A stretch of 64,000 nucleotides of DNA, taken from Limnobacter humi. GTDB taxonomy: Bacteria > Pseudomonadota > Gammaproteobacteria > Burkholderiales > Burkholderiaceae_B. The notes beneath the pieces are model-generated. The model did not search any database. It was not told the DNA's origin and saw only the letters and a program-made list of their open reading frames with translations. The position numbers were made by a program, and so were the translations under genes. Below are positions 1-64,000 of this stretch, piece by piece; position 1 is the first letter of the stretch; each line of letters opens with the position of its first letter. The stretch is from the NCBI RefSeq assembly GCF_024518835.1, contig NZ_JANIGO010000003.1, positions 248,001 to 312,000 on the forward strand, given 5' to 3'.

Positions 1-1405
1 AAGACCCCATGGCTGGGTCACGGCCAATTTTGGCCAGCGTCAGGGGCACTGCCACGCCAATCAGGGCAGCCACCAACAGGTTGAGCATCATGGCCAGCAT
101 CATCAGCACACCCAAGGTCAGTGCATTCGGTGTGCCAAAGTACAGTGCGAAAGCGGCAGACCCTGCCAACCCACCCCACATCAGGCCATTCAATCCCGCA
201 ATCGCAAACTCTTTCTTCATGAGCAGACGCAAATTGGCAGCGGTCACTTGGCCCAAGGCCAGCGAGCGGATCATCAACGTCATGGTCTGGTTGCCCGAGT
301 TGCCGGCGATGCCTGCCACAATCGGCATGAGGGTGGCGAGCGCAACCACTTTGGCAATGGTGCCCTCAAACGCATCAATCACTCGACTGGCAAAAAACGC
401 CGTGAAGAGGTTTACACCCAACCACAGCCAGCGGTTTTTGGCGGATTCCCAGACGGAGGCAAACAAATCCTCTTCCTCGCGCAAACCCGCTGAGGTCAAA
501 ATATCGGATTCGCTTTCCTCTCGGATCACGTCCACCACTTCATTCACGGTGAGGCGTCCAATCAGTTTGCCGGAAGGGTCCAGCACCGGGGCAGACACCA
601 GGTCGTAGCGTTCAAAGGCTTGGGCCGCTTCGGAGGCGTCATCCAGTGCAGACAACATCAGCACTTCCCGGCTCATCACCTCGCTCACCAGGGTTTCCGG
701 CTCATTGACCAGCAAGCGGTCCAACGGCAAGCTGCCTTTAAAATGATCAACCCGGTCCACCACAAACACCTGATCGGTTTGCTCGGGCAATTCGTCAAAA
801 CGGCGCAGGTAACGCAACACCACTTCCAGCGTCACATCGTCCCGAATGGTCACCATGTCGAAGTCCATGCGGGCACCGACGCTGTCTTCCGGGTAACTCA
901 TCGCGGCGCGCAACTGCTCGCGCTCTTCCAGGCTAAGGCTGCTGGCCAGTTTCTCCACCACATCGCGTGGCAGGTCAGGGGCCAGGTCCGCAATTTCATC
1001 AGCATCCAGCGACTCGGTGGCGGCGTACAACTCTTCGCTATCCATCGAGCGGATCAGCGTTTCACGCACTGAATCCGATAGCTCCAGCAGAATTTCGCCG
1101 TCCCGCTCTGAACGCACCAGCCCCCAAACCACCAAGCGGTCTTCAATCGGCAGGCTTTCCAGCACATAGGCCACATCGGCCGGGTGAAGCTGGTGGAGCT
1201 TTTGAGACAGTTCATTCACATGCTGTCGATGCACCAGCTCTTCCACCAACTTGTGTCGCTCGGGGTTTACATGCGGTTGCTGGTTGTGGACCACACTTTC
1301 AATCACCCGCTGTTTGCGCAACAACGCCTGCACATCCGCCAACGCTTTTTGTGCATCATCCAAATCGCGTGGGCTTTCAGGCTGGTCGTCCAGCGGAAAA
1401 TCCAT
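1..1405 (-). CDS. mgtE: MgtE-type magnesium transporter, C-terminus cut by window edge
   Basis: Inner-membrane Mg2+ channel/transporter of the MgtE family. The frame reads from ATG at 1405 and is still open at base 1, giving 468 codons, so only the last few tens of residues are missing. The order is as in the family: an acidic N-domain (about residues 30-150), a CBS pair (about 150-270, with RYDLVSAPVLD), then membrane helices with the signature GNSGNQTMT around residue 390. The start is supported by GGAGGAATT just upstream; the frame stays open further upstream into the next gene but with no good start. The gap to the antiporter gene upstream is only 77 bases, too short for a large Mg2+ riboswitch leader, so any Mg2+ control is probably through the cytosolic N/CBS gate. 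High confidence. Confidence 0.95.
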   Translation of the reverse strand, partial: MDFPLDDQPESPRDLDDAQKALADVQALLRKQRVIESVVHNQQPHVNPERHKLVEELVHRQHVNELSQKLHQLHPADVAYVLESLPIEDRLVVWGLVRSERDGEILLELSDSVRETLIRSMDSEELYAATESLDADEIADLAPDLPRDVVEKLASSLSLEEREQLRAAMSYPEDSVGARMDFDMVTIRDDVTLEVVLRYLRRFDELPEQTDQVFVVDRVDHFKGSLPLDRLLVNEPETLVSEVMSREVLMLSALDDASEAAQAFERYDLVSAPVLDPSGKLIGRLTVNEVVDVIREESESDILTSAGLREEEDLFASVWESAKNRWLWLGVNLFTAFFASRVIDAFEGTIAKVVALATLMPIVAGIAGNSGNQTMTLMIRSLALGQVTAANLRLLMKKEFAIAGLNGLMWGGLAGSAAFALYFGTPNALTLGVLMMLAMMLNLLVAALIGVAVPLTLAKIGRDPAMGS

Positions 1406-1482
1406 GGCCAATTCCTCCGAGTGGGCGGATTGGCCTTCGCGTGGGTCGGGGGACTGAGACTCTGTCAAAACACACTCACTGT

Positions 1483-2742
1483 TTACAGCAGCTGAAAGGC
1501 CAGAATGGCCACCACGGTGGGTGGAAATGCTGCAATGAACAAGCCGCCTGCACTGATGGCGCCATTGCTGAAATACGGTTTTAGAATGGCATAGCCCGCC
1601 GGGTTTGGCGCATTCGCGATCACGGTAAGGCCACCGCCGGTGACCGCACCTGCCACCAAGGCATATTTGAATTCAGGCCCGACACCTTCGACCAGCGAAC
1701 CCAGGTATGTGAGCGCCGCGTTATCGGTGATGGCGGTCAGTGCGGTTGCACCGTAGTACAGCGCTGTGGGGCTGAGCTTGGTGAGCACATCCTGCAGCCA
1801 CCAGGATTGCATACCGCCCAACACCACCAAGCCGGCCAGGAAGAAAGCGACCATGAGCCCCTCTTTCAAAATGAGGCGATCCTGATAGTCTTTGTACGCG
1901 GAAGCGTAGCCCAGGAAAAACAGGAACAAGCCCATGAAGACCGCTGCGTGGTGGGCAAATACCACCACACCCACCAAAAACAAGAGGTGCATGCCGATGA
2001 CCCAAACCGGCATGGTGTTCTCAGCCTTGTCCGCATCCGACACCCGAATGGCCGCTATTTCCTTGGCAAACAGCACGGTCACCACCATGGCATTCAAGAA
2101 AACAGCCAATGCGGCCTTCCAGCCAAAGGTGCTCAGCATGAATGACATGTCAAAGCCCCATTTGGCTGCCACCATCAACACGGGCGGTGCGGCGAAGGGG
2201 GTGAGTGTTCCGCCAATCGACACGTTGACGAACAGGGCACCCAAGGTGGCGTACATCAGCTTATTGCTCAAGCCCCGTGTGTAAAAGCGGTCACGCAGCA
2301 GGAAAGCGGCCAGTGTCATGGCGGCAGGCTCGGTGATGAAGGAGCCCATCAATGGCACAATCGACAGGGAGGTGACGAAATAGGCCACCTGCCGATTCAT
2401 CGGCAAGATGGACGCCAACCCGCGAACAATCATGCCAGCCAGCGTCAGGATGGGTTTGCTCGCTGCAATCACCATGATGGCAAATACAAACAAGGGCTCG
2501 GTGTAATTGCGCGTATCCAGATAGTGCACCGCTGCGTCATGGCCCTGCGCAAACGCCATGAACACCACCAGAACCATGGCCCAAAAACCAAACACAGCCT
2601 CCACTTCACCCAGCAGGTGCCACAAACCTGCATGGTTGGGCTGCGCATGTGCCAGCTTTTCGAAAAACTTGGTGGAGAAGGTGTGCAGCACGGCGATGGC
2701 AAACAGAGTGGCGCCGATGATGTCGATGGTGCTTGGATTCAC
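1483..2742 (-). CDS. Putative Na+/H+ antiporter (PF07399-like)
   Basis: Polytopic inner-membrane protein of 419 residues with about eleven hydrophobic segments, resembling the putative Na+/H+ antiporter family PF07399. Recognisable stretches are SFITEPAAMT (about residue 135) and GGTLTPFAAPPVLM (about 178), which look like re-entrant transport loops of the ion-transporter superfamily. The start codon is GTG at 2740-2742, just 22 bases after the pabBC stop, so it is probably cotranscribed with pabBC and with mgtE downstream. Coupling ion and substrate are inferred from the family only; a related carboxylate transporter is possible. Confidence 0.75.
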   Translation of the reverse strand: MNPSTIDIIGATLFAIAVLHTFSTKFFEKLAHAQPNHAGLWHLLGEVEAVFGFWAMVLVVFMAFAQGHDAAVHYLDTRNYTEPLFVFAIMVIAASKPILTLAGMIVRGLASILPMNRQVAYFVTSLSIVPLMGSFITEPAAMTLAAFLLRDRFYTRGLSNKLMYATLGALFVNVSIGGTLTPFAAPPVLMVAAKWGFDMSFMLSTFGWKAALAVFLNAMVVTVLFAKEIAAIRVSDADKAENTMPVWVIGMHLLFLVGVVVFAHHAAVFMGLFLFFLGYASAYKDYQDRLILKEGLMVAFFLAGLVVLGGMQSWWLQDVLTKLSPTALYYGATALTAITDNAALTYLGSLVEGVGPEFKYALVAGAVTGGGLTVIANAPNPAGYAILKPYFSNGAISAGGLFIAAFPPTVVAILAFQLL

Positions 2743-2764
2743 GGTGGGCGATCTCGCTGTGTGG

Positions 2765-4624
2765 TTATTGGACTGACGTGGGTACGGCGATCGTGGGGTA
2801 TGAAATCGCCACCCCCTGACCCACCACCTCGCGGACCGGGATCCACCCCCGAAGGCTGTTGATCAGCCAGACGGCCCGCGCACGCTGAAGGTCATTCTTC
2901 CGGAGCGACATTTCATGAATGGTATTGTGCTGCAAAAGGGCTTGGCGCAACACGCCCGCCAACAAATTGCTGCCTGGTTTGTTGGCTGGGGTAAACAAGG
3001 TTCCGTCCAGGTCCAGCACAATGTTGCAGCGGCAGGTCTCCAGCAGCAAGCCCTCCGCATTCCACAGCAATACATCGAACGCGCCATTGGCTTGCGCAAA
3101 TGCGTGGTCGTAATGCGGCCGATGGGTGGTTTTGTGCATCACAAAATCCGCCTGTGCCTCAAAAGGTGAATCTGCCAAGCGAAGGACCACACTGTCCGGC
3201 GTTGCGGGCATGGCATCACATTGCACGGTCAGGCGCCCCTCTGGGCTCAGCAACCAACGTCCCCGCCACTGACCGCTTGCATGCTGTTGAGCGGCTGTCG
3301 CCAAAACCTGGTGAACTTCCAGCGGATCCCACACGTAGCCGAAATGAACGGCAGATTGCCGCATTCGCTCAATGTGCAGGTGCTCCCGAGCCCAATGACC
3401 ATGGCTCAATGCCACGGTCTCCAGGATTTGAACCTCACAGGTTGACTGCCTCAGAAATACCGTTTTTTCCCACCACTCCCGATGCTCGGACTGCGCATTG
3501 GAGTACCAAGTGATACCACTGCCAACCCCGTACACCAAACCAAGCTCACCGTTTGCGCCCGATGGAGCAACCACTGGGTTCCACTGCACGGTCCGAATGG
3601 GTACGTTGAAATGGGCAGCGCCACCCGGGGCCAACACACCCAAGGCACCGCAATAAAACCCACGGGGTGCAGGTTCCCATTCGGCAATTCGCTTCATCGC
3701 CTGCGCTTTGGGTGCTCCGGTGACACTGCCGCACGGGAACAGGGCTGAGAAAACCGCCCGAAGCGGACAGTCGGCCCGGGTTTGTCCGATAATGGTGGAC
3801 GTCATCTGCTCCACCGTGGGCAATACCAAGATGTCGAACAACGACTGCACCTGTACGCTTCGAGGCAGGCAGACCCTGGCCAGGTCATTGCGCAGCAGAT
3901 CAACGATCATCACATTTTCCGCTCTGTCTTTGCTGGAATCGGACAAACGCCCGTCCTTCCACGCGGACAGATGGCTTTGGGCAGCCGTTGCACGGGTCCC
4001 CTTCATCGGCGAGGTGGTCAACCGGCCCTGCTCCCAGCGGAAAAACAGTTCTGGAGACAGGCTCAGAACAGCACCATCCGCATGCTCCAGAAAAAGGCTG
4101 TTGGCAGCGGGCTGTGCATTGAACAACTGGAGAAACAAGTTCCACGGTGAGTCCGCAGGAGCTGCTGCGGTCAAGCGCGTGGTCAGGTTGATTTGGTAGA
4201 ATTCACCAGCCGCAATGGCCTCGCGCGCCGCGCTGAACGCCGCATTGAATGCATCGGTGCGCTGCACATTGCACCAAGGGGTGGTTTTTATGGGCCTGGC
4301 AGGGTCCAAAAGCTCGGTCAGGCTCAAGGTGTGAACCTGATCGGCTTCATAGGCATGAAAAACAGCCAAAGGACCGGCATACCCGGCCGCCTGAACCGTG
4401 AATGCCGGGTCAAATGCGGGGGCCGCTTCGTACACGAGACCGCCCACCACCCACAAGCCTTGCTGAGCCCAGGTTTCAGCCTGATCCAGCGTCGGCATGA
4501 CGTCATGCAGTGTTCGTGCGGTACACACTTGCGCCGGTTTGCCTTGGGCCACACACAGTGCAGCAGGCAGAGATGGATCCAGCATGTGGGCATGCCAGGC
4601 GGCGGTGGGCTGCTTCACAGACAT
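2765..4624 (-). CDS. pabBC: Aminodeoxychorismate synthase component I fused to aminodeoxychorismate lyase
   Basis: Makes p-aminobenzoate for folate. The N-terminal ~370 residues are the chorismate-binding PabB domain and the last ~220 are a class IV PLP lyase (PabC). PMKGTRA carries the lysine that separates aminodeoxychorismate synthase from anthranilate synthase (which has PIAGT), and FPCGSVTGAPK is the family signature. In the lyase half, FVMHKTTHRPHYD holds the probable PLP lysine and ETCRCNIV the cofactor-binding loop. The 619-residue length fits known betaproteobacterial PabB-PabC fusions. The glutamine amidotransferase PabA is not in the window. It lies 77 bases downstream of the patatin-like gene on the same strand. 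Cytoplasmic. Confidence 0.93.
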   Translation of the reverse strand: MSVKQPTAAWHAHMLDPSLPAALCVAQGKPAQVCTARTLHDVMPTLDQAETWAQQGLWVVGGLVYEAAPAFDPAFTVQAAGYAGPLAVFHAYEADQVHTLSLTELLDPARPIKTTPWCNVQRTDAFNAAFSAAREAIAAGEFYQINLTTRLTAAAPADSPWNLFLQLFNAQPAANSLFLEHADGAVLSLSPELFFRWEQGRLTTSPMKGTRATAAQSHLSAWKDGRLSDSSKDRAENVMIVDLLRNDLARVCLPRSVQVQSLFDILVLPTVEQMTSTIIGQTRADCPLRAVFSALFPCGSVTGAPKAQAMKRIAEWEPAPRGFYCGALGVLAPGGAAHFNVPIRTVQWNPVVAPSGANGELGLVYGVGSGITWYSNAQSEHREWWEKTVFLRQSTCEVQILETVALSHGHWAREHLHIERMRQSAVHFGYVWDPLEVHQVLATAAQQHASGQWRGRWLLSPEGRLTVQCDAMPATPDSVVLRLADSPFEAQADFVMHKTTHRPHYDHAFAQANGAFDVLLWNAEGLLLETCRCNIVLDLDGTLFTPANKPGSNLLAGVLRQALLQHNTIHEMSLRKNDLQRARAVWLINSLRGWIPVREVVGQGVAISYPTIAVPTSVQ

Positions 4625-4701
4625 GGCGATTGCATCAAAACTGGAAAGACGGGCTATTGTAGCCTGTTGGACCCAAGGTGACGCCGGGCGTTCCGTCGCT
4701 T

Positions 4702-5901
4702 TTACGGATGTTGCCCCAGTCGGAAAAACGCAAAGACCTCGTCGCGCTTGGCAATCGTGTCTGCAATGCCCATGCGAATCAATTCGCGGGTGTAATTGCC
4801 CTCAAACAGCAGGTAACTGGCCAGCGAGGAGCCGCCCGCTTCAGTGGCCCCCAGAGCCGACAGCATGGTTCGTACTGGCCGAGGCAAGTCATTGGTGTGC
4901 TTGGCTGCAATTTCGTCGATGCGGGCACTGGGCGAAATCACCAACAGGTCAATCGGTTTGAGCGCACTTTGGGTGGCGGTTTCCGGCGGCAACAATGACA
5001 ATGTTTTGTTGACACGACTCAGGCGCTCGATATCGCTGGAAAGGCTGTCCAGAAAAATGGAAGCCATGGCATGGCCCGCAATTTGGGCCAGACTGGGATA
5101 CGCCATTTGCATCTCGACGGCGGCTGTGTGATTTTTGGCCTCTTGACTCGAGCCGATGACCATGACCCGATTGGCTCCCAGGTGAATGGCGGGGCTGATG
5201 GGGGCCAGTTGCCGCATGGCACCATCACCAAACCATTCCAGAGCACCCTCCATGTCCAGACGGACCGACGGAAACACAAACGGAATGGCAGCAGAAGCCA
5301 GCAAATGTTCCACCGTGATGCGGGTTTGAACAGCGACCCGCTGGGTTCGTATCCAAGGCTCCAAGGCCTTCTGGGTTTGAAAAAATGTCACGCTTCGACC
5401 GCTGGTGTAACTGGACGCTGCCACCGCCAGGGCATGAATGTGACCGCTTTCCAGCGCCTCATCCAAGCGGCGAAAATGGAGCAACTGATGCAGCAAGTCG
5501 GTCAGTGGACTATTGTCGAGCAGCGACTTGGGGCGCTTGCGCAGCATCCAGCCAATCGACAAGGCGGATAGCCAGCGTGCGCCCGTGCGAATGATGCCCA
5601 AGGAATCAGAACGGAAAACCTGTTCAGACCGAAAGTTTTCCCACACCCGCATCATGCGGTCGGTGGACTGGTAGAAGTTGCGGCCACAGCAGGTCAGCGC
5701 GGCCGCATTGATGGCACCCGCAGAAGTGCCGCACAAAATCTTGAAGGGGAAGTCCAGTTCGCTGCGCTTTTCCTGCGCGAACCACTTGGCCAGCTGGTGC
5801 AGCACACCCACTTGATACGCTGCGCGCGCCCCACCGCCCGACAACACCAATCCAGTGATGTCTTCGGCAGGCTCTGTGTGCAGGTGCAGGGTTTCGCTCA
5901 T
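4702..5901 (-). CDS. Patatin-like phospholipase
   Basis: Predicted Ser-Asp dyad lipid acyl hydrolase of the patatin family (PF01734). The oxyanion loop LVLSGGGARAAYQVG is near residue 20, the nucleophile motif GTSAG near 65, and the catalytic Asp in FGDGAMRQLAP near 230. No signal peptide or membrane segment is visible, so it is probably cytoplasmic or peripheral on the membrane. ATG at 5901 gives 399 residues; an in-frame GTG at 5916 would add five. Neither has a strong ribosome-binding site. It lies between maeB and pabBC on the same strand with short gaps. The physiological lipid is unknown. Confidence 0.9.
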   Translation of the reverse strand: MSETLHLHTEPAEDITGLVLSGGGARAAYQVGVLHQLAKWFAQEKRSELDFPFKILCGTSAGAINAAALTCCGRNFYQSTDRMMRVWENFRSEQVFRSDSLGIIRTGARWLSALSIGWMLRKRPKSLLDNSPLTDLLHQLLHFRRLDEALESGHIHALAVAASSYTSGRSVTFFQTQKALEPWIRTQRVAVQTRITVEHLLASAAIPFVFPSVRLDMEGALEWFGDGAMRQLAPISPAIHLGANRVMVIGSSQEAKNHTAAVEMQMAYPSLAQIAGHAMASIFLDSLSSDIERLSRVNKTLSLLPPETATQSALKPIDLLVISPSARIDEIAAKHTNDLPRPVRTMLSALGATEAGGSSLASYLLFEGNYTRELIRMGIADTIAKRDEVFAFFRLGQHP

Positions 5902-5944
5902 AAAGCCATTCTGCACCTGTACACCAACGGGCGATAGATCGAAC

Positions 5945-5962
5945 AGCCCGACAATGCGGGCT
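5945..5962. terminator. Weak hairpin between maeB and the patatin-like gene
   Basis: AGCCCG and CGGGCT form a 6-bp stem around a 6-base loop. The T-rich tail (TATTTT) is on the plus-strand side, whereas the neighbouring genes are on the minus strand, so termination after maeB is only possible, not clear. Confidence 0.3.
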
Positions 5963-5989
5963 TATTTTGATGCTTAATTTGACATGCTG

Positions 5990-8305
5990 TTAAAGCGCAC
6001 TGACCCGTTCAGAGTTGGAATCCAGCACAGCAAGCGCCGTCATGTTCACGATTCGGCGAACGGTGGCCGATGCGGTCAGAATGTGGACCGGCTTGGCGGC
6101 ACCCAACAATACTGGACCCACAGCAATGCCATTGCCCGCGGCGGTTTTTAGCAAATTGTAGGCAATGTTGGCCGCATCAATGTTGGGACAAACCAGCAAA
6201 TTGGCCTCGCCGGTGAGGTTGGAACCACTGAAAATGGTGTTGCGAACCGACTCGTCCAACGCACAATCACCGTGCATTTCACCGTCCACTTGCAGCCAGG
6301 GCGCTAGGTCGCGAAGTTTCTGCAAGGCTTCACGCATCTTGACTGCCGATGGCTGATTGCTGGAACCGAAGTTGGAATGAGACAGCAACGCCGCCTTGGG
6401 TTCAATGCCCAAGCGCAGCATTTCTTCTGCGGCCATCAAGGTGATTTCGGCAATTTGATCAGCCGTCGGGTCGTAATTCACGTGGGTGTCCACCAGAAAC
6501 ACCTGACGATTGGGCAACATGAGACCGTTCATGGCGCCATAGGTGTTGCAACCCGTGCGCAAGCCAATCACCTGGTCCACGTAATGCAGATGCAAGGCAT
6601 GCGTGCCAAAGGTGCCACAAATCATGGCATCTGCCATCCCTTTGTGGATCATCAATGAGCCAATCAAGGTGTGCCGGCGGCGCGTTTCGATTTTGGCATA
6701 GGCCTCGGTCACCCCCTTCCGCTTGGTCAGGTCGTAATACGTGCCCCAGAATTCCTTATACCGCTCATCGTATTCCGGGTTGATGAGGTCAAAATCTGCA
6801 CCCGCCTTGATGCGCAATCCGAAGCGCTCCAGACGGCGCTCAATCACCGCCGGGCGCCCAATCAGGATGGGCTTGGCAATGCCCTCATCCACCACCACCT
6901 GCACGGCGCGCAGCACGCGCTCGTCTTCCCCTTCCGCAAACACCACGCGGGAAGTCTGGGGTGTTTCCTGCACGCAGCGCTTGGCCACAGCAAAAATCGG
7001 CTTCATGAAAGTGCCGGAGTGGTACACAAACTGCTGGAGTTGATCCTTGTAGGCTTCCAGGTTCTCAATCGGGCGTGTGGCCACACCACTGTCCATGGCT
7101 GCTTTGGCCACCGCCGGTGCAATGTGAACGATCAGGCGAGGGTCAAAGGGTTTGGGGATAAGATACTCACGACCAAAACTGAGGTTCTGTGTGCGGTAGG
7201 CAGAGGCCACCACGTCGGATTGCTCTTTGCGAGCCAGCTCGGCCACAGCGCGCACCGCGGCAATTTCCATGTCCTTGGTGATGGTGGTTGCGCCGACATC
7301 GAGCGCCCCCCGGAAAATGAAAGGGAAGCACAGCACGTTATTGACCTGGTTGGGATAATCCGTGCGGCCAGTGCACATGATGGCGTCAGAACGCACCTCA
7401 TACACCTGCTCGGGCAGAATTTCGGGCGTGGGATTGGCCAATGCCAAAATCAGGGGTTGGGGGGCCATGGCCTTCACCATGTCCTGTTTCAACACCCCAC
7501 CGGCCGACAAGCCGAGAAACACGTCGGCACCGGCCATCACGTCCGCAAGCTTGCGGGCATCGGTTTCTTGGGCGTATTGGGCTTTGTCTGGGTCCATGCC
7601 CACTTCGCGACCTTTGAACACCACGCCATCAATGTCAGTCACCCAGATGTTTTTGCGAGGCAAGCCCAACTCAACCAGCAGGTCCAGGCAGGCCAACGCT
7701 GCAGCGCCCGCACCCGAAGTGACCAGTTTGACTTCATCAATTTTCTTGCCAATGACTTCCAGGCCGTTGAGCACGGCGGCACCCACCACAATGGCCGTGC
7801 CGTGCTGGTCGTCGTGAAATACGGGAATATTCATGCGGTCGCGCAGCGCACGCTCAACCTTGAAGCAGTCGGGCGCCTTTATGTCTTCCAGGTTGATACC
7901 GCCAAACGTGGGTTCCAGCGAGGCAATGATTTCAATCAGCTTGTCCGGGTCTGTTTCATTGATTTCAATGTCGAACACATCAATACCCGCGAATTTTTTG
8001 AAGAGCACAGCTTTGCCCTCCATCACTGGCTTGGCCGCCAACGGGCCGATGTTGCCCAAACCCAGCACAGCGGTTCCATTGGTGACCACCCCCACCAAAT
8101 TGCCACGGGCGGTGTAACGCACCGCTGTGGATGGATCCTGCTCGATTTCTTCGCAAGCGGCGGCAACCCCTGGCGAATAGGCCAAAGCGAGGTCGCGCTG
8201 GTTCACCAGGCTTTTGGTGGCGGCAATCTGCAATTTGCCGGGTTTGGGAAATTCGTGATATTCCAAAGCAGCCTGACGAAAGCGCTGATCCATCGGTTGA
8301 GCCAT
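5990..8305 (-). CDS. maeB: NADP-dependent malic enzyme with C-terminal phosphotransacetylase domain
   Basis: Oxidatively decarboxylates malate to pyruvate with reduction of NADP+. It is 771 residues, the usual length for MaeB hybrids. The malic enzyme N-domain begins with [13 protein letters not shown] (about residue 40) and contains [11 protein letters not shown] (about 160); the NAD(P) domain follows to about 420. The C-terminal ~330 residues match phosphate acetyltransferase but in this hybrid class normally serve a regulatory role (acetyl-CoA sensing). The ATG at 8305 fits the family start, with a purine-rich stretch (AAGAGAAGA) upstream and a TATAAT box at 8346-8341 on the minus strand. 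It is divergent from an aminotransferase. Confidence 0.96.
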
Positions 8306-8340
8306 ATAATCTTCTCTTCGCGGTTAACGACCAATCCGGA

Positions 8341-8346
8341 ATTATA
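8341..8346 (-). promoter_or_regulatory. Candidate -10 box for maeB
   Basis: A perfect TATAAT on the minus strand 36 bases before the maeB ATG. No good -35 hexamer is visible at 16-18 bases (the best is AATACA), so it may depend on an activator. Confidence 0.4.
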
Positions 8347-8427
8347 GGTGCAGGCCATAGGGCTGTATTTAGGGGTTTCCACAAAAGGCCCAACTTCCGC
8401 AGAACCCATGCTTCCGGTGCACTCCAC

Positions 8428-9603
8428 ATGCAGTCCTCATTAAGCCATCAAATTGCCCCATTTCACGTCATGGAACTGGTGAAGCAGGCCGACGCGCTGG
8501 CCCTACAGGGTCACCCGGTGATTCATCTGTCGATTGGCGAACCTGATTTTGGAACCCCACCCCCAGTGCTGGAGGCCTATGGTGCTGCGCTGCAGGCACA
8601 CAAAACCCGTTACACCGCAGCCTTGGGGCTGATGCCCCTGCGCGAGGCGATTGCGGTTTTTTATCAACAACAGTTTGACGTTGCGGTAAACCCCCAACAA
8701 ATTGTGGTGACCTCCGGAGCCTCCGCTGCCCTGCAATTCGCTTGCCTGGCCCTGCTAAACCCTGGTGATGAGGTCTTGCTCAGTGACCCCGGGTACCCGT
8801 GCAACAAAACATTTGTGCAAGCAGCTGGCGCTCAACCCCGGTTTGTTCAAACAACGCCTGAGCAGGGCTTTCAGCCCACCGTTGGCGACATCATGGCTGC
8901 CTGGCAGCCACACACCCGTGGGGCATTGCTGGCATCGCCAAACAATCCGACGGGTACGCGCCTGAATCCTGTTGTGGCTCAGCAAATCAATCAGGCGATT
9001 GCTGAACGTGGCGGCTTTCTGATCATGGACGAGATTTATCAGTCTCTATGCTATGGTTCGCCGGCCCGCAGCATTTTGCAAACCGTCGGCCTACCCGATG
9101 AACACAATCGCTTGTTGGTGATCAACAGTTTCTCAAAGTATTTCGGAATGACCGGGCTGCGGCTGGGCTGGATGGTGGTGCCCGAGTATTTGCTGGGAGG
9201 GGTGGAGAAACTGGCACAAAACCTGTCGATTTGCCCACCGGCACCCGCCCAATGGGCAGCGCTGGCCTGCTTTGAACAACGCACACTGGACCTCTGCGAA
9301 GAACGTCGACAGGTGTTGGGGCAACGTCGGGATTTTCTGCTTCACGCGCTGCCCAAGGCTGGCTTGCAGGTGGACACCTCGCCTGATGCTGCTTTTTACC
9401 TGTATGTCAGAACACCCATGGACAGCGACGCATACTGTAACCGCTTGTTAAACACCCACTGGGTGTGCGCAGTGCCGGGCAAGGACTTCTCTCCCATGCG
9501 GGGCCATGAGCGGATGCGGCTGTCATATGCCAACAGCCTGCCCAACATTGAACAGGCCGTTGAACGCATTTATGCCTTCAACAAAACCATGGGAATGGTC
9601 TAA
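8428..9603 (+). CDS. PLP-dependent aminotransferase, class I/II
   Basis: Fold type I aminotransferase of the AspC/AlaA-like group, 391 residues. Family marks are IGEPDFGTP near residue 40, the aromatic-stacking and phosphate-binding region VTSGASAALQFA near 95, SPNNPTGT near 173, and the Schiff-base lysine in NSFSKYFGMTGLRLGW near 235. The start at 8428 places IAPFHVMEL near residue 10, as in homologues; an in-frame ATG at 8470 is too far in, and the longer upstream frame overlaps maeB. The substrate cannot be told from sequence; aspartate, alanine or an aromatic amino acid are all possible. It is divergent from maeB, which hints at malate/pyruvate-linked metabolism but proves nothing. Confidence 0.92.
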   Translation: MQSSLSHQIAPFHVMELVKQADALALQGHPVIHLSIGEPDFGTPPPVLEAYGAALQAHKTRYTAALGLMPLREAIAVFYQQQFDVAVNPQQIVVTSGASAALQFACLALLNPGDEVLLSDPGYPCNKTFVQAAGAQPRFVQTTPEQGFQPTVGDIMAAWQPHTRGALLASPNNPTGTRLNPVVAQQINQAIAERGGFLIMDEIYQSLCYGSPARSILQTVGLPDEHNRLLVINSFSKYFGMTGLRLGWMVVPEYLLGGVEKLAQNLSICPPAPAQWAALACFEQRTLDLCEERRQVLGQRRDFLLHALPKAGLQVDTSPDAAFYLYVRTPMDSDAYCNRLLNTHWVCAVPGKDFSPMRGHERMRLSYANSLPNIEQAVERIYAFNKTMGMV

Positions 9604-9613
9604 GGTCTAAGCA

Positions 9614-10465
9614 TCAACCTTCGAAGTGGGTGGCCACTTTGGTGACACCCGCTTTTTCATCCGCCTCGCGTGCTGCCACCAGTCGGCCAGTGCGATATAC
9701 GGAGTCAATTTTGGCCTTGATACCCAAGACCTTGGCGGGATAACCGTTGTCATTGCCAGACACGGCAGCGCCCACATACCAACGCAATCCGGTTTGAATC
9801 GATCCGGTGCGACGGGTGTATTCGTGAATGATCTGAGCGCCCACACGCATGTTGTGTTCAGGATTCAGGGCAGACCAATCGCCCGGGGAAATTTCTTCGA
9901 ATTTGTCCTTGTGGATTTTGGGCATGATCTGCATCAAACCCTTGGCACCGACCGGACTGGCAGCAAACGGATTAAAACCCGACTCCACCGCAACCACAGC
10001 CAGAATCAGCGTGGGCTCCACCTGCTCCTCCCGCCCCACTTTGTAAGCCAGGCGAACAATTGTTTCCAGCGCCTCAGAGGACACTCGGTAACGCTCGGAC
10101 AGGTATTCGACAACCTCTTTCTGGCCAGGATTCAATGATTTGTGTGTTTCGGCAACGCTGTATTTGGCCGGAATCAAATTGAAAGCCACTTTTGCAGGCT
10201 GAACGGCGGGCGCATTGAGCTGCGCATCTGGATTGACCAATCCGGTACTGACCATGTCAATCTGATTCGCAAACACCGCCTGGACAGGCTCAGAGAAAAA
10301 CACCTTGTTGCGGAATTCCGGGTTGACGGCCATTGCGGTGGCTGTACCAGCACCCAGTAACACCGATGCGATGCCCAGCAAGGACATCCAGTTGCGAACT
10401 TTTTTAAACGCTTTGATCTGACCTTCATTCAACTCAACGGTCAGAAACGTATCGTACTGCTTCAT
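9614..10465 (-). CDS. Membrane-anchored lytic transglycosylase (SLT family)
   Basis: Cleaves peptidoglycan glycan strands to 1,6-anhydro-muropeptides. From ATG at 10465 it is 283 residues. A short cytoplasmic head (about 25 residues) is followed by one uncleaved-looking hydrophobic segment (LLGIASVLLGAGTATAMAV), and the C-terminal SLT domain starts near residue 120. The catalytic glutamate is in AVESGFNP and the family motif GLMQIMP follows. The start is fixed by AAGGAGGT immediately upstream; an ATG nine codons earlier lacks this. It faces ubiD across a 410-base gap holding paired palindromic sequences. It fits with the wall-recycling genes elsewhere in the window (amgK, murU), which use the products of such enzymes. 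Confidence 0.9.
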   Translation of the reverse strand: MKQYDTFLTVELNEGQIKAFKKVRNWMSLLGIASVLLGAGTATAMAVNPEFRNKVFFSEPVQAVFANQIDMVSTGLVNPDAQLNAPAVQPAKVAFNLIPAKYSVAETHKSLNPGQKEVVEYLSERYRVSSEALETIVRLAYKVGREEQVEPTLILAVVAVESGFNPFAASPVGAKGLMQIMPKIHKDKFEEISPGDWSALNPEHNMRVGAQIIHEYTRRTGSIQTGLRWYVGAAVSGNDNGYPAKVLGIKAKIDSVYRTGRLVAAREADEKAGVTKVATHFEG

Positions 10466-10875
10466 GCAACCTCCTTCGCTACGCAAACGCAATTACTTGC
10501 ATTGTTTGACTCAGCGTTGCATCTGCCTCGATTTGACCCGTGAGGCAGAACGTTCTGCTTGGCCCCCCGAACATTCTGGACTGGGGCTTTGCACTCGGAT
10601 TGTGGCCACGCGGCATGCTAAAGTTCTTTCGCGCATACCGACCACTCGGATTTCGTTCAGGGCCTGTGTATACCCCGATGAAGTTGAGCGGATTCTAGGG
10701 GCTAGCGTTCCGGGGGTCAATCCGAAATCTGGTAGAGTTTTTCTACTCAAAATAGGTATCCCCTCCGAACGCGTGTGTTCATGCGGGTTCCACAGAACTG
10801 AAGGTCGACTCGAATTCGGGAAAACCCTTACGCCAATCAACAATTCGTATCAATTTCTATCGACTGCAGCACCCC
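10466..10875. promoter_or_regulatory. 410-base divergent intergenic region between transglycosylase and ubiD
   Basis: No credible gene. It holds the divergent promoter region for the lytic transglycosylase and ubiD. The clearest structure is a 14-bp perfect palindrome GCAGAACGTTCTGC at 10545-10558, followed by a near copy of its core: GAACGTTCTG at 10548 and GAACATTCTG at 10569, 21 bases apart. No convincing sigma-70 pair was found on either strand. The short open frames here have no ribosome-binding site or family resemblance. Confidence 0.5.
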
Positions 10876-12459
10876 ATGAAATACAAAAACCTTCGTGATT
10901 TCATTGACTTGCTTTATAAAAATGGTGAGTTACTGCGGGTACCCGAGTCGGTAAGTCCCGTGCTAGAAATGACGCATTTGTGCGACAAAGTGCTGCGAGC
11001 TCAAGGCCCAGCCTTGCTGTTTGACGCCCCTCACGGATACCCCCACCGGGTACTTGGCAATCTGTTTGGAACGCCGAAGCGGGTCGCCATGGGCATGGGT
11101 GCATCCGACACACAGGCGCTTCGGGAGATCGGAAAAACGCTTTCATATCTGAAAGAACCGGATCCACCCAAGGGATTGCGAGATGCCATGGACAAGCTTC
11201 CCCTGGTCCGGCAGGTGCTGTCCATGGCTCCAAAAACCGTGCGAAATGCACCTTGCCAAACCCAGATACTGGAAGGGCCAGACGTGGATCTGAACCGGAT
11301 TCCCATCTGGACTTGCTGGCCCGACGACGCAGCGCCCCTGCTGACCTGGGGTTTGGTGGTTACCAAGGGTCCACACCGAAAACGGCAAAACCTGGGAATT
11401 TACCGCCAGCAGCAAGTGGGCAAAAACCGATTGATCATGCGTTGGCTGGCCCACCGGGGCGGTGCGCTCGACTTTCGCGACCATGCCCTGAAAAACCCGG
11501 GACAACCGTTCCCCATATCGGTGGCCCTGGGTGCGGACCCTGCCACCATCCTGGGCGCTGTCACTCCCGTGCCCGACACATTGTCGGAATATCAGTTTGC
11601 TGGCCTGCTGCGGGGAAGCCGCACGGAGTTGACCCAATGCATCGGCAATGACTTGCAAGTGCCTGCCGAATCGGAAATGGTGTTGGAAGGCCACATTTAC
11701 CCATCCGATCACCCCATCGCCGTGGCTGCCCGGCAAGGCCGCGGCGATGGCCAGGTCCCCGAGATTCGCGAAGGCGTGAAAGTATTGAGGGAGCCGCCCC
11801 CTGTGCCAGCCTATTTGCAAGGTTGGGATGTGGCACTGGAAGGTCCGTATGGCGACCACACGGGTTACTACAACGAGCAGGACTGGTTTCCGGTGTTCAC
11901 GGTTGACCGCATCACCTTGCGCGATGATGCGATTTATCACTCCACTTACACCGGAAAACCACCGGATGAACCCGCGATTCTGGGTGTGGCCCTCAATGAA
12001 GTGTTTGTGCCCATATTACAAAAGCAATTTCCGGAGATTGTGGATTTCTATTTGCCACCCGAGGGTTGCAGCTACCGCATGGCAGTCATCTCGATGAAGA
12101 AGGCCTATGCTGGCCATGCCAAGCGGGTCATGATGGGCACGTGGAGTTTTCTGCGGCAATTCATGTACACCAAATTCATTGTGGTGGTGGATGACGACGT
12201 GGATGCCCGCGACTGGAAAGAGGTGATTTGGGCCATCACCACCCGGATGGACCCAGTGCGTGACACTGTACTGCTGGAAAATACACCCATCGACTACTTG
12301 GATTTCGCCAGCCCGGTGAGTGGTTTGGGTGGAAAAATGGGGTTGGACGCCACCAACAAATGGCCCGGAGAAACCAATCGGGAATGGGGTCGCGCCATTG
12401 AACCCGACGCGGGACTGAATGAACGGATCAGGGAGTTGATGCTCCGCCTCGGCCTTTAA
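10876..12459 (+). CDS. ubiD: 3-octaprenyl-4-hydroxybenzoate decarboxylase, prenylated-FMN dependent
   Basis: Decarboxylates the polyprenyl-4-hydroxybenzoate intermediate of ubiquinone synthesis using prenylated FMN, with Mn2+. It is 527 residues, slightly longer than the E. coli protein, as is common in betaproteobacteria. Family stretches include NLGIYRQQQ and [13 protein letters not shown] near residues 175-200, and [13 protein letters not shown] near 325, which carries active-site acidic residues. ATG at 10876 fits the family N-terminus though no clear Shine-Dalgarno precedes it. The partner flavin prenyltransferase ubiX is not in the window. Its 3' end overlaps the converging yqjK-like gene by 32 bases. 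Confidence 0.96.
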
Positions 12460-12802
12460 ACCACATCACGGCGCCAGCCAACACCAAGGCACCCAGACCA
12501 GCACGCCAAGTGGCCTTGACCAGCGGTTGGCGAAAACGCACCAAGGCGGCGGAGGCCACGAAACCCAACAGTGGATGCTTTTTCAACTGGTCTTGCACCA
12601 GTTGACCGCCCAAGGCAGACCAGGGCGCAAGGCTGCTGAAGTTCCGCGTGGCAAAGAAAGCACCCACCTGTTTGAACGCACCCAACCAGGCAAACTCCTG
12701 CTTCAATACCGACACCTCAGCGCCCAGCTCCATGCGCTGAAGCTGAGCCTTCATCTGCAGCAGCTCCTTGCGGGCAGCCAGGGCATCAAATTTCTGCGCC
12801 AT
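12428..12802 (-). CDS. YqjK-like small membrane-associated protein
   Basis: A 124-residue protein with an N-terminal helix rich in Leu, Gln, Glu and Arg that could form a coiled coil ([20 protein letters not shown]), and one C-terminal hydrophobic segment ([12 protein letters not shown]). It starts on the last base of the upstream gene (TAATG), so it is translationally coupled to the yqjE-like gene. Position and shape match the third gene of yqjD-yqjE-yqjK clusters; sequence similarity to YqjK is weak and function is unknown. The end overlaps the converging ubiD. Confidence 0.7.
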
Positions 12803-13233
12803 TAGATAGGACCTCCAGCAGAAGGAGCTGTGGGCGACGACGGACCTGACGCGGTATCACTCATGGAGTCCAGAATGGCTTGACGGTCTCGACCAAACTC
12901 GGCGATGGTGGCCTCAAACAGTGGCGGTTGAGCAGCCAACGCTGCTTTCAAACGGCTGTAGCCCCACAAGGCAAGCAATACATAGGCAACCATACAGGCC
13001 AATATGGCTGCCAGTCGGTGTGAATCCCAAGCCAACACCACCATGGCCATGCCCAAAAACAGCGAGGCAAAGGCCGTTGCCATCACGACCACCACACCCC
13101 ACAGCACGGTGGACACCGTGGCTTGGCGAGCCTGGGCCAACTCGACGCCCATCAGTTCCAGTCGGGTTTGACCCATGCCCAGCAGGCTGGCTGCCACCCG
13201 TTTCAGGGCAGAGCGGGAATTTGGATTTAACAC
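12802..13233 (-). CDS. YqjE-family (phage-holin-superfamily-like) inner-membrane protein
   Basis: A 143-residue protein with two strongly hydrophobic helices (about residues 40-66 and 73-92), an amphipathic N-terminus (LLGMGQTRLELMGVELAQAR) and a soluble Pro/Ser-rich tail. This is the layout of the YqjE/DUF1469 family, often filed near phage holins but chromosomal and associated with stationary-phase ribosome anchoring partners. It lies nine bases after the yqjD-like gene and overlaps the next gene by one base. No phage genes surround it, so a lysis role is unlikely. Confidence 0.8.
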   Translation of the reverse strand: MLNPNSRSALKRVAASLLGMGQTRLELMGVELAQARQATVSTVLWGVVVVMATAFASLFLGMAMVVLAWDSHRLAAILACMVAYVLLALWGYSRLKAALAAQPPLFEATIAEFGRDRQAILDSMSDTASGPSSPTAPSAGGPI

Positions 13234-13242
13234 GGCACTCGC

Positions 13243-13542
13243 TTAACGGCGGTTAACGATCAATCCCAACACAAACCCCACTGCTGCAGCAATGCCCACA
13301 GCACGCCATGGGTGATCGTGCACGTAATCGTCGGTGGCTCGGGCAGCGGCTTTGCCTTTTTCCACCACGGCAGACTGCGCATCCTGCATCACCTCACGGG
13401 CGCGGCGCAGGCTGGTCAGGGCCTTTTCACGCAGCTCAACAGCACGTTCACCCGAGGATGAAGCCGCTGCCTTGAGCAGGTCCTCGGCGTCGCTCAGAAC
13501 GATCTTCATGTCACTGAACAGTTTGTCTTTGCTGTTGTCCAT
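13243..13542 (-). CDS. YqjD/ElaB family membrane-anchored ribosome-binding protein (DUF883)
   Basis: A 99-residue protein with a long amphipathic helix (about residues 5-70), the DUF883 signature HDHPWRAVGIAAAVGFVLG and a single C-terminal transmembrane helix ending in a basic tail (VNRR). Family members are tail-anchored inner-membrane proteins that bind ribosomes in stationary phase in E. coli. ATG at 13542 with GAGGAT upstream is preferred over a frame opening 25 codons earlier. First gene of the yqjD-yqjE-yqjK-like operon. Confidence 0.87.
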   Translation of the reverse strand: MDNSKDKLFSDMKIVLSDAEDLLKAAASSSGERAVELREKALTSLRRAREVMQDAQSAVVEKGKAAARATDDYVHDHPWRAVGIAAAVGFVLGLIVNRR

Positions 13543-13638
13543 GTTTTTATCCTCGACAAGGGTTGGGGTTTTTCGAGAACTTAGTCTAACAAAGGAAGCC
13601 CGACTGGGCGCCGGCAAGCCTCGCGGAAGCCCGCATTT

Positions 13639-15108
13639 TCAATCGCCTCTGTAGAGAAAATCCACCATCGCCTCCATCGCGGGCCATGCCTCCCCCGCAT
13701 TCGGGCTTTTCACCAAGATGGCCACAGACCACCATTGCCCGTCGCGATCGCGCACATACCCCGCCACAGAACGCACACCACTCAAACTGCCGGTTTTCAA
13801 ATAAGCGTAACCATCGACGGAATGCACACGCTTTTGCAAAGTGCCATCGACACCTGCGCGGGGAAAGCTGGACAGGTAATCCGGGAAATCTGCCCGCATG
13901 GCCATGTTGCGCAGATATTCAGTAAGACCACGGGCGTCCACGCGGGTTGAACGGGATAAGCCAGAGCCATTTTCAAAATACCAGTCGGGAGTGCGAATGC
14001 CCTGGCCCTGAAGCCACTGCAACATCTTGGTGTTGAATGCTTGCGGCGAGCCAGCCACCGCCAGTTCCAGATGCCGGGCCATCACATTGTTGGACCACTT
14101 GTTGACCTGCCGCACATCCTCAGCCAGGGTTTTGCCCACAGCCGTATACAACTCCACCGTGTTTGCGGGCGTTTTGCCTTTGGTGAACTGGCCAGCAAAC
14201 TCCCCGCCCAGCTGTGCCCAAATTTCACGAAACCAGGATTCCCACAACCAATCCTGGGGTGGCACGCGGATGGGCAGACGGGCAGCACCACAACCCCGTG
14301 GATAGCTTCCCTTGACGGTCACCACCACATTGCCACCTTTTTTGGCAAAGTCGATGTCCATGCTGTTTTTCCAGGCACCACAAGCACCGGAAGCCAGCCT
14401 GATTTCCGACACAAAAGCCCAACTGGCTGGGGCCTCCTCGGGAACCACCTGAACCGCCCCCTGATTAATGTCCAGCATCAATGTCATGGCACCCAGGTTC
14501 ATCAGCAGCGCATACGGTTGTGCGTTGTAGGCACGATGAGGCGCCTCATCAAACGCCTCCGCATCGGCAGCACTCAACGCAACCCCCACGTCGGAGAACA
14601 GCGTGTCATCCAGGACCACGGAGCCACGAATGGTTTTGACCCCTTTCATTCGAAGTGCACGCAAGGCTGACCAAAGGTCTTGGGTCATGAACCCGGGGTC
14701 ACCTCCCCCGCGGATGTAGAGCGGACCGTTCAAGATCCCATCAACCGGCTCCGCAGCAGCCATGAACGCGGTTTTGAATCGATATGTACTGTTTAAAGTG
14801 TCCAGCGCCAAACCTGTTGTGAATACCTTGGCCACCGAGGCCGGATTCATCAAACGGTCTGCAGCGTGGGCGTAGGCGAGCGGCCGCTGCTTGACATAAG
14901 GGGGAATCGGAATGGCTTGCAGCGCAAATTCATCTGCTGACAAACCCACCTTGCTGAATTGCTTGAGAAGCTTGCTGGGCACGTCTCGAAAGGCCGGCTC
15001 AGCATAGCCCCTGGATTGAGCTCGGGCTGCTTGGGCCTGCACACCAAGCAACAACACCACCAAACACGGAACCCAATACTGCCAATGATTGCTGATTCGA
15101 CCTGCCAT
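13639..15108 (-). CDS. dacB: D-alanyl-D-alanine carboxypeptidase/endopeptidase, PBP4 type
   Basis: Periplasmic serine peptidase of family S13 that removes terminal D-Ala from, and cuts cross-links in, peptidoglycan. 489 residues from ATG at 15108. A signal peptide is clear (hydrophobic CLVVLLLGVQA, then AARAQ). The three penicillin-binding motifs are in order: SVAK (S-x-x-K) near residue 92, SNN near 326, and KTGS near 430. The large insert domain between the first two motifs is typical of PBP4. The longer upstream frame would put 17 extra residues before the signal peptide and is not preferred. Confidence 0.94.
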   Translation of the reverse strand: MAGRISNHWQYWVPCLVVLLLGVQAQAARAQSRGYAEPAFRDVPSKLLKQFSKVGLSADEFALQAIPIPPYVKQRPLAYAHAADRLMNPASVAKVFTTGLALDTLNSTYRFKTAFMAAAEPVDGILNGPLYIRGGGDPGFMTQDLWSALRALRMKGVKTIRGSVVLDDTLFSDVGVALSAADAEAFDEAPHRAYNAQPYALLMNLGAMTLMLDINQGAVQVVPEEAPASWAFVSEIRLASGACGAWKNSMDIDFAKKGGNVVVTVKGSYPRGCGAARLPIRVPPQDWLWESWFREIWAQLGGEFAGQFTKGKTPANTVELYTAVGKTLAEDVRQVNKWSNNVMARHLELAVAGSPQAFNTKMLQWLQGQGIRTPDWYFENGSGLSRSTRVDARGLTEYLRNMAMRADFPDYLSSFPRAGVDGTLQKRVHSVDGYAYLKTGSLSGVRSVAGYVRDRDGQWWSVAILVKSPNAGEAWPAMEAMVDFLYRGD

Positions 15109-15183
15109 GGTCCGATGTCCCTTGAATGCAATTGGCAAAAAGCTTATCACTCCACCCACTGCATGCCGGGGACAAAGGCTCCA

Positions 15184-15753
15184 TCAGGTCCGACTGTGTG
15201 CGTCTTTTTTTCGTTCCCAAGGCCTGGCCTTGTCGGGTTTTGGGTCTGATTTGGGTTCTACCGCACCACCCTCTTTGGCGCTACCGTTTTCTCCGGCAAC
15301 CGAATCTGGTTTTTTGGCGGCAGTTGGTGAATCGGGTACTGCCGTCTTCGGTTGCCAGCGCTGCCGAGGCACACCTGGCGAACTGTCACCATCCGAAGCA
15401 GGCGTTGACGCGCTTGCCGATGATTCCGCCGCAGAGCCATTAACCACAGGCGTTTTCTCGGCGTGCTCCGGCCTGTAGGCCGAAGACTGAATTTCCGGCT
15501 TTACCACATCAATCTGATTGGCGATCATGTAGTCATTCATGTCGCGCCAACCGTCAAACACCCCCGCCGGGTGACTTTTCGGATTCATCGCAAAACAATC
15601 TTCCAACGCCCGGCCTGAGTGTCGACAGGCGGCCCCAATGGCTTTGCTGTCTTCAATCGACAGCTTGCCGTCCAGCCCGGGGATCTGCGATAGATCGCAC
15701 GAGCTCAGCATGGTGGCTGCACCGGCCACCATGAATAGTTTCAGTTTTCTCAT
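15184..15753 (-). CDS. Predicted lipoprotein of unknown function
   Basis: A 189-residue protein with a type II signal peptide: basic start MRKLK, hydrophobic core, and lipobox LSSC giving a mature N-terminal cysteine near residue 19. The mature part has two further cysteines in ACRHSGRALEDCF, spaced like the small disulfide motif of entry-exclusion or DUF-type lipoproteins. It ends in a disordered tail rich in Ser, Pro, Lys and Asp. The second ATG (15753) is chosen because AGGA lies eight bases before it; the first ATG is too close. No family was recognised. Confidence 0.75.
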   Translation of the reverse strand: MRKLKLFMVAGAATMLSSCDLSQIPGLDGKLSIEDSKAIGAACRHSGRALEDCFAMNPKSHPAGVFDGWRDMNDYMIANQIDVVKPEIQSSAYRPEHAEKTPVVNGSAAESSASASTPASDGDSSPGVPRQRWQPKTAVPDSPTAAKKPDSVAGENGSAKEGGAVEPKSDPKPDKARPWERKKDAHSRT

Positions 15754-16127
15754 GACCATATTCCTGTCAACAATGAACCTCTGATGGTTTAACGACCGGA
15801 TTTGCCAAAAGTTAATGGTCCTGACGAGCCATGCCGATGATCAAATGGAGTGCCCCTTCTAAAGGCCCGCAAACACGGCATATTTTTCTTGTGCATTGCA
15901 CAGTAAACCAGTACACTGCGCGCAGATTGCAAATCAACGGGTCATTCTTACCCCTGTTCTGGACCGCGTTGGGTTGCCTTTGTTGCGCTAGCTATATGGC
16001 TTTCGCGTTCGCCCATCGCCGCCAGTTCTTCTGCACCACCGCTTAACCAACCGGGTTGAGCCATTCGGTTGCGTCATTTCTGTTCGTCGATGATTGCTTG
16101 ATTCCACATCGATTTGGAACATTTGTC
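15754..16127. other. 374-base divergent gap between lipoprotein and helicase genes
   Basis: It holds the promoters for the lipoprotein (minus) and helicase (plus) genes. No clear sigma-70 pair or terminator stands out. A 71-codon open frame (15831-16046) lacks a ribosome-binding site and was not accepted. The long untranslated lead before the helicase start is typical of cold-regulated DEAD-box genes, but no conserved element was recognised. Confidence 0.4.
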
Positions 16128-17954
16128 ATGTTGACCTCGTTTGAAGAAATGGGTCTTGCTGCGCCTTTGCTGCAAGCCCTGAATGCCCTGAACATCTCCG
16201 CACCCACTGCCGTACAGGCAGAAGTCATTCCCCTGGCATTGCCCGGTGGCGACCTCATGGTGTCCAGCCAGACCGGCTCTGGCAAAACCTTCGGCTTCCT
16301 GCTGCCTGTCATGCACCGCATGATGGAGAGCGAGCAAAGCCCCATGGCCGCCTTGGCAGGCCCTGAAGTGCTGGTGCTCTGCCCCACCCGTGAACTGGCT
16401 CAACAGGTGAGCCAAGACGCCATCAACCTGGTCAAGTTCTTCAAAGGCCTGCGCGTGGCCACCGTGGTCGGTGGTATGCCCTACGGCAAACAAATGGCTT
16501 CACTGCGCGGAGCACGCCTGGTGGTGGGTACGCCGGGCCGTCTGCTGGACCTGGCTCAGCAAGGTAAATTGAACCTGTCTACCGTCAATGCGCTGATTGT
16601 GGATGAGGCTGACCGCATGCTGGACCTGGGTTTCTCGGAAGACCTGGAAGCCATCAACGCCCTGTGTTCGCAACGTGAACAAACCCTGATGTTCTCAGCA
16701 ACCTTTGCAAAACGCATCGTGGGCTTGGCTGAAAACCTGATGAACGAGCCAGTGCGCATTGAAATGGCCGCTCAGAATGAAACCAACACCGACATCGACC
16801 AGAAACTGATGTGGGCCGACAGTCGCGGCCACAAGCGCAAGCTGCTGAACCACTGGCTTGAGCATCCCGACATGGTGCAGGCCGTGGTGTTTACCAGCAC
16901 TCAGATTGACGCGGAAAACCTGGCCCGTGACCTCATGGACGAAGGCATGCGTGCCTGCGCGCTGCATGGCGGTATGCCCCAGGTGGTCCGCAATCGTCGA
17001 CTGGCCAGCGTGCGCAAAGGTGACATCAAGGTTTTGGTCGCCACCGACGTGGCTGCCCGCGGTTTGGATGTGCCCGCCATTTCCCACGTGATCAACTACG
17101 GCATGCCCATGAAGTCGGAAGACTATGTGCACCGCATTGGTCGCACCGGCCGTGCCGGCCGCTCCGGTATTGCAGTAACCCTTGCTGAAGCCAGCGACAT
17201 CATCACCGTGCGCGGCATTGAGCGTTTCATCAATGCCCGCATTCCTGAAGAACAAGTGGAAGGCCTGGAACCCAAAGGCAATTTCACCGTGGCACCACGC
17301 GGCGGGAACAAACGCGGTGGTGGCAGTGGTCGAAATTCCGGTGGTGGTCAGGGTGGCCGTCGCAGCGGTGGCTATGACGGTGAGCGCAAATTTGGCGGTG
17401 AACGCAGCTTTGGCAGCGAGCGCAAATTCGACGACCGCAAGCCATTCAACCGCGAAGACCGCCCTCAGCGCACCGAGCGTTCTTTCAGCCAAGACCGTCC
17501 ATTCGGCGGCGACCGAAAGCCACAGGGCGAGCGTAGCTTTGGTGGCGAACGTAGCTTTGGTGGCGAACGCAAATTCGACGACCGCAAACCGTTCAATCGG
17601 GAAGACCGCCCCCAGCGCACCGAGCGTTCCTTCAGCCAGGATCGCCCATTCGGCGGCGACCGAAAGCCACAGGGCGAGCGTAGTTTTGGCGGTGAGCGTA
17701 CCTTTGGTGGCGAACGCAGTTTCGGCGGTGAGCGCAAGCCTGACGACCGCAAACCGTTCAATCGCGACCGGGCCGGCGAAGCGGCCAGCCCCAACAAAAA
17801 ATGGAATCGGGACACTGAACGGACAGCAGCACCTCGTTCGGAAGATCGCAATCGACCCGCATTTCGCCCAGGTACGCCCAGTGGCCCCCGCCGGGAACAA
17901 GCGGCGAAGTTTGGTCAGGATCGTGGCGGATTTGCACGGCGTCGCGCCAGCTAA
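16128..17954 (+). CDS. DEAD-box ATP-dependent RNA helicase, RhlE-like, with repeat RG-rich tail
   Basis: ATP-dependent RNA unwinding, probably ribosome assembly or RNA turnover. 608 residues from ATG at 16128. The Q motif (SFEEMGL) opens the protein, then Walker A SQTGSGKT near residue 46, PTRELA, TPGRLLDL, DEAD (VDEADRMLDLG) near 160, SATF, and HRIGRTGRAGR near 330. After residue ~400 comes a Gly/Arg/Asp/Phe-rich tail containing a 49-residue unit repeated twice plus a partial third copy (unit core KFDDRKPFNRED). Such basic tails bind RNA non-specifically. The 24-codon upstream extension of the frame is rejected because homologues start at MLTSFEE-like sequences. A strong terminator follows. 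Confidence 0.93.
   Translation: MLTSFEEMGLAAPLLQALNALNISAPTAVQAEVIPLALPGGDLMVSSQTGSGKTFGFLLPVMHRMMESEQSPMAALAGPEVLVLCPTRELAQQVSQDAINLVKFFKGLRVATVVGGMPYGKQMASLRGARLVVGTPGRLLDLAQQGKLNLSTVNALIVDEADRMLDLGFSEDLEAINALCSQREQTLMFSATFAKRIVGLAENLMNEPVRIEMAAQNETNTDIDQKLMWADSRGHKRKLLNHWLEHPDMVQAVVFTSTQIDAENLARDLMDEGMRACALHGGMPQVVRNRRLASVRKGDIKVLVATDVAARGLDVPAISHVINYGMPMKSEDYVHRIGRTGRAGRSGIAVTLAEASDIITVRGIERFINARIPEEQVEGLEPKGNFTVAPRGGNKRGGGSGRNSGGGQGGRRSGGYDGERKFGGERSFGSERKFDDRKPFNREDRPQRTERSFSQDRPFGGDRKPQGERSFGGERSFGGERKFDDRKPFNREDRPQRTERSFSQDRPFGGDRKPQGERSFGGERTFGGERSFGGERKPDDRKPFNRDRAGEAASPNKKWNRDTERTAAPRSEDRNRPAFRPGTPSGPRREQAAKFGQDRGGFARRRAS
17421..17768 (+). repeat. 147-bp tandem repeat inside the helicase tail
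   Basis: Two near-identical in-frame copies begin at CGCAAATTCG 17421 and 17568, 147 bases (49 codons) apart. A third, truncated copy begins at 17733, 165 bases on, because an extra six-residue GERxFG unit is inserted. Within each copy the hexapeptide GERSFG itself recurs. Third-position differences between copies show the repeat is not brand new. Confidence 0.9.
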
Positions 17955-17980
17955 TCGGCCGACCTGAGCAAACCAGCCTG

Positions 17981-18012
17981 AAAACCCTCGGTGTGATCAC
18001 TGAGGGTTTTTT
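17981..18012 (+). terminator. Rho-independent terminator of the helicase gene
   Basis: AAAACCCTCGGTG and CACTGAGGGTTTT pair as a 13-bp stem with one G-T pair around a TGAT loop, running into a T-rich end. It lies 26 bases after the helicase stop. Confidence 0.9.
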
Positions 18013-18068
18013 CGTTTTGTGCGACAATCGACGAAAATTCGAACAAAACCAATCTGGATGTTGTCGAC

Positions 18069-19421
18069 GTGAATCCCAAACCCAAATACCAATGGCTGGC
18101 TCACAGTGCCCGCCGGTCCCGTTTCATGGCGGACCGCAGCATTGTGGCCCTCATGGTGTATGCATTTGCCCTCATGGTCGGCGCTGTGGCTGTGGGTTTT
18201 GCCTATGTGGCCGACTACGCCGCGGAATGGAACAAAGAGCTGTTCGAGAACCACACCCTGCTGGCCTTGTGCCTGCCACCCGTGGTATTCCCTGCGGTGC
18301 TATGGATTTGCAACCAATTTTTTCCGGGGGCAGCCGGCGGCGGCATACCCCAAGCCATCAAGATCATTCGGCATCCCAAACCAAGACTCATTAGCCACCT
18401 GTTGGGGCCCAAGTCCTTCTTTGGCAAGCTGATCCTGACGCCGGTGGTGTTGGCTGCCGGAGCGTCCAGCGGCCGGGAGGGCCCCACAATCCAGCTCGGT
18501 GCTGCATTCATGGGTTTTGCACACCGGGTACCCGCCATTGCACGGTTATTCGATGCACGCTCATTGGTGATTGCCGGCGGTGCGGCTGGCTTGGCCGCCG
18601 CATTCAACACCCCGCTAGGCGGCCTGATGTTTGCATTCGAAGAACTGGGCCGAAGCAAACTCATGAAACACACCTCCACATTGCTGATGGCCATTGTGCT
18701 GGCTGGTTTGGTCACCCTGATTGCGCAAGGCAATTACTCCTATTTCGGCTACTCCAATGCGACGATCGACTGGGGTGAAGAATGGCTAACCATTCTCGCC
18801 TTGGCGGTGTTTTGCGGGGTAATCGGCGGCTTGTACGGCAGAGCGATGCTCATTGTGGTGAACAAGAACACCGCAGTGGGTCGATTCCGCAGTCAACACC
18901 CCTACTGGTTCGCAACCATCTGCGGCGGGCTGTTGTCGCTGATGGCTTATTTCATCGGTGCGGAAGTGCTGGGTGCTGGCTACCATGAAACCAAACTGGC
19001 CTTGCAAGACGACGAAGCATTGCCTGCCGGCTACTTCGCCACCAAGATGGTGGCCACCCTCATTTCCTACGCCAGTGGCGTGCCTGGTGGGGTGTTTGCA
19101 CCCACATTGTCGATTGGTGCGGGTGTTGGTCAATTCTTCGCAGGGTTGGTCAACCACGATGCAGCACCACTGATGCTGCTGGCCATGGTGGGCGTGCTGT
19201 CTGCCATTACGCATTGCCCCATTACCGCCTTTGTTATTCTGCTGGAAATGGTCGACAACCATGAGTTGGTGATGCCGCTGATTTTCGTGTCCGCCATCTC
19301 GACCCAAGTCAGCAAACGAATACTGCCAGCATCGATTTACCACATGCTGGCCAACCAGATCAAAGTCAGTTTCCAAACCACATCCACCCCGGATTCCAAG
19401 CCAGAGGGCCCAAAGACGTGA
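18069..19421 (+). CDS. ClC-family chloride channel or Cl-/H+ antiporter
   Basis: Polytopic inner-membrane protein of 450 residues. ClC filter motifs are present: GGGIPQA near residue 93, SGREGPT near 136 with the gating glutamate, and GGVFAPT near 342. The first motif reads GGGIP where E. coli ClcA has GSGIP, so the chloride-coordinating central serine is replaced by glycine. This may alter anion selectivity. No CBS domains follow. The start is GTG at 18069; an ATG at 18126 is an alternative. The stop overlaps the GTG of the next gene (GTGA), so the two are coupled. Confidence 0.9.
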   Translation: MNPKPKYQWLAHSARRSRFMADRSIVALMVYAFALMVGAVAVGFAYVADYAAEWNKELFENHTLLALCLPPVVFPAVLWICNQFFPGAAGGGIPQAIKIIRHPKPRLISHLLGPKSFFGKLILTPVVLAAGASSGREGPTIQLGAAFMGFAHRVPAIARLFDARSLVIAGGAAGLAAAFNTPLGGLMFAFEELGRSKLMKHTSTLLMAIVLAGLVTLIAQGNYSYFGYSNATIDWGEEWLTILALAVFCGVIGGLYGRAMLIVVNKNTAVGRFRSQHPYWFATICGGLLSLMAYFIGAEVLGAGYHETKLALQDDEALPAGYFATKMVATLISYASGVPGGVFAPTLSIGAGVGQFFAGLVNHDAAPLMLLAMVGVLSAITHCPITAFVILLEMVDNHELVMPLIFVSAISTQVSKRILPASIYHMLANQIKVSFQTTSTPDSKPEGPKT

Positions 19422-19978
19422 ATCGTTATGCTGTCTGGACCATCGGCATCATGCTGCTCATGTGGGGTTTGCTGGGCATCTCGACAACAGCACTGCCTTC
19501 ACAACCTGCACTGGAAACACTGAAAAACCCAGACTTGCATTGCGGGGAATCGTATGAACTTGACCCTTACGAGGGATTAATGGGCGCTTTGGCCAACCAG
19601 GGCAGCAATGCATCCGACTTGAAACTGCGTCGAGGCAACCGCCAACTGGCCCTGGTCATTCATTTTGCAGCAGGCTCGGCCACTGTACCCAGCAACTGCA
19701 TGACAGCACTGAACACCTTGTCCAATAAAGTAAAGGCAGCCCGGGGTAGCAAATTGCTGATTCGATCTGCCACCAAAACCGACACCAGTTCTGAAATGGA
19801 CCTGGCCATTGCTGACGCCAGGCTGGATCAATTGAAAGAATATTTTCGCGAACAACGGGTGGCCCGCAAGGCCCTGATTCTGGAATTACACCCAAGACCA
19901 TCCAGCGCATTGATTGAAAATTCGGTTGAGGTTCCCCGCGTGGTGGAGATCTATTTTTCTCAGATCAACGGATCGTAA
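19418..19978 (+). CDS. Membrane-anchored protein with a weakly OmpA-like C-terminal region
   Basis: A 186-residue protein with an N-terminal signal or anchor helix (about residues 5-25), then a periplasmic part. The stretch IHFAAGSATVPSNC near residue 80, followed by a helix, a strand ending IRSATKTDTSS, and ARLDQLKEYF resembles the strand-helix order and the 'x-ADxRLxxVK'-like helix of OmpA C-terminal peptidoglycan-binding domains, but the diagnostic residues are poor. The GTG start overlaps the ClC stop by four bases. The 3' end overlaps the converging response regulator by 19 bases. Function unknown; the OmpA idea is inference. Confidence 0.65.
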   Translation: MNRYAVWTIGIMLLMWGLLGISTTALPSQPALETLKNPDLHCGESYELDPYEGLMGALANQGSNASDLKLRRGNRQLALVIHFAAGSATVPSNCMTALNTLSNKVKAARGSKLLIRSATKTDTSSEMDLAIADARLDQLKEYFREQRVARKALILELHPRPSSALIENSVEVPRVVEIYFSQINGS

Positions 19979-20628
19979 CCCAAACGTTCCTGCAGCTTGC
20001 TCAACAAGGTGGCCAGTTCGGCAGCCGAGCGAATGCGAAGCTTGTCAAACACATTGGCACGATGCACTTCAACCGTGCGCATGGAAATGTCCAGGTCTGC
20101 GGCGATGACTTTGTTCAATCGCCCCTGCGCCACCAGCGCCATCACTTCTCTTTCACGCGGTGACAGCGTATCGATCCTGGCCATCCACTCTTTCAACGTA
20201 TCCTGATTGTCCAGAAACTCGCCAGATTTCCGCAGCGCCTGTCGAACCCGCTCGATCAAACGGGCATCGGTGGTTGGCTTTTCATAAAAATCAAAAGCCC
20301 CATTTTTAACGGCCTCAACAGCGGTGGAAATATCACCGTGCCCCGTCAGAAAAATCACAGGCAGTCGCTCCAGGCTGTACCTTTCACGGTGCAGCCACTG
20401 AAACACCTCCAGTCCAGAAATGTCTGGCATCCGAAGATCCAGCAGAAAACAAAGCCGAGCGGCGCTATTGACGTGCGCATCCAGTTCAGTTCGAAGATCC
20501 TCAAAACGGCCATACCCATGAACCGGCAAATCAGCCGACTCAAACATCCATTTCAAGCCTTCACGCAAATCCTGATCATCATCGAGCAGCAATACTTGAT
20601 TGGTTCGGCTGGTTTCCACGTCGTTCAT
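19960..20628 (-). CDS. FixJ-family response regulator, probable DctR
   Basis: Two-component response regulator, 222 residues. The receiver domain (about 10-130) has the acidic pocket LLDDDQD, the phosphoacceptor aspartate in LLDLRMPDISG near residue 64, the switch Thr in FLTGHG and the Lys in FYEKPT. The C-terminal LuxR-type helix-turn-helix has LSPREREVMALVAQG and MRTVEVHRANVFDKL. Its first 50 bases overlap the 3' end of the kinase gene, so the pair is coupled. With dctP divergent next to the kinase, a role in C4-dicarboxylate uptake (DctS/DctR type) is likely but inferred. Confidence 0.9.
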   Translation of the reverse strand: MNDVETSRTNQVLLLDDDQDLREGLKWMFESADLPVHGYGRFEDLRTELDAHVNSAARLCFLLDLRMPDISGLEVFQWLHRERYSLERLPVIFLTGHGDISTAVEAVKNGAFDFYEKPTTDARLIERVRQALRKSGEFLDNQDTLKEWMARIDTLSPREREVMALVAQGRLNKVIAADLDISMRTVEVHRANVFDKLRIRSAAELATLLSKLQERLGYDPLI

Positions 20629-22600
20629 CGTCGATCAGGTCCTTCAGGGCCATGGGCAAATTCATTGTAAAGCAGGTCCCGCCGGTGGGCACCGGCTCTG
20701 CACGCAGCCGCCCCCCATGGGCTTCGGCCACCGAACGGCAAAGGCTCAGGCCCAAACCCAAACCATCGGGCTTGGTGGAGACCAAAGCCTCAAACATTTT
20801 CTCTGGATTGTTCAGGCTCAAACCGGGTCCGTCGTCACGTACAGCGATTTCGAAAACCTCAGAACTGGAGCGGGTCGCAATCCAGACATTGCGAATTCGC
20901 TGCGCCGCGGTGAAGGCCTCGGCGGCATTTTTCACCAAATTGACCACAGCCTGTTCAACCATGATGCGATCCACAAACAACACCCAGTCACCATGCTCAA
21001 TCTGGAAATGTAGCCGAACATCATGGCGGACGGCCAAGCTGGTCACCATGAAACGAATGGCGTCCATCAACTCATCCACCCGCACATGTTCCCGTTGGGG
21101 TTTGCGCTTGCGAACCAAATTTTGAACCGATCCCACCACGCGGCCAGCCCGCTGCGCCTGATCCCGCAGTTTTTCAAACAACTGCGCAAACTTGTCGACC
21201 GATGCGCCCCGCTGCGCCAGATTCAGACCGGCTTGCGCAAACGACACCATCGTGGCCAACGGCTGGTTGAGCTCATGGGCAATGTTGGTGGCCACCTCCC
21301 CCACCAGTGCAAACCGGGATGCCGCTTGCAGTTTTTCACGTTGTTCGGCAACCAGCGCCTCTGAACGCTTCCGATCGGTGATGTCAATCACGGAACTCAT
21401 CCAGCCGGTCTGTTCACCCTTGCCATCCCGCAAAGGCGCCTCAACGATGAGCACATCAATCAGACGACCCGACCGATGCTGATACACCGTTTCAAAACCA
21501 TCGGGCGGTGCATTACCGGACAACACATTGGCCACCAAGACTTTGTACTCTTCCGAACTCTTGGTCGGCCAATATGGCAGCGGCTGGGGCACACCAATCA
21601 ACTCATGGGGCTCATAACCCACCATGTTGCAAAACGCCGGGTTGACGTACCGGATGACCCCGTCCAAACCCCACACTCTCAAACCCACTGCCATCGAGTC
21701 CTGCATGGACTGGCGAAACTGCTTTTCATCGCGCAATTTTTCCTCAATCTCCAGGCGCTGACGGGAATCCCGCCACAACAGCAGGAAAGTGCCCAATAAC
21801 AAGGCCAATAAGAGAACGGTGAGCGAGTTGAACACGTGACTAAGCAAGACTGGTCGACCATCGCTGTTGCTGTAGGTCCTGAGTTGCAAGGCAAGCCCCC
21901 CCAGTTCCAGTTCGCTCACCTGGGAAAACTCGGGTCGCTCACCCAGGGGATGGCGTGTTGCACTGCCAAAGACATTGCCGTCCAGATCCGTCACGGTGAC
22001 GTCGGTCGACTCCAGCAACCATTTCGGCATCTCCTCCTGCAGGAAGCGGTCCATGTCCACAATGCCCACCAAAACGGAATAACCATCAGGACCGATGTTG
22101 ACTGTGGCGATGTACCGAAAGTCGTCCAGGGTGAACGGCCCCACGACCCCATCACTTTTCAGCAGCATCCGCGTGTTGACTGCCTCTTCGATTTGTTGGC
22201 GAATTTTAATCAGGGCAATGTCAGAGAGCTGCTGGGTATAAGCGCCAAAAAGCTCAACAGCAGGATCACGGTAGACCGCCACAAGCCCTGGTGAACTTCG
22301 GGCCAATTGCTCCAGACTGGCTTTCAAACGTCCCGATTTGTAAATGGAGACATCGCTGGCCAACGAATCCAGCGACGCAGCAAGCCGCTTGATCTGGAAT
22401 TGAATGGTGTCGGCTGTCCAGAGTGAGTTGCTGATCAGTTTTTTTTGATTGGCTTCTCGTTCCTGCTGTTTGGTGTAATAAACCGCGCCTCCCACAATCA
22501 TCATCAACAACAAAAAGACAAGCACCGGCATGCCAAAACGCAAGGCTTGACGCGTCCGCAGGTCTCTGGATCGAAGAAGTTGGGCTACACTTTTAATCAT
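20579..22600 (-). CDS. PAS-containing sensor histidine kinase, probable DctS
   Basis: Inner-membrane sensor kinase, 673 residues from ATG at 22600. A first membrane helix lies near residues 23-42, a periplasmic sensor region of about 250 residues follows with a double-PAS (Cache) look (VGIVDMDRFLQEE), and a second helix lies near 295-315. Then come a PAS domain (IRYVNPAFCNMVGYEPHEL), a HisKA helix with the phosphoacceptor in IAHELNQPLA, and an HATPase with NLVKNAAEA, DDGPGLS and GLGLGLSLC. This is the order seen in DctS of the DctSR-DctPQM systems. An upstream 59-codon extension is rejected. It overlaps the regulator by 50 bases. Confidence 0.9.
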   Translation of the reverse strand: MIKSVAQLLRSRDLRTRQALRFGMPVLVFLLLMMIVGGAVYYTKQQEREANQKKLISNSLWTADTIQFQIKRLAASLDSLASDVSIYKSGRLKASLEQLARSSPGLVAVYRDPAVELFGAYTQQLSDIALIKIRQQIEEAVNTRMLLKSDGVVGPFTLDDFRYIATVNIGPDGYSVLVGIVDMDRFLQEEMPKWLLESTDVTVTDLDGNVFGSATRHPLGERPEFSQVSELELGGLALQLRTYSNSDGRPVLLSHVFNSLTVLLLALLLGTFLLLWRDSRQRLEIEEKLRDEKQFRQSMQDSMAVGLRVWGLDGVIRYVNPAFCNMVGYEPHELIGVPQPLPYWPTKSSEEYKVLVANVLSGNAPPDGFETVYQHRSGRLIDVLIVEAPLRDGKGEQTGWMSSVIDITDRKRSEALVAEQREKLQAASRFALVGEVATNIAHELNQPLATMVSFAQAGLNLAQRGASVDKFAQLFEKLRDQAQRAGRVVGSVQNLVRKRKPQREHVRVDELMDAIRFMVTSLAVRHDVRLHFQIEHGDWVLFVDRIMVEQAVVNLVKNAAEAFTAAQRIRNVWIATRSSSEVFEIAVRDDGPGLSLNNPEKMFEALVSTKPDGLGLGLSLCRSVAEAHGGRLRAEPVPTGGTCFTMNLPMALKDLIDDERRGNQPNQSSIAAR

Positions 22601-22713
22601 GCGTCGATGATGCCATGAAACCCAGTCCGACGACCTTGTCCTGTGGAAAGCCACAATGGGCCTACCGCAGTCTCTCTGGGATGTTTGAAAGAAACTCCTA
22701 AAAAGTCCACACG

Positions 22714-23727
22714 ATGAAACAACCTGTCCTGATGGCAGCGGCCATTCTGACCAGCATGCTGTTGACCGCCACGGCACAGGCCAAACCGAGCATCGTCATC
22801 CGGTTCAGTCATGTGGTTGAAGAAGACACCCCGAAAGGGCAGGCTGCCTTGGAATTCAAGCGACTCGTTGAATCGCGCTCTCGCGGCCGTGTGCAAGTTC
22901 AGGTATACCCCAACTCCTCGCTGTACAAAGACAAGGAAGAGCTGGAGGCTCTGCAATTGGGCGCTGTGGAGATGCTGGCCCCCTCGCTGGCAAAATTTGG
23001 TCAACTGGGCCTGCGGGATTTCGAAGTATTCGACCTACCTTATATTTTTCCCAACAGAGATACCCTGAACACGGTGACACGCGGCCCAATCGGCAGAAAA
23101 CTGTTTGAGCAACTGGAGGCTCGGGGCATTAAAGGGCTGGCATACTGGGACAACGGTTTCAAGGTGATGAGCTCAAACACCCCCCTGCGTTTTCCGGAAG
23201 ACCTCAAAGGCAAGCGCATGCGGATACAGCCCTCCCGGGTGATTGAAGCACAAATGGAAGCACTGGGGGCAACCCCCATCCCACTGGCGTTCTCCGATGC
23301 GTACGCCGCACTGGAAACCGGCCTGGTGGACGGCACGGAAAACCCGCCATCCAACCTGTTTTCCAAAAACATGCACCTGGTTCAAAAATATGTGGCGGTG
23401 ACCAATCATGGTTACCTGGGTTATGCGGTCATCGTGAACAAGAAATTTTGGGATGGTTTGCCTGGGGATGTGCGCAAACTGCTGGATGACAGCCTGGAGG
23501 AAGCCACCCGTAAAAACAACCAGGAAGCGGACAAACTCAACCGTGCAGCCCTGGATGCCGTCAAAAAATCCAAAAAAACGCAGGTCAATGAACTGACCGA
23601 TGCGGAGCGTGCCGTCTGGCGCAAAGCCCTTGAACCGGTTTACCGCAAAATGGAAGGTCGCATTGACCGGGACCTGATCAACGCCATTCGCCGCGTTGCC
23701 GAGAACTCCACACAGCCGGCCTACTAA
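22714..23727 (+). CDS. dctP: TRAP transporter periplasmic substrate-binding protein, DctP type
   Basis: Periplasmic solute receptor of a tripartite TRAP transporter, 337 residues with a clean signal peptide ending TATAQAKP. Family marks are FSHVVEEDTPKGQAA near residue 30 and the carboxylate-binding arginine in GKRMRIQPS near 170, followed by TPIPLAFSDAYAALETG. It matches the DctP (C4-dicarboxylate) subgroup. The membrane subunits DctQ and DctM, normally directly downstream, are absent here: groES follows on the same strand. It is divergent from the DctS-like kinase, 113 bases between starts. Confidence 0.9.
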   Translation: MKQPVLMAAAILTSMLLTATAQAKPSIVIRFSHVVEEDTPKGQAALEFKRLVESRSRGRVQVQVYPNSSLYKDKEELEALQLGAVEMLAPSLAKFGQLGLRDFEVFDLPYIFPNRDTLNTVTRGPIGRKLFEQLEARGIKGLAYWDNGFKVMSSNTPLRFPEDLKGKRMRIQPSRVIEAQMEALGATPIPLAFSDAYAALETGLVDGTENPPSNLFSKNMHLVQKYVAVTNHGYLGYAVIVNKKFWDGLPGDVRKLLDDSLEEATRKNNQEADKLNRAALDAVKKSKKTQVNELTDAERAVWRKALEPVYRKMEGRIDRDLINAIRRVAENSTQPAY

Positions 23728-23762
23728 ATTTCCACCGCAACCCCGATTTTCAAGCAGCCCCT

Positions 23763-23792
23763 CTTGAAATGAAGCCAGGTCGTCCCTATTAT
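23763..23792 (+). promoter_or_regulatory. Overlapping sigma-32-like and sigma-70-like promoters of groESL
   Basis: CTTGAAA at 23763 and CCCTATTAT at 23784, 14 bases apart, fit a heat-shock (sigma-32) promoter. The same bases give TTGAAA (23764-23769), a 17-base spacer and TATTAT (23787-23792), a good housekeeping promoter. The CIRCE operator starts on the last base of the -10 box. Confidence 0.8.
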
Positions 23793-23818
23793 TAGCACTC
23801 AGTGACGGTGAGTGCTAA
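23792..23818 (+). promoter_or_regulatory. CIRCE operator (HrcA-binding site)
   Basis: TTAGCACTC, nine bases, GAGTGCTAA: an exact match to the CIRCE inverted repeat. It sits over the expected transcription start of groESL and predicts repression by HrcA. hrcA itself is not in the window. Confidence 0.97.
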
Positions 23819-23879
23819 CAATTCCCGTCCAAATTCCCTTAAGCAATTCATTTTCAAGACAAATTTAGGAGTGGTTTCC

Positions 23880-25872
<1,993 letters not shown>

Positions 25873-25925
25873 TGCCTCAACCGCGCTGCAAACCCGTCCA
25901 ATTCGGGCGGGTTCGCAACACCAAC

Positions 25926-25952
25926 AAGCGAGCCTTCGGGCTCGCTTTTTTT
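25926..25952 (+). terminator. Rho-independent terminator of groESL
   Basis: AAGCGAGCC, a TTCG tetraloop and GGCTCGCTT form a 9-bp perfect stem followed by a run of T. A weaker hairpin (25891-25912, AACCCGTCC/GGGCGGGTT) precedes it without a T run. Confidence 0.95.
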
Positions 25953-25959
25953 ATGCCGC

Positions 25960-27627
25960 CTACACCCTGAACCGTGCTGAATCCTCGGACAACTGGGATG
26001 ACAGCGCCGCCAATTCGTCCAGCGTGCGCCGTATTCCAATCACACAACTGGCATTCTCTTCCGAACGGGCAGCCAGCTTTTCAATGTCGGAAGACATCTG
26101 ATGGGTGGCTTTTTGTTGCTCGGCCAGCGATGCATTCACCTCCACCACCAAACCACTGACCTCCGAAGCGGCATGTCCCAACTGGTTAAGAACAGTCCGC
26201 GCCTGTTGCATTCTGGACAGGTTGGCATTCACTGAATCGGCCCAAACCACCATTTCATCCACCGCCGATTGCGTCCCGCGTTGAATGGCACTGACCATTT
26301 GCTCGATCTCCGATGTGGACTCGGTGGTCCGTTCCGCCAGGCGACGTACCTCATCGGCCACCACAGCAAAGCCTCGTCCGCTTTCCCCGGCCCGGGCAGC
26401 CTCAATTGCGGCATTCAATGCCAGCAAATTGGTTTGCTCGGCAATCGACTCAATCGTGGCGATGATTTGTGTGATGCTTTCGGATTGCCGACCCAGTGAC
26501 TGGACGGTGGTGCTTAGGCGTTCTGCTCCTTGCGCAGTCTCTTGCACATCTTGCGCAGACTGGTCAATCAAACCCTTGCCCTCGACCGACACCTGGCAGG
26601 AAACCTGGGACGCACGGGCCGTTTGATCGGCTACGCTCCCCAATTGCTGCACGCTCACGCTCAACTCTTCAACCCCTGCAGCCATGGCGCTGCTGGTATT
26701 GGCCTGCTCTTGGGCCGACTCGTCCACCGTGGAGAGCTGAGCCCGAATGTCCTGCAAAGACTCATCCAAGTGCTGGGCACGTTGACGCAGGCCTGACACC
26801 AACAGAGCAAGACTGTCGCGCATGGATTCAAATGCATGGGCAACACTGCCCACCGGTGCATTGTGTGCTGTTTGCTGTTGATGGACAGTGAGGTCACCCT
26901 GGGCGATGCGCTGCGACATCTGCGACAGGTCCGAAGGCTCCATGCCCAGTTGTCCAATAATGGATCGTGTAAAACCATACAGACAGGCGCAGAGTGCCAA
27001 CAGGGTCATTCCCAGTGCGCCATTGAGCCACAGACTGAGGTTTGTGATGCTGTGGTCAATGATGGCTTTCAGTTGAGCGGTCGCCGCCTGTTGGGCGGCC
27101 TCGCTGTCCTTGAGCAAGGCATTTCCGGAAGCCACCACCGCCCGGTCAATGCCATTGACTGCAGCATCCAGCCGCATGTATTGCAGGTCATCCCCTGGCA
27201 CATAAAGCTTCAGTTGGGCCCTGTATTTCTGAGACACGGCATCAAACTGATCACGCCAGTCCGCCACCGCTTTCAAGCGCACTGGATTGCTGGCAATCAC
27301 CGGGATGTTTTTCAAGCGATCGCTGTCTTTCACATACCCGTCGATGAATTCCTCAAATTCCCGTGAATATTTGTCACGGTGCTTTTCACTGGCGCCCCGC
27401 AGCATCACGTTCTTGAACGACGACGCCATTTTGGTGGTGTCATGAACGCCCTTGGCCACCAGCCGCGCCACCTCGCTCTCCTGGACAACACGCTCCAGCC
27501 CGCCTGCTTGCTCAGTGGACATGACATTCATCCGGGCATACAACAGCAGCCCCGTGGTCACCACCAGCAGACTGACCACGGCGATGATACCGATGGAACG
27601 TTGTTTCAATGTCCAGGATTTGTGCAT
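25960..27627 (-). CDS. Methyl-accepting chemotaxis protein
   Basis: Transmembrane chemoreceptor of 555 residues. A first helix (about 10-32), a periplasmic region of about 160 residues that looks like a four-helix-bundle sensor, a second helix near 190-215, a HAMP-like stretch ([11 protein letters not shown]) and a long cytoplasmic coiled coil follow. The hairpin tip [20 protein letters not shown] and [18 protein letters not shown] bind CheA/CheW. No C-terminal NWETF-like CheR tether is present. ATG at 27627 has GGAGGT upstream. A sigma-28-like promoter may lie 45-70 bases before the start. The ligand is unknown. Confidence 0.93.
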
Positions 27628-27672
27628 GCTGACCTCCGACCCTTGCTTCAATTGACAATGTGTTAAACCCTA

Positions 27673-27698
27673 GTATCTGCACGATCGAACAAACTTCC
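27673..27698 (-). promoter_or_regulatory. Possible sigma-28 (FliA) promoter of the chemoreceptor gene
   Basis: On the minus strand GGAAGTTT, ten bases, GCAGATAC resembles the flagellar promoter TAAAGTTT-N11-GCCGATAA (6 of 8 in each box), with a spacer one base short. It lies at the right distance before the start codon. Confidence 0.4.
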
Positions 27699-27761
27699 GC
27701 CCCCAACATGAGCGAGTTAACGCCGAACAAATGGGTGATCAACCGGACACACGCTTTTGCG

Positions 27762-27790
27762 TTGACGGAGCCGGTTTTTCTTTCTATACT
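27762..27790 (+). promoter_or_regulatory. Sigma-70 promoter of rpmE2
   Basis: TTGACG, a 17-base spacer and TATACT. The predicted start near 27797 leaves a leader of about 100 bases before rpmE2. Confidence 0.75.
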
Positions 27791-27897
27791 CATGGGTTAC
27801 TTGAATCAACTTAACTTTTGCAAGTGTTTGGGTATTAACAGGTTCGAAGGCATGGGGCCGAGCGAATCCACCCAATTGGCTGCAAACGGAGCGCACC

Positions 27898-28149
27898 ATG
27901 AAAGACGGCATTCACCCAAACTACCGCGAAGTCATTTTCAAAGACATGTCCAACGGCAAAGAGTGGATCTGCCGTTCCACCGCGCCCAGCAAAGAAACCA
28001 TTCAGTACGAAGGCCGTGAATTGCCTTTGATCAAACTGGACGTGTCCTCTTACTCACACCCCTTCTACACCGGTGCGCAAAACACCATCGTGGACACTGC
28101 AGGTCGTGTTGAGAAATTCCGTCGCCGCTTCGACCGCTTCAAGAAGTAA
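27898..28149 (+). CDS. rpmE2: 50S ribosomal protein L31 type B
   Basis: Ribosomal large-subunit protein of 83 residues. It starts [11 protein letters not shown] and ends SHPFYTGAQ...KFRRRF, matching type B L31. The zinc-binding cysteines of type A are lacking (one isolated Cys near residue 25). Type B forms replace the zinc form under zinc limitation in many bacteria, and in others they are the only form; which applies here cannot be told. GGAG precedes the ATG, and a good promoter and terminator bracket it as a single-gene unit. Confidence 0.95.
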
Positions 28150-28195
28150 GTCGAAAACGACCCCTGCTGTTGACCACAACGGCGCACAGGCAGTC

Positions 28196-28217
28196 AGGCA
28201 GCCCCTGGCTGCCTTTT
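28196..28217 (+). terminator. Terminator of rpmE2
   Basis: AGGCAGCC, CCT loop, GGCTGCCT, then TTTTG. The stem is 8 bp; the T run is short. Confidence 0.75.
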
Positions 28218-28286
28218 GTATTTCTTGGCCCGGAATTGGCATGAACCGGCCTCCGAATTGATCCGATTCGAGACACAATAAGAACC

Positions 28287-30107
28287 ATGGTCCTGACTGC
28301 TGCCCTCACCGCTTCAAACAACGCGCGACTGTCCAGACGCCTACTATGGGGTTTGATCCTCTTGTACGTGCTCCCGGGTTTGTTTGCACGAACGCCCTGG
28401 AAACCGGAGGACTCCACCGGTTTTGGTCAAAGCTTTCATTTTTTTAAAGTGCCTGTCGAACAGTGGGCCTATTCACAGATTGGCGATCGCCTGTATGTCG
28501 AGGGCGGGCTTGCAGCGGCCTGGTTGGCAGGCCTGCTGGGCAAGCTGGTCAGTTTCACCGGCATTCCCTACGCCTGGCTGGACGATGCCATGCGCCTGGG
28601 CAATGTGTTCTGGCTCATTTTAGCGGGCTGGGCCATCTGGAATACCACCTATCGCCTGGCCAAACGGGTTGAACTTCAACCGGAAGACCCACTGGGCGCG
28701 GCACCCACGCGGGTGGATTACGCCCGGGCAGTGGCAGATGCCTCGGTACTCTGTCTGCTGGCCACGCTGGGGCTGCTCGTCAAGGCACACACGCAAGTTC
28801 CGGAAGTGGCTGAACTGGCGGGCCTGTCCATCATTTTGTTGGCTGCAGTGCGCTCCCTAGACAGACCCATCGGTGCCGGCTGGATGTTGGGCTGGGGCAT
28901 CGTGATCGCATTCTTCGCCCGCGGCTGGGCACACTGGCTGCCATTCCTGCTTTTGCTATTGATCAGCAGCGTCTCGCACCCATCCATGCGGTTTGGATTG
29001 TTGCGACGGATTCTCCGGGCCTTGGCCATCCTCGCCATGGGCTTGGTACCGTGGTTCATCTGGCTGATGAGCCTCAAACATGGCGAAGCCTGGTGGCATG
29101 CCTGGATGACCTGGAATGCCCAGCGTTTTCTGATTCTGGACCCCAGCAAATCATTGGACACGGCCACATTGGTGATCGCGCTGAAAACCAGCTTGTGGTT
29201 TTTGTGGCCGATTTTACCGATGGCTGGCTGGACACTGTGGCGCTATCGATCCGCCTTCCAGGAACCGTCGATGCGAATTCCCATGGCTGCTGCCCTGGCT
29301 GGTTTTGTGGTGTTGTTAATCACCAATCCATCCGAGGAAGCCAACTACATTCCCTTGCTGCCCCCCTTGTCCGTGCTGGCCGCACTGGGACTCTCCACCA
29401 TGCGGCGCGGTTTGATCAGCCTGATCGACTGGTTTGCGGTATTGTGTTTCACCCTGATCGCGGTCTTGGTCTGGTTGGGCTGGACAGCCGCCACGTTTGG
29501 TTTTCCGGCCAAAATTGCAGCCAATTTCGAGAAACTTTCGCCGGGCTACGTTCCCGACGTCGTCGGTCTGGAGTTGGTGGTGGCGATGCTGGCCACCTAT
29601 GCCTGGGTCCGTCTCATCATTTGGCGGACCACATCGAGAAAGAAAGCCCTGTGGCGCCCCATGGTTCTGTCCTGTGGCGGGATTATCCTGATCTGGTTGC
29701 TCATGATGACACTGTGGATCCCCCGCATCGACTACGCAAAAACCTTCAAAATGGTCGGACAGCAGTTGGCAACCACGGTCGCCCGGGAAGGTGGACAGGG
29801 CCCCCATTGCGTTCGGGATTTCAACTTGGGCGATGCACAACGGGGCACGTTGGAATACCATTCAGCGCTCACTTTCTACAGTCGGCAATCGGCCGTGGAA
29901 AAGCACCAATGCCGATTCCTGATTTTGCAAGACGACACCCGCAGGGCATTCCCGGTCAAATTTGAATTCGAGCAGAGCCAAGGTGCCGAATGGCAACAGG
30001 TGTGGAGTGGGCGACGAAATTCGGACAAGTACGAGTTCTTCTTCCTGTACCAACAGAAAAGCGATTGGCTGAACAACCACCCAACCCCCAACAATGCAGC
30101 ACCATGA
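28287..30107 (+). CDS. PMT/ArnT-family membrane glycosyltransferase-like protein
   Basis: Polytopic protein of 606 residues with about 12 hydrophobic segments and a C-terminal soluble periplasmic domain of about 120 residues, the layout of GT-C glycosyltransferases (ArnT/PMT) that use polyprenyl-phosphate sugars. PWKPEDSTG near residue 38, just after the first helix, sits where the catalytic Asp/Glu motif occurs; here it reads PED. A second charged pair, ITNPSEEANYIPLLPPLSVL near 347, resembles the family's central loop before paired helices. The acceptor is unknown: lipid A, a protein or a glycan. It overlaps the MATE gene by 14 bases. Confidence 0.75.
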   Translation: MVLTAALTASNNARLSRRLLWGLILLYVLPGLFARTPWKPEDSTGFGQSFHFFKVPVEQWAYSQIGDRLYVEGGLAAAWLAGLLGKLVSFTGIPYAWLDDAMRLGNVFWLILAGWAIWNTTYRLAKRVELQPEDPLGAAPTRVDYARAVADASVLCLLATLGLLVKAHTQVPEVAELAGLSIILLAAVRSLDRPIGAGWMLGWGIVIAFFARGWAHWLPFLLLLLISSVSHPSMRFGLLRRILRALAILAMGLVPWFIWLMSLKHGEAWWHAWMTWNAQRFLILDPSKSLDTATLVIALKTSLWFLWPILPMAGWTLWRYRSAFQEPSMRIPMAAALAGFVVLLITNPSEEANYIPLLPPLSVLAALGLSTMRRGLISLIDWFAVLCFTLIAVLVWLGWTAATFGFPAKIAANFEKLSPGYVPDVVGLELVVAMLATYAWVRLIIWRTTSRKKALWRPMVLSCGGIILIWLLMMTLWIPRIDYAKTFKMVGQQLATTVAREGGQGPHCVRDFNLGDAQRGTLEYHSALTFYSRQSAVEKHQCRFLILQDDTRRAFPVKFEFEQSQGAEWQQVWSGRRNSDKYEFFFLYQQKSDWLNNHPTPNNAAP

Positions 30108-31461
30108 GGTTGAACAAGCGGCGGCCCACCCGCGTCGGGCCCTGATCCGCCAGGCCATACCCATTCTGGTCGGCCAATTGGCCGTGATGGCCAACGGCTT
30201 GGTGGACAGCATGATGGCCGGGCATGCTGGTTCGGATGTCTTAGCAGCCATGGCAGTGGGGTCATCGGTGTACATCAGCTTGTATGTGGGGCTGATGGGC
30301 GTCATCATCGGACTCACCCCCATCTGCTCGGGCCATTACGGTGCCGGGCAATACGCCGAGGTGGGCAAGGATGCCGCGCAAGGTGTCTGGATCGCACTGC
30401 TCTTGAGCGCCTTGGGTTTGCTGGTGTTGTTCAACCCCGATTTTCTGTTTTCAATCACCGCCACACCACCCAGCATTGCCACGGCGGCCAAAGGCTATTT
30501 GACGGGCATTGGTGTGGGTCTGCCTGCTGCACTGGTCTTCCGGGTTTTTTATGCCATGAATCAGTCCATCTCGCGCCCCGGTGTGGTGATGGCGCTTCAG
30601 GTGTTGATGTTGGCCCTGAAGGTTCCACTGAATGTGTGGTTCATGCAGGGGGGTTGGGGGCTGCCCGCATTGGGTGCAGCCGGCTTTGGCTGGGCTACAG
30701 CATTGACAATGTGGGTGGTGCTGGGTGTGTCCGTGGTGATGTGGAAAACCGATACCCGATACGCGCCATTTCGAATTCATCGCTGGGTAGGACCCGACGC
30801 CAAACGTTTGCTCAATATTCTGAAATTGGGGCTGCCGATCGGAGGTTCTTACCTGATCGAAGTGACGTCATTTACCTTCATTGCCTTGCTGGTGTCTCGG
30901 TTTGGTGTCAACCAGGTGGGCAGTCATCAGATTGTGTCGAACATGGCGGCAGTGGCTTACATGATGTGTCTGGCCATGGGCAACGCCACGACCGTGATGG
31001 CAGCCCAACAATTGGGCGCGGGTGCACCACGGGTTGCTGTGGCCATGGTCAAACGGGGGCTGGAACTGGCCATGGGTATTGCCACCCTGGTGTGCGTCTT
31101 GTTCTATGTCTTTGATCGACCGCTGATCGAACTGTACACACAGGACGAAACCACGATCGCTGTGGCGCTCTCGCTGATGCCTTGGGTCATCGCTTACCAC
31201 TTTATCGACGCCATACAGACGGTCTGTTCATTTTCACTGCGGGCCTACAAAGTGTCGGGCCGCCCCATGTTGATTTACTTCATGGCCTTGTGGGTGGTGG
31301 GCATTGGGGGCGGCATGTGGCTGGGCGTGTGGCAGGCCTCCCCTCTTCAAGCGAAGGGTTTCTGGATGGCCGGCGTGGCAGGCTTGCTGCTGGCTGCACT
31401 TGGCTTGGGGAGCTTGCTGGTTTACACCATTCGACGCAGCATTAGGCAGGCAGCCCATTAA
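30094..31461 (+). CDS. MATE-family multidrug efflux transporter
   Basis: Sodium- or proton-driven exporter of 455 residues with 12 membrane helices in two halves. [23 protein letters not shown] near the N-terminus and the matching start of the second half ([18 protein letters not shown]) are typical of NorM-like proteins. It begins inside the preceding glycosyltransferase-like gene, so the two are probably cotranslated. Its stop interlocks with the orn stop in a shared TTAA. The substrate is unknown. Confidence 0.9.
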
Positions 31462-32069
31462 ATACCGGGAATGTCCTCAGCCGGCACAATGAAGTGCTCA
31501 CGGTAAAACCGCAATTCATCAATGGACTCGTGAATATCCGACAGCGCCGTGTGTTTGGTTTTCTTGACAAACTGCCGCGCAGTGCTTGGGTTCCAGCGTT
31601 TGCACAATTCTTTCAACGTGCTCACATCCAGGTTTCGGTAATGGAAATAAGCTTCCAGCCTGGGCATGTAGCGTGCCATGAAGCGGCGGTCCTGGCAGAT
31701 GCTGTTGCCACACATGGGGCTTTTGTTGGGGCCAATGTACTGCGACAGAAAATCAAGCAGCAGTTGTTCGCCCTGCTCCTCCGACATGGTCGACTCGCGC
31801 ACCCGTTGGGTGAGCCCTGAACGGCCGTGTGTGCTGGTGTTCCAGGCATCCATCCCATTGAGAATGTCATCAGACTGGTGGATGGCCAACACAGGCCCTT
31901 CGGCCAACACGTTCAGATTGCTGTCGGTTACCACGATCGCCACCTCAATAATGCGGTCCGTCATCGGGTTCAAGCCGGTCATTTCCATGTCCACCCACAG
32001 CAATCGCGAGTCATCGCGCGGCAGGGTGGCGGGTGCTGGGCTGGCAGCGGCGGCGTTGGCTTGTGACAT
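31458..32069 (-). CDS. orn: Oligoribonuclease
   Basis: 3'-5' exonuclease that finishes RNA decay and degrades pGpG; cytoplasmic, usually essential in proteobacteria. 203 residues from ATG at 32069. DEDDh exonuclease residues are visible: WVDMEMTGL (Asp, Glu), the second Asp in [12 protein letters not shown], and [14 protein letters not shown] (His, Asp). The 57-codon upstream extension is non-coding. There is no clear Shine-Dalgarno. It is divergent from an M48 protease gene with 88 bases between starts. Confidence 0.96.
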
Positions 32070-32157
32070 AATCAGAGTAAGAGCAAGAGTTTCGTGGACG
32101 AGTCGTATTGTCGCACAGGGTCCAGACTCCTGCTGAATGTTCAAAGGTGAGTGCGTG

Positions 32158-33447
32158 ATGGTTTTTACAGAAGTCTTTGTGGCCGTGGTGGCTGTGAGTT
32201 TGGTCTTGCGCTTGTACCTGGCGACCCGCCAGGTCAACAATATCGCCCGGCACAGGGCCAGCGTGCCAGCCGACTTTGCTGGTCAAATTTCACTCGAGGC
32301 CCACCAGAAAGCCGCGGACTATTCCATCACCAAAACCCGACTGGGCATGCTGAACATCGGGCTGGAAGCCATCATCCTGATTGGCTTTACTTTGCTGGGT
32401 GGTCTTCAAGTCATCCAAACACTATCTGCCCAATGGGCCACTGGTTTGTGGGCCGGGCTGGCCCTGATTGCCGCAGTCGGTTTGCTGGGCAGTGTACTCG
32501 ACCTGCCGCTGTCTTATTACAAACAGTTTGTGGTGGAAGCACGCTTCGGCTTTAACCGCATGAGCAAGGGCCTGTTTTTTGCGGATTGGGCCAAAGGGCT
32601 GCTGTTGGGCACCCTGCTGGGTGGTCCATTGGTGTTTGTGGTGCTGTATTTGATGCGTCAAGCGGGTCAGCAGTGGTGGCTGTGGGCCTGGATGGTGTGG
32701 TTTGGCTTTAGCCTTCTGATGATGTGGTTGTTTCCCACCGTCATCGCCCCCTTGTTCAACAAGTTCACTCCACTGGAAGACGGCGCAACGCGACAACGTA
32801 TTCTCAACCTGTTGAACCGCTGCGGATTTGACTCCAGCGGCTTGTTTGTGATGGACGGCAGCAAGCGCTCTGCCCATGGCAACGCTTACTTCAGCGGCAT
32901 GGGCAAAGCCAAACGGATTGTGTTTTTCGATACATTACTGGCCCGTTTAAACGATGATCAAATTGAGGCTGTTTTGGCCCACGAACTGGGGCACTTCAAG
33001 AAAAAACACATTGTTAAACACTTGGTGTTTTCAGGCATCGGCAGCCTGCTGATGTTCTGGGCACTGGGAAAATTGGCCAGTACCACCTGGTTTTACACGG
33101 GGCTGGGTGTCACGCCCGACCTGTTGAACGGTTCGGAAGCCATGGCCTTGGTGTTGTTCATGATGGTGCTGCCTTACTTCACATTCCCAATTCGCCCGGT
33201 GATGTCTTGGTTGAGTCGAAAGCATGAGTTTGAGGCAGATGCCTATGCCGCAGACCAGAGCGCACCACAACACTTGGTCAGCGCCTTGGTCAAGCTGTAT
33301 CAGGACAATGCCGCCACACTGACACCTGACCCGGTTCACTCCGCGTTCTACGACAGCCATCCGCCCGCTTCCATCCGGATCCAACGGTTGAAAGAACGCA
33401 TGGGAGGCGCCGTGTGGCCCCGCCTTGATACCCGGGGGGCCCAGTGA
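32158..33447 (+). CDS. M48 family (Ste24-like) membrane zinc endopeptidase
   Basis: Integral-membrane metalloprotease resembling CAAX prenyl protease 1, 429 residues. Several N-terminal helices lead to the zinc site HELGH in [14 protein letters not shown] near residue 280, with the third zinc ligand in [11 protein letters not shown] near 358. Bacterial members are thought to act in membrane protein quality control; no CAAX substrates are implied. ATG at 32158 is preferred (AAGGTGA eight bases before) over one seven codons earlier. The stop overlaps the GTG of the pterin dehydratase gene. Confidence 0.93.
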
Positions 33448-33830
33448 ATACAGCAAACCCATCGGACAACGGGACACGCCCGGCAGCTGACTGGTTATAC
33501 GTGCCCTGCAGACACCTGGACACCGCTTGGTCCGGGGAACAGGTTGCCAGCCAATTGAAGGAATTTCCGCACTGGGCTGTGGAGTTTTCAGCCCATTCTG
33601 CACAGCCCATCTGTTTGTGGCGCACCTATGCGTTTGCCAACTTTGAAGGCGTGAAAATGGCTGTACACGCCCTGATGCACCTGGCCGATGATGAAGACCA
33701 CCACCCCGATGTTCATTTTGGCTACAACCGCCTTACCGTGAAATGGAGCACGCACAGCGCGGGCGGCGTGTCGGACAATGATTGGGCCTGTGCTGCAAAG
33801 CTGGATGACGCCTTGCGTCATGTCGGCTGA
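33444..33830 (+). CDS. phhB: Pterin-4a-carbinolamine dehydratase-like protein
   Basis: Dehydrates 4a-hydroxytetrahydrobiopterin to recycle the pterin cofactor of aromatic amino acid hydroxylases. 128 residues with the family core FANFEGVKMAVHALM near residue 66, the active-site DHHPD near 86 and STHSAGGVSDND near 101. GTG start overlapping the protease stop (GTGA). phhA is not nearby; between the protease and rsgA the gene may have a housekeeping or moonlighting role. The N-terminal 15 residues are variable. Confidence 0.88.
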   Translation: MNTANPSDNGTRPAADWLYVPCRHLDTAWSGEQVASQLKEFPHWAVEFSAHSAQPICLWRTYAFANFEGVKMAVHALMHLADDEDHHPDVHFGYNRLTVKWSTHSAGGVSDNDWACAAKLDDALRHVG

Positions 33831-33847
33831 ACCCAGGGTCACACATT

Positions 33848-34816
33848 TTGGGAAAAATCAAATTTTCAGCCAAAGGTAAACCCACGGTGAGCGCAGTGGA
33901 CCAGGACATACTGAGCCACGCTTTGGTGGTGGCCAGCCATGGTCGCCATTTTGTGGCACGTGGCGACGACGGCAAATTGTGGCAGCTGTTTGGCAAAGGC
34001 AAGCGACGTGAAGTGGCGGTGGGCGATGAGGTCAGCATTCGACCCAGTGGCGACGAGCAAGCCTGGGTGGAGGAGATTTTGCCTCGACGAAACCTGGTGT
34101 ACCGGTCAGACGCACTGAAAAGCAAACTGTTTGCTGCCAACCTGGACCAGGTGTTGCTGGTGCTGGCCATCAGTCCCCCGTATTCCACTGAGTTGTTGGG
34201 CCGAACGCTGGTGGCCTGCCAACATGCGGGTGTGCCGCTTCATGTGGTGTTCAACAAAGTGGACCTGTTCGACGATGTTCAAGAAGCCATGGCAGAGTTC
34301 ACCGAGGAATTGAATGCATGGACCCGGGGTGAATGCCCTATTCACTTTGTCAGTCTGACCGAAGCACCCCATGATGCACAGGCTCACATGCTGAGCTTGC
34401 TGGAGCACAAGCGAACATTGATACTGGGTCAATCAGGGATGGGAAAATCCACGTTGATCAATCTGTTGATTCCGGAAGCCCGAGCCAGCACCAACGAGAT
34501 TTCCATGGCTCTGAATGCGGGCAAACACACCACCACCCACACGCAAATGCATGTTGGTGACGCCGGATTGGAATTGATCGACTCGCCTGGATTTCAGGCA
34601 TTTGGATTATTTCACCTGTCGGAAGACGAATTGCTGGACGCATTCCCGGATATTGCGAAACCTGGTCTGCGTTGCCGGTTTGCCAATTGCCAACACCTTC
34701 GCGAACCGGATTGTGCAGTCAAACTGGCACTGGGCACCACAGAATTGTCAGCAGCACGTTTTGAATTGTTCTTGCTGCTGCGCGAGGAATTGCGCAGCGG
34801 ACAGGGTTATGCATGA
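33848..34816 (+). CDS. rsgA: Ribosome small-subunit-dependent GTPase A
   Basis: Circularly permuted GTPase in late 30S subunit maturation; cytoplasmic. 322 residues: an N-terminal OB fold, then the GTP motifs in permuted order G4 (FNKVDL, ~137), G1 (GQSGMGKST, ~198) and G3 (DSPG, ~243), then a zinc finger CRFANCQHLREPDC near 276-289. The start appears to be TTG at 33848, placed 17 bases after the pterin dehydratase stop; no better ATG exists before the OB fold. The 3' end overlaps the converging AmpE/CobD-like gene by ten bases. Confidence 0.95.
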   Translation: MGKIKFSAKGKPTVSAVDQDILSHALVVASHGRHFVARGDDGKLWQLFGKGKRREVAVGDEVSIRPSGDEQAWVEEILPRRNLVYRSDALKSKLFAANLDQVLLVLAISPPYSTELLGRTLVACQHAGVPLHVVFNKVDLFDDVQEAMAEFTEELNAWTRGECPIHFVSLTEAPHDAQAHMLSLLEHKRTLILGQSGMGKSTLINLLIPEARASTNEISMALNAGKHTTTHTQMHVGDAGLELIDSPGFQAFGLFHLSEDELLDAFPDIAKPGLRCRFANCQHLREPDCAVKLALGTTELSAARFELFLLLREELRSGQGYA

Positions 34817-35790
34817 AAAGGATTGGGCATCCAACCCAATAGCGCAAGCAACAGGCCCAGTGACAACCAGGCCACCACGCATTTCAAAATCAACTGGCGG
34901 AACTGTTGCAGGGCTTGAACAGGCGCATCATCTGAGCCTGACAAGCCAGACTCGGAACCAGAACCCAGTCCAGACGACAAACCCACAGCCGCCAGACAGG
35001 CTGCTGTGAGCGGCGCCCAATTGGAAAATCGTGATTGTGTTTGGGCAGTTCGCCAAGCCAGCATCACCTCGTCAAACTGGGACACCAAGGCCACGGTTAG
35101 CCCCAGTAAACGAGCAGGCACCCACTCCATGAGATACAACACAAAACGTGGGCTCATCAGCGCACGTTTGCCCTGCGCGTCCCACAGGTCTCCGAGGCTG
35201 GGCATTTCTTGCAAATGGGCCTGTTCGATCCACAACTGCCGCTCACGCACCACACTCCAGTGAACGGCCATGTACATCACCAGCCCTGTGGGCCCAGGCA
35301 CGACCAAGTACCAGAAGATGACGGCAAAATATTGACGCAAGGCGCGCTCTGAGCCGTGGTAAACCGCCGACACCACCAACTCATCGGCCCGCTGAACATG
35401 CACTTCTGAGCCGTCATACTCTTTCATCCAATTCAGAAACAGTTCGCGCGCGCGGAAAAAATCCCCCTGATTCAAGAACAGCTGGGCCGTGGTGTATACC
35501 TCGGCAAAATGTTTAAAGCGAAGACCATACAAAATGATGGTGATGCTGACGACACCCGCCAACAGCGGCCAGGTGCCCAACAACACCTTGTTGAGGAAAT
35601 ACACGCCCAACGTCCACACGACCACCGGCGCCAACCATTGAAGATGCGCGGCTGACGCAACCCCCAACTTGACCAGGTCAATCTCAAACTCACGGGTCAG
35701 ATGGTCCACACCGACGCGCGACCGGTCAAACAGACGATCAGGCAGCAGCGTTTCCAGAATCACCGCAATGATGAGGGCGAAATATGACAT
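34807..35790 (-). CDS. CobD/CbiB-AmpE superfamily membrane protein, AmpE-like
   Basis: Integral-membrane protein, 327 residues from ATG at 35790 (or 340 from GTG at 35829). Membrane segments occur at the N-terminus, near 65-95, near 150-190, around 235-260 and at the C-terminus. Databases usually label betaproteobacterial relatives CobD/CbiB, but no cobalamin pathway gene is near. The stretch EWVPARLLGLTVALVSQFDE and the preceding FWYLVVPGPTGLVMY recall AmpE, the membrane sensor-like partner of the AmpD wall-recycling enzyme, as remembered from E. coli. It is the last gene of a run starting with amgK and murU, so a wall-recycling link is attractive but inferred. Confidence 0.75.
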   Translation of the reverse strand: MSYFALIIAVILETLLPDRLFDRSRVGVDHLTREFEIDLVKLGVASAAHLQWLAPVVVWTLGVYFLNKVLLGTWPLLAGVVSITIILYGLRFKHFAEVYTTAQLFLNQGDFFRARELFLNWMKEYDGSEVHVQRADELVVSAVYHGSERALRQYFAVIFWYLVVPGPTGLVMYMAVHWSVVRERQLWIEQAHLQEMPSLGDLWDAQGKRALMSPRFVLYLMEWVPARLLGLTVALVSQFDEVMLAWRTAQTQSRFSNWAPLTAACLAAVGLSSGLGSGSESGLSGSDDAPVQALQQFRQLILKCVVAWLSLGLLLALLGWMPNPFHA

Positions 35791-35815
35791 GACCAGTGGT
35801 GTGGGTTGGACAGCC

Positions 35816-36445
35816 TTATAGGCCTGCACTGAGGAAATTGTACAGGTTGCGGATCATGGCAGCCGTCGCGCCCCAAATGAAATACTCGCGACTGTTGTCC
35901 GGCGCAGGGTATGGCATGGCGTAAAAGGTCCGCGGGCCCATGGGTGTCTGCAAACTGCGCGTTTGGTGATTGGCTGGGTTCATCAGAAAATCCAGCGGCA
36001 CCTCAAACACTTCGGCCACTTCGAAGCTGTCCAGTGTTAATTCAAATTCGGGCTGCACCAACGCCACCACCGGGGTCACCAAAAAGTTGGTGGCGGTTTG
36101 GTACACCGGCATGGTGCCCAGCACCTCAATGTGTTGACGGTGAAGACCAACCTCTTCCTCGGTTTCACGCAAAGCTGTCTCAATCGGATGACCATCTTCG
36201 GGTTCACTGCGACCGCCGGGGAAACTGATTTGCCCTGCATGGTCGTTCAGGTGTGCAGTTCGCTGCGTGAGCAGTACATGCAAACCGCGCTCCCGCAGCA
36301 CAATCGGCACCAAAACCGCTGCATCCGCTGGCTCGCGATCCTTGAAAAATCGTTCCTCCAAGGGTTCGGGTGTCCATTGAATACTGGCCATGCGCTGAAA
36401 ACGTTCGCGCAACAAGATCTCAGTCCACAAGCGGTCGGTCAACAT
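35816..36445 (-). CDS. NUDIX hydrolase, CoA pyrophosphatase type
   Basis: Hydrolyses nucleoside diphosphate-X compounds, probably CoA or its derivatives. 209 residues. The CoA-specific motif LLTQRTAHLNDHAGQISFPG near residue 60 directly precedes the Nudix box, GRSEPEDGHPIETALRETEE onward, with the metal-binding REtEEE core. Cytoplasmic. It begins two bases after the ubiH stop and its stop lies upstream of the AmpE-like gene, all on the same strand. Confidence 0.92.
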   Translation of the reverse strand: MLTDRLWTEILLRERFQRMASIQWTPEPLEERFFKDREPADAAVLVPIVLRERGLHVLLTQRTAHLNDHAGQISFPGGRSEPEDGHPIETALRETEEEVGLHRQHIEVLGTMPVYQTATNFLVTPVVALVQPEFELTLDSFEVAEVFEVPLDFLMNPANHQTRSLQTPMGPRTFYAMPYPAPDNSREYFIWGATAAMIRNLYNFLSAGL

Positions 36446-36447
36446 GG

Positions 36448-37647
36448 TCAGGCAGCCAGTCCGAACAACATCAGCTCGGCGAATTGTTTGCGCAAAGGCG
36501 GCGTGAACTCCATCAAGTTCAACGCCATTTGCCGGCCTGCACCCAACAGTGCGTTCTGGTTTGAAAAACCTTTCACCATCAGGTCTGTCAGACGGACCAC
36601 CGCGTTTCGATCAACGGATCGCGCTCGCTCAAAATCTGTCAGTGCACCAATGAGCAAGGCTTCGTCCGCCACAATGGCGGGCGACACACTGCGAACCAGT
36701 TGGGCAGCATCTCGCAAACCAAGGTTCAAGCCTTGTCCGGCCACCGGATGTAAAATTTGGGCTGCATTGCCAATCGCGACCCGACGCCCCTGTACCAGCC
36801 GCTCGCACCAATTCATGCCCAGCGGGAACATTTTTCGGGCCGCAGTACTGTGCACCACCACCCGTCGACCAAATTGCGCCCGCAATTCATCGAAAAAAGC
36901 GTGATCTGGCAAAGCCATTCGCCGATCAACCTCGGTTTTGGGTGCACACCACACCAGCGAATAGTTTTGCTGGTTGCTTGAAATCGGCAGCAAGGCCAAA
37001 GGACCCTCGCGTGTGAACCGTTCAAATGCCAAGGTGTTGTGCTGGTCCAGCAAACCGGGTTCGACTGTGGCCGTCACCTCACTGACCAGGGCCCATTGCC
37101 CATAGTCCACCACATGGTCTCGCTCACCCGCTTCACCATACAAGCCACCCTCGGCATCCACACGCAGGCCAACGGTGTATTCAGTGCCATCGTCCAACTC
37201 CAAGATTTCCAGGGACTGATGACGGCTTCGATGGGCAAATCGCACATTGGCAGGACGGAATATCTGAACGCCACGATGGGCCAGGGCTTCCGACAAACAA
37301 GCCACCAACTCACCATAGCGCACCGTCCAACCCAAGGCGCGCAGCCCCATGTCATCGGCCTTCATGCGAACCTGCCCAAATCGCCCCTGCTCCGACACGT
37401 GGATGTGATGGATGGGTGTGGCGTTGACGGGAAAACCAAGACTGGACAGACGCAGCCGGGTGGCATCGCTGAGCGCCAAGACGCGAGGATCACCCAGGGT
37501 TGCATCCAATGGTTTGGCATCAAAAATGGCGATGCGTTGGGCGCGGTCACCCCACTGGGCCGCCAGCCAGCCAGCAAACGCCAGACCAACCGGGCCTGCG
37601 CCGACGATTGCCACATCAAAATCGGTTTGCGCGTTGTTCAAGCTCAT
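36448..37647 (-). CDS. ubiH: FAD-dependent monooxygenase of ubiquinone synthesis, UbiH type
   Basis: Aromatic-ring hydroxylase acting in ubiquinone biosynthesis on the inner-membrane face. 399 residues from ATG at 37647. FAD-binding GAGPVGLAFAG near residue 16, DDMGLRALGWTVRYGEL near 110, and the second flavin motif IGNAAQILHPVAGQGLNLG near 290. The Asn in IGNAAQ is characteristic of UbiH rather than UbiF/UbiI (GDAA). The ATGA overlap with pepP and GGGCGG upstream support the start. pepP-ubiH order is conserved in proteobacteria. Confidence 0.93.
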   Translation of the reverse strand: MSLNNAQTDFDVAIVGAGPVGLAFAGWLAAQWGDRAQRIAIFDAKPLDATLGDPRVLALSDATRLRLSSLGFPVNATPIHHIHVSEQGRFGQVRMKADDMGLRALGWTVRYGELVACLSEALAHRGVQIFRPANVRFAHRSRHQSLEILELDDGTEYTVGLRVDAEGGLYGEAGERDHVVDYGQWALVSEVTATVEPGLLDQHNTLAFERFTREGPLALLPISSNQQNYSLVWCAPKTEVDRRMALPDHAFFDELRAQFGRRVVVHSTAARKMFPLGMNWCERLVQGRRVAIGNAAQILHPVAGQGLNLGLRDAAQLVRSVSPAIVADEALLIGALTDFERARSVDRNAVVRLTDLMVKGFSNQNALLGAGRQMALNLMEFTPPLRKQFAELMLFGLAA

Positions 37648-39038
37648 GCCGCCCTTTTTTGCTGAACACGGTTTCTCGATTGCATCAGTGCTTGAATGTC
37701 GCTCACGGTTTTGGGGGCTTCGTGGGTGTAGATGTCGCACCCGTTGGCTGTCACGATGGCATCGTCTTCAATGCGAATGCCGATGTTCTCGAATTTCTTC
37801 GGCACGCCGCGGCCCGGGCGGATGTACAGGCCAGGCTCAATGGTCAGTATCATGCCCGGCTCCAGCTTTCGCGAGGTGTGGGGCGCCACGCCATCCTGCG
37901 GCTTTGCGGCGGGGTCACGATAACTGCCACAGTCGTGGACGTCCATGCCCAGCCAGTGGCTCGTGCGGTGCATGTAAAAACGGGTGTAGGCTTTCTGTTC
38001 AATCGCCTCTGCCAAGCTCATTTTCAGCAGCTTGAGGTCAATCAAACCCTGCGTCAGCACCCCGACCGCTGCGTCATGCGGGTCGTTGAACCGAGCGCCA
38101 GGCCGGGTGGCTGCAATCGCCGCGTACTGAGCCTCCAGCACCACCTCATACACAGCCTGTTGCGCCGCGCTGAACTGGCCATTGACCGGAAAGGTACGCG
38201 TGATGTCCGAGGCGTAGCAATCCAGCTCGCAGCCAGCATCAATCAACAACAAATCACCATCATGAAGCCGCTGGTCATTGGCGCGATAATGCAGCACACA
38301 GGCATTGGCACCGCCTGCGACAATCGACCCATACGCGGGTGCCGCTGAACCGTGTTTGCGAAAGGTGTACAGCAACTCGGCTTCCACCTCGTATTCAAAC
38401 TTGCCGGGTGCAGTGGTCAACATGGCCCGTTGGTGGGCCATGGCCGAAATGGTGGCAGCCTTTTTCATGGTGGCCAGTTCGGTTTTGTCCTTGATCAAGC
38501 GAAGTTCGTCCAATGCGTGGCTGATATCGAGCACCGCATGCGGCGCGACCACACCCATGCGCGCTTTGCCCCGCAACGTTTTCAGCACATCGGCCACCGC
38601 GGCCTCCAGACGATCGTCCTCGCCCAGGCGCAAAAATACACTGGGCTGATTGGCCAGCATTTCCGTCAGGCCCTCCTCAAAATCGTCCATGCTGAAGGCT
38701 GCATCAAATCCAAATTGCAGTTGGGCAGCCGCAGGACCAAAGCGAAAGCCGTCCCAAATCTCTCGTTCTTCATGCTTGGGCCGGCAAAACAGGAAAGATT
38801 TGCTCCTGCCCGACGGCGAAACCGCCAAGGCCAGACAGGCTTCAGGTTCAGGAAAACCGGTGAGGTAATAAAAGTAGCTGTCGGAGCGAAAGGCATAGTC
38901 TGCATCGCGATTGCGCATCACTTCATGACCCGACTGGACCAAAGCCACACCACCGCCCTGTTTTTTCAATGCCAGGGCCAGACGGGCCCGCCGCTTGGCA
39001 TACACACTGGGTGATTGGGTGGGATAACGACTGCTCAT
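37644..39038 (-). CDS. pepP: Xaa-Pro aminopeptidase
   Basis: Removes the N-terminal residue before proline; cytoplasmic dinuclear-metal M24B peptidase. 464 residues. The N-terminal creatinase-like domain covers about 1-170. Metal ligands are in LLIDAGCELDCYASDITRTF (~270), HRTSHWLGMDVHD (~365), LTIEPGLYI (~415) and GIRIEDD (~440). It overlaps murU upstream and ubiH downstream by four bases each, so all three are coupled. Confidence 0.96.
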   Translation of the reverse strand: MSSRYPTQSPSVYAKRRARLALALKKQGGGVALVQSGHEVMRNRDADYAFRSDSYFYYLTGFPEPEACLALAVSPSGRSKSFLFCRPKHEEREIWDGFRFGPAAAQLQFGFDAAFSMDDFEEGLTEMLANQPSVFLRLGEDDRLEAAVADVLKTLRGKARMGVVAPHAVLDISHALDELRLIKDKTELATMKKAATISAMAHQRAMLTTAPGKFEYEVEAELLYTFRKHGSAAPAYGSIVAGGANACVLHYRANDQRLHDGDLLLIDAGCELDCYASDITRTFPVNGQFSAAQQAVYEVVLEAQYAAIAATRPGARFNDPHDAAVGVLTQGLIDLKLLKMSLAEAIEQKAYTRFYMHRTSHWLGMDVHDCGSYRDPAAKPQDGVAPHTSRKLEPGMILTIEPGLYIRPGRGVPKKFENIGIRIEDDAIVTANGCDIYTHEAPKTVSDIQALMQSRNRVQQKRAA

Positions 39039-39745
39039 ACACGACCTGCCTTGTGTTGAAGAAGTTGGTTCAGCTCATCCAGACGAGCGGGGGTGCCGAT
39101 GTCCATCCAGCGCCCGGTGTGCAACTCACCTGTGACTGTGCCCTGTTGCATTGCACTTCGCAACAGGGGGGCGAGTTTGAATACAGTGCCAGGCACAACG
39201 GCCTGGAACAGGCTGGGCGCATACAGCCCAATGCCCGAAAATGTGAATGCGCCTTCGTGGCCCGTTCGATCATGCACGGTGTGGCCTTGCAATTCAAAAT
39301 CGCCCGCCGGGTTGTGGTCTGGGTTGGGCACCATCACCAGGTGAGCCTGCTGTCCAGGTGCCCAGGACTGTTCGATATCCAAGGCCTTTTTAACCGGCCA
39401 ATCGCAATGCACATCCCCGTTGATGACCAAAAATGGCGTGTCGAGGTGGTCTGGATTGAGCAAGTGCAGCGCTTGCGCAATACCCCCAGCGGTTTCCAGG
39501 GCAGTGGATTCGGCGGAATACATCAGCCGGGCACCCAATGATTGCCCATCGCCAAAATACGCCGCAATCTGTTGACCCAAATGTGCGTGGTTCACCACGA
39601 TCTCGATGATACCGGCCTGAACCAATGCCTCAATGTGCCACTGCAACAGTGGCTTGCCGCCAGCTTTGAGCAACGGTTTGGGACAAACATCCGTCAAGGG
39701 GCGCATCCGTTCTCCGCGCCCAGCGGCCAGAATCATTGCTCGCAT
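39035..39745 (-). CDS. murU: N-acetylmuramate alpha-1-phosphate uridylyltransferase
   Basis: Nucleotidyltransferase of 236 residues with MILAAGRGERMRPLTDVCPK at the N-terminus and the metal-binding VINGDVHCDWP near residue 109. Downstream of an AmgK-like kinase, separated by two bases, it fits MurU: UTP + MurNAc-1-phosphate to UDP-MurNAc. This recycles wall sugars past the fosfomycin-sensitive MurA step. A generic sugar-1-phosphate nucleotidyltransferase is the alternative, but the pairing with amgK is the known signature. Confidence 0.92.
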   Translation of the reverse strand: MRAMILAAGRGERMRPLTDVCPKPLLKAGGKPLLQWHIEALVQAGIIEIVVNHAHLGQQIAAYFGDGQSLGARLMYSAESTALETAGGIAQALHLLNPDHLDTPFLVINGDVHCDWPVKKALDIEQSWAPGQQAHLVMVPNPDHNPAGDFELQGHTVHDRTGHEGAFTFSGIGLYAPSLFQAVVPGTVFKLAPLLRSAMQQGTVTGELHTGRWMDIGTPARLDELNQLLQHKAGRV

Positions 39746-39747
39746 GG

Positions 39748-40779
39748 TCAGAAGGTGTATCCCACCTTGACGGCCTTGTTCTCCAGACGATCCAGCACCA
39801 GCAACAAGGGTTTGAATGCCATGTAGCGGGACGCAACGGACCGCACGTACGCCAACACCAAGGGCAAGTCATTCAGATACTGTGACTTGCCGTCCCGGTG
39901 GTACAGGCGGGCGAAAATTCCCAGTATTTTCAGGTGGCGCTGCAAACCCATGAAGTCAAACTGGCGATAAAACTCGCTGGCATCGCCGGGAATCGACAAG
40001 CCAGCCTTTTTGGCCTGTTCCCAATACCGAATGGCCCAATCCACTGTCATGTCCTCTGGCCATTCAACATATGCATCCCTCAAGATACTCACCAGGTCAT
40101 AGCTCAACGGGCCTTGTACGGCATCCTGAAAGTCCAGCATGCCCAGCAGCGGCTTGCTCCCCTCCATGCCCGTGACCATGAGGTTGCGGCTGTGGTAGTC
40201 GCGGTGGACAAACACCTGGGCCTCGGACAAGGCACTGTCCACCAGCGTACTTTTAATGGTATCCAGCCAGTTTTTTTCCGGGTCGCTCAACTCGCTTTGA
40301 AAGTGTTTGCCCACATACCACGTGTCAAACAGATCCATTTCCGCGCGCAATTTGGCGGCAGAATACTCGGGCAAACCATTGACACGCACATTGGCCTGCA
40401 TGGCAACCAGGTCATGGATCGCCGCACGGTACAACGGGTCCGTTGATGTGTCGGAAGCGCGAAGTGCAGACAGCAGGGTGGTGCCGCCAAAATCCTCCAA
40501 CAGCAGAAAACCCTGGTCAATGTGCTCGGCAAAAACCTGGGGAGCCCGAACGCCGCCGTCTCGCAGCAGCTGCGCCACAGCCAGAAATGGCCGGACATCC
40601 TCCTTGTCGGGCGGCGCATCCATCACCACGCAGGTGCAGCCCGACCGACGATCCAACACCCTGAAATACCGGCGAAAACTCGCATCACTGGAGGCAGGCG
40701 CCAGGGTCTGGAGATCAAAGTCGTGAGCGGGCAGGCTTTCCAGCCATTTTTCCAACAATTCTTGACGCAAGGCGCTCAT
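39748..40779 (-). CDS. amgK: Anomeric N-acetylmuramate/N-acetylglucosamine kinase
   Basis: Aminoglycoside-phosphotransferase fold kinase of 343 residues that phosphorylates C1 of MurNAc and GlcNAc in peptidoglycan recycling. SSDASFRRYFRV (~35) is the nucleotide-binding loop, VFVHRDYHSRNLMV (~195) the catalytic loop with Asp, and LGMLDFQDAVQGPLSYDL (~220) the metal-binding DFQD. The start at 40779 is preferred; four codons upstream is another ATG. First gene of the run amgK-murU-pepP-ubiH-nudix-AmpE-like and divergent from lptD, whose -10 region overlaps its own. Confidence 0.93.
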   Translation of the reverse strand: MSALRQELLEKWLESLPAHDFDLQTLAPASSDASFRRYFRVLDRRSGCTCVVMDAPPDKEDVRPFLAVAQLLRDGGVRAPQVFAEHIDQGFLLLEDFGGTTLLSALRASDTSTDPLYRAAIHDLVAMQANVRVNGLPEYSAAKLRAEMDLFDTWYVGKHFQSELSDPEKNWLDTIKSTLVDSALSEAQVFVHRDYHSRNLMVTGMEGSKPLLGMLDFQDAVQGPLSYDLVSILRDAYVEWPEDMTVDWAIRYWEQAKKAGLSIPGDASEFYRQFDFMGLQRHLKILGIFARLYHRDGKSQYLNDLPLVLAYVRSVASRYMAFKPLLLVLDRLENKAVKVGYTF

Positions 40780-40816
40780 GAAACCAACCATTCCCTTAAT
40801 CTTCGGTACAGTTGCC

Positions 40817-40823
40817 TATAATA
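40817..40823. promoter_or_regulatory. Back-to-back -10 boxes for lptD and amgK
   Basis: TATAAT on plus (40817-40822) overlaps TATTAT on minus (40823-40818), flanked by the inverted repeat CAGTT/AACTG. The best -35 for the minus side is TCAACA (40845-40840); none is good on the plus side. Confidence 0.5.
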
Positions 40824-40877
40824 GTGGGAACTGCCAGCCTGTTGACGCAAACGACGCCATTTGAGACCTGTCCCAGC

Positions 40878-43175
40878 TTGAACAAGATCAAAAAAACCAG
40901 AAACACCTGTTGGGATGTTCCAGCACCGGCATCGGGTCGGTCATGGCACTTGCGCACGCCCGTCTCCGCAATGGTGCTCTTGGCCCTGGCCAGCACAGCA
41001 CAAGCGCAGAGCACGCCGCCCACCCGTCTGAAAATGGACTCCAGCCTGCTGGGTGTCAAAACCAAAATTCCAGACGATGAGGCCACCTACATTTCGGCCG
41101 ACTCAATGACCAGCAACGGCGCCGAAGAAACCACACTGGAAGGCCGGGTTGAGGTGCGTCGCCAGGGCTTACGGCTGCAAAGTGACCGGATCATCTACTC
41201 GCCCATCACTGACCGGGCAACCGCCAAGGGCAACCTGGTGGTCGAGAAGGACAACATGCGCCTGAAAGCACCGGAGGGCGATGTGAAGGTTGGCACCGGC
41301 GAAAGCCGACTCAACAAGCCAACATTCGAACTGATGGACATCAAGGGCAAGGGGCGTGCTGAACGCCTGCAATACGACGGTATTTCAACCCTGACCTTGG
41401 AAAATCCGAACTACACGGTTTGCCAAGTGCCCGATCCATCCCAAGCCGACAAAGGCGATTGGTATGTCACTGCCGACAGCCTTGAACTGGACCAAACAGA
41501 AGAAGTGGGCCGCGCCAAAGGTGCCAAAGTGGTGTTTAAGGATGTTCCCATTCTGGCGTCACCGTACCTGTCATTTCCAACAACCAACCGGCGCAAAAGC
41601 GGCTTTTTGCCGCCCTCCATCGGCACGGTGTCCAACAGCGGCCTGGAGGTGACAACACCGTATTACTGGAACATCGCACCGGACAAGGATTTAACGCTGT
41701 ACCCCACCCTGATTTCCGGCCGGGGTGCACAACTGGGAGCTGAGGGCCGTTACCTGACCCCACACCAGGACGGCAACCTGAAATTCGACTACCTGCCCAG
41801 CGATCAAAAAACAGGCCAGGACCGCTACGCGGTGTCGGTGCTACAGAATTACAACAAAGGCAACTACTACGCAGGACTGAATCTGAACGGGGTATCTGAT
41901 GACCAGTACTTCGTGGATTTTTCCCGCACGCAGGCTGTCGCGTCTCAGCGGGTGTTGCTGCGTGAAGGTTATTTTGCCTACCGGGAAGACAACTGGTCCA
42001 CATCGGTCAGGGCTGTTACGCATCAAACTCTGCAGTTGTTCAATGACGTGATTGTTGAACCCTACGACCGGCTGCCTGAAGTGGCAGTGGAGTTGAACCC
42101 CACCAAAGTTGGCGCAGCATTCGTGTCGGTGTCAGGTTTGTACACCGACTTCGCCAACCCCACCAGCACGCCCAACCGGGTCGAGGGTTCTCGAGGTGTC
42201 ACCCGGGCCCGCGTGTTCATGCCAGTGAATCGGGCACAGTTTTCGTTCACGCCCGCGCTGTCGGTGCAGGCGAACAGCTACGATTTGCGTAACCAGGCCA
42301 CTGGGTTTGGCCCCACCGCCAGCAGCGTGGTACCCACCGCCTCATTGGATGGCACCGTGTACTTCGATCGCAAAACGAGCCTGTTTGGACGGGCGGTCAA
42401 CCAAACCCTCGAACCCCGTATTTTCTACCTGTATACACCGTTCAAAGACCAGTCTGACCAACCGCTGTTTGACACCACGGTAACCGACCAAAGCCTGAGC
42501 CGTATATTTTCGGAAAACCGCTACGCCGGTTATGACCGCGTGGCCGACGCCAATCAGTTGACATTTGCAGTGACCAGCCGGTTTAGCGACGCCATCACCA
42601 GTGAAGAATTATTCAGCATGACAGCCGGGCAACGCCTGAACCTGAAAACACCTCGCTTGGTATTGACCGGGCTTGAAGCCCCGGTCACCAGCGACTCGGA
42701 TTTTTTCTTGAATGCACGGGGCCGCATCAGCAAAAATTATTATGTTGATGCAACCAGCCAATTCAGTGCGGAAAGTGGTCGGCATGAGCGTGGCAACATC
42801 AGCTTGGGCTACTCGCCAACCCCTGGCAAACAATTGAACTTTGGTTATCGGTACACCCGAAACCTGATTGACCAGTTTGATGTGTCGGGGCAGTGGCCCC
42901 TCTCCCAACGGTGGAGTGGTGTGGGCCGCGTCAATTATTCGATGCTCGACAAACGCCTGATCGAAGGTGTGGCAGGCCTTGAATACGGCGAGGGATGCTG
43001 GGCTGTGCGTGTGGTTGCGCAACGATTCGCGACTGCACCACAGCTGCAGACCACCTCACTTTTCCTCCAGCTGGAACTTTCCGGTCTGGGCCGAATCGGA
43101 TCCAATCCGATCGAACTTCTTTCGCGGCGAGTACCTGGTTACACGCCATTCGCTTCGTCGCTGACCACGCAATAA
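40878..43175 (+). CDS. lptD: LPS-assembly outer-membrane protein LptD
   Basis: Outer-membrane beta-barrel that, with LptE, inserts lipopolysaccharide in the outer leaflet. About 765 residues. A signal peptide ends LALASTAQAQS; the N-terminal OstA/beta-jellyroll has EATYISADSM and GRVEVRRQGLRLQSDRI; the large C-terminal barrel ends in alternating strands. Cysteines near VCQVP and GCWAVRV fit the LptD disulfide pattern in reduced number. The start is unresolved: the frame opens with TTG at 40812, which falls within the promoter, and TTG at 40878 or 40950 are both plausible. The longer start is not used here. Confidence 0.92.
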   Translation: MNKIKKTRNTCWDVPAPASGRSWHLRTPVSAMVLLALASTAQAQSTPPTRLKMDSSLLGVKTKIPDDEATYISADSMTSNGAEETTLEGRVEVRRQGLRLQSDRIIYSPITDRATAKGNLVVEKDNMRLKAPEGDVKVGTGESRLNKPTFELMDIKGKGRAERLQYDGISTLTLENPNYTVCQVPDPSQADKGDWYVTADSLELDQTEEVGRAKGAKVVFKDVPILASPYLSFPTTNRRKSGFLPPSIGTVSNSGLEVTTPYYWNIAPDKDLTLYPTLISGRGAQLGAEGRYLTPHQDGNLKFDYLPSDQKTGQDRYAVSVLQNYNKGNYYAGLNLNGVSDDQYFVDFSRTQAVASQRVLLREGYFAYREDNWSTSVRAVTHQTLQLFNDVIVEPYDRLPEVAVELNPTKVGAAFVSVSGLYTDFANPTSTPNRVEGSRGVTRARVFMPVNRAQFSFTPALSVQANSYDLRNQATGFGPTASSVVPTASLDGTVYFDRKTSLFGRAVNQTLEPRIFYLYTPFKDQSDQPLFDTTVTDQSLSRIFSENRYAGYDRVADANQLTFAVTSRFSDAITSEELFSMTAGQRLNLKTPRLVLTGLEAPVTSDSDFFLNARGRISKNYYVDATSQFSAESGRHERGNISLGYSPTPGKQLNFGYRYTRNLIDQFDVSGQWPLSQRWSGVGRVNYSMLDKRLIEGVAGLEYGEGCWAVRVVAQRFATAPQLQTTSLFLQLELSGLGRIGSNPIELLSRRVPGYTPFASSLTTQ

Positions 43176-43178
43176 ACC

Positions 43179-44633
43179 ATGAGCAACATGCATTCTCGAT
43201 TTGGACCACACCTGACGGGCATTCTGCTTGGCGCAGCGCTCAGCCTTCCCATGCCCGCCATGGCACAAAGCCTGAAAATGCCACAGCCTGGCAAACCGGC
43301 CACCGTGGTGGGCTCACCGGCCAACACCCCGGCCCCGGCCAAAAGCAACAATTCGCCATCCGGCATCACTGGCAAGCTGAGCGCAACGCTGGGCGAAAGC
43401 ACGCAAAGTGCCCCGGAAATCGACGGCATCGTCGCCATTGTGAATTCGGACATCATCACGCGCAGTGAGTTGAACCGGCAGGTGGCCCAAATCGAACGGC
43501 AAATGACACGCCGAGGTGTTCAACTGCCTGACCGCCTGTTGCTGCGCAAGCAAGTGCTGGACCGCATGATCAACGACCGCGCTCAACTGCAACTGGCCAA
43601 TGACACCGGAATTCGGGTCGATGACGCGCAGGTGGACGCCACCATGGCGCGGATTGCTGAGCAAAACAACATGTCCATGGAATCATTCCTGGAGCGACTT
43701 CGCGATGATGGTGTGTCCCCCACCCGCTTTCGTGAAGAGGTCAAAAATGAAATGACTGTGGCTCGCCTGCGTGAGCGGGATGTGGAGGCCCGAATTCAGG
43801 TCAGCGATGCTGAAATTCAGGCTTTTCTGGCCAGCAAAACGCCGAATGGTCCTGGCAACAAACCCGAGGTGAACTGGCTGCAGTTTCTGGTAAAAGCCCC
43901 ACAGGATGCGACAGGCAACACATTGAACCAAGCGCAAACCAAAGCGGGTGCGATTGAAAAAATGCTCAAAGGTGGTTCCAGCACAGCCGATGTCCTGAAA
44001 GCTTACCCGGAACTGGCCATTGCCGGCACCGGTGCCATGGGCTGGCAAGGTTACGATGCCGTACCCAGCCTGTTTGCAGACTTCCTGTCCAGGTCTGAAC
44101 CCAATGCGGTATCCACCATTCGTAGCCCCAACGGCTTTCATGTGCTGAAAGTGGTGGAGCGCCGGGACGGTGCAACCTCTTTGGATGCAACCCCGGTGAC
44201 GCAAACCCATGCACGGCACATTTTGATCAAAACTGGGCCTGACATCAGTGAAACAGAGGCCAAGCGCCGCTTGAACTTCGCGCTGGAGCAGCTCAGAAAC
44301 GGCCAGGCCACCTTTGAAGACTTGGCCAAACGCTACAGTCAGGATGGCTCGGCCTCCAAAGGTGGCGATTTGGGATGGCTCTACCCTGGCGACACCGTGC
44401 CTGAATTTGAACGTGAAATGAACCAGTTGCCCGTGGGCGGCACCAGCACCGTGTTCCAAAGCCGGTTTGGTTTCCACATTGTGCAGGTGACTGAACGGCG
44501 TCAACAGGCAGCATCGGAAGAACGCCAGCGTCAAGCCGCCCGCCAGGCGATTCGGGCCAACAAGGCCGAGGAAGCCTACAATGAGTGGCTGCGTCAACTG
44601 CGCGACCGCACCTATGTCGATATTCGCTTGTGA
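43179..44633 (+). CDS. surA: Periplasmic chaperone/peptidyl-prolyl isomerase SurA
   Basis: Chaperone for outer-membrane proteins including LptD. 484 residues with a signal peptide (LLGAALSLPMPAMAQS). After a Pro/Ala-rich linker of about 50 residues not common in E. coli SurA, the SurA N-domain starts DGIVAIVNSDIITRSEL. Two parvulin domains follow, one weak (~230-325) and one canonical (~345-445, ARHILIKT, GGDLGWLYPGDTVPEF). It lies three bases after lptD and overlaps pdxA. Confidence 0.95.
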   Translation: MSNMHSRFGPHLTGILLGAALSLPMPAMAQSLKMPQPGKPATVVGSPANTPAPAKSNNSPSGITGKLSATLGESTQSAPEIDGIVAIVNSDIITRSELNRQVAQIERQMTRRGVQLPDRLLLRKQVLDRMINDRAQLQLANDTGIRVDDAQVDATMARIAEQNNMSMESFLERLRDDGVSPTRFREEVKNEMTVARLRERDVEARIQVSDAEIQAFLASKTPNGPGNKPEVNWLQFLVKAPQDATGNTLNQAQTKAGAIEKMLKGGSSTADVLKAYPELAIAGTGAMGWQGYDAVPSLFADFLSRSEPNAVSTIRSPNGFHVLKVVERRDGATSLDATPVTQTHARHILIKTGPDISETEAKRRLNFALEQLRNGQATFEDLAKRYSQDGSASKGGDLGWLYPGDTVPEFEREMNQLPVGGTSTVFQSRFGFHIVQVTERRQQAASEERQRQAARQAIRANKAEEAYNEWLRQLRDRTYVDIRL

Positions 44634-45646
44634 GCACCACAACGGCCCCTTTGCTGATCACCAGCGGTGAGCCAGCCGGTATCGGGCCTGAGTTGTGTGG
44701 CCTGATTGCTGAACAAGCGCTTCACCAACAACTGAACAGGACACTGGTGCTCTTGGGCGATGCAGATTTGCTCAAGCAACGAAGCCAAGCCATCGGTCTA
44801 TCCGCCAACTGGCAAATCATCTGCCAATTGGCGGACTTGGGAACCATGGACCATCCCGGCGTGTACGTCTGGCACCACGGCCTGAACGTGCCGTGTACCA
44901 CGGGCCAACCCACTGCCAGCAATGCGCCCTATGTCCTGCGCTTGTTGGACAGCGCCTGCGACGCCTGTCTTGGTGATCAAGCTGCGGCGATGATCACTGC
45001 TCCCATCCAAAAATCCGCCATCAGCCCCCATTGGCCGGGCTTCATGGGCCACACGGAATACCTCGCTGCGCGTTGTGGCCAAAGCGATGTGGTCATGATG
45101 CTTGCCGGTGGTGGACTGAAAGTGGCACTGGCGACCACGCACCTTCCCTTGCAGGCAGTGCCTGCCGCCATCACCGCTGGCGGCTTGCGCACCACGCTGG
45201 AGATTGTGTTAAAGGCGCTGCAACGCCACTGGGGCTGTGCCAAACCCACCGTGCTGGTCACTGGCTTGAACCCCCACGCCGGAGAATCGGGCGATCTGGG
45301 CATGGAAGAAATTCAAGTCATTCGCCCGGTGATTGAAACCCTGGTGGCGCAGGGACATGATGTACGAGGGCCTTATCCGGCCGATACGCTGTTCCAGCCC
45401 AAATACCTCAACGAAGCCGATGCCGTACTGGCCATGTACCATGATCAAGGTTTGCCAGTGCTGAAATTCGCCAGCTTTGGCGAAGGTGTCAACATTTCAC
45501 TGGGGTTGCCGATTGTGCGCACCTCGGTAGACCATGGCACCGCACTCGATCTGGCTGGTACCGCTCACATCAACAGCGGCAGTATGGTCGAGGCCATTAA
45601 GCTGGCTCACACCATGAGCCTCAATGCCACTCGTACCCCCACATGA
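44630..45646 (+). CDS. pdxA: 4-hydroxythreonine-4-phosphate dehydrogenase
   Basis: Oxidises 4-phosphohydroxy-L-threonine in pyridoxal 5'-phosphate synthesis; cytoplasmic, metal-dependent. 338 residues from a GTG that overlaps the surA stop (GTGA); an upstream ATG would bury 15 codons in surA. Family motifs: ITSGEPAGIGPEL (~10), GFMGHTEYLA (~140), metal-binding histidines in TTHLPLQAVP (~170), GLNPHAGESGDLGMEE (~210) and MYHDQGLPVLKF (~270). surA-pdxA-rsmA order is conserved. Confidence 0.96.
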   Translation: MSTTTAPLLITSGEPAGIGPELCGLIAEQALHQQLNRTLVLLGDADLLKQRSQAIGLSANWQIICQLADLGTMDHPGVYVWHHGLNVPCTTGQPTASNAPYVLRLLDSACDACLGDQAAAMITAPIQKSAISPHWPGFMGHTEYLAARCGQSDVVMMLAGGGLKVALATTHLPLQAVPAAITAGGLRTTLEIVLKALQRHWGCAKPTVLVTGLNPHAGESGDLGMEEIQVIRPVIETLVAQGHDVRGPYPADTLFQPKYLNEADAVLAMYHDQGLPVLKFASFGEGVNISLGLPIVRTSVDHGTALDLAGTAHINSGSMVEAIKLAHTMSLNATRTPT

Positions 45647-46416
45647 AACACCAAGCTCGCAAACGATTCGGACAACACTTTTTAACCGACCAAACCGTAC
45701 TGGCGGATTTCCTGGGTGATTTGCGCCCCAAACCGACCGATACGGTGGTTGAGATTGGTCCGGGGCTTGGTGCACTCACCGTGTGGCTGCTCAAAGTGCT
45801 ACCCACGCTGCATGTGGTCGAGATTGACCGTGATTTGGCCCAACGGTTGCGCACAGGCCCCTGGAAAGACAGACTAACCATCCATGAAGTGGATGTGCTG
45901 AAATTCAATTTCCACGACATCCAGGCGCCGTTTCGTGTGGTGGGGAATTTGCCCTACAACATTTCATCGCCCATTCTGTTTGCCTTGCTGGAACATGCCG
46001 ATCGCATCATTGACCAACAATTCATGTTGCAAAAGGAAGTGATCGATCGCATGGTAGCCATGCCCAAAGCGAGCGATTACGGCCGTCTTTCCGTGATGCT
46101 GCAAGCGTATTACGACATGGCGCATTTGTTTGATGTTCCACCCGAATGCTTTGACCCACCACCCCGGGTCATGTCGGCCATTGTGCGAATGGTTCCCAAG
46201 TCCAAAACTGAACGGAATGCCATTCCAAGTGACATTTTTTCGCGGATTGTGAGCGCGGCATTTTCACAGCGCCGCAAAATGCTGCGAAACACCTGGGCTG
46301 GTGTGGTTCCCGTTGAAGCGGCAGCGGCGGCGGGCATCACGCTGACCGCACGGGCTGAAGAAATATCCGCTGCCCAGTATGTGCAAGTGGCGCAATGGAT
46401 GGCCACCCACCTTTAA
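45643..46416 (+). CDS. rsmA: 16S rRNA dimethyladenosine transferase
   Basis: Dimethylates A1518 and A1519 of 16S rRNA. 257 residues: KRFGQHFLTD at the N-terminus, SAM motif VEIGPGLGALT (~36), and catalytic NLPYNISSP (~104). It overlaps the pdxA stop by ATGA. Its own stop interlocks with the converging murI stop in TTAA. Confidence 0.97.
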   Translation: MKHQARKRFGQHFLTDQTVLADFLGDLRPKPTDTVVEIGPGLGALTVWLLKVLPTLHVVEIDRDLAQRLRTGPWKDRLTIHEVDVLKFNFHDIQAPFRVVGNLPYNISSPILFALLEHADRIIDQQFMLQKEVIDRMVAMPKASDYGRLSVMLQAYYDMAHLFDVPPECFDPPPRVMSAIVRMVPKSKTERNAIPSDIFSRIVSAAFSQRRKMLRNTWAGVVPVEAAAAAGITLTARAEEISAAQYVQVAQWMATHL

Positions 46417-47252
46417 ATATGCTGCGGCTCGACCACAGCACTACACCAGTCGCTGCCCATCAAGGACACCAACTTTTGCTTGAACCCGTCCACGCTGCCA
46501 GTGGTGTAAAACCGGACGCGCTGCACCTCAGGCATGGCAGTTAAATCAGGCTCATGCAGTGAGCCTGACTCATCCAGGCGGTGACGGAGCTGCCGAGCCA
46601 CAGGTCGACCTGTTTCAATCAGTGTCACCTGCTCACCCACCATCTGCTGAATGATCGGTGCCACAAATGGATAATGGGTGCAACCCAACACAATCACATC
46701 CACCCCATCCTGCTGAAATGCATTCATGACTGGGCGAAGGTGCTCGCGCACTGCAGCCTCGTTGATGGGGACTTGTTCGATTAATTCCACCAGACCCGGG
46801 CAGGGTTTGGCCACCACACGGGCCAGGGGGTCGAAACGCTCAACCAGCGCCTGAAAGCGTACGCTGGCCACGGTGTTGCTGGTGGCCAGAATACCCACAA
46901 CACCGGTTTTGGTCATCAACGTGGCGGGCTTGACTGCGGGCTCAATGCCCACAATGGGCCATGCTGGCCAATGCTGCCTTGCCTGGTTGGCAGCCGCTGC
47001 GGTGGCCGTGTTGCAGGCCATCACCAGGGCCTTGTTGCCCTGCTGTTGCAAGGCTTGCGCCACCGTCAGGACGCGATGAGCAATCACGGCCTGCGGTTTG
47101 TCGCCGTAGGGCAAATAGGCCTCATCGGCCAAAAACACAAACCGTTCATGTGGCAATTCCAGCAGCAGTGCCTTCAGCACAGACAAGCCACCCACGCCTG
47201 AATCGAACACCGCCACTGGCGCAGCCTTGGACTGTGAAAGTACAGCATCCAT
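46413..47252 (-). CDS. murI: Glutamate racemase
   Basis: Makes D-glutamate for peptidoglycan; cytoplasmic. 279 residues: FDSGVGGLSVL near residue 18, the first catalytic Cys in VMACNTATAA (~80) and the second in VLGCTHYPF (~193). It reads leftwards after ridA, with only three bases between them. Confidence 0.95.
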   Translation of the reverse strand: MDAVLSQSKAAPVAVFDSGVGGLSVLKALLLELPHERFVFLADEAYLPYGDKPQAVIAHRVLTVAQALQQQGNKALVMACNTATAAAANQARQHWPAWPIVGIEPAVKPATLMTKTGVVGILATSNTVASVRFQALVERFDPLARVVAKPCPGLVELIEQVPINEAAVREHLRPVMNAFQQDGVDVIVLGCTHYPFVAPIIQQMVGEQVTLIETGRPVARQLRHRLDESGSLHEPDLTAMPEVQRVRFYTTGSVDGFKQKLVSLMGSDWCSAVVEPQHI

Positions 47253-47255
47253 GGT

Positions 47256-47609
47256 TCAAATCTCGAGTTGAGCCGCGGTCACCACCACCTCCACCTTCCA
47301 GCCCGGCCGCGCCAGCGCCACCACCTGGATACAGGCTCGAGCAGGCGCACACCCTTGGGGCACCCAGTTGTCCCACACCGAATTAAAACCATCGATGTCA
47401 GCCATGTCGGTGAGGTACACCTGCACCATCAATAAATGGCGACGGTCACTTCCCGCTTCATTCAGGCGCTCTTCGACCAAGGTCAGCAGGTTGCGGGTTT
47501 GTTCAACAATGTCGCCGTGTTCAATCGAGGGCACTTCAACCAAATGGATGGTGCCGTTGAATCGGGTGGAATCCGAGTAGCGTTTTGTAGTACCGTGTCT
47601 GTGTATCAC
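47256..47609 (-). CDS. RidA/YjgF-family protein
   Basis: Member of the Rid family of small trimeric proteins; canonical RidA hydrolyses reactive enamine/imine intermediates. 117 residues from GTG at 47609, where homologues begin (xIxRHGTTKRYSD), with AGAGGG upstream. The arginine of the PARAC-like motif is present (APARACIQVVAL, ~90), so the imine-hydrolysis site looks intact, but the central part (HLVEVPSIEHGDI) differs from the archetype, so a Rid1-7 subgroup is likely. Upstream codons overlap the divergent DUF1857 gene and are rejected. Twelve bases separate the two start codons. Confidence 0.85.
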   Translation of the reverse strand: MIHRHGTTKRYSDSTRFNGTIHLVEVPSIEHGDIVEQTRNLLTLVEERLNEAGSDRRHLLMVQVYLTDMADIDGFNSVWDNWVPQGCAPARACIQVVALARPGWKVEVVVTAAQLEI

Positions 47610-47621
47610 AGGACCCTCTTC

Positions 47622-48140
47622 ATGAAATTTGAACATCTGGTGCAAATCAACGACCCCAAGCTGCCTGTGGTGGACTGGTTGACCCGCGAACAGCTCTGGA
47701 TGGGTTTGGTGGCCAGGGCATGGAAACCGACTCGCTTCATTCTGGGTCTCGAACAAGCCGAGGTCACTGAGATTTCACACAGCGGCACAGTGACCACGCT
47801 GCACCGTCGGCTTGATTATGGCGCATTCCAGGTGGAAGACACCATTGAACTGCACGATGAATTGCGCACCGAAACCCGGGTGGTGCCCAATCAGCATTGC
47901 GGCCCCAGCACCCTGACGATCACGATTGAAGAACCTGAGCAGGGCCTGCTGTGGTTGCGCTTTCAATACCATGTGCAGGACGCCGATGGTCTGAACGCTG
48001 AGGACAACGCTCATTCCGAATACGAAGAGGCTCGCAAGCAGGCCTACAGGGCTGCTGATATTGACACGGTCAAAATGATTCGTGAATTGGCCAGCACCTT
48101 GCCCGCTGATCGCGGCATGCCACTGCGCAAAGACCACTGA
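47622..48140 (+). CDS. DUF1857 (AtaL-like, SRPBCC fold) protein
   Basis: A 172-residue soluble protein matching the DUF1857/AtaL-like group of the SRPBCC (Bet v1-like) ligand-binding fold. FEHLVQINDP at the N-terminus, QLWMGLVARAWKPTRF (~25) and the central strands ending RLDYGAFQVEDTIEL (~65) are recognisable. No enzymatic role is established. ATG at 47622 is chosen because the earlier frame runs through ridA on the other strand; the upstream region has no strong Shine-Dalgarno other than GGACC. Confidence 0.82.
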   Translation: MKFEHLVQINDPKLPVVDWLTREQLWMGLVARAWKPTRFILGLEQAEVTEISHSGTVTTLHRRLDYGAFQVEDTIELHDELRTETRVVPNQHCGPSTLTITIEEPEQGLLWLRFQYHVQDADGLNAEDNAHSEYEEARKQAYRAADIDTVKMIRELASTLPADRGMPLRKDH

Positions 48141-48154
48141 ACAGCGCAGCGCGC

Positions 48155-48493
48155 TTAACCCAGCGCCTTGGCGCCCATGTAGATTTGGCCTGACCGGTTG
48201 CCACTGCGGCAAAACGCAAACACCGGTTTTTCAGCGGCATCCAGCACGGTTTTAAATTGCTCCAGCAATGCCGGGCTGGGTGGTTGGCCCATGGCCAATG
48301 GCAGGTAATGCACCGCCAAGCCCAAGGCCTTGGCCTTTGCTTCGATCTCTGCATGCAAGGGCTGACCTGGCTCTTCGAAATCGGGGCGATTGTTGATCAC
48401 CGTTTTGAAACCCATGTCGCGCACGGTTTCCAGGTCTTCAGGGCGAATTTGCCCGCACACGGACAACTCTTCGCTCAGTTGACGAACGCTCAT
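48155..48493 (-). CDS. Rhodanese-like/DUF442 sulfurtransferase or phosphatase domain protein
   Basis: A 112-residue single-domain protein of the TIGR01244/DUF442 group, the 'beta-lactamase hydrolase-like' N-domain fold. It starts VRQLSEELSVCGQI and has the active-site loop FCRSGNRSG near residue 95, a six-residue cysteine loop of the rhodanese/phosphatase type. Homologues in sulfide metabolism are often fused to or next to persulfide dioxygenases, which are not present here. 30 bases after it (upstream in transcription) lies cydB. Confidence 0.85.
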   Translation of the reverse strand: MSVRQLSEELSVCGQIRPEDLETVRDMGFKTVINNRPDFEEPGQPLHAEIEAKAKALGLAVHYLPLAMGQPPSPALLEQFKTVLDAAEKPVFAFCRSGNRSGQIYMGAKALG

Positions 48494-48523
48494 TGCTATT
48501 TCCTTTTGACCGATTGCTCGGGC

Positions 48524-49522
48524 TCACTGGTAGGAGAGTTCTTTGGCCTTGCCCCAGAACACTTTGTACGAAAACGCAGTGTACCCGAGGATGGCTGGCA
48601 ACGTGAGCACCACGCCAACCAGAATGATCTTGAGCGAACCCGGTGCAGCAGCAGCATCCCACACCGTCAGTTGATTCAACACCACGTAGGGAAACTGGCT
48701 GTATGCCAAGCCCAAAAACGACAGTGTCATCACCCCCGCGGTGAGGCCAAACACCATCCAGCCATACCCGGCCTGAATGACACGCGGCCTGGACAGCACA
48801 TGGTGAATGCCCCACAGACACAGCACAGTGGCCAGCGGAATCGGCGCCAAGGCAAACATGGTGGGGAACGTAAACCACTTCTGGAAAATTTGCGGCACCA
48901 CCAACGGTGTGATGGCGGAGATAAACGCAATGGCGGCCAGCATGGGCCAAAAGCTGATGCGCCCCCACCGGCAAGCCTTGTCCATGAGGGCACCCTCGGT
49001 TTTCATGATGAGCCAACCACTGGCCAGCAATGCGTAAGCAAACGGCAAGGTGAATGCCACACCCAGGTTGAACACAATCTGCGACCAGTGGTGCGAAAAG
49101 CCGGTGATGTAGGAACCCAGCATCCAGCCCTGACAGACCGAGGTCAACAAAGAACCCGATGTAAAAATTCGGTTCCACAGGGGCTTGTACGCCGTGTCCA
49201 CCTTGACCCGAAAGTCAAACGCCACACCGCGCAAGACCAGGCCCACCAGCATCAAGGTGGCTGGCAGGTACAACGCGGTGAGAACCACCCCGTGGGCTTT
49301 GGGAAAGGCCACCAGCAACACCCCCACACCCAGCACCAGCCAGGTCTCATTGGCGTCCCAAAACGGGCCGATTGAATTGATCATGGTGTCTTTCTCGGCA
49401 TCGCTGGCGAACGGCAGCAACATGCCCACGCCCAGGTCATAACCGTCCAGCACCACATAAATCAACATGGCCAAGCCCATCACAGCCATGAACAACAGGG
49501 GCAACAATTCATCGAATGTCAT
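48524..49522 (-). CDS. cydB: Cytochrome bd-type ubiquinol oxidase subunit II, CIO type
   Basis: Inner-membrane subunit II of the heme-d/b quinol oxidase, 332 residues with about eight helices. VLDGYDLGVGMLLPF near residue 28 and RGVAFDFRVK near 95 are typical. It follows cydA by 21 bases. No small CydX-like subunit frame was found between it and the next gene. Confidence 0.95.
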   Translation of the reverse strand: MTFDELLPLLFMAVMGLAMLIYVVLDGYDLGVGMLLPFASDAEKDTMINSIGPFWDANETWLVLGVGVLLVAFPKAHGVVLTALYLPATLMLVGLVLRGVAFDFRVKVDTAYKPLWNRIFTSGSLLTSVCQGWMLGSYITGFSHHWSQIVFNLGVAFTLPFAYALLASGWLIMKTEGALMDKACRWGRISFWPMLAAIAFISAITPLVVPQIFQKWFTFPTMFALAPIPLATVLCLWGIHHVLSRPRVIQAGYGWMVFGLTAGVMTLSFLGLAYSQFPYVVLNQLTVWDAAAAPGSLKIILVGVVLTLPAILGYTAFSYKVFWGKAKELSYQ

Positions 49523-49543
49523 GCGGATCTCCAGGCGCTGAGA

Positions 49544-50938
49544 TTACGGTTGAATGCGACGAATGCGGTCTGCCGGCGCCGAACCAGGCACGCCACCACC
49601 GCCCCACACCACCGGTTTTGCTGAGCCTGTTCCACCCAGCAGCATGTAGCGAAGCACCCAGACATAGGCAGCGATCAAGCCCAGGTACAAAGCCAAATAA
49701 AGGGCCACCGTGAAGGCCAACAATTGCGGCGGGTGTTGGGCCACCACGTCGGCTGTGCTCAGCACGCCATACACCACATAAGGCTGCCGACCGATTTCAG
49801 TCACCCACCAGCCGGCCACGGTGGCCAGCCAGCCCGAGAACATCATCAGCAACAGGCCCTTGAGCATCAGACGGTGAAGGGGCTTGTCCAGCACGGGCCC
49901 ATTCTTGCGAAACAACCACACCGCCAACCACGACACCAACAACATCAAGCTGCCCATGCCGACCATGACTCGGAAGGAATAAAACACCACAGCCACGGGT
50001 GGGTGCTCCCCGACAAATTCGTTTAAACCTTTGATTTCGCCATTTGGGTCGTGCGTCAAAATCAGACTGGCCAGTTTGGGAATTTCAATCGCAAACCGGT
50101 TTTCCTGTTTCTCTTTGTCGGGAATGGCAAACAACACCAAGGGCGCACCCCGCTCGGTGTGCCACACCGCTTCAATGGCAGCAATCTTGGCAGGTTGGTG
50201 GTGAAGGGTATTCAAGCCATGCAGGTCACCCACCACAATCTGAATCGGGATCACCACCGCGGCACCCGTCACAGCCAGCTTCAGCATGCTGCGGGTAAAG
50301 GGCTTTTCCTTTCGCCTCAGAATTTGGAGGGCGCTGCCACCCGCGATCAGGAAAAACACCGTCAACGCACTGGCCATCAACATGTGGGCCAAACGGTACG
50401 GGAAAGATGGGTTGAATACAATGGCCAACCAATCGGTGGGGTGCAACTCGCCGTTGATGACCTCGAAGCCTTGAGGGGTTTGCATCCAGCTGTTCAGCAC
50501 CAAAATCCAGAAGGCCGACAGCGTGGTGCCAAATGCCACCAAAAAAGTAGCCAAGAGATGCACCTTGGGCGACACCCGCTGTTTGCCAAACAGCATCACC
50601 CCCAAAAATGTGGCTTCCAAAAAGAAAGCGGTGAGCACCTCATAACCCAACAAAGGCCCCGCAATATTGCCGGCCTTTTCCATGAAGCCCGGCCAATTGG
50701 TCCCAAACTGAAAGCTCATCGTGATGCCAGACACCACACCCAAGGCGAAGGTAAGCGCGAAAATTTTGGTCCAGAAATAGTGGGCTTGCTCCCACTCGGT
50801 TTTACCGGTCCGCACATGCTGAAACCGCAAGTAAAACATGACCCAGCCCAAACCGATGCTGATGGTGGGAAACAAGATGTGAAAGGTGATGTTGGCCGCA
50901 AACTGCATCCGGGCCAAATCCAGGGATGACAACTCCAT
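49544..50938 (-). CDS. cydA: Cytochrome bd-type ubiquinol oxidase subunit I, cyanide-insensitive type
   Basis: Subunit I, 464 residues, binding the hemes; quinol + O2 to water without proton pumping. The heme-ligand His lies in ITFHILFP (~20), the E99-equivalent in the stretch after GPLLGYE, and the GRQP region reads GRQPYVVYG near 385. The loop between helices VI and VII is short (TERGAPLVLFAIPD), characteristic of cyanide-insensitive (CIO) enzymes rather than long-Q-loop CydA. ATG at 50938 has GAAGGAGG upstream; a 68-codon upstream extension is rejected. Confidence 0.95.
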   Translation of the reverse strand: MELSSLDLARMQFAANITFHILFPTISIGLGWVMFYLRFQHVRTGKTEWEQAHYFWTKIFALTFALGVVSGITMSFQFGTNWPGFMEKAGNIAGPLLGYEVLTAFFLEATFLGVMLFGKQRVSPKVHLLATFLVAFGTTLSAFWILVLNSWMQTPQGFEVINGELHPTDWLAIVFNPSFPYRLAHMLMASALTVFFLIAGGSALQILRRKEKPFTRSMLKLAVTGAAVVIPIQIVVGDLHGLNTLHHQPAKIAAIEAVWHTERGAPLVLFAIPDKEKQENRFAIEIPKLASLILTHDPNGEIKGLNEFVGEHPPVAVVFYSFRVMVGMGSLMLLVSWLAVWLFRKNGPVLDKPLHRLMLKGLLLMMFSGWLATVAGWWVTEIGRQPYVVYGVLSTADVVAQHPPQLLAFTVALYLALYLGLIAAYVWVLRYMLLGGTGSAKPVVWGGGGVPGSAPADRIRRIQP

Positions 50939-51029
50939 ACCGCCTCCTTCGATGAGCGTACACTCATGCCACGACAGGGCTGCTTGGCAGACCCTGGCAA
51001 GAAGACCCGGTCCAACCCTGTGCAGCCCC

Positions 51030-52235
51030 ATGATCCAACGACGCGTGTTTTTTCTTCTGGCGGCCCTGGCGGCATTTGCCCCCTTGGCCATCGACCTGTA
51101 CTTGCCCAGCCTGGCGCACATTGCAGACAGCCTGCGAACCACGCCAGCGCGTGCTCAGCAAACGGTCAGTGTGTTCCTGGCCGGTTTTGCGGTCGGCATG
51201 TTGTTGTATGGGCCATTGTCAGACCGATTGGGTCGCCGGCGGATCATCCTCATCGGGACAGTGGTGTTTGTGTTCGCCAGCGTGGCCTGCGCCCTGGCCA
51301 CTAGCATAGAACAACTTTTGATGTTTCGCATCATTCAGGCTTTTGGTGGCGGCGCAGCAGCGGTGGTGTCGCGCGCCATCATTCGGGACCTGTTCGACGA
51401 ACGCGAAGCGGCGCGGGTGATGGCCATGGTGGGCATGGTGACCTCATTTGCGCCCATGATTGCGCCCATGGCTGGGGCCTTCATTCTGCAACTTGGGAGT
51501 TGGCGATATGAATTCGTGGCGCTGGCCTTGTTTGGGTTGACCTGCATCATCGGCAGCCACCGCTTGTTGCCCGAAACGCTTCAACAGGGCCATGCACAAG
51601 CATCCATGGGTGCCGCATTTCGCGGGTATGGCACGGTGTTGGCCCAACCCGCAGCACGGCGGCTGATTGTGGCTGGTGGCGCGCACTTTGCAGCCATGTT
51701 TGCCTACATCACTGGCACACCTTATGTGTACATCCAATGGTTTGGTTTGTCTGAAACGTTGTATGCCACGCTGTTTGGTTCAAACATCATCAGTTTGGTG
51801 GCGTTTGGCTACCTGTCCAGCCGATGGGTGGGTCGACTGGGGCCAGCCAAATTGGCACTGTGGGGTTCACGCTGGGCCTTGGCGGGCGGATTGCTGGTTG
51901 CCTTGGCCGCCCTGCCGGGTCAAACCGATCAGTGGAACCTGGCCGGCATGGCACTGGGCTTTTTGATGGCTGTGGGGTCGATTGGTTGGGTATCGCCCAA
52001 CACCATGGCGCAACTGCTGGCGGCCCACCCCAAAAATGCGGGAGCAGCCTCAGCCCTGTATGGCTGCGCACAATTTGGTTTGGGAGGGCTGGCCAGTGTG
52101 GGGGTATCCTGGTTGCACGATGGCACAGCGAGACCCATGGCTGCATTTGTGATGGTGTTTCTGCTGCTGGCCGCGTGGGCTTCGTGGTCGCAAAATCGAC
52201 CCGCTGCACACCCACCGGAGTGCTTACCTGATTAA
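51030..52235 (+). CDS. MFS drug exporter, Bcr/CflA family
   Basis: Proton-driven exporter of the 12-helix DHA1 family, 401 residues. The N-terminal PLAIDLYLPSLAHIA and DRLGRRRIILIG (motif A) near residue 65 are typical of Bcr/CflA. The start ATG at 51030 is a normal family start; an upstream frame overlaps the oppositely oriented cydA. No ribosome-binding site is clear. Substrate unknown. Confidence 0.9.
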   Translation: MIQRRVFFLLAALAAFAPLAIDLYLPSLAHIADSLRTTPARAQQTVSVFLAGFAVGMLLYGPLSDRLGRRRIILIGTVVFVFASVACALATSIEQLLMFRIIQAFGGGAAAVVSRAIIRDLFDEREAARVMAMVGMVTSFAPMIAPMAGAFILQLGSWRYEFVALALFGLTCIIGSHRLLPETLQQGHAQASMGAAFRGYGTVLAQPAARRLIVAGGAHFAAMFAYITGTPYVYIQWFGLSETLYATLFGSNIISLVAFGYLSSRWVGRLGPAKLALWGSRWALAGGLLVALAALPGQTDQWNLAGMALGFLMAVGSIGWVSPNTMAQLLAAHPKNAGAASALYGCAQFGLGGLASVGVSWLHDGTARPMAAFVMVFLLLAAWASWSQNRPAAHPPECLPD

Positions 52236-52405
52236 CCTTTAATTGTAGGCACATTTCCAGAAGAGTAGTTTGGGATCAGTGGCGGATTTGGCCTAAAAAT
52301 TGGACTTTTTGGGTCCTTTCAGGTATGTTGTACCCCTTGTTTTGGTGCAGTGCACTGTGAAATGCGCGCACCTTCCGTCCAACCAGCCCTGTCTGAAGTG
52401 CCCCG

Positions 52406-53299
52406 ATGGCCGACTCCAAAGCCTTGAATGCTGACAACCGCAGTGAATCGCGCGGCGACAACCAGCCGGACGTGGCCTGGCTCGAAAGCCAGTACAACGT
52501 GCGCGCCTACCTCACCGAGCACCCAAAAATTTTTGCCCGTTGGGCTGAGTTGTCGCGGTATGCCCGCTTTGACCTGGATGGTCATTGGAACCTGTATTTC
52601 GGTGAGTCTGAAGCAGAGACCGTGGATGTGATTCCCGGGAAACCCGGCAAACCCCTGTTGATCTACATTCACGGCGGTTACTGGCGCTCGCTGGACAAAT
52701 ACGACTTCACCTTCCTGGCCAAACCCTATGTGGCACGCGGCTACTCGGTGGCCCTACTCAATTACGGGCTGATCCCGAAAGTCACCATTGAAGATTGCGT
52801 TCGTCAAACCCTGCGTGGCATTGAATGGCTGTACCGCCAAGCCGAGCGGTTTGGTTACGATGCCAACCAGATTGTGGTGTGCGGCCATTCAGCCGGTGGG
52901 CACTTGGGCGTGATGAGCGCCTTGGCATTCTGGCCCTTGTGGGCGTCCGACCTACCCCAGGACGTGGTGAAATCGGTGATTGCCATTTCCGGCATTTACG
53001 ACTTGAGCCCGCTGGTGCACACCCCGTTCATCCAGAAAGACCTGAAACTGAACCAAAAGCGCACCCGCATGGTGAGCCCGGCTCTCATGCCCAAGCCCAC
53101 CATTCCAGTCCACTTGGCGTTTGGCACTGAAGAAACCGATGCCTTCAAGGAACAAAGCGCTTACCTGGCTGCACATTGGGGTCTGAACCCTCCCTTGCAG
53201 GTTCAAGCCAACCACCTCAACATCGTGGACCAGATTGCAGACCCACACAGTGACCTGTTTATGCTGATTCAAAACCAGTTGCTGCTACCTTCGCACTAA
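52406..53299 (+). CDS. Alpha/beta hydrolase, esterase/kynurenine formamidase-like
   Basis: Soluble serine hydrolase of 297 residues. The oxyanion motif is YIHGGYWRS near residue 90, and the nucleophile elbow GHSAGGH near 152. The acid and histidine are likely in GTEETDAF (~240) and NHLNIVD (~273). The HGGYW form and length are close to arylformamidase-like and BNA7-like hydrolases. No kynurenine pathway genes are adjacent, so the substrate is open. 170 bases separate it from the MFS gene. Confidence 0.85.
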   Translation: MADSKALNADNRSESRGDNQPDVAWLESQYNVRAYLTEHPKIFARWAELSRYARFDLDGHWNLYFGESEAETVDVIPGKPGKPLLIYIHGGYWRSLDKYDFTFLAKPYVARGYSVALLNYGLIPKVTIEDCVRQTLRGIEWLYRQAERFGYDANQIVVCGHSAGGHLGVMSALAFWPLWASDLPQDVVKSVIAISGIYDLSPLVHTPFIQKDLKLNQKRTRMVSPALMPKPTIPVHLAFGTEETDAFKEQSAYLAAHWGLNPPLQVQANHLNIVDQIADPHSDLFMLIQNQLLLPSH

Positions 53300-53324
53300 A
53301 CGGCAATACCCCCCCGCCTTTTGC

Positions 53325-53346
53325 ACCCATTCCCCTCGGAATGGGT
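53325..53346 (+). other. Strong hairpin between hydrolase and small ORF
   Basis: ACCCATTCC, CCTC loop, GGAATGGGT: a 9-bp perfect stem 26 bases after the hydrolase stop. No T run follows on either strand, so it may stabilise the 3' end or be a Rho-assisted terminator. Confidence 0.45.
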
Positions 53347-53443
53347 GAAACTGAACGGGGAATCCCCCCATGTTCGGGACAACAACCACCCAAAGCCTGC
53401 CGTATAAATGAACTGTGCAGGCAACGCAGCATGGGAGGCGAAC

Positions 53444-53719
53444 ATGGCACTCACTCTGGCATACCACAACACCCGGTCGGACCACCAGTTCAACTACCCA
53501 GACGGGCATACCCTGATGCGCAAGAAAACCCTGCGCCAAACAGCAAAGCTATTCAAGGTCGGGTGCAAAGTACTGGTTGACCACACACCGGCCACCATCA
53601 TTGCATACAACATTGCGGAATTTGGCCGCTGGATTTCCACCAGCCACCCTGTGATGGCCAAACTGGACAATGGCGACGTCGTGTATTGCCGCTTGAATGA
53701 CCTCGCCTTCGCCGTGTAA
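53444..53719 (+). CDS. Small protein of unknown function (91 aa)
   Basis: A 91-residue soluble protein, rich in Lys, Thr and His, with GGGAGGCG well placed before ATG 53444, so it is probably real. The order looks like a small beta-rich domain (KVLVDHTPATIIAYNIAE, then VMAKLDNGDVVYCRLNDL). It is flanked by the hydrolase upstream and the dehydrogenase downstream on the same strand. No family was recognised. Confidence 0.65.
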   Translation: MALTLAYHNTRSDHQFNYPDGHTLMRKKTLRQTAKLFKVGCKVLVDHTPATIIAYNIAEFGRWISTSHPVMAKLDNGDVVYCRLNDLAFAV

Positions 53720-53752
53720 GCCAGGCAGGCGTTCAGCAGATTCACCCAACGA

Positions 53753-53783
53753 TTGACGCACCCTGCGCAGCGCCGTCTATAAT
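53753..53783 (+). promoter_or_regulatory. Promoter immediately before the dehydrogenase gene
   Basis: TTGACG at 53753-53758 and TATAAT at 53778-53783 with a 19-base spacer. The expected start is at or next to the ATG at 53790, implying a leaderless or nearly leaderless transcript. Confidence 0.55.
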
Positions 53784-53789
53784 CGGCGC

Positions 53790-54683
53790 ATGAGCAATCA
53801 CACTTTTCCAATCGGATTTATTGGCCTGGGCAATATGGGCTCGGCCATGGTGCGCCGCTTGTGTGCGGCCGGCTACCCGGTGCACGGCTGGGCCCGCAGC
53901 GCCCACACCCGCTTGGCACTGGAAGACACGCCAGTCCGATTTCACAACACCATCGGCGAGCTGTGCCAACAGGTCCGGGTGGTCGCCCTGAATGTGACGC
54001 GCACCGAGGATGTTCAAGCGGTGCTGTTTGATGAAGGTGGCGTTGTGGCCAACGCCGCCCACGGTACCACCCTCATCGACTTCAGCACCATTGATGCCGC
54101 AGCCGTGAAGGACTTTGCGCCAACCCTGCGAGCACGAGGGCTGGAATACATCGACTGCCCAGTGTCTGGTGGGGTGACTGGCGCAAAAGCCGGCACGCTG
54201 TCCATGATGGCTGGCGGCTCCCGCAGCGCATTTGAGCCGCTGGTCCCCATGCTCAAACAGTTGGGCAAAACCATTCGTCATGTCGGCGACAGTGGTGCCG
54301 GTCAGGCCATCAAGGCAGCCAACCAAATGGCGCTGTGCATCCAGTTGGTCGGCATTGCCGAGGCCATGAACTATGCCCTGGAACAAGGGGCCGAACTGTC
54401 TGTGGTTCTCGAACTGCTGCAGGCCGGGCTGCCAGCCAGCCGAGTGCTGGACTGGGCCGGGCCGCACATGGTGGAAGGGTTTACACGACCACCCACCATT
54501 GAAGCCCACCTGCACGCCAAAGACGTGGACATGGTGGCACAGGCTGCGCGCGCCCAAGGCTTACATTTGCCATTGCTGTTCAAAACGGCTGAGCTGCTGA
54601 ATGAATTGATTGCAACCGGCCCCAAAAGCCAGGACACCGCGCGGGTGTTTGAGCTGGTGCACCGGCATTTGCGGGGTTCTTAA
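53790..54683 (+). CDS. NAD(P)-dependent beta-hydroxyacid dehydrogenase, 3-hydroxyisobutyrate/tartronate-semialdehyde reductase type
   Basis: Soluble oxidoreductase of 297 residues. Rossmann motif IGFIGLGNMGSAMVRR at the N-terminus, substrate-binding DCPVSGGVTGAKAGTLSMM near 120, catalytic lysine in AIKAANQMALCI near 172. It matches the GarR/HIBADH group; the exact hydroxyacid cannot be told. The start has no Shine-Dalgarno, consistent with the leaderless promoter placement. Confidence 0.9.
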   Translation: MSNHTFPIGFIGLGNMGSAMVRRLCAAGYPVHGWARSAHTRLALEDTPVRFHNTIGELCQQVRVVALNVTRTEDVQAVLFDEGGVVANAAHGTTLIDFSTIDAAAVKDFAPTLRARGLEYIDCPVSGGVTGAKAGTLSMMAGGSRSAFEPLVPMLKQLGKTIRHVGDSGAGQAIKAANQMALCIQLVGIAEAMNYALEQGAELSVVLELLQAGLPASRVLDWAGPHMVEGFTRPPTIEAHLHAKDVDMVAQAARAQGLHLPLLFKTAELLNELIATGPKSQDTARVFELVHRHLRGS

Positions 54684-55039
54684 AGCCATTACCGCGCAGG
54701 CCGCCCCAGCAACACCGGTAGCCCGTGCCGAACGCCCCCCGAAAAGTAAAGGTTGCCCTGCGCATCTCGAACCGGACCGATAACTCGCCACTGCGTGGCT
54801 CAAACATCTCGGTCCGTTTGTTCGAATGCTGTGCGGGTCAAACCGATCGGAGGGCTGACTGTTCGGCGCCGGGCACACCGGCATTGCTGGAGCGACCTCA
54901 GCGATCGCGAGGCTCAGGTTTTGAACAACAGATTGGCCGTCGCCAAGGGGTGTGAATGCGCAGGGCGGAGCAGGACTCCGATGCAAACAGTGAGCATCCT
55001 GCGGAGTCTAGGACTGGCACAGAAATAGAGGGGCCGACA
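54684..55039. other. 356-base non-coding, hairpin-rich gap
   Basis: No open frame here has a ribosome-binding site or family resemblance. Three clean hairpins are seen: CGGACCGA/TCGGTCCG (54773-54780 with 54809-54816) enclosing a nested GCCAC/GTGGC (54787-54799); GCCGG/CCGGC (54868-54882); and GACTCCG/CGGAGTC (54974-54980 with 55002-55008) enclosing ATGC/GCAT. It may be a structured RNA, a degenerate gene, or a palindromic element. Also the 3' end of the cysB-like gene begins at 55040. Confidence 0.55.
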
Positions 55040-55996
55040 TCAAATGTCGTACGCCTGCCCACCCCCCATCACGCGTTCAATCAACTTGGGCGTCAACATG
55101 GGCGCAAAGGTGCCAATAAACTCCACCATCAGCGTTCGCATGAACACACCCTGCCGCAATGCAATGCGCGTGGTATTGCGGCCAAACAGGTGGTCCACCG
55201 GCACGGCCACCAGGTGTTGGTCTTTCATGGCATCAAAGGCCACTTCGGCAATAATGCCCACCCCCAGCCCCAAACCCACATAGGTTTTGATCACATCGGC
55301 ATCAATCGCTTCCAGCACTACTTCCAGTTCTACCCCCGCTTTCTTGAAGGCCGCATCAATTTTTTTCCGGCCTGCAAAGTGGGTCTCGTAGGTAATAACG
55401 GGCAAGCCCTTGAAGTCGGCCAGCGCCATTTTTCGGGCTCCGCTGCCCTGAAAATCCTGAAGCCACTCCCCATCGGCCGGCGCAATGGCCACATGGCCCC
55501 AGTCATAGCAGGGCAATGTGACCAGATCAGGCTCATCGGCCAGGGCCTCGGTGGCCACAGCCAGATCGGCCTGGTCTTTGCGCACCCAATCGGCCAATTG
55601 CTCGGGGGTGCCCTGCAGCAAAATCAGTTTCACCTTGGGATACTTTTTTCGAAAGGCAGCCACCGCTTGTGGCAACACATAGCGGGCTTGTGTGTGGGTA
55701 ACTGCCACCGTCAACTGCCCACTTTCACGGGCAGCAAACTCCTCGCCCACGCGCTTGATATTCTCCAGTTCCGCCAGCACGCGCTCACAGGCCTGCACCA
55801 CCAGTTCACCAGGTGGCGTCAAACCCTTGATGCGCTTGCCATGGCGTTTGAAGATCTCGAAGCCCAACTCCTCTTCCAGCTCAATGATGGCTTTGGACAC
55901 GCCCGGCTGGCTGGTGAACAAGGCCTTGGCCGCGTCGGTCAGGCTGAAATTGTGGCGAACCGCTTCTCGAACAAAGCGAAGTTGGTGCAAATTCAT
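55040..55996 (-). CDS. cysB: LysR-type regulator of sulfur assimilation, CysB/Cbl-like
   Basis: Transcription activator of 318 residues. The N-terminal HTH (NLHQLRFVREAVRHNFSLTD, SQPGVSKAIIELE) and the CysB-type effector domain (SGQLTVAVTHTQARYVLP near residue 94) are clear; the latter Thr-rich stretch binds sulfate/acetylserine in CysB. Divergent from the sulfur operon and hence its likely regulator. The 77-codon upstream extension crosses the divergent promoter and is rejected. CysB versus Cbl cannot be separated here. Confidence 0.92.
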   Translation of the reverse strand: MNLHQLRFVREAVRHNFSLTDAAKALFTSQPGVSKAIIELEEELGFEIFKRHGKRIKGLTPPGELVVQACERVLAELENIKRVGEEFAARESGQLTVAVTHTQARYVLPQAVAAFRKKYPKVKLILLQGTPEQLADWVRKDQADLAVATEALADEPDLVTLPCYDWGHVAIAPADGEWLQDFQGSGARKMALADFKGLPVITYETHFAGRKKIDAAFKKAGVELEVVLEAIDADVIKTYVGLGLGVGIIAEVAFDAMKDQHLVAVPVDHLFGRNTTRIALRQGVFMRTLMVEFIGTFAPMLTPKLIERVMGGGQAYDI

Positions 55997-56040
55997 GGAC
56001 TTGAAACACTCCGGGTGGCCGTGGGGCGCACCAACAAGCT

Positions 56041-56059
56041 TTATTCCCCAGGGGAATAA
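56041..56059. promoter_or_regulatory. Perfect palindrome in the cysB-sulfur operon divergent region
   Basis: TTATTCCCC-A-GGGGAATAA, 9-bp arms with a one-base centre, lying between the cysB-like start (55996) and the transporter start (56140). Symmetry and place fit a LysR-type operator. Confidence 0.7.
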
Positions 56060-56139
56060 ATAAATGGAAATACTATCGTTTGAATTATAAGGCCCTGCCA
56101 CTACACTGCAAGTCCTTGAAACTGGATTGCGAGCGGCTT

Positions 56140-56937
56140 GTGCCTTTTCATTTTGACTTGGTCTACGTGGCGTCGGGTTTGGCTGTGGGTTTGCTGGTGG
56201 GTTTGACTGGCGTGGGCGGCGGCTCACTCATGACCCCTCTGCTAACCGTGCTGTTTGGCGTACCGGCGACAACAGCCGTGGGTACCGACCTGGCTTTTGC
56301 TGCCATTACCAAAGGCGCGGGCACCGTGGTGCACCGACTGCGCAACACCGTGAACTGGCGGGTGGTGGCCCTCATGGCCTCCGGCAGTTTGCCAGCTTCC
56401 ATCACCACGATTTTTGTTCTGCACAGCCTGGATATTCACGCAGCGGGCAAAGGCAGCCCCATGGACCTGTTCATTCGCTGGTCAATTTCCATTTGCGTGA
56501 TGCTGACCGTGTGCGCGCTGCTGTTCAAACCGCGCATCCTGAAGTGGATTGAAACCAACCCCAAGGCACAATTGAAGGACAGCACCCGCAAAGTCACCAC
56601 CGTGGTGGCATTTGCCATCATCGGCACGCTGGTGACGGTGTCGTCGATTGGCGCTGGTGCGATTGGGGCCATGGTGCTGGTGATGTTGTACCCCACCATG
56701 AAGTCGGCCGAGATTGCAGGCACCGATATCGCGTATGCTGTGCCCCTGACTGCGGTGGCGGCTTTCGGCCACTATGGTTTGGGCACCCTTGATTTCAGTC
56801 TGCTGGGCGCGTTGCTGCTCGGCTCCATCCCCGGTATTACCGTGGGCAGTTATTTAAGTCGCGCAGTGCCCGAGAAGTTTCTGCGCGGGGTTTTGGCCAC
56901 CACCCTGACTGCTGTGGCCGCCAAACTGGTGATGTAA
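56140..56937 (+). CDS. TSUP/TauE-SafE family sulfite or sulfate transporter
   Basis: Polytopic inner-membrane protein, 265 residues from GTG at 56140, with about eight helices and the two family half-repeats: GLTGVGGGSLMTPLL near residue 20 and SSIGAGAIGAMVLV near 170. Sulfur anion transport is suggested by being first in the sulfur operon; direction (sulfate uptake or sulfite export) is unknown. The frame opens with TTG at 56080 but the added 20 residues are not family-like. cysI starts on the base after its stop. Confidence 0.85.
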   Translation: MPFHFDLVYVASGLAVGLLVGLTGVGGGSLMTPLLTVLFGVPATTAVGTDLAFAAITKGAGTVVHRLRNTVNWRVVALMASGSLPASITTIFVLHSLDIHAAGKGSPMDLFIRWSISICVMLTVCALLFKPRILKWIETNPKAQLKDSTRKVTTVVAFAIIGTLVTVSSIGAGAIGAMVLVMLYPTMKSAEIAGTDIAYAVPLTAVAAFGHYGLGTLDFSLLGALLLGSIPGITVGSYLSRAVPEKFLRGVLATTLTAVAAKLVM

Positions 56938-58617
56938 ATGTACAAGTACGATGATTATGACCGTGCCCTCGTTCGCGAACGCGCGGCCCAATTCCGCAAC
57001 CAGACCGAGCGCTACCTGAAGGGCGAATTGAGCGACGATGAATTCCGTCCGCTGCGTTTGCAAAACGGTTTGTACATTCAGCGACACGCCCCCATGCTGC
57101 GCGTGGCTGTGCCCTATGGCCTGCTGGGCGCGCACCAGTTGCGCAAACTGGCGGACATTGCCGACCGCTATGACCGCGGCTATGGCCACTTCACCACCCG
57201 CCAAAACATTCAGTACAACTGGCCAGCACTGGAAAACGTCCCCACCATTCTGGAAGAATTGGCCAGCGTTGAAATGCATGCCATCCAGACCAGTGGCAAC
57301 TGCATCCGCAACACCACCAGCGACCCGTTTGCCGGCATCGCCAAAGACGAGCTGGTGGACCCCCGCCCATTCTGCGAAATCATTCGCCAATGGAGCACTT
57401 TCCATCCCGAATTCTTGCACCTGCCCCGCAAGTTCAAGATTGCGGTGAATGGCGCCATTGAAGACCGGGCTGCCGTGCAGGTGCACGACATTGGCGTTAA
57501 CCTGTCCCGCAACGCTGCTGGAGACGTGGTAGCCCAAGTGTTGGCTGGCGGTGGCTTGGGCCGCACACCCGTGATTGGTTCGGTGTTGAAAAACGACCTG
57601 CCCTGGAATGAACTGCTGACTTACATTGAAGCCATCATGCGCGTTTACAACCGCTATGGCCGCCGCGACAACCTGTACAAAGCCCGCATCAAGATTTTGG
57701 TGCGCGCCATTGGCCCGGAAGAATTTGCCAAGCAGGTGGATGAAGAGTGGCAACACATCAAAGGTGGTGTGAGTGTGATTCCACAAGCTGAGCTTGACCG
57801 CATCGCAGCCCACTTTACAGCGCCTTCATACAAAGTATTTTCCGCTGAGCAAGTGGCCACCGTGCATGCGCAGATTGCCGGCCTGCGTGCCACCCACAAG
57901 GGCTTTGACCGCTGGTTGGTGCGCAACGCCCGCGAGCACCGGGTGCCCGGCTACGTGGCTGTTAGCATTTCGCTCAAGCGCCCCGGTGTTGCCCCCGGTG
58001 ATGCAACCTCGGCTGAAATGCGCTTGGTGGCCGACCTGGCTGATCAGTATTCATTCGGTGAATTGCGGGTGACACACGAGCAAAACTTTGTGCTGTCCGA
58101 TGTGGCCGAAGAAGACCTGTTCGACCTGTGGAGTGTGCTCAAGGAACACAACCTGGCCATGCCCAACATTGGTTTGGTGTCCGACATCATTGCCTGCCCC
58201 GGTGGCGATTTCTGTGCCCTGGCCAATGCCAAATCCATCCCGATTGCGCTGGCCATCCAAGACGCTGTGGACAATCTGGACTACCAGTTTGACCTGGGCG
58301 ATATCAGCCTCAACATTTCAGGTTGCATTAACAGCTGTGGCCACCACCACATTGGCAACATCGGCATTTTGGGTGTGGATAAAAACGGCGAAGAGTGGTA
58401 CCAGGTCACCCTCGGTGGTCGCCAGGGCAACCACGCCAGCATCGGCAAAGTGATTGGCAAATCCTTTTATGCCGAAGATGTGCCCGGCGTGGTTCAGAAA
58501 ATTCTGAATGTGTATGTGGCCAACCGCCATGAAGACGAACTGTTCATCGACACGCTGGAGCGAATCGGCCTGGATCCCTTCAAAGACCAGGTGTATGCCA
58601 ACCAGGAGGCCGCGTAA
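56938..58617 (+). CDS. cysI: Sulfite reductase hemoprotein (siroheme, [4Fe-4S])
   Basis: Six-electron reduction of sulfite to sulfide; cytoplasmic. 559 residues with the paired ferredoxin-like half-repeats (GHFTTRQNIQYNWP near 82, FGELRVTHEQNFVLSDV near 372) and the siroheme/cluster cysteines in IACPGGDFCALA (~419-426) and ISGCINSCGHHHIGN (~462-466). No CysJ flavoprotein gene follows; DUF934 does. The ATG directly abuts the transporter stop. Confidence 0.95.
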   Translation: MYKYDDYDRALVRERAAQFRNQTERYLKGELSDDEFRPLRLQNGLYIQRHAPMLRVAVPYGLLGAHQLRKLADIADRYDRGYGHFTTRQNIQYNWPALENVPTILEELASVEMHAIQTSGNCIRNTTSDPFAGIAKDELVDPRPFCEIIRQWSTFHPEFLHLPRKFKIAVNGAIEDRAAVQVHDIGVNLSRNAAGDVVAQVLAGGGLGRTPVIGSVLKNDLPWNELLTYIEAIMRVYNRYGRRDNLYKARIKILVRAIGPEEFAKQVDEEWQHIKGGVSVIPQAELDRIAAHFTAPSYKVFSAEQVATVHAQIAGLRATHKGFDRWLVRNAREHRVPGYVAVSISLKRPGVAPGDATSAEMRLVADLADQYSFGELRVTHEQNFVLSDVAEEDLFDLWSVLKEHNLAMPNIGLVSDIIACPGGDFCALANAKSIPIALAIQDAVDNLDYQFDLGDISLNISGCINSCGHHHIGNIGILGVDKNGEEWYQVTLGGRQGNHASIGKVIGKSFYAEDVPGVVQKILNVYVANRHEDELFIDTLERIGLDPFKDQVYANQEAA

Positions 58618-59129
58618 TGTCATCCATCATTGTTAAACCCCTGAATGGCGAAGCTTGCATTGCAGCCGATGACTTCACCGTGGTTGAATTGGATCAAACC
58701 ATTCCGTCCACTGGCAAAGTGCTGGTGAATATTGCCGTGTGGCAAGCGCAGAAAGATGCACTAAAAGCCCGTGCACAAGCCGGTGAACTGGGCGTGTGGC
58801 TGAGCCCGGACGACAACCCGGAATTGCTGGCTCACGATGTGAGCCTGCTGCCCGTGGTGGCCTTCCATTTCCCGGTGTTCAAGTTTGGTCAGGGTTACTC
58901 GGGGGCGGTCTTGCTGCGCAGCCGGTACGGTTTTCAGGGCGACATCCGCGCCTATGGCGATATTTGGCGCGACCAGTTGTTTTACTTGGCCCGTTGCGGC
59001 TTTACGCAGTTTGACATCAAGGATGGCAAATCGCTGGAAGACGCACTGTTGGGCTTCAAGGACTTCACCGTGCCCTACCAGACCAGTGCCGATGGTGCAC
59101 TGCCGATTTTTACGCGGAGGGCGGCATGA
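58617..59129 (+). CDS. DUF934 protein of the sulfite-reduction operon
   Basis: 170-residue soluble protein of the DUF934 family, found almost only between cysI and cysH in proteobacteria. Motifs VVAFHFPVFKFGQGYSGAVL near 80 and SRYGFQGDIRAYGDIWRDQL near 101 are typical. Possible roles are electron transfer to, or assembly of, the sulfite reductase, both inference. It starts on the last base of cysI (TAATG) and overlaps cysH by ATGA. Confidence 0.9.
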   Translation: MSSIIVKPLNGEACIAADDFTVVELDQTIPSTGKVLVNIAVWQAQKDALKARAQAGELGVWLSPDDNPELLAHDVSLLPVVAFHFPVFKFGQGYSGAVLLRSRYGFQGDIRAYGDIWRDQLFYLARCGFTQFDIKDGKSLEDALLGFKDFTVPYQTSADGALPIFTRRAA

Positions 59130-59875
59130 ACGCCCCATTGACGGAACAGGTGATTGCCGTATTTCGCGGCCCCCACCAGCCGGACACCGACATTGTCACC
59201 AAGGTGCAGTTGCTTGAAACCCTGCTGACCCAAGCCGCACAAGAATTCAAACACATTGCTTTGGCCAGCAGCCTGGCCGCTGAAGACAATGTGCTGTTTG
59301 ACGTGATTGCCCGCCTGAACTTGAACATTCGCGTGTTCAGCCTGAATACCGGCCGCTTACACCAGCAAACCCTCGACGTGGCCCCGGCCCTGCAAGCCAA
59401 GTACGGTCGCACGGTGGAATGGTACGAGCCCAAAGCCGATGCTGTGGCCACCTATGTAAGCCAGAAAGGGGCCGATGCGTTTTATGACAGCATCGAACTG
59501 CGCAAAGAATGCTGCGGCATTCGCAAAGTGGAGCCCCTTGCACGGGCACTTCACGGTGCGCAGGCCTGGATTACTGGCCAGCGCCAGGCGCAGGCTGCCA
59601 CCCGCGCAGCCCTGCCTGTGCGGGAATTCGACGCCGACCGTGGCATTGAAAAATTCAACCCTTTGGCCGACTGGTCGGAAGCCGATGTGTGGACGTATAT
59701 CCGCCAATACAACGTGCCAGTGAACGCGTTGCATTTTGAAGGGTTTCCGTCCATTGGCTGCGAACCCTGCACGCGGGCAATCACTGTGGGCGAAGAGATT
59801 CGCGCTGGACGCTGGTGGTGGGAAGACCCCACCAGCAAGGAATGCGGACTGCACAACGCCAACCTGAAACGATAA
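59126..59875 (+). CDS. cysH: Adenylyl-sulfate reductase, [4Fe-4S] type
   Basis: Reduces APS (or PAPS) to sulfite with thioredoxin; 249 residues. Two cysteine pairs KECCGIRK (~134) and IGCEPCTRA (~212) bind a [4Fe-4S] cluster, marking the APS-type enzyme; the catalytic Cys is in KECGLH near the C-terminus. The PP-loop-like N-terminus reads ASSLAAEDNVL. It overlaps DUF934; cysD starts 26 bases downstream. Confidence 0.94.
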   Translation: MNAPLTEQVIAVFRGPHQPDTDIVTKVQLLETLLTQAAQEFKHIALASSLAAEDNVLFDVIARLNLNIRVFSLNTGRLHQQTLDVAPALQAKYGRTVEWYEPKADAVATYVSQKGADAFYDSIELRKECCGIRKVEPLARALHGAQAWITGQRQAQAATRAALPVREFDADRGIEKFNPLADWSEADVWTYIRQYNVPVNALHFEGFPSIGCEPCTRAITVGEEIRAGRWWWEDPTSKECGLHNANLKR

Positions 59876-59901
59876 AAGTTACCCTCATCACGAGAACCAC
59901 C

Positions 59902-60813
59902 ATGAGTACCCAAATTCATTCGATGTCGCACCTGGACTGGCTGGAAGCCGAGGCCATTTACATCATGCGAGAAGTGGCCGCCGAATGCGCCCGCCCTGCC
60001 CTGCTGTTCTCGGGTGGCAAAGATTCCATCGTGATGCTGCGCATCGCCGAGAAAGCCTTTCGGCCCGGCAAGTTTCCATTTCCCCTGGTGCACATTGACA
60101 CCGAGCATAACTTTCCGGAGGTCATTGAATTTCGCGACTGGAAAGCGAAGCAACTGGGTGAAGAACTGATTGTGCGCTCGCTGGAAGACTCGATGAAACG
60201 CGGCACCATCCGCTTGCCGCACCCTGAAGCATCGCGCAATGCCTTCCAAAGTGTCACCTTGCTGGAAACCGTGGAAGAATTTGAGTTCGATGCCCTCATG
60301 GGCGGAGCCCGTCGGGACGAAGAAAAAGCCCGCGCCAAAGAACGTATTTTCAGTTTCCGGGACAGCTTTGGCCAATGGGATCCGAAAAGCCAGCGCCCTG
60401 AACTTTGGGACTTGTACAACACCCGTGTGCACAAGGGTGAGCACATGCGCGTGTTCCCCATTTCCAACTGGACTGAGCTGGATGTGTGGCAATACATTGA
60501 GCGTGAAAAGCTGGAGCTGCCCAATATTTACTACGCCCATGAACGCGAGGTGATTGAGCGAAATGGCTTGCTGGTACCCATCACCGAGATGACCCAACCC
60601 AAAGCGGGCGAAACCGTGACCACCCGCACTGTGCGCTTCCGCACGGTGGGTGACATTACCTGCACCTGCCCTGTGGCCAGCACGGCAGCCAACCCAGCAG
60701 AAATTATTGCTGAAACCGCGGTGACCGACATCACTGAACGTGGGGCAACCCGCATGGACGATCAGACCTCCGAAGCCTCCATGGAGCGCCGCAAGAAAGA
60801 AGGTTATTTCTGA
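59902..60813 (+). CDS. cysD: Sulfate adenylyltransferase subunit 2
   Basis: Catalytic ATP sulfurylase subunit forming APS from sulfate and ATP. 303 residues, with PP-loop SGGKDSIVM near 35, HIDTEHNFPEV near 60 and GGARRDEEKARAKERIFS near 133. ATG 59902 fits homologues (xxHLDWLEAEAI); the longer frame overlaps cysH. cysN follows by 58 bases. Confidence 0.96.
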   Translation: MSTQIHSMSHLDWLEAEAIYIMREVAAECARPALLFSGGKDSIVMLRIAEKAFRPGKFPFPLVHIDTEHNFPEVIEFRDWKAKQLGEELIVRSLEDSMKRGTIRLPHPEASRNAFQSVTLLETVEEFEFDALMGGARRDEEKARAKERIFSFRDSFGQWDPKSQRPELWDLYNTRVHKGEHMRVFPISNWTELDVWQYIEREKLELPNIYYAHEREVIERNGLLVPITEMTQPKAGETVTTRTVRFRTVGDITCTCPVASTAANPAEIIAETAVTDITERGATRMDDQTSEASMERRKKEGYF

Positions 60814-60871
60814 TCCGCTAGGCTCAACACCAGGCTCAACGTGTGAGCCCGCCCCACGAGATGAATTTGAG

Positions 60872-62230
60872 ATGAACACCATGAACGCAATCAACGAAAC
60901 ACTGAAGCTGACCACCCAAGACCATGGCGTGTTGCGCTTCATCACCGCAGGTTCGGTGGACGATGGAAAGTCCACCCTGATTGGTCGCCTGCTGTTTGAC
61001 AGCAAGGGCATTTTTGCCGACCAGTTGGCCGCCATTTCCAAAGCCAAGCACAAGCGTGTCGCCGGTGATGCGATCGACTTTTCACTGCTGACCGATGGTC
61101 TGGAAGCGGAACGCGAGCAAGGTATTACCATTGACGTGGCCTACCGCTACTTTGCCACGCCTGCGCGCAAATTCATTGTGGCCGACACACCAGGCCATGA
61201 GCAGTACACCCGCAACATGGTCACCGGCGCCTCCACGGCCGACGTGGCCATTGTGTTGGTGGACATTACCCGCGTTGCATTTGAAGCAGGTGCAGACGGC
61301 TTGAAGGCCACCCTGTTGGCCCAAACCAAGCGCCACAGCGCGATTGCCGGAAAGCTGGGTTTGCCCGCCATTATTTTTGCAGTCAACAAAATGGACCTGG
61401 TGGACTTTGACCATGCCAAGTTTGTGGCCACCGAAAAAGCTGTGCGTGAACTGGCCAACACCGTGGGTGTGGCTGAGGCTTATGTGCTGCCGATTTCGGC
61501 CCTCACCGGGGACAATGTGGTGACTGCCAGCAGCAAAACCCCCTGGTACACCGGCCAGCCCCTGCTGCCCATTCTGGAAAACATTCCCAGCCGTGCCGAC
61601 CGTGCTGAGGCCCAGCATGCGGTTGGCCTGCGCTTTCCGGTCCAACTGGTGGCCCGCCACGATGGTCACAAAGCTGACGACTTCCGTGGCTACATGGGCC
61701 GCATCGAAGCGGGCTCGGTGAGCGTGGGCGAAACCGTCGTGATTCACCCATCCGGCCAAAGTGCAGTGGTGTCCAAGATTCTGTTCCACACCCAAGAATT
61801 GAGCACCGCCCACCAGGGCCAGTGCATTACCTTGGTGCTAGACCGCGACGTGGATGTGTCCCGCGGTGACCAGATTGTGAGCAGCACCGACACCGCCAGC
61901 CATGCGCCGGTGAAGGCATTGACCGCCGACATTTGCTGGCTGGACAATGAACCCCTCAACTTGGCGCGCAAGTACTGGATCAAACAGACCACCCGGCAAA
62001 CACAGGCCAAAATCAGCGCAGTCAACCAAGTGCTGGACATTCACACCCTGCTGCATGGTGAAAGCACCAAAACAGTGCAAATGAATGACCTGGCCCGCAT
62101 TGACTTGGTGCTGGCCCAACCGCTGGTGGCCGATTTGTATGCGGAATGCCGCGGCACTGGCAGTTTTATCCTGATTGACAGTGCCACCAACCAAACTGTG
62201 GCGGCTGGCATGATCGTTGCAAAGAACTGA
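60872..62230 (+). CDS. cysN: Sulfate adenylyltransferase subunit 1 (GTPase)
   Basis: GTPase subunit that drives APS formation. 452 residues. GTP motifs GSVDDGKSTLIGRL (~24), DTPGHEQYT (~105) and NKMDL (~172), then two EF-Tu-like beta-barrels. No C-terminal CysC APS kinase fusion. The start is ATG 60872 or 60881. The last gene of the operon; cobA follows 56 bases later. Confidence 0.96.
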   Translation: MNTMNAINETLKLTTQDHGVLRFITAGSVDDGKSTLIGRLLFDSKGIFADQLAAISKAKHKRVAGDAIDFSLLTDGLEAEREQGITIDVAYRYFATPARKFIVADTPGHEQYTRNMVTGASTADVAIVLVDITRVAFEAGADGLKATLLAQTKRHSAIAGKLGLPAIIFAVNKMDLVDFDHAKFVATEKAVRELANTVGVAEAYVLPISALTGDNVVTASSKTPWYTGQPLLPILENIPSRADRAEAQHAVGLRFPVQLVARHDGHKADDFRGYMGRIEAGSVSVGETVVIHPSGQSAVVSKILFHTQELSTAHQGQCITLVLDRDVDVSRGDQIVSSTDTASHAPVKALTADICWLDNEPLNLARKYWIKQTTRQTQAKISAVNQVLDIHTLLHGESTKTVQMNDLARIDLVLAQPLVADLYAECRGTGSFILIDSATNQTVAAGMIVAKN

Positions 62231-62286
62231 GCAGACGACCCTTCACCCGGTTGTTGGTTGCTTGGTTCTAAATAGGGACTTTTGAG

Positions 62287-63069
62287 ATGGGACGCATTGC
62301 ATTGATTGGCGCAGGGCCAGGCGCGGAGGACTTGATCACCGTGCGTGGCTTGCGTTTGCTGATGCAGGCAGACTGTGTGTTGTACGACGCACTGGTCAGT
62401 CCCTCTCTTCTTTCAAACGCCCGCCCGGATGCAAAGTTGATTGCGGTGGGCAAACGGTGCGGAAAGCTCTCCACCGCTCAACACTTCATCAACAAACAGC
62501 TGGTGGATGCAGCCAAAGAATTTGAACTGGTGGTTCGCCTGAAAGGTGGCGACCCCATGGTGTTTGGCCGGGCCGATGAAGAAATCACGGCCTTGCACGA
62601 CGCAGGTTTTGAGGTGGAGGTGGTGCCCGGCGTGACCGCGGCGCTGGCGGCTGCCAGCAGCCTGAAAACATCACTCACACTGCGCGGTGTAGCCCGCAGC
62701 CTGACCCTGACCACGCCGGCAGTCGGCGTGAGCGAAACGCCCAGCACCGAACTGTTTACCGGCACCGAGAAAGACACGGTGGCTGTCTACATGGGCCTAC
62801 GGCAAGCGGGCCCCTGGGCCCAAGCCTTGCTCGACCAGGGCCGCAATGCCCACACACCCGTGGTGTTGTGCGAGAGTGTCTCCCTTCCCAATGAACGCTT
62901 CACGCCGCTAACACTGGGTGCCCTACCCGGCTTTTCTGCCGAACAACTGGCCGATGGCCCATGCTTGATCCTGATTGGCGAGGCACTGTCCAAGGCCACC
63001 CAACGGCTTGACAAACTGGCCTTGCAAGGCCTTCAAGCAGCCAAAAACAGCCAGCGCAAGCACGCCTAA
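62287..63069 (+). CDS. cobA: Uroporphyrinogen-III C-methyltransferase
   Basis: SAM-dependent methylation of uroporphyrinogen III to precorrin-2, first step to siroheme for CysI. 260 residues: LIGAGPGAEDLITVRG at the N-terminus, LVSPSLL, VRLKGGDPMVFGR near 86, VVPGVTAALAAAS near 115. It is the single-domain (SumT/CobA) form without the CysG dehydrogenase-ferrochelatase part. Placement after the sulfur operon fits siroheme supply. Confidence 0.95.
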   Translation: MGRIALIGAGPGAEDLITVRGLRLLMQADCVLYDALVSPSLLSNARPDAKLIAVGKRCGKLSTAQHFINKQLVDAAKEFELVVRLKGGDPMVFGRADEEITALHDAGFEVEVVPGVTAALAAASSLKTSLTLRGVARSLTLTTPAVGVSETPSTELFTGTEKDTVAVYMGLRQAGPWAQALLDQGRNAHTPVVLCESVSLPNERFTPLTLGALPGFSAEQLADGPCLILIGEALSKATQRLDKLALQGLQAAKNSQRKHA

Positions 63070-63130
63070 CCCACAGCCGCTGAACTACCGGCTGCACGCG
63101 GTTACGAAAAGGGTTTGACCCGGTTGTGTC

Positions 63131-64000
63131 ATGCCCATCACAGCGCCAAGCGCCCCCACCACGCGAATTGACGCGTTTGAACTGGGAGATCGCCCCCACC
63201 AACAGCGATTGCCATACCAACCCGTCAACGGGGTGTTGGACCGTGCATTGACTTTGCGCAGTGGACCTCAGTCAACGATTCGGGGTTTCCGGCTGCGGGA
63301 TTTGCTCGAATTTCTCAAAATACCAACCCTGGCACTCAAAGGTTCATCGGTATTCACCTACCGGGAGCCAGCCCCGCTGCAGGACATTGACCTGCAAATA
63401 CCCGCTGGCGATTGCATGGCGGCCGATTGGCCTCAACAAACGTTGTCAAACATTCGCGCGTTTTTTCAACAGCAAGCCACCAAACGGGGTGAATTGTTGG
63501 ACAGCAAAACCTTGGATCGATTGGTCCGAATCAGCCGGCTCGCGTCGCAAGACGGAAACACCTGGAAACGGGTGGTGTTCAGTTTGGGGTACGGTCAACC
63601 ATCGCCAGGCCATTCCAGTGTGGACGTGACATGCAGTCGAGACAACACATTGGGCTACGACACGCTGAATGCATCGCGTGCACTGGTGATCCGTCGGGCC
63701 GAGTGCTCGGTGGTACAAACCGATGTGATCAGCCCGCCGCTGCTGGCTTGGCTGAATCGCCACGGATATCTGTGGTTCAACCCACAGATGGAAGGCGGCC
63801 TTCGGCGCCTGAATTATCGCCTTTCAAAAAATGACCGATCCGTCTGTTTGCAACCAGCCATTTTTCAACACTTTCTCGACAAAGCGGACCCCAATGAACT
63901 GACTGATGTGCTGATTCACCTGCTACACACTGCGGTTGAGGTGCCAGGCCCAAGGGCTGAGGCCATGGCCAGGATATGGCGCGGCTTGCTCAACCATTTG
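63131..64000 (+). CDS. Unknown protein, possible nucleotidyltransferase-like, cut by window end
   Basis: A 290-codon frame from ATG at 63131, open to the last base. Its codon pattern looks coding. Residues near 75-95 read LALKGSSVF then LQDIDLQIP, which recalls the KG..S and D-x-D signature of uncharacterised nucleotidyltransferases such as PF14907. The rest (SVDVTCSRDNTLGYDTLNAS, HGYLWFNPQMEGGLRRLNYR) matches nothing recognised. No membrane segment or signal peptide is visible. There is no strong Shine-Dalgarno. Upstream GTGTC may offer another start. Confidence 0.6.
   Translation, partial: MPITAPSAPTTRIDAFELGDRPHQQRLPYQPVNGVLDRALTLRSGPQSTIRGFRLRDLLEFLKIPTLALKGSSVFTYREPAPLQDIDLQIPAGDCMAADWPQQTLSNIRAFFQQQATKRGELLDSKTLDRLVRISRLASQDGNTWKRVVFSLGYGQPSPGHSSVDVTCSRDNTLGYDTLNASRALVIRRAECSVVQTDVISPPLLAWLNRHGYLWFNPQMEGGLRRLNYRLSKNDRSVCLQPAIFQHFLDKADPNELTDVLIHLLHTAVEVPGPRAEAMARIWRGLLNHL

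Follow-up and report, generated by a model that had tools for sequence, protein, structure and literature searches.

The noncoding gap at positions 54684 to 55039 of the window, the 64,000-nucleotide stretch of Limnobacter humi DNA that was analyzed, is in our judgment probably a degenerate copy of a dispersed, two-ended element that is putatively mobile, probably nonautonomous, and so far found only in Limnobacter. The 356-bp gap is indeed free of genes, as the original prediction had it. The flanking genes end at 54683 on the plus strand and at 55040 on the minus strand, and the five mechanical open reading frames (ORFs) overlapping the gap had no Pfam match at an E value of ≤0.01. The gene on the left (53790 to 54683, plus strand) encodes an NAD-binding protein resembling 3-hydroxyisobutyrate dehydrogenase or 2-hydroxy-3-oxopropionate reductase (PF03446 and PF14833), and its product scores under the NCBIfam equivalog cutoffs. 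The convergent gene on the right (55040 to 55996, minus strand) encodes a CysB-family LysR regulator, scoring above the cutoff of NF009327 and containing PF00126 and PF03466.

The gap had been singled out as unusually rich in hairpins, and that observation proved to be right and understated. The nested hairpin at 54773 to 54816 can be read directly from the sequence, with an 8-bp outer stem (CGGACCGA/TCGGTCCG, 54773 to 54780 and 54809 to 54816) and a 5-bp inner stem (GCCAC/GTGGC, 54787 to 54791 and 54795 to 54799), and it appears in the folds of both strands. It is the mere tip of a far longer hairpin with arms at 54693 to 54719 and 54877 to 54903; these outer arms, inverted repeat I1, are 27 nt in length and 78% complementary. 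The gap folds to −174.5 kcal/mol on the minus strand (z = −6.58) and to −154.6 kcal/mol on the plus strand (z = −3.16), and for each strand, none of 100 shuffled sequences folded as stably. A separate hairpin at 54973 to 55009 (GACTCC/GGAGTC plus GATGC/GCATC), seen in both sequence and fold, lies outside the recurring part, as all same-genome matches other than the window itself end by query base 289 (window position 54972). This hairpin sits between the repeat remnant and the stop codon of the cysB-like gene and is absent from the other copies; it is possibly the 3′ end structure of the cysB-like gene itself. A covariance-model search of the window against Rfam gave no match at gathering scores and a single chance-level match (E = 2.7) in permissive mode, and nine other loci gave none up to an E value of 1. 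Terminator-like sites in the window were near chance, with two found and 1.3 expected.

A search of the source genome (G000) with the gap returned 72 aligned pieces at an E value of ≤10. These include 17 further long hairpin copies at 81 to 94% identity, copies whose absence, by the original prediction, would have counted against it. A full copy in this genome has two parts. One is a long hairpin, type A, with a tip that is often shortened. The other, typically about 115 to 170 bp beyond the hairpin, is a second domain that comprises a core arm, a closing stem, and a side hairpin that stays paired through changes of its letters and length. Twenty-nine sites were read in this genome, the window counted, and many were partial. 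In the window, the minus-strand end is intact: a hairpin of about 190 nt at 54693 to 54903, closed by I1, of the species' own type A (94.7% identity to the A module) and most conserved at 54704 to 54890. A consensus fold of 17 copies of hairpin A showed two opposed bulges, the 5′ one mostly AGTCA, as in the three-way-junction ends described below, and one long arm where those ends have the junction. The A end in the window itself shows both: a bulge of 5 nt, AGTCA, and one opposed to it on the 3′ side. Of the opposite, plus-strand end, a three-way-junction end of type B, only the 3′ half persists (54893 to 54963, matching B module positions 34 to 104 at 95.8%). Consistent with this, R1, our covariance model of the three-way-junction end, gave no credible match on 54600 to 55150 even when its filters were turned off (the top score was 4.5 bits). 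Of 26 other loci in the genome, 17 gave a full match and one more gave a weak match. The window copy is degenerate and broken, with one of its ends reduced by half, and is probably inert. The borders of the elements are blurred by short tandem terminal repeats. Tandem repeats of about 38 to 45 bp flank several elements (the left flanks of L008, L005, and L004, and flanks of L049 and L050); they differ between species and in G000 resemble the terminal arm. Perhaps they are footprints of earlier occupants.

The R1-type end is a three-way junction of about 130 nt (131 model positions), with a pair of opposed bulges and one arm that ends in a loop. From the base, the fold consists of a base stem, a 5-nt 5′ bulge, a stem of about 8 to 10 bp, an opposed 5-nt bulge, a long stem, and the three-way junction, which bears two arms, one short and the other the core arm, with its hypervariable stem and T-rich loop. 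The 5′ bulge is usually NTTCA or NGTCA; of 77 units, 67 had TTCA, GTCA, or ATCA at bases 2 to 5, and 70 had a run of T's in the region of the core loop. A tighter loop consensus fitted only 27 of the 77 and is not claimed. Six sequence types that can barely be aligned by their letters share the fold, from which L015 and type W depart locally. The fold was the same in 180 hits that had been kept by a fold-shape filter and in 26 aligned representatives (30 representatives were taken from the 180 hits, 26 were aligned, and 20 entered alignment A1). Plain MAFFT alignment followed by RNAalifold recovered just a short core stem, and a structure-aware alignment was used instead.

Pairing in the R1-type end is kept by compensatory change, and one strand folds. 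The least biased test used 98 sites collected by the loop motif alone, with no fold-shape filter. Here, a run of at least 6 pairs flanked the loop in 39 of 47 distinct flank pairs; over 500 redeals of the partners, the number that did so averaged 9.2 and never exceeded 18. In alignment A1 (MAFFT, 20 divergent units), 77.6% of 1,027 cells were paired and 40 of 53 pairs had changed on both sides, and none of 500 shuffles reached any of five measures. Sliding the partner strand lowered pairing to 30 to 50%, a comparison that favors the unslid structure in that its structure string was derived from folds of the same sequences. The mismatches that persist distinguish the strands: G·T exceeded A·C in core arm P4 (65 versus 7), in short arm P3 (22 versus 5), and in base stem P1 (22 versus 9), counted over distinct helix strings from 207 model matches, some at overlapping loci, and with binomial P values that assume independent cells, which related units do not supply. 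Since mutation alone would give about equal numbers, the R1 strand is the folding strand. Long stem P2 showed the opposite (G·T 57, A·C 93, and 269 other mismatches); it was excluded from the count over P1, P3, and P4, and we put its contrary strand count down to misalignment. An initial count over all helices had given G·T 54 and A·C 52, and its reading was reversed for P1, P3, and P4 and not for P2. For the A end of the window, covariation was weak, with a double change in 6 of 59 pairs and an unfavorable covariation term of +1.43; this end varies too little for its fold to be proven through covariation.

The organization of the ends was clearest in G010, whose genome is a single contig with 94 R1 units at 63 sites. 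Among neighbors less than 600 bp apart, 31 of 32 were a minus unit followed by a plus unit, 121 to 296 bp apart; the exception was a plus-plus pair at 586 bp. Typed by their P1 letters, 21 of 27 pairs were A plus B, one was A plus A, and the rest had Y-type or untyped ends; typing covered 27 of the 31 pairs, and one end called B looks Y-like. Thirty G010 units lay outside such pairs, and at least 13 of the 17 examined share a different conserved partner on their 5′ side, which R1 does not detect. In L285, L287, L291, and L300, for example, a unit with P1 GAAAGCCTGCC stands next to a different conserved palindromic partner. Such solo units make up another family of pairs. The role of the partner end falls to the A hairpin in G000. 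From the close-neighbor pairing and the partners of the solo units, it follows that the folded ends come in inverted pairs and that such a pair is the family's unit: two large, usually nonidentical palindromic ends, inverted with their 5′ sides facing across a short spacer.

Within the searches made so far, the family is restricted to the genus Limnobacter. At an E value of ≤1e−3, R1 found 4 to 94 units in 13 of 16 Limnobacter genomes, the high counts being possible lower bounds, as 150 candidates were scored per genome. It found none in G002, G011, and G015, whose completeness is 85, 65, and 93%, respectively. Searching by blastn with a whole copy gave matches in 8 of the 16 genus genomes, the source genome included, and the best matches outside G000 span the core arm or the second domain. 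A core pattern had hits in 12 of the 16 genomes, and its reversed form had two hits in all. In a draw of 250 genomes from the order, only G000 and G004, both of this genus, matched R1, and the other 248 had no unit under filters stricter than those used within the genus, which could miss weak relatives. A hit outside the genus, in G290, was set aside as a 50-base match at 80% identity in surroundings that look coding by eye. Carriage by phages or plasmids was likewise rejected: blastn of one full copy against phage and plasmid collections gave no match, and one IMG/VR contig (L111) has the core motif but no R1 unit. We did not find these repeats described in the open-access literature searched, nor do they match Rfam.

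The elements lie between genes, and these are mostly convergent. By a crude longest-ORF caller, the 56 G010 sites comprised 33 convergent, 19 tandem, and 4 divergent gaps, against a baseline of 46 convergent, 95 tandem, and 31 divergent for all adjacent gene pairs in those loci, the element gaps included. In G000, there were 13 convergent, 13 tandem, and 1 divergent (n = 27, from 28 of the 29 loci, with one at an edge). The site downstream of cysB holds an R1 unit in 8 of 14 relatives; by eye, G008 has a fused remnant and G013 has nothing, with three loci left unread. The element types found there in relatives differ by eye from that of G000. It seems that the place is old and that the occupant changes, and the empty site in G013 may represent a loss. 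Downstream of cysB in G005 (L175), the folded unit is gone and, again by eye, the outer arms adjoin, an arrangement that loss of the hairpin would leave.

REPINs are doublets of REP sequences that form hairpins (PMC3116915). They resemble the Limnobacter element in being extragenic and present in many copies, in their inverted doublets with a spacer and their compensatory changes, in having singlets that are read as remnants, and in having no transposase inside the element (PMC3116915). An inverted doublet with a spacer, compensatory stem changes and, by the crude ORF caller, an extragenic position were all found here. A REP unit is short, for example, 14 to 40 nt (PMC12306157). The R1 ends of about 130 nt and the window end of about 190 nt, each with two opposed bulges, are too long for REP units, and the two ends of a Limnobacter pair are usually of different types. 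RAYT (Y1_Tnp), the usual transposase of REPINs, is missing from G000 and from 14 of the other 15 genus genomes. The element acts much as a giant REPIN would, yet we do not class it as one because of its length and the absence of RAYT. Prokaryotic MITEs are short, mostly noncoding, and dispersed, with a stable stem-loop and intergenic positions (PMC10969869), and the Limnobacter element shares each of these features. It differs from MITEs in that its ends are conserved in shape more than in sequence, and searches for Y1_Tnp and RVT_1 yielded no parent insertion sequence.

Like the Limnobacter units, with their TCA, elements derived from IS200/IS605 carry a short conserved unpaired motif by the hairpin foot. 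In the IS200/IS605-derived palindromes, subterminal hairpins are read single stranded, with this motif near the foot. The Limnobacter ends differ in being inverted and not on the same strand, and a Y1 transposase is absent from 15 of the 16 genomes. IS608-type excision acts on one strand, and the inverted ends put the folding strands on opposite DNA strands, so that strand-specific ends in this arrangement do not fit it. Integron attC sites fold as single strands, combine variable stems with conserved bulges, and can flank genes, three features that the Limnobacter ends share; the Limnobacter ends, however, are dispersed inverted pairs and not arrays.

Our search for a mobilizing enzyme covered Y1_Tnp and RVT_1. 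A RAYT or IS200-type mobilizer was rejected, PF01797 (Y1_Tnp) having no match in G000 and being present in 1 of the 16 genus genomes, G009. In the genus set, Y1 transposase was matched just twice, on C97 and C102 of that genome (L172 and L173), which carries 6% contamination. Reverse transcriptase, which retrons would bring to the carriers, was rejected as a common mobilizer as well: RVT_1 occurs in 5 of the 16 genomes and in 4 of the 13 carriers, is absent from G000, G008, and G010, and does not track the element. We propose that a trans-acting enzyme would read each end as a folded single strand and would copy or move the pair of ends into gene 3′ regions. The shape, bulges, and loop would be what this enzyme reads, leaving the stems to drift freely.

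The original prediction had offered a structured RNA, a mobile palindromic element, or a decayed gene, and its interpretation is partly supported. Of the conditions that it had set for refutation, loss of the stems and lack of other copies were checked, and neither refuted it. That the gap is an ordinary 3′ one with hairpins arisen by chance or a gene in decay can be dismissed as very improbable. Mechanical ORFs do overlap the gap, and one frame of the other copies looks protein-like by eye; dispersed copies, covariation, a fold z score of −6.6, and the lack of any Pfam match refute this reading. That hand-read frame had nothing above the Pfam cutoff, and its hits below it (E = 0.1 and 0.15) were discarded. 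For the structured-RNA option, the word structured holds, given the covariation of the R1-type end, and the word RNA fares less well. Under that reading, a small RNA or 3′ untranslated element would be transcribed outward from each pair, be copied by duplication, and act in the cell. The excess of G·T over A·C on one strand in three helices, the unpaired bulge kept in 67 of 77 units, the loop T run in 70 of 77, and the location at gene ends all suit it. We nevertheless regard it as rather unlikely, as Rfam has no match, up to 94 units per genome have stems that vary freely, and inverted pairs of different end types are needless for an RNA. In addition, a scan of 24 of the 31 G010 spacers found no promoter-like site in any of them, against 1.36 by mononucleotide shuffling, although this is a weak test.

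DNA sites or mRNA 3′-end sites that are useful to the host, kept by selection for termination, mRNA stabilization, or topoisomerase binding as proposed for REPs, are an explanation that we hold to be possible, if on the whole unlikely. Enrichment between convergent genes speaks for it. So does the cysB site, where 8 of 14 relatives carry an R1 unit; a host function could be why so many species have the same site filled. Terminator-like sites near chance in the window, unit numbers that range from 0 to 94 across species, and conserved bulges that appear to exceed what a terminator needs all count against it. A mobile palindromic element is the best supported of the three original options, with dispersed copies, inverted pairs, and types that differ per species at one site.

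Three minus-to-plus pairs detected by R1 enclose 1.1 to 1.5 kb, two in G010 and one in G004. The G010 pairs, at C1 2842550 to 2844334 (L281, 2551 to 4335) and 3291560 to 3293063 (L282, 2561 to 4064), are A plus B; in the pair on contig 10 of G004, at 1900 to 3195 (L225, 1501 to 2796), both ends look B-like by eye, against the A-plus-B rule. One enclosed gene set has a C92 YaeF/YiiX-type papain-like protein (PF05708, E = 1.2e−7) beside an unknown protein, and another has an NlpC/P60 protein (PF00877, E = 4.3e−16) beside an unknown protein; both domains are of peptidoglycan-hydrolase kinds. In the G004 pair, a short ORF neighbors a 132-amino-acid ORF whose M15 hit is below threshold (E = 0.17). 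The GC content of the enclosed genes is 0.43 to 0.48, compared to 0.53 to 0.58 in neighboring genes. As a rough estimate, chance alone would place one or two neighbors within 1.6 kb if about 60 sites were spread over 3.5 Mb; the count in G010 is three, one of them minus-minus. The ends of a fourth wide A/B pair are separated by 3.9 kb, and by eye the genes between them appear to be housekeeping ones. It is conceivable, if quite doubtful, that the paired ends are boundary sites of a new mobile gene cassette, in which an enzyme would move the DNA between two single-strand three-way-junction ends and most copies would be empty. As a lead and not a result, the low-GC sets of a peptidase and a small protein resemble antibacterial effector-immunity cargo.

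With 13 carriers and 3 genomes without a match, a search for the partner protein is feasible. The hypervariable paired stems around fixed bulges constitute a natural mutagenesis set for DNA or RNA that is read by its structure. Up to 94 recognized units per genome, with no Rfam match and no RAYT, point to either an unrecognized mobilizing enzyme or an unrecognized use of folded sites at gene ends. If the cargo reading were true, the elements would represent a new means of exchanging antibacterial genes among bacteria.
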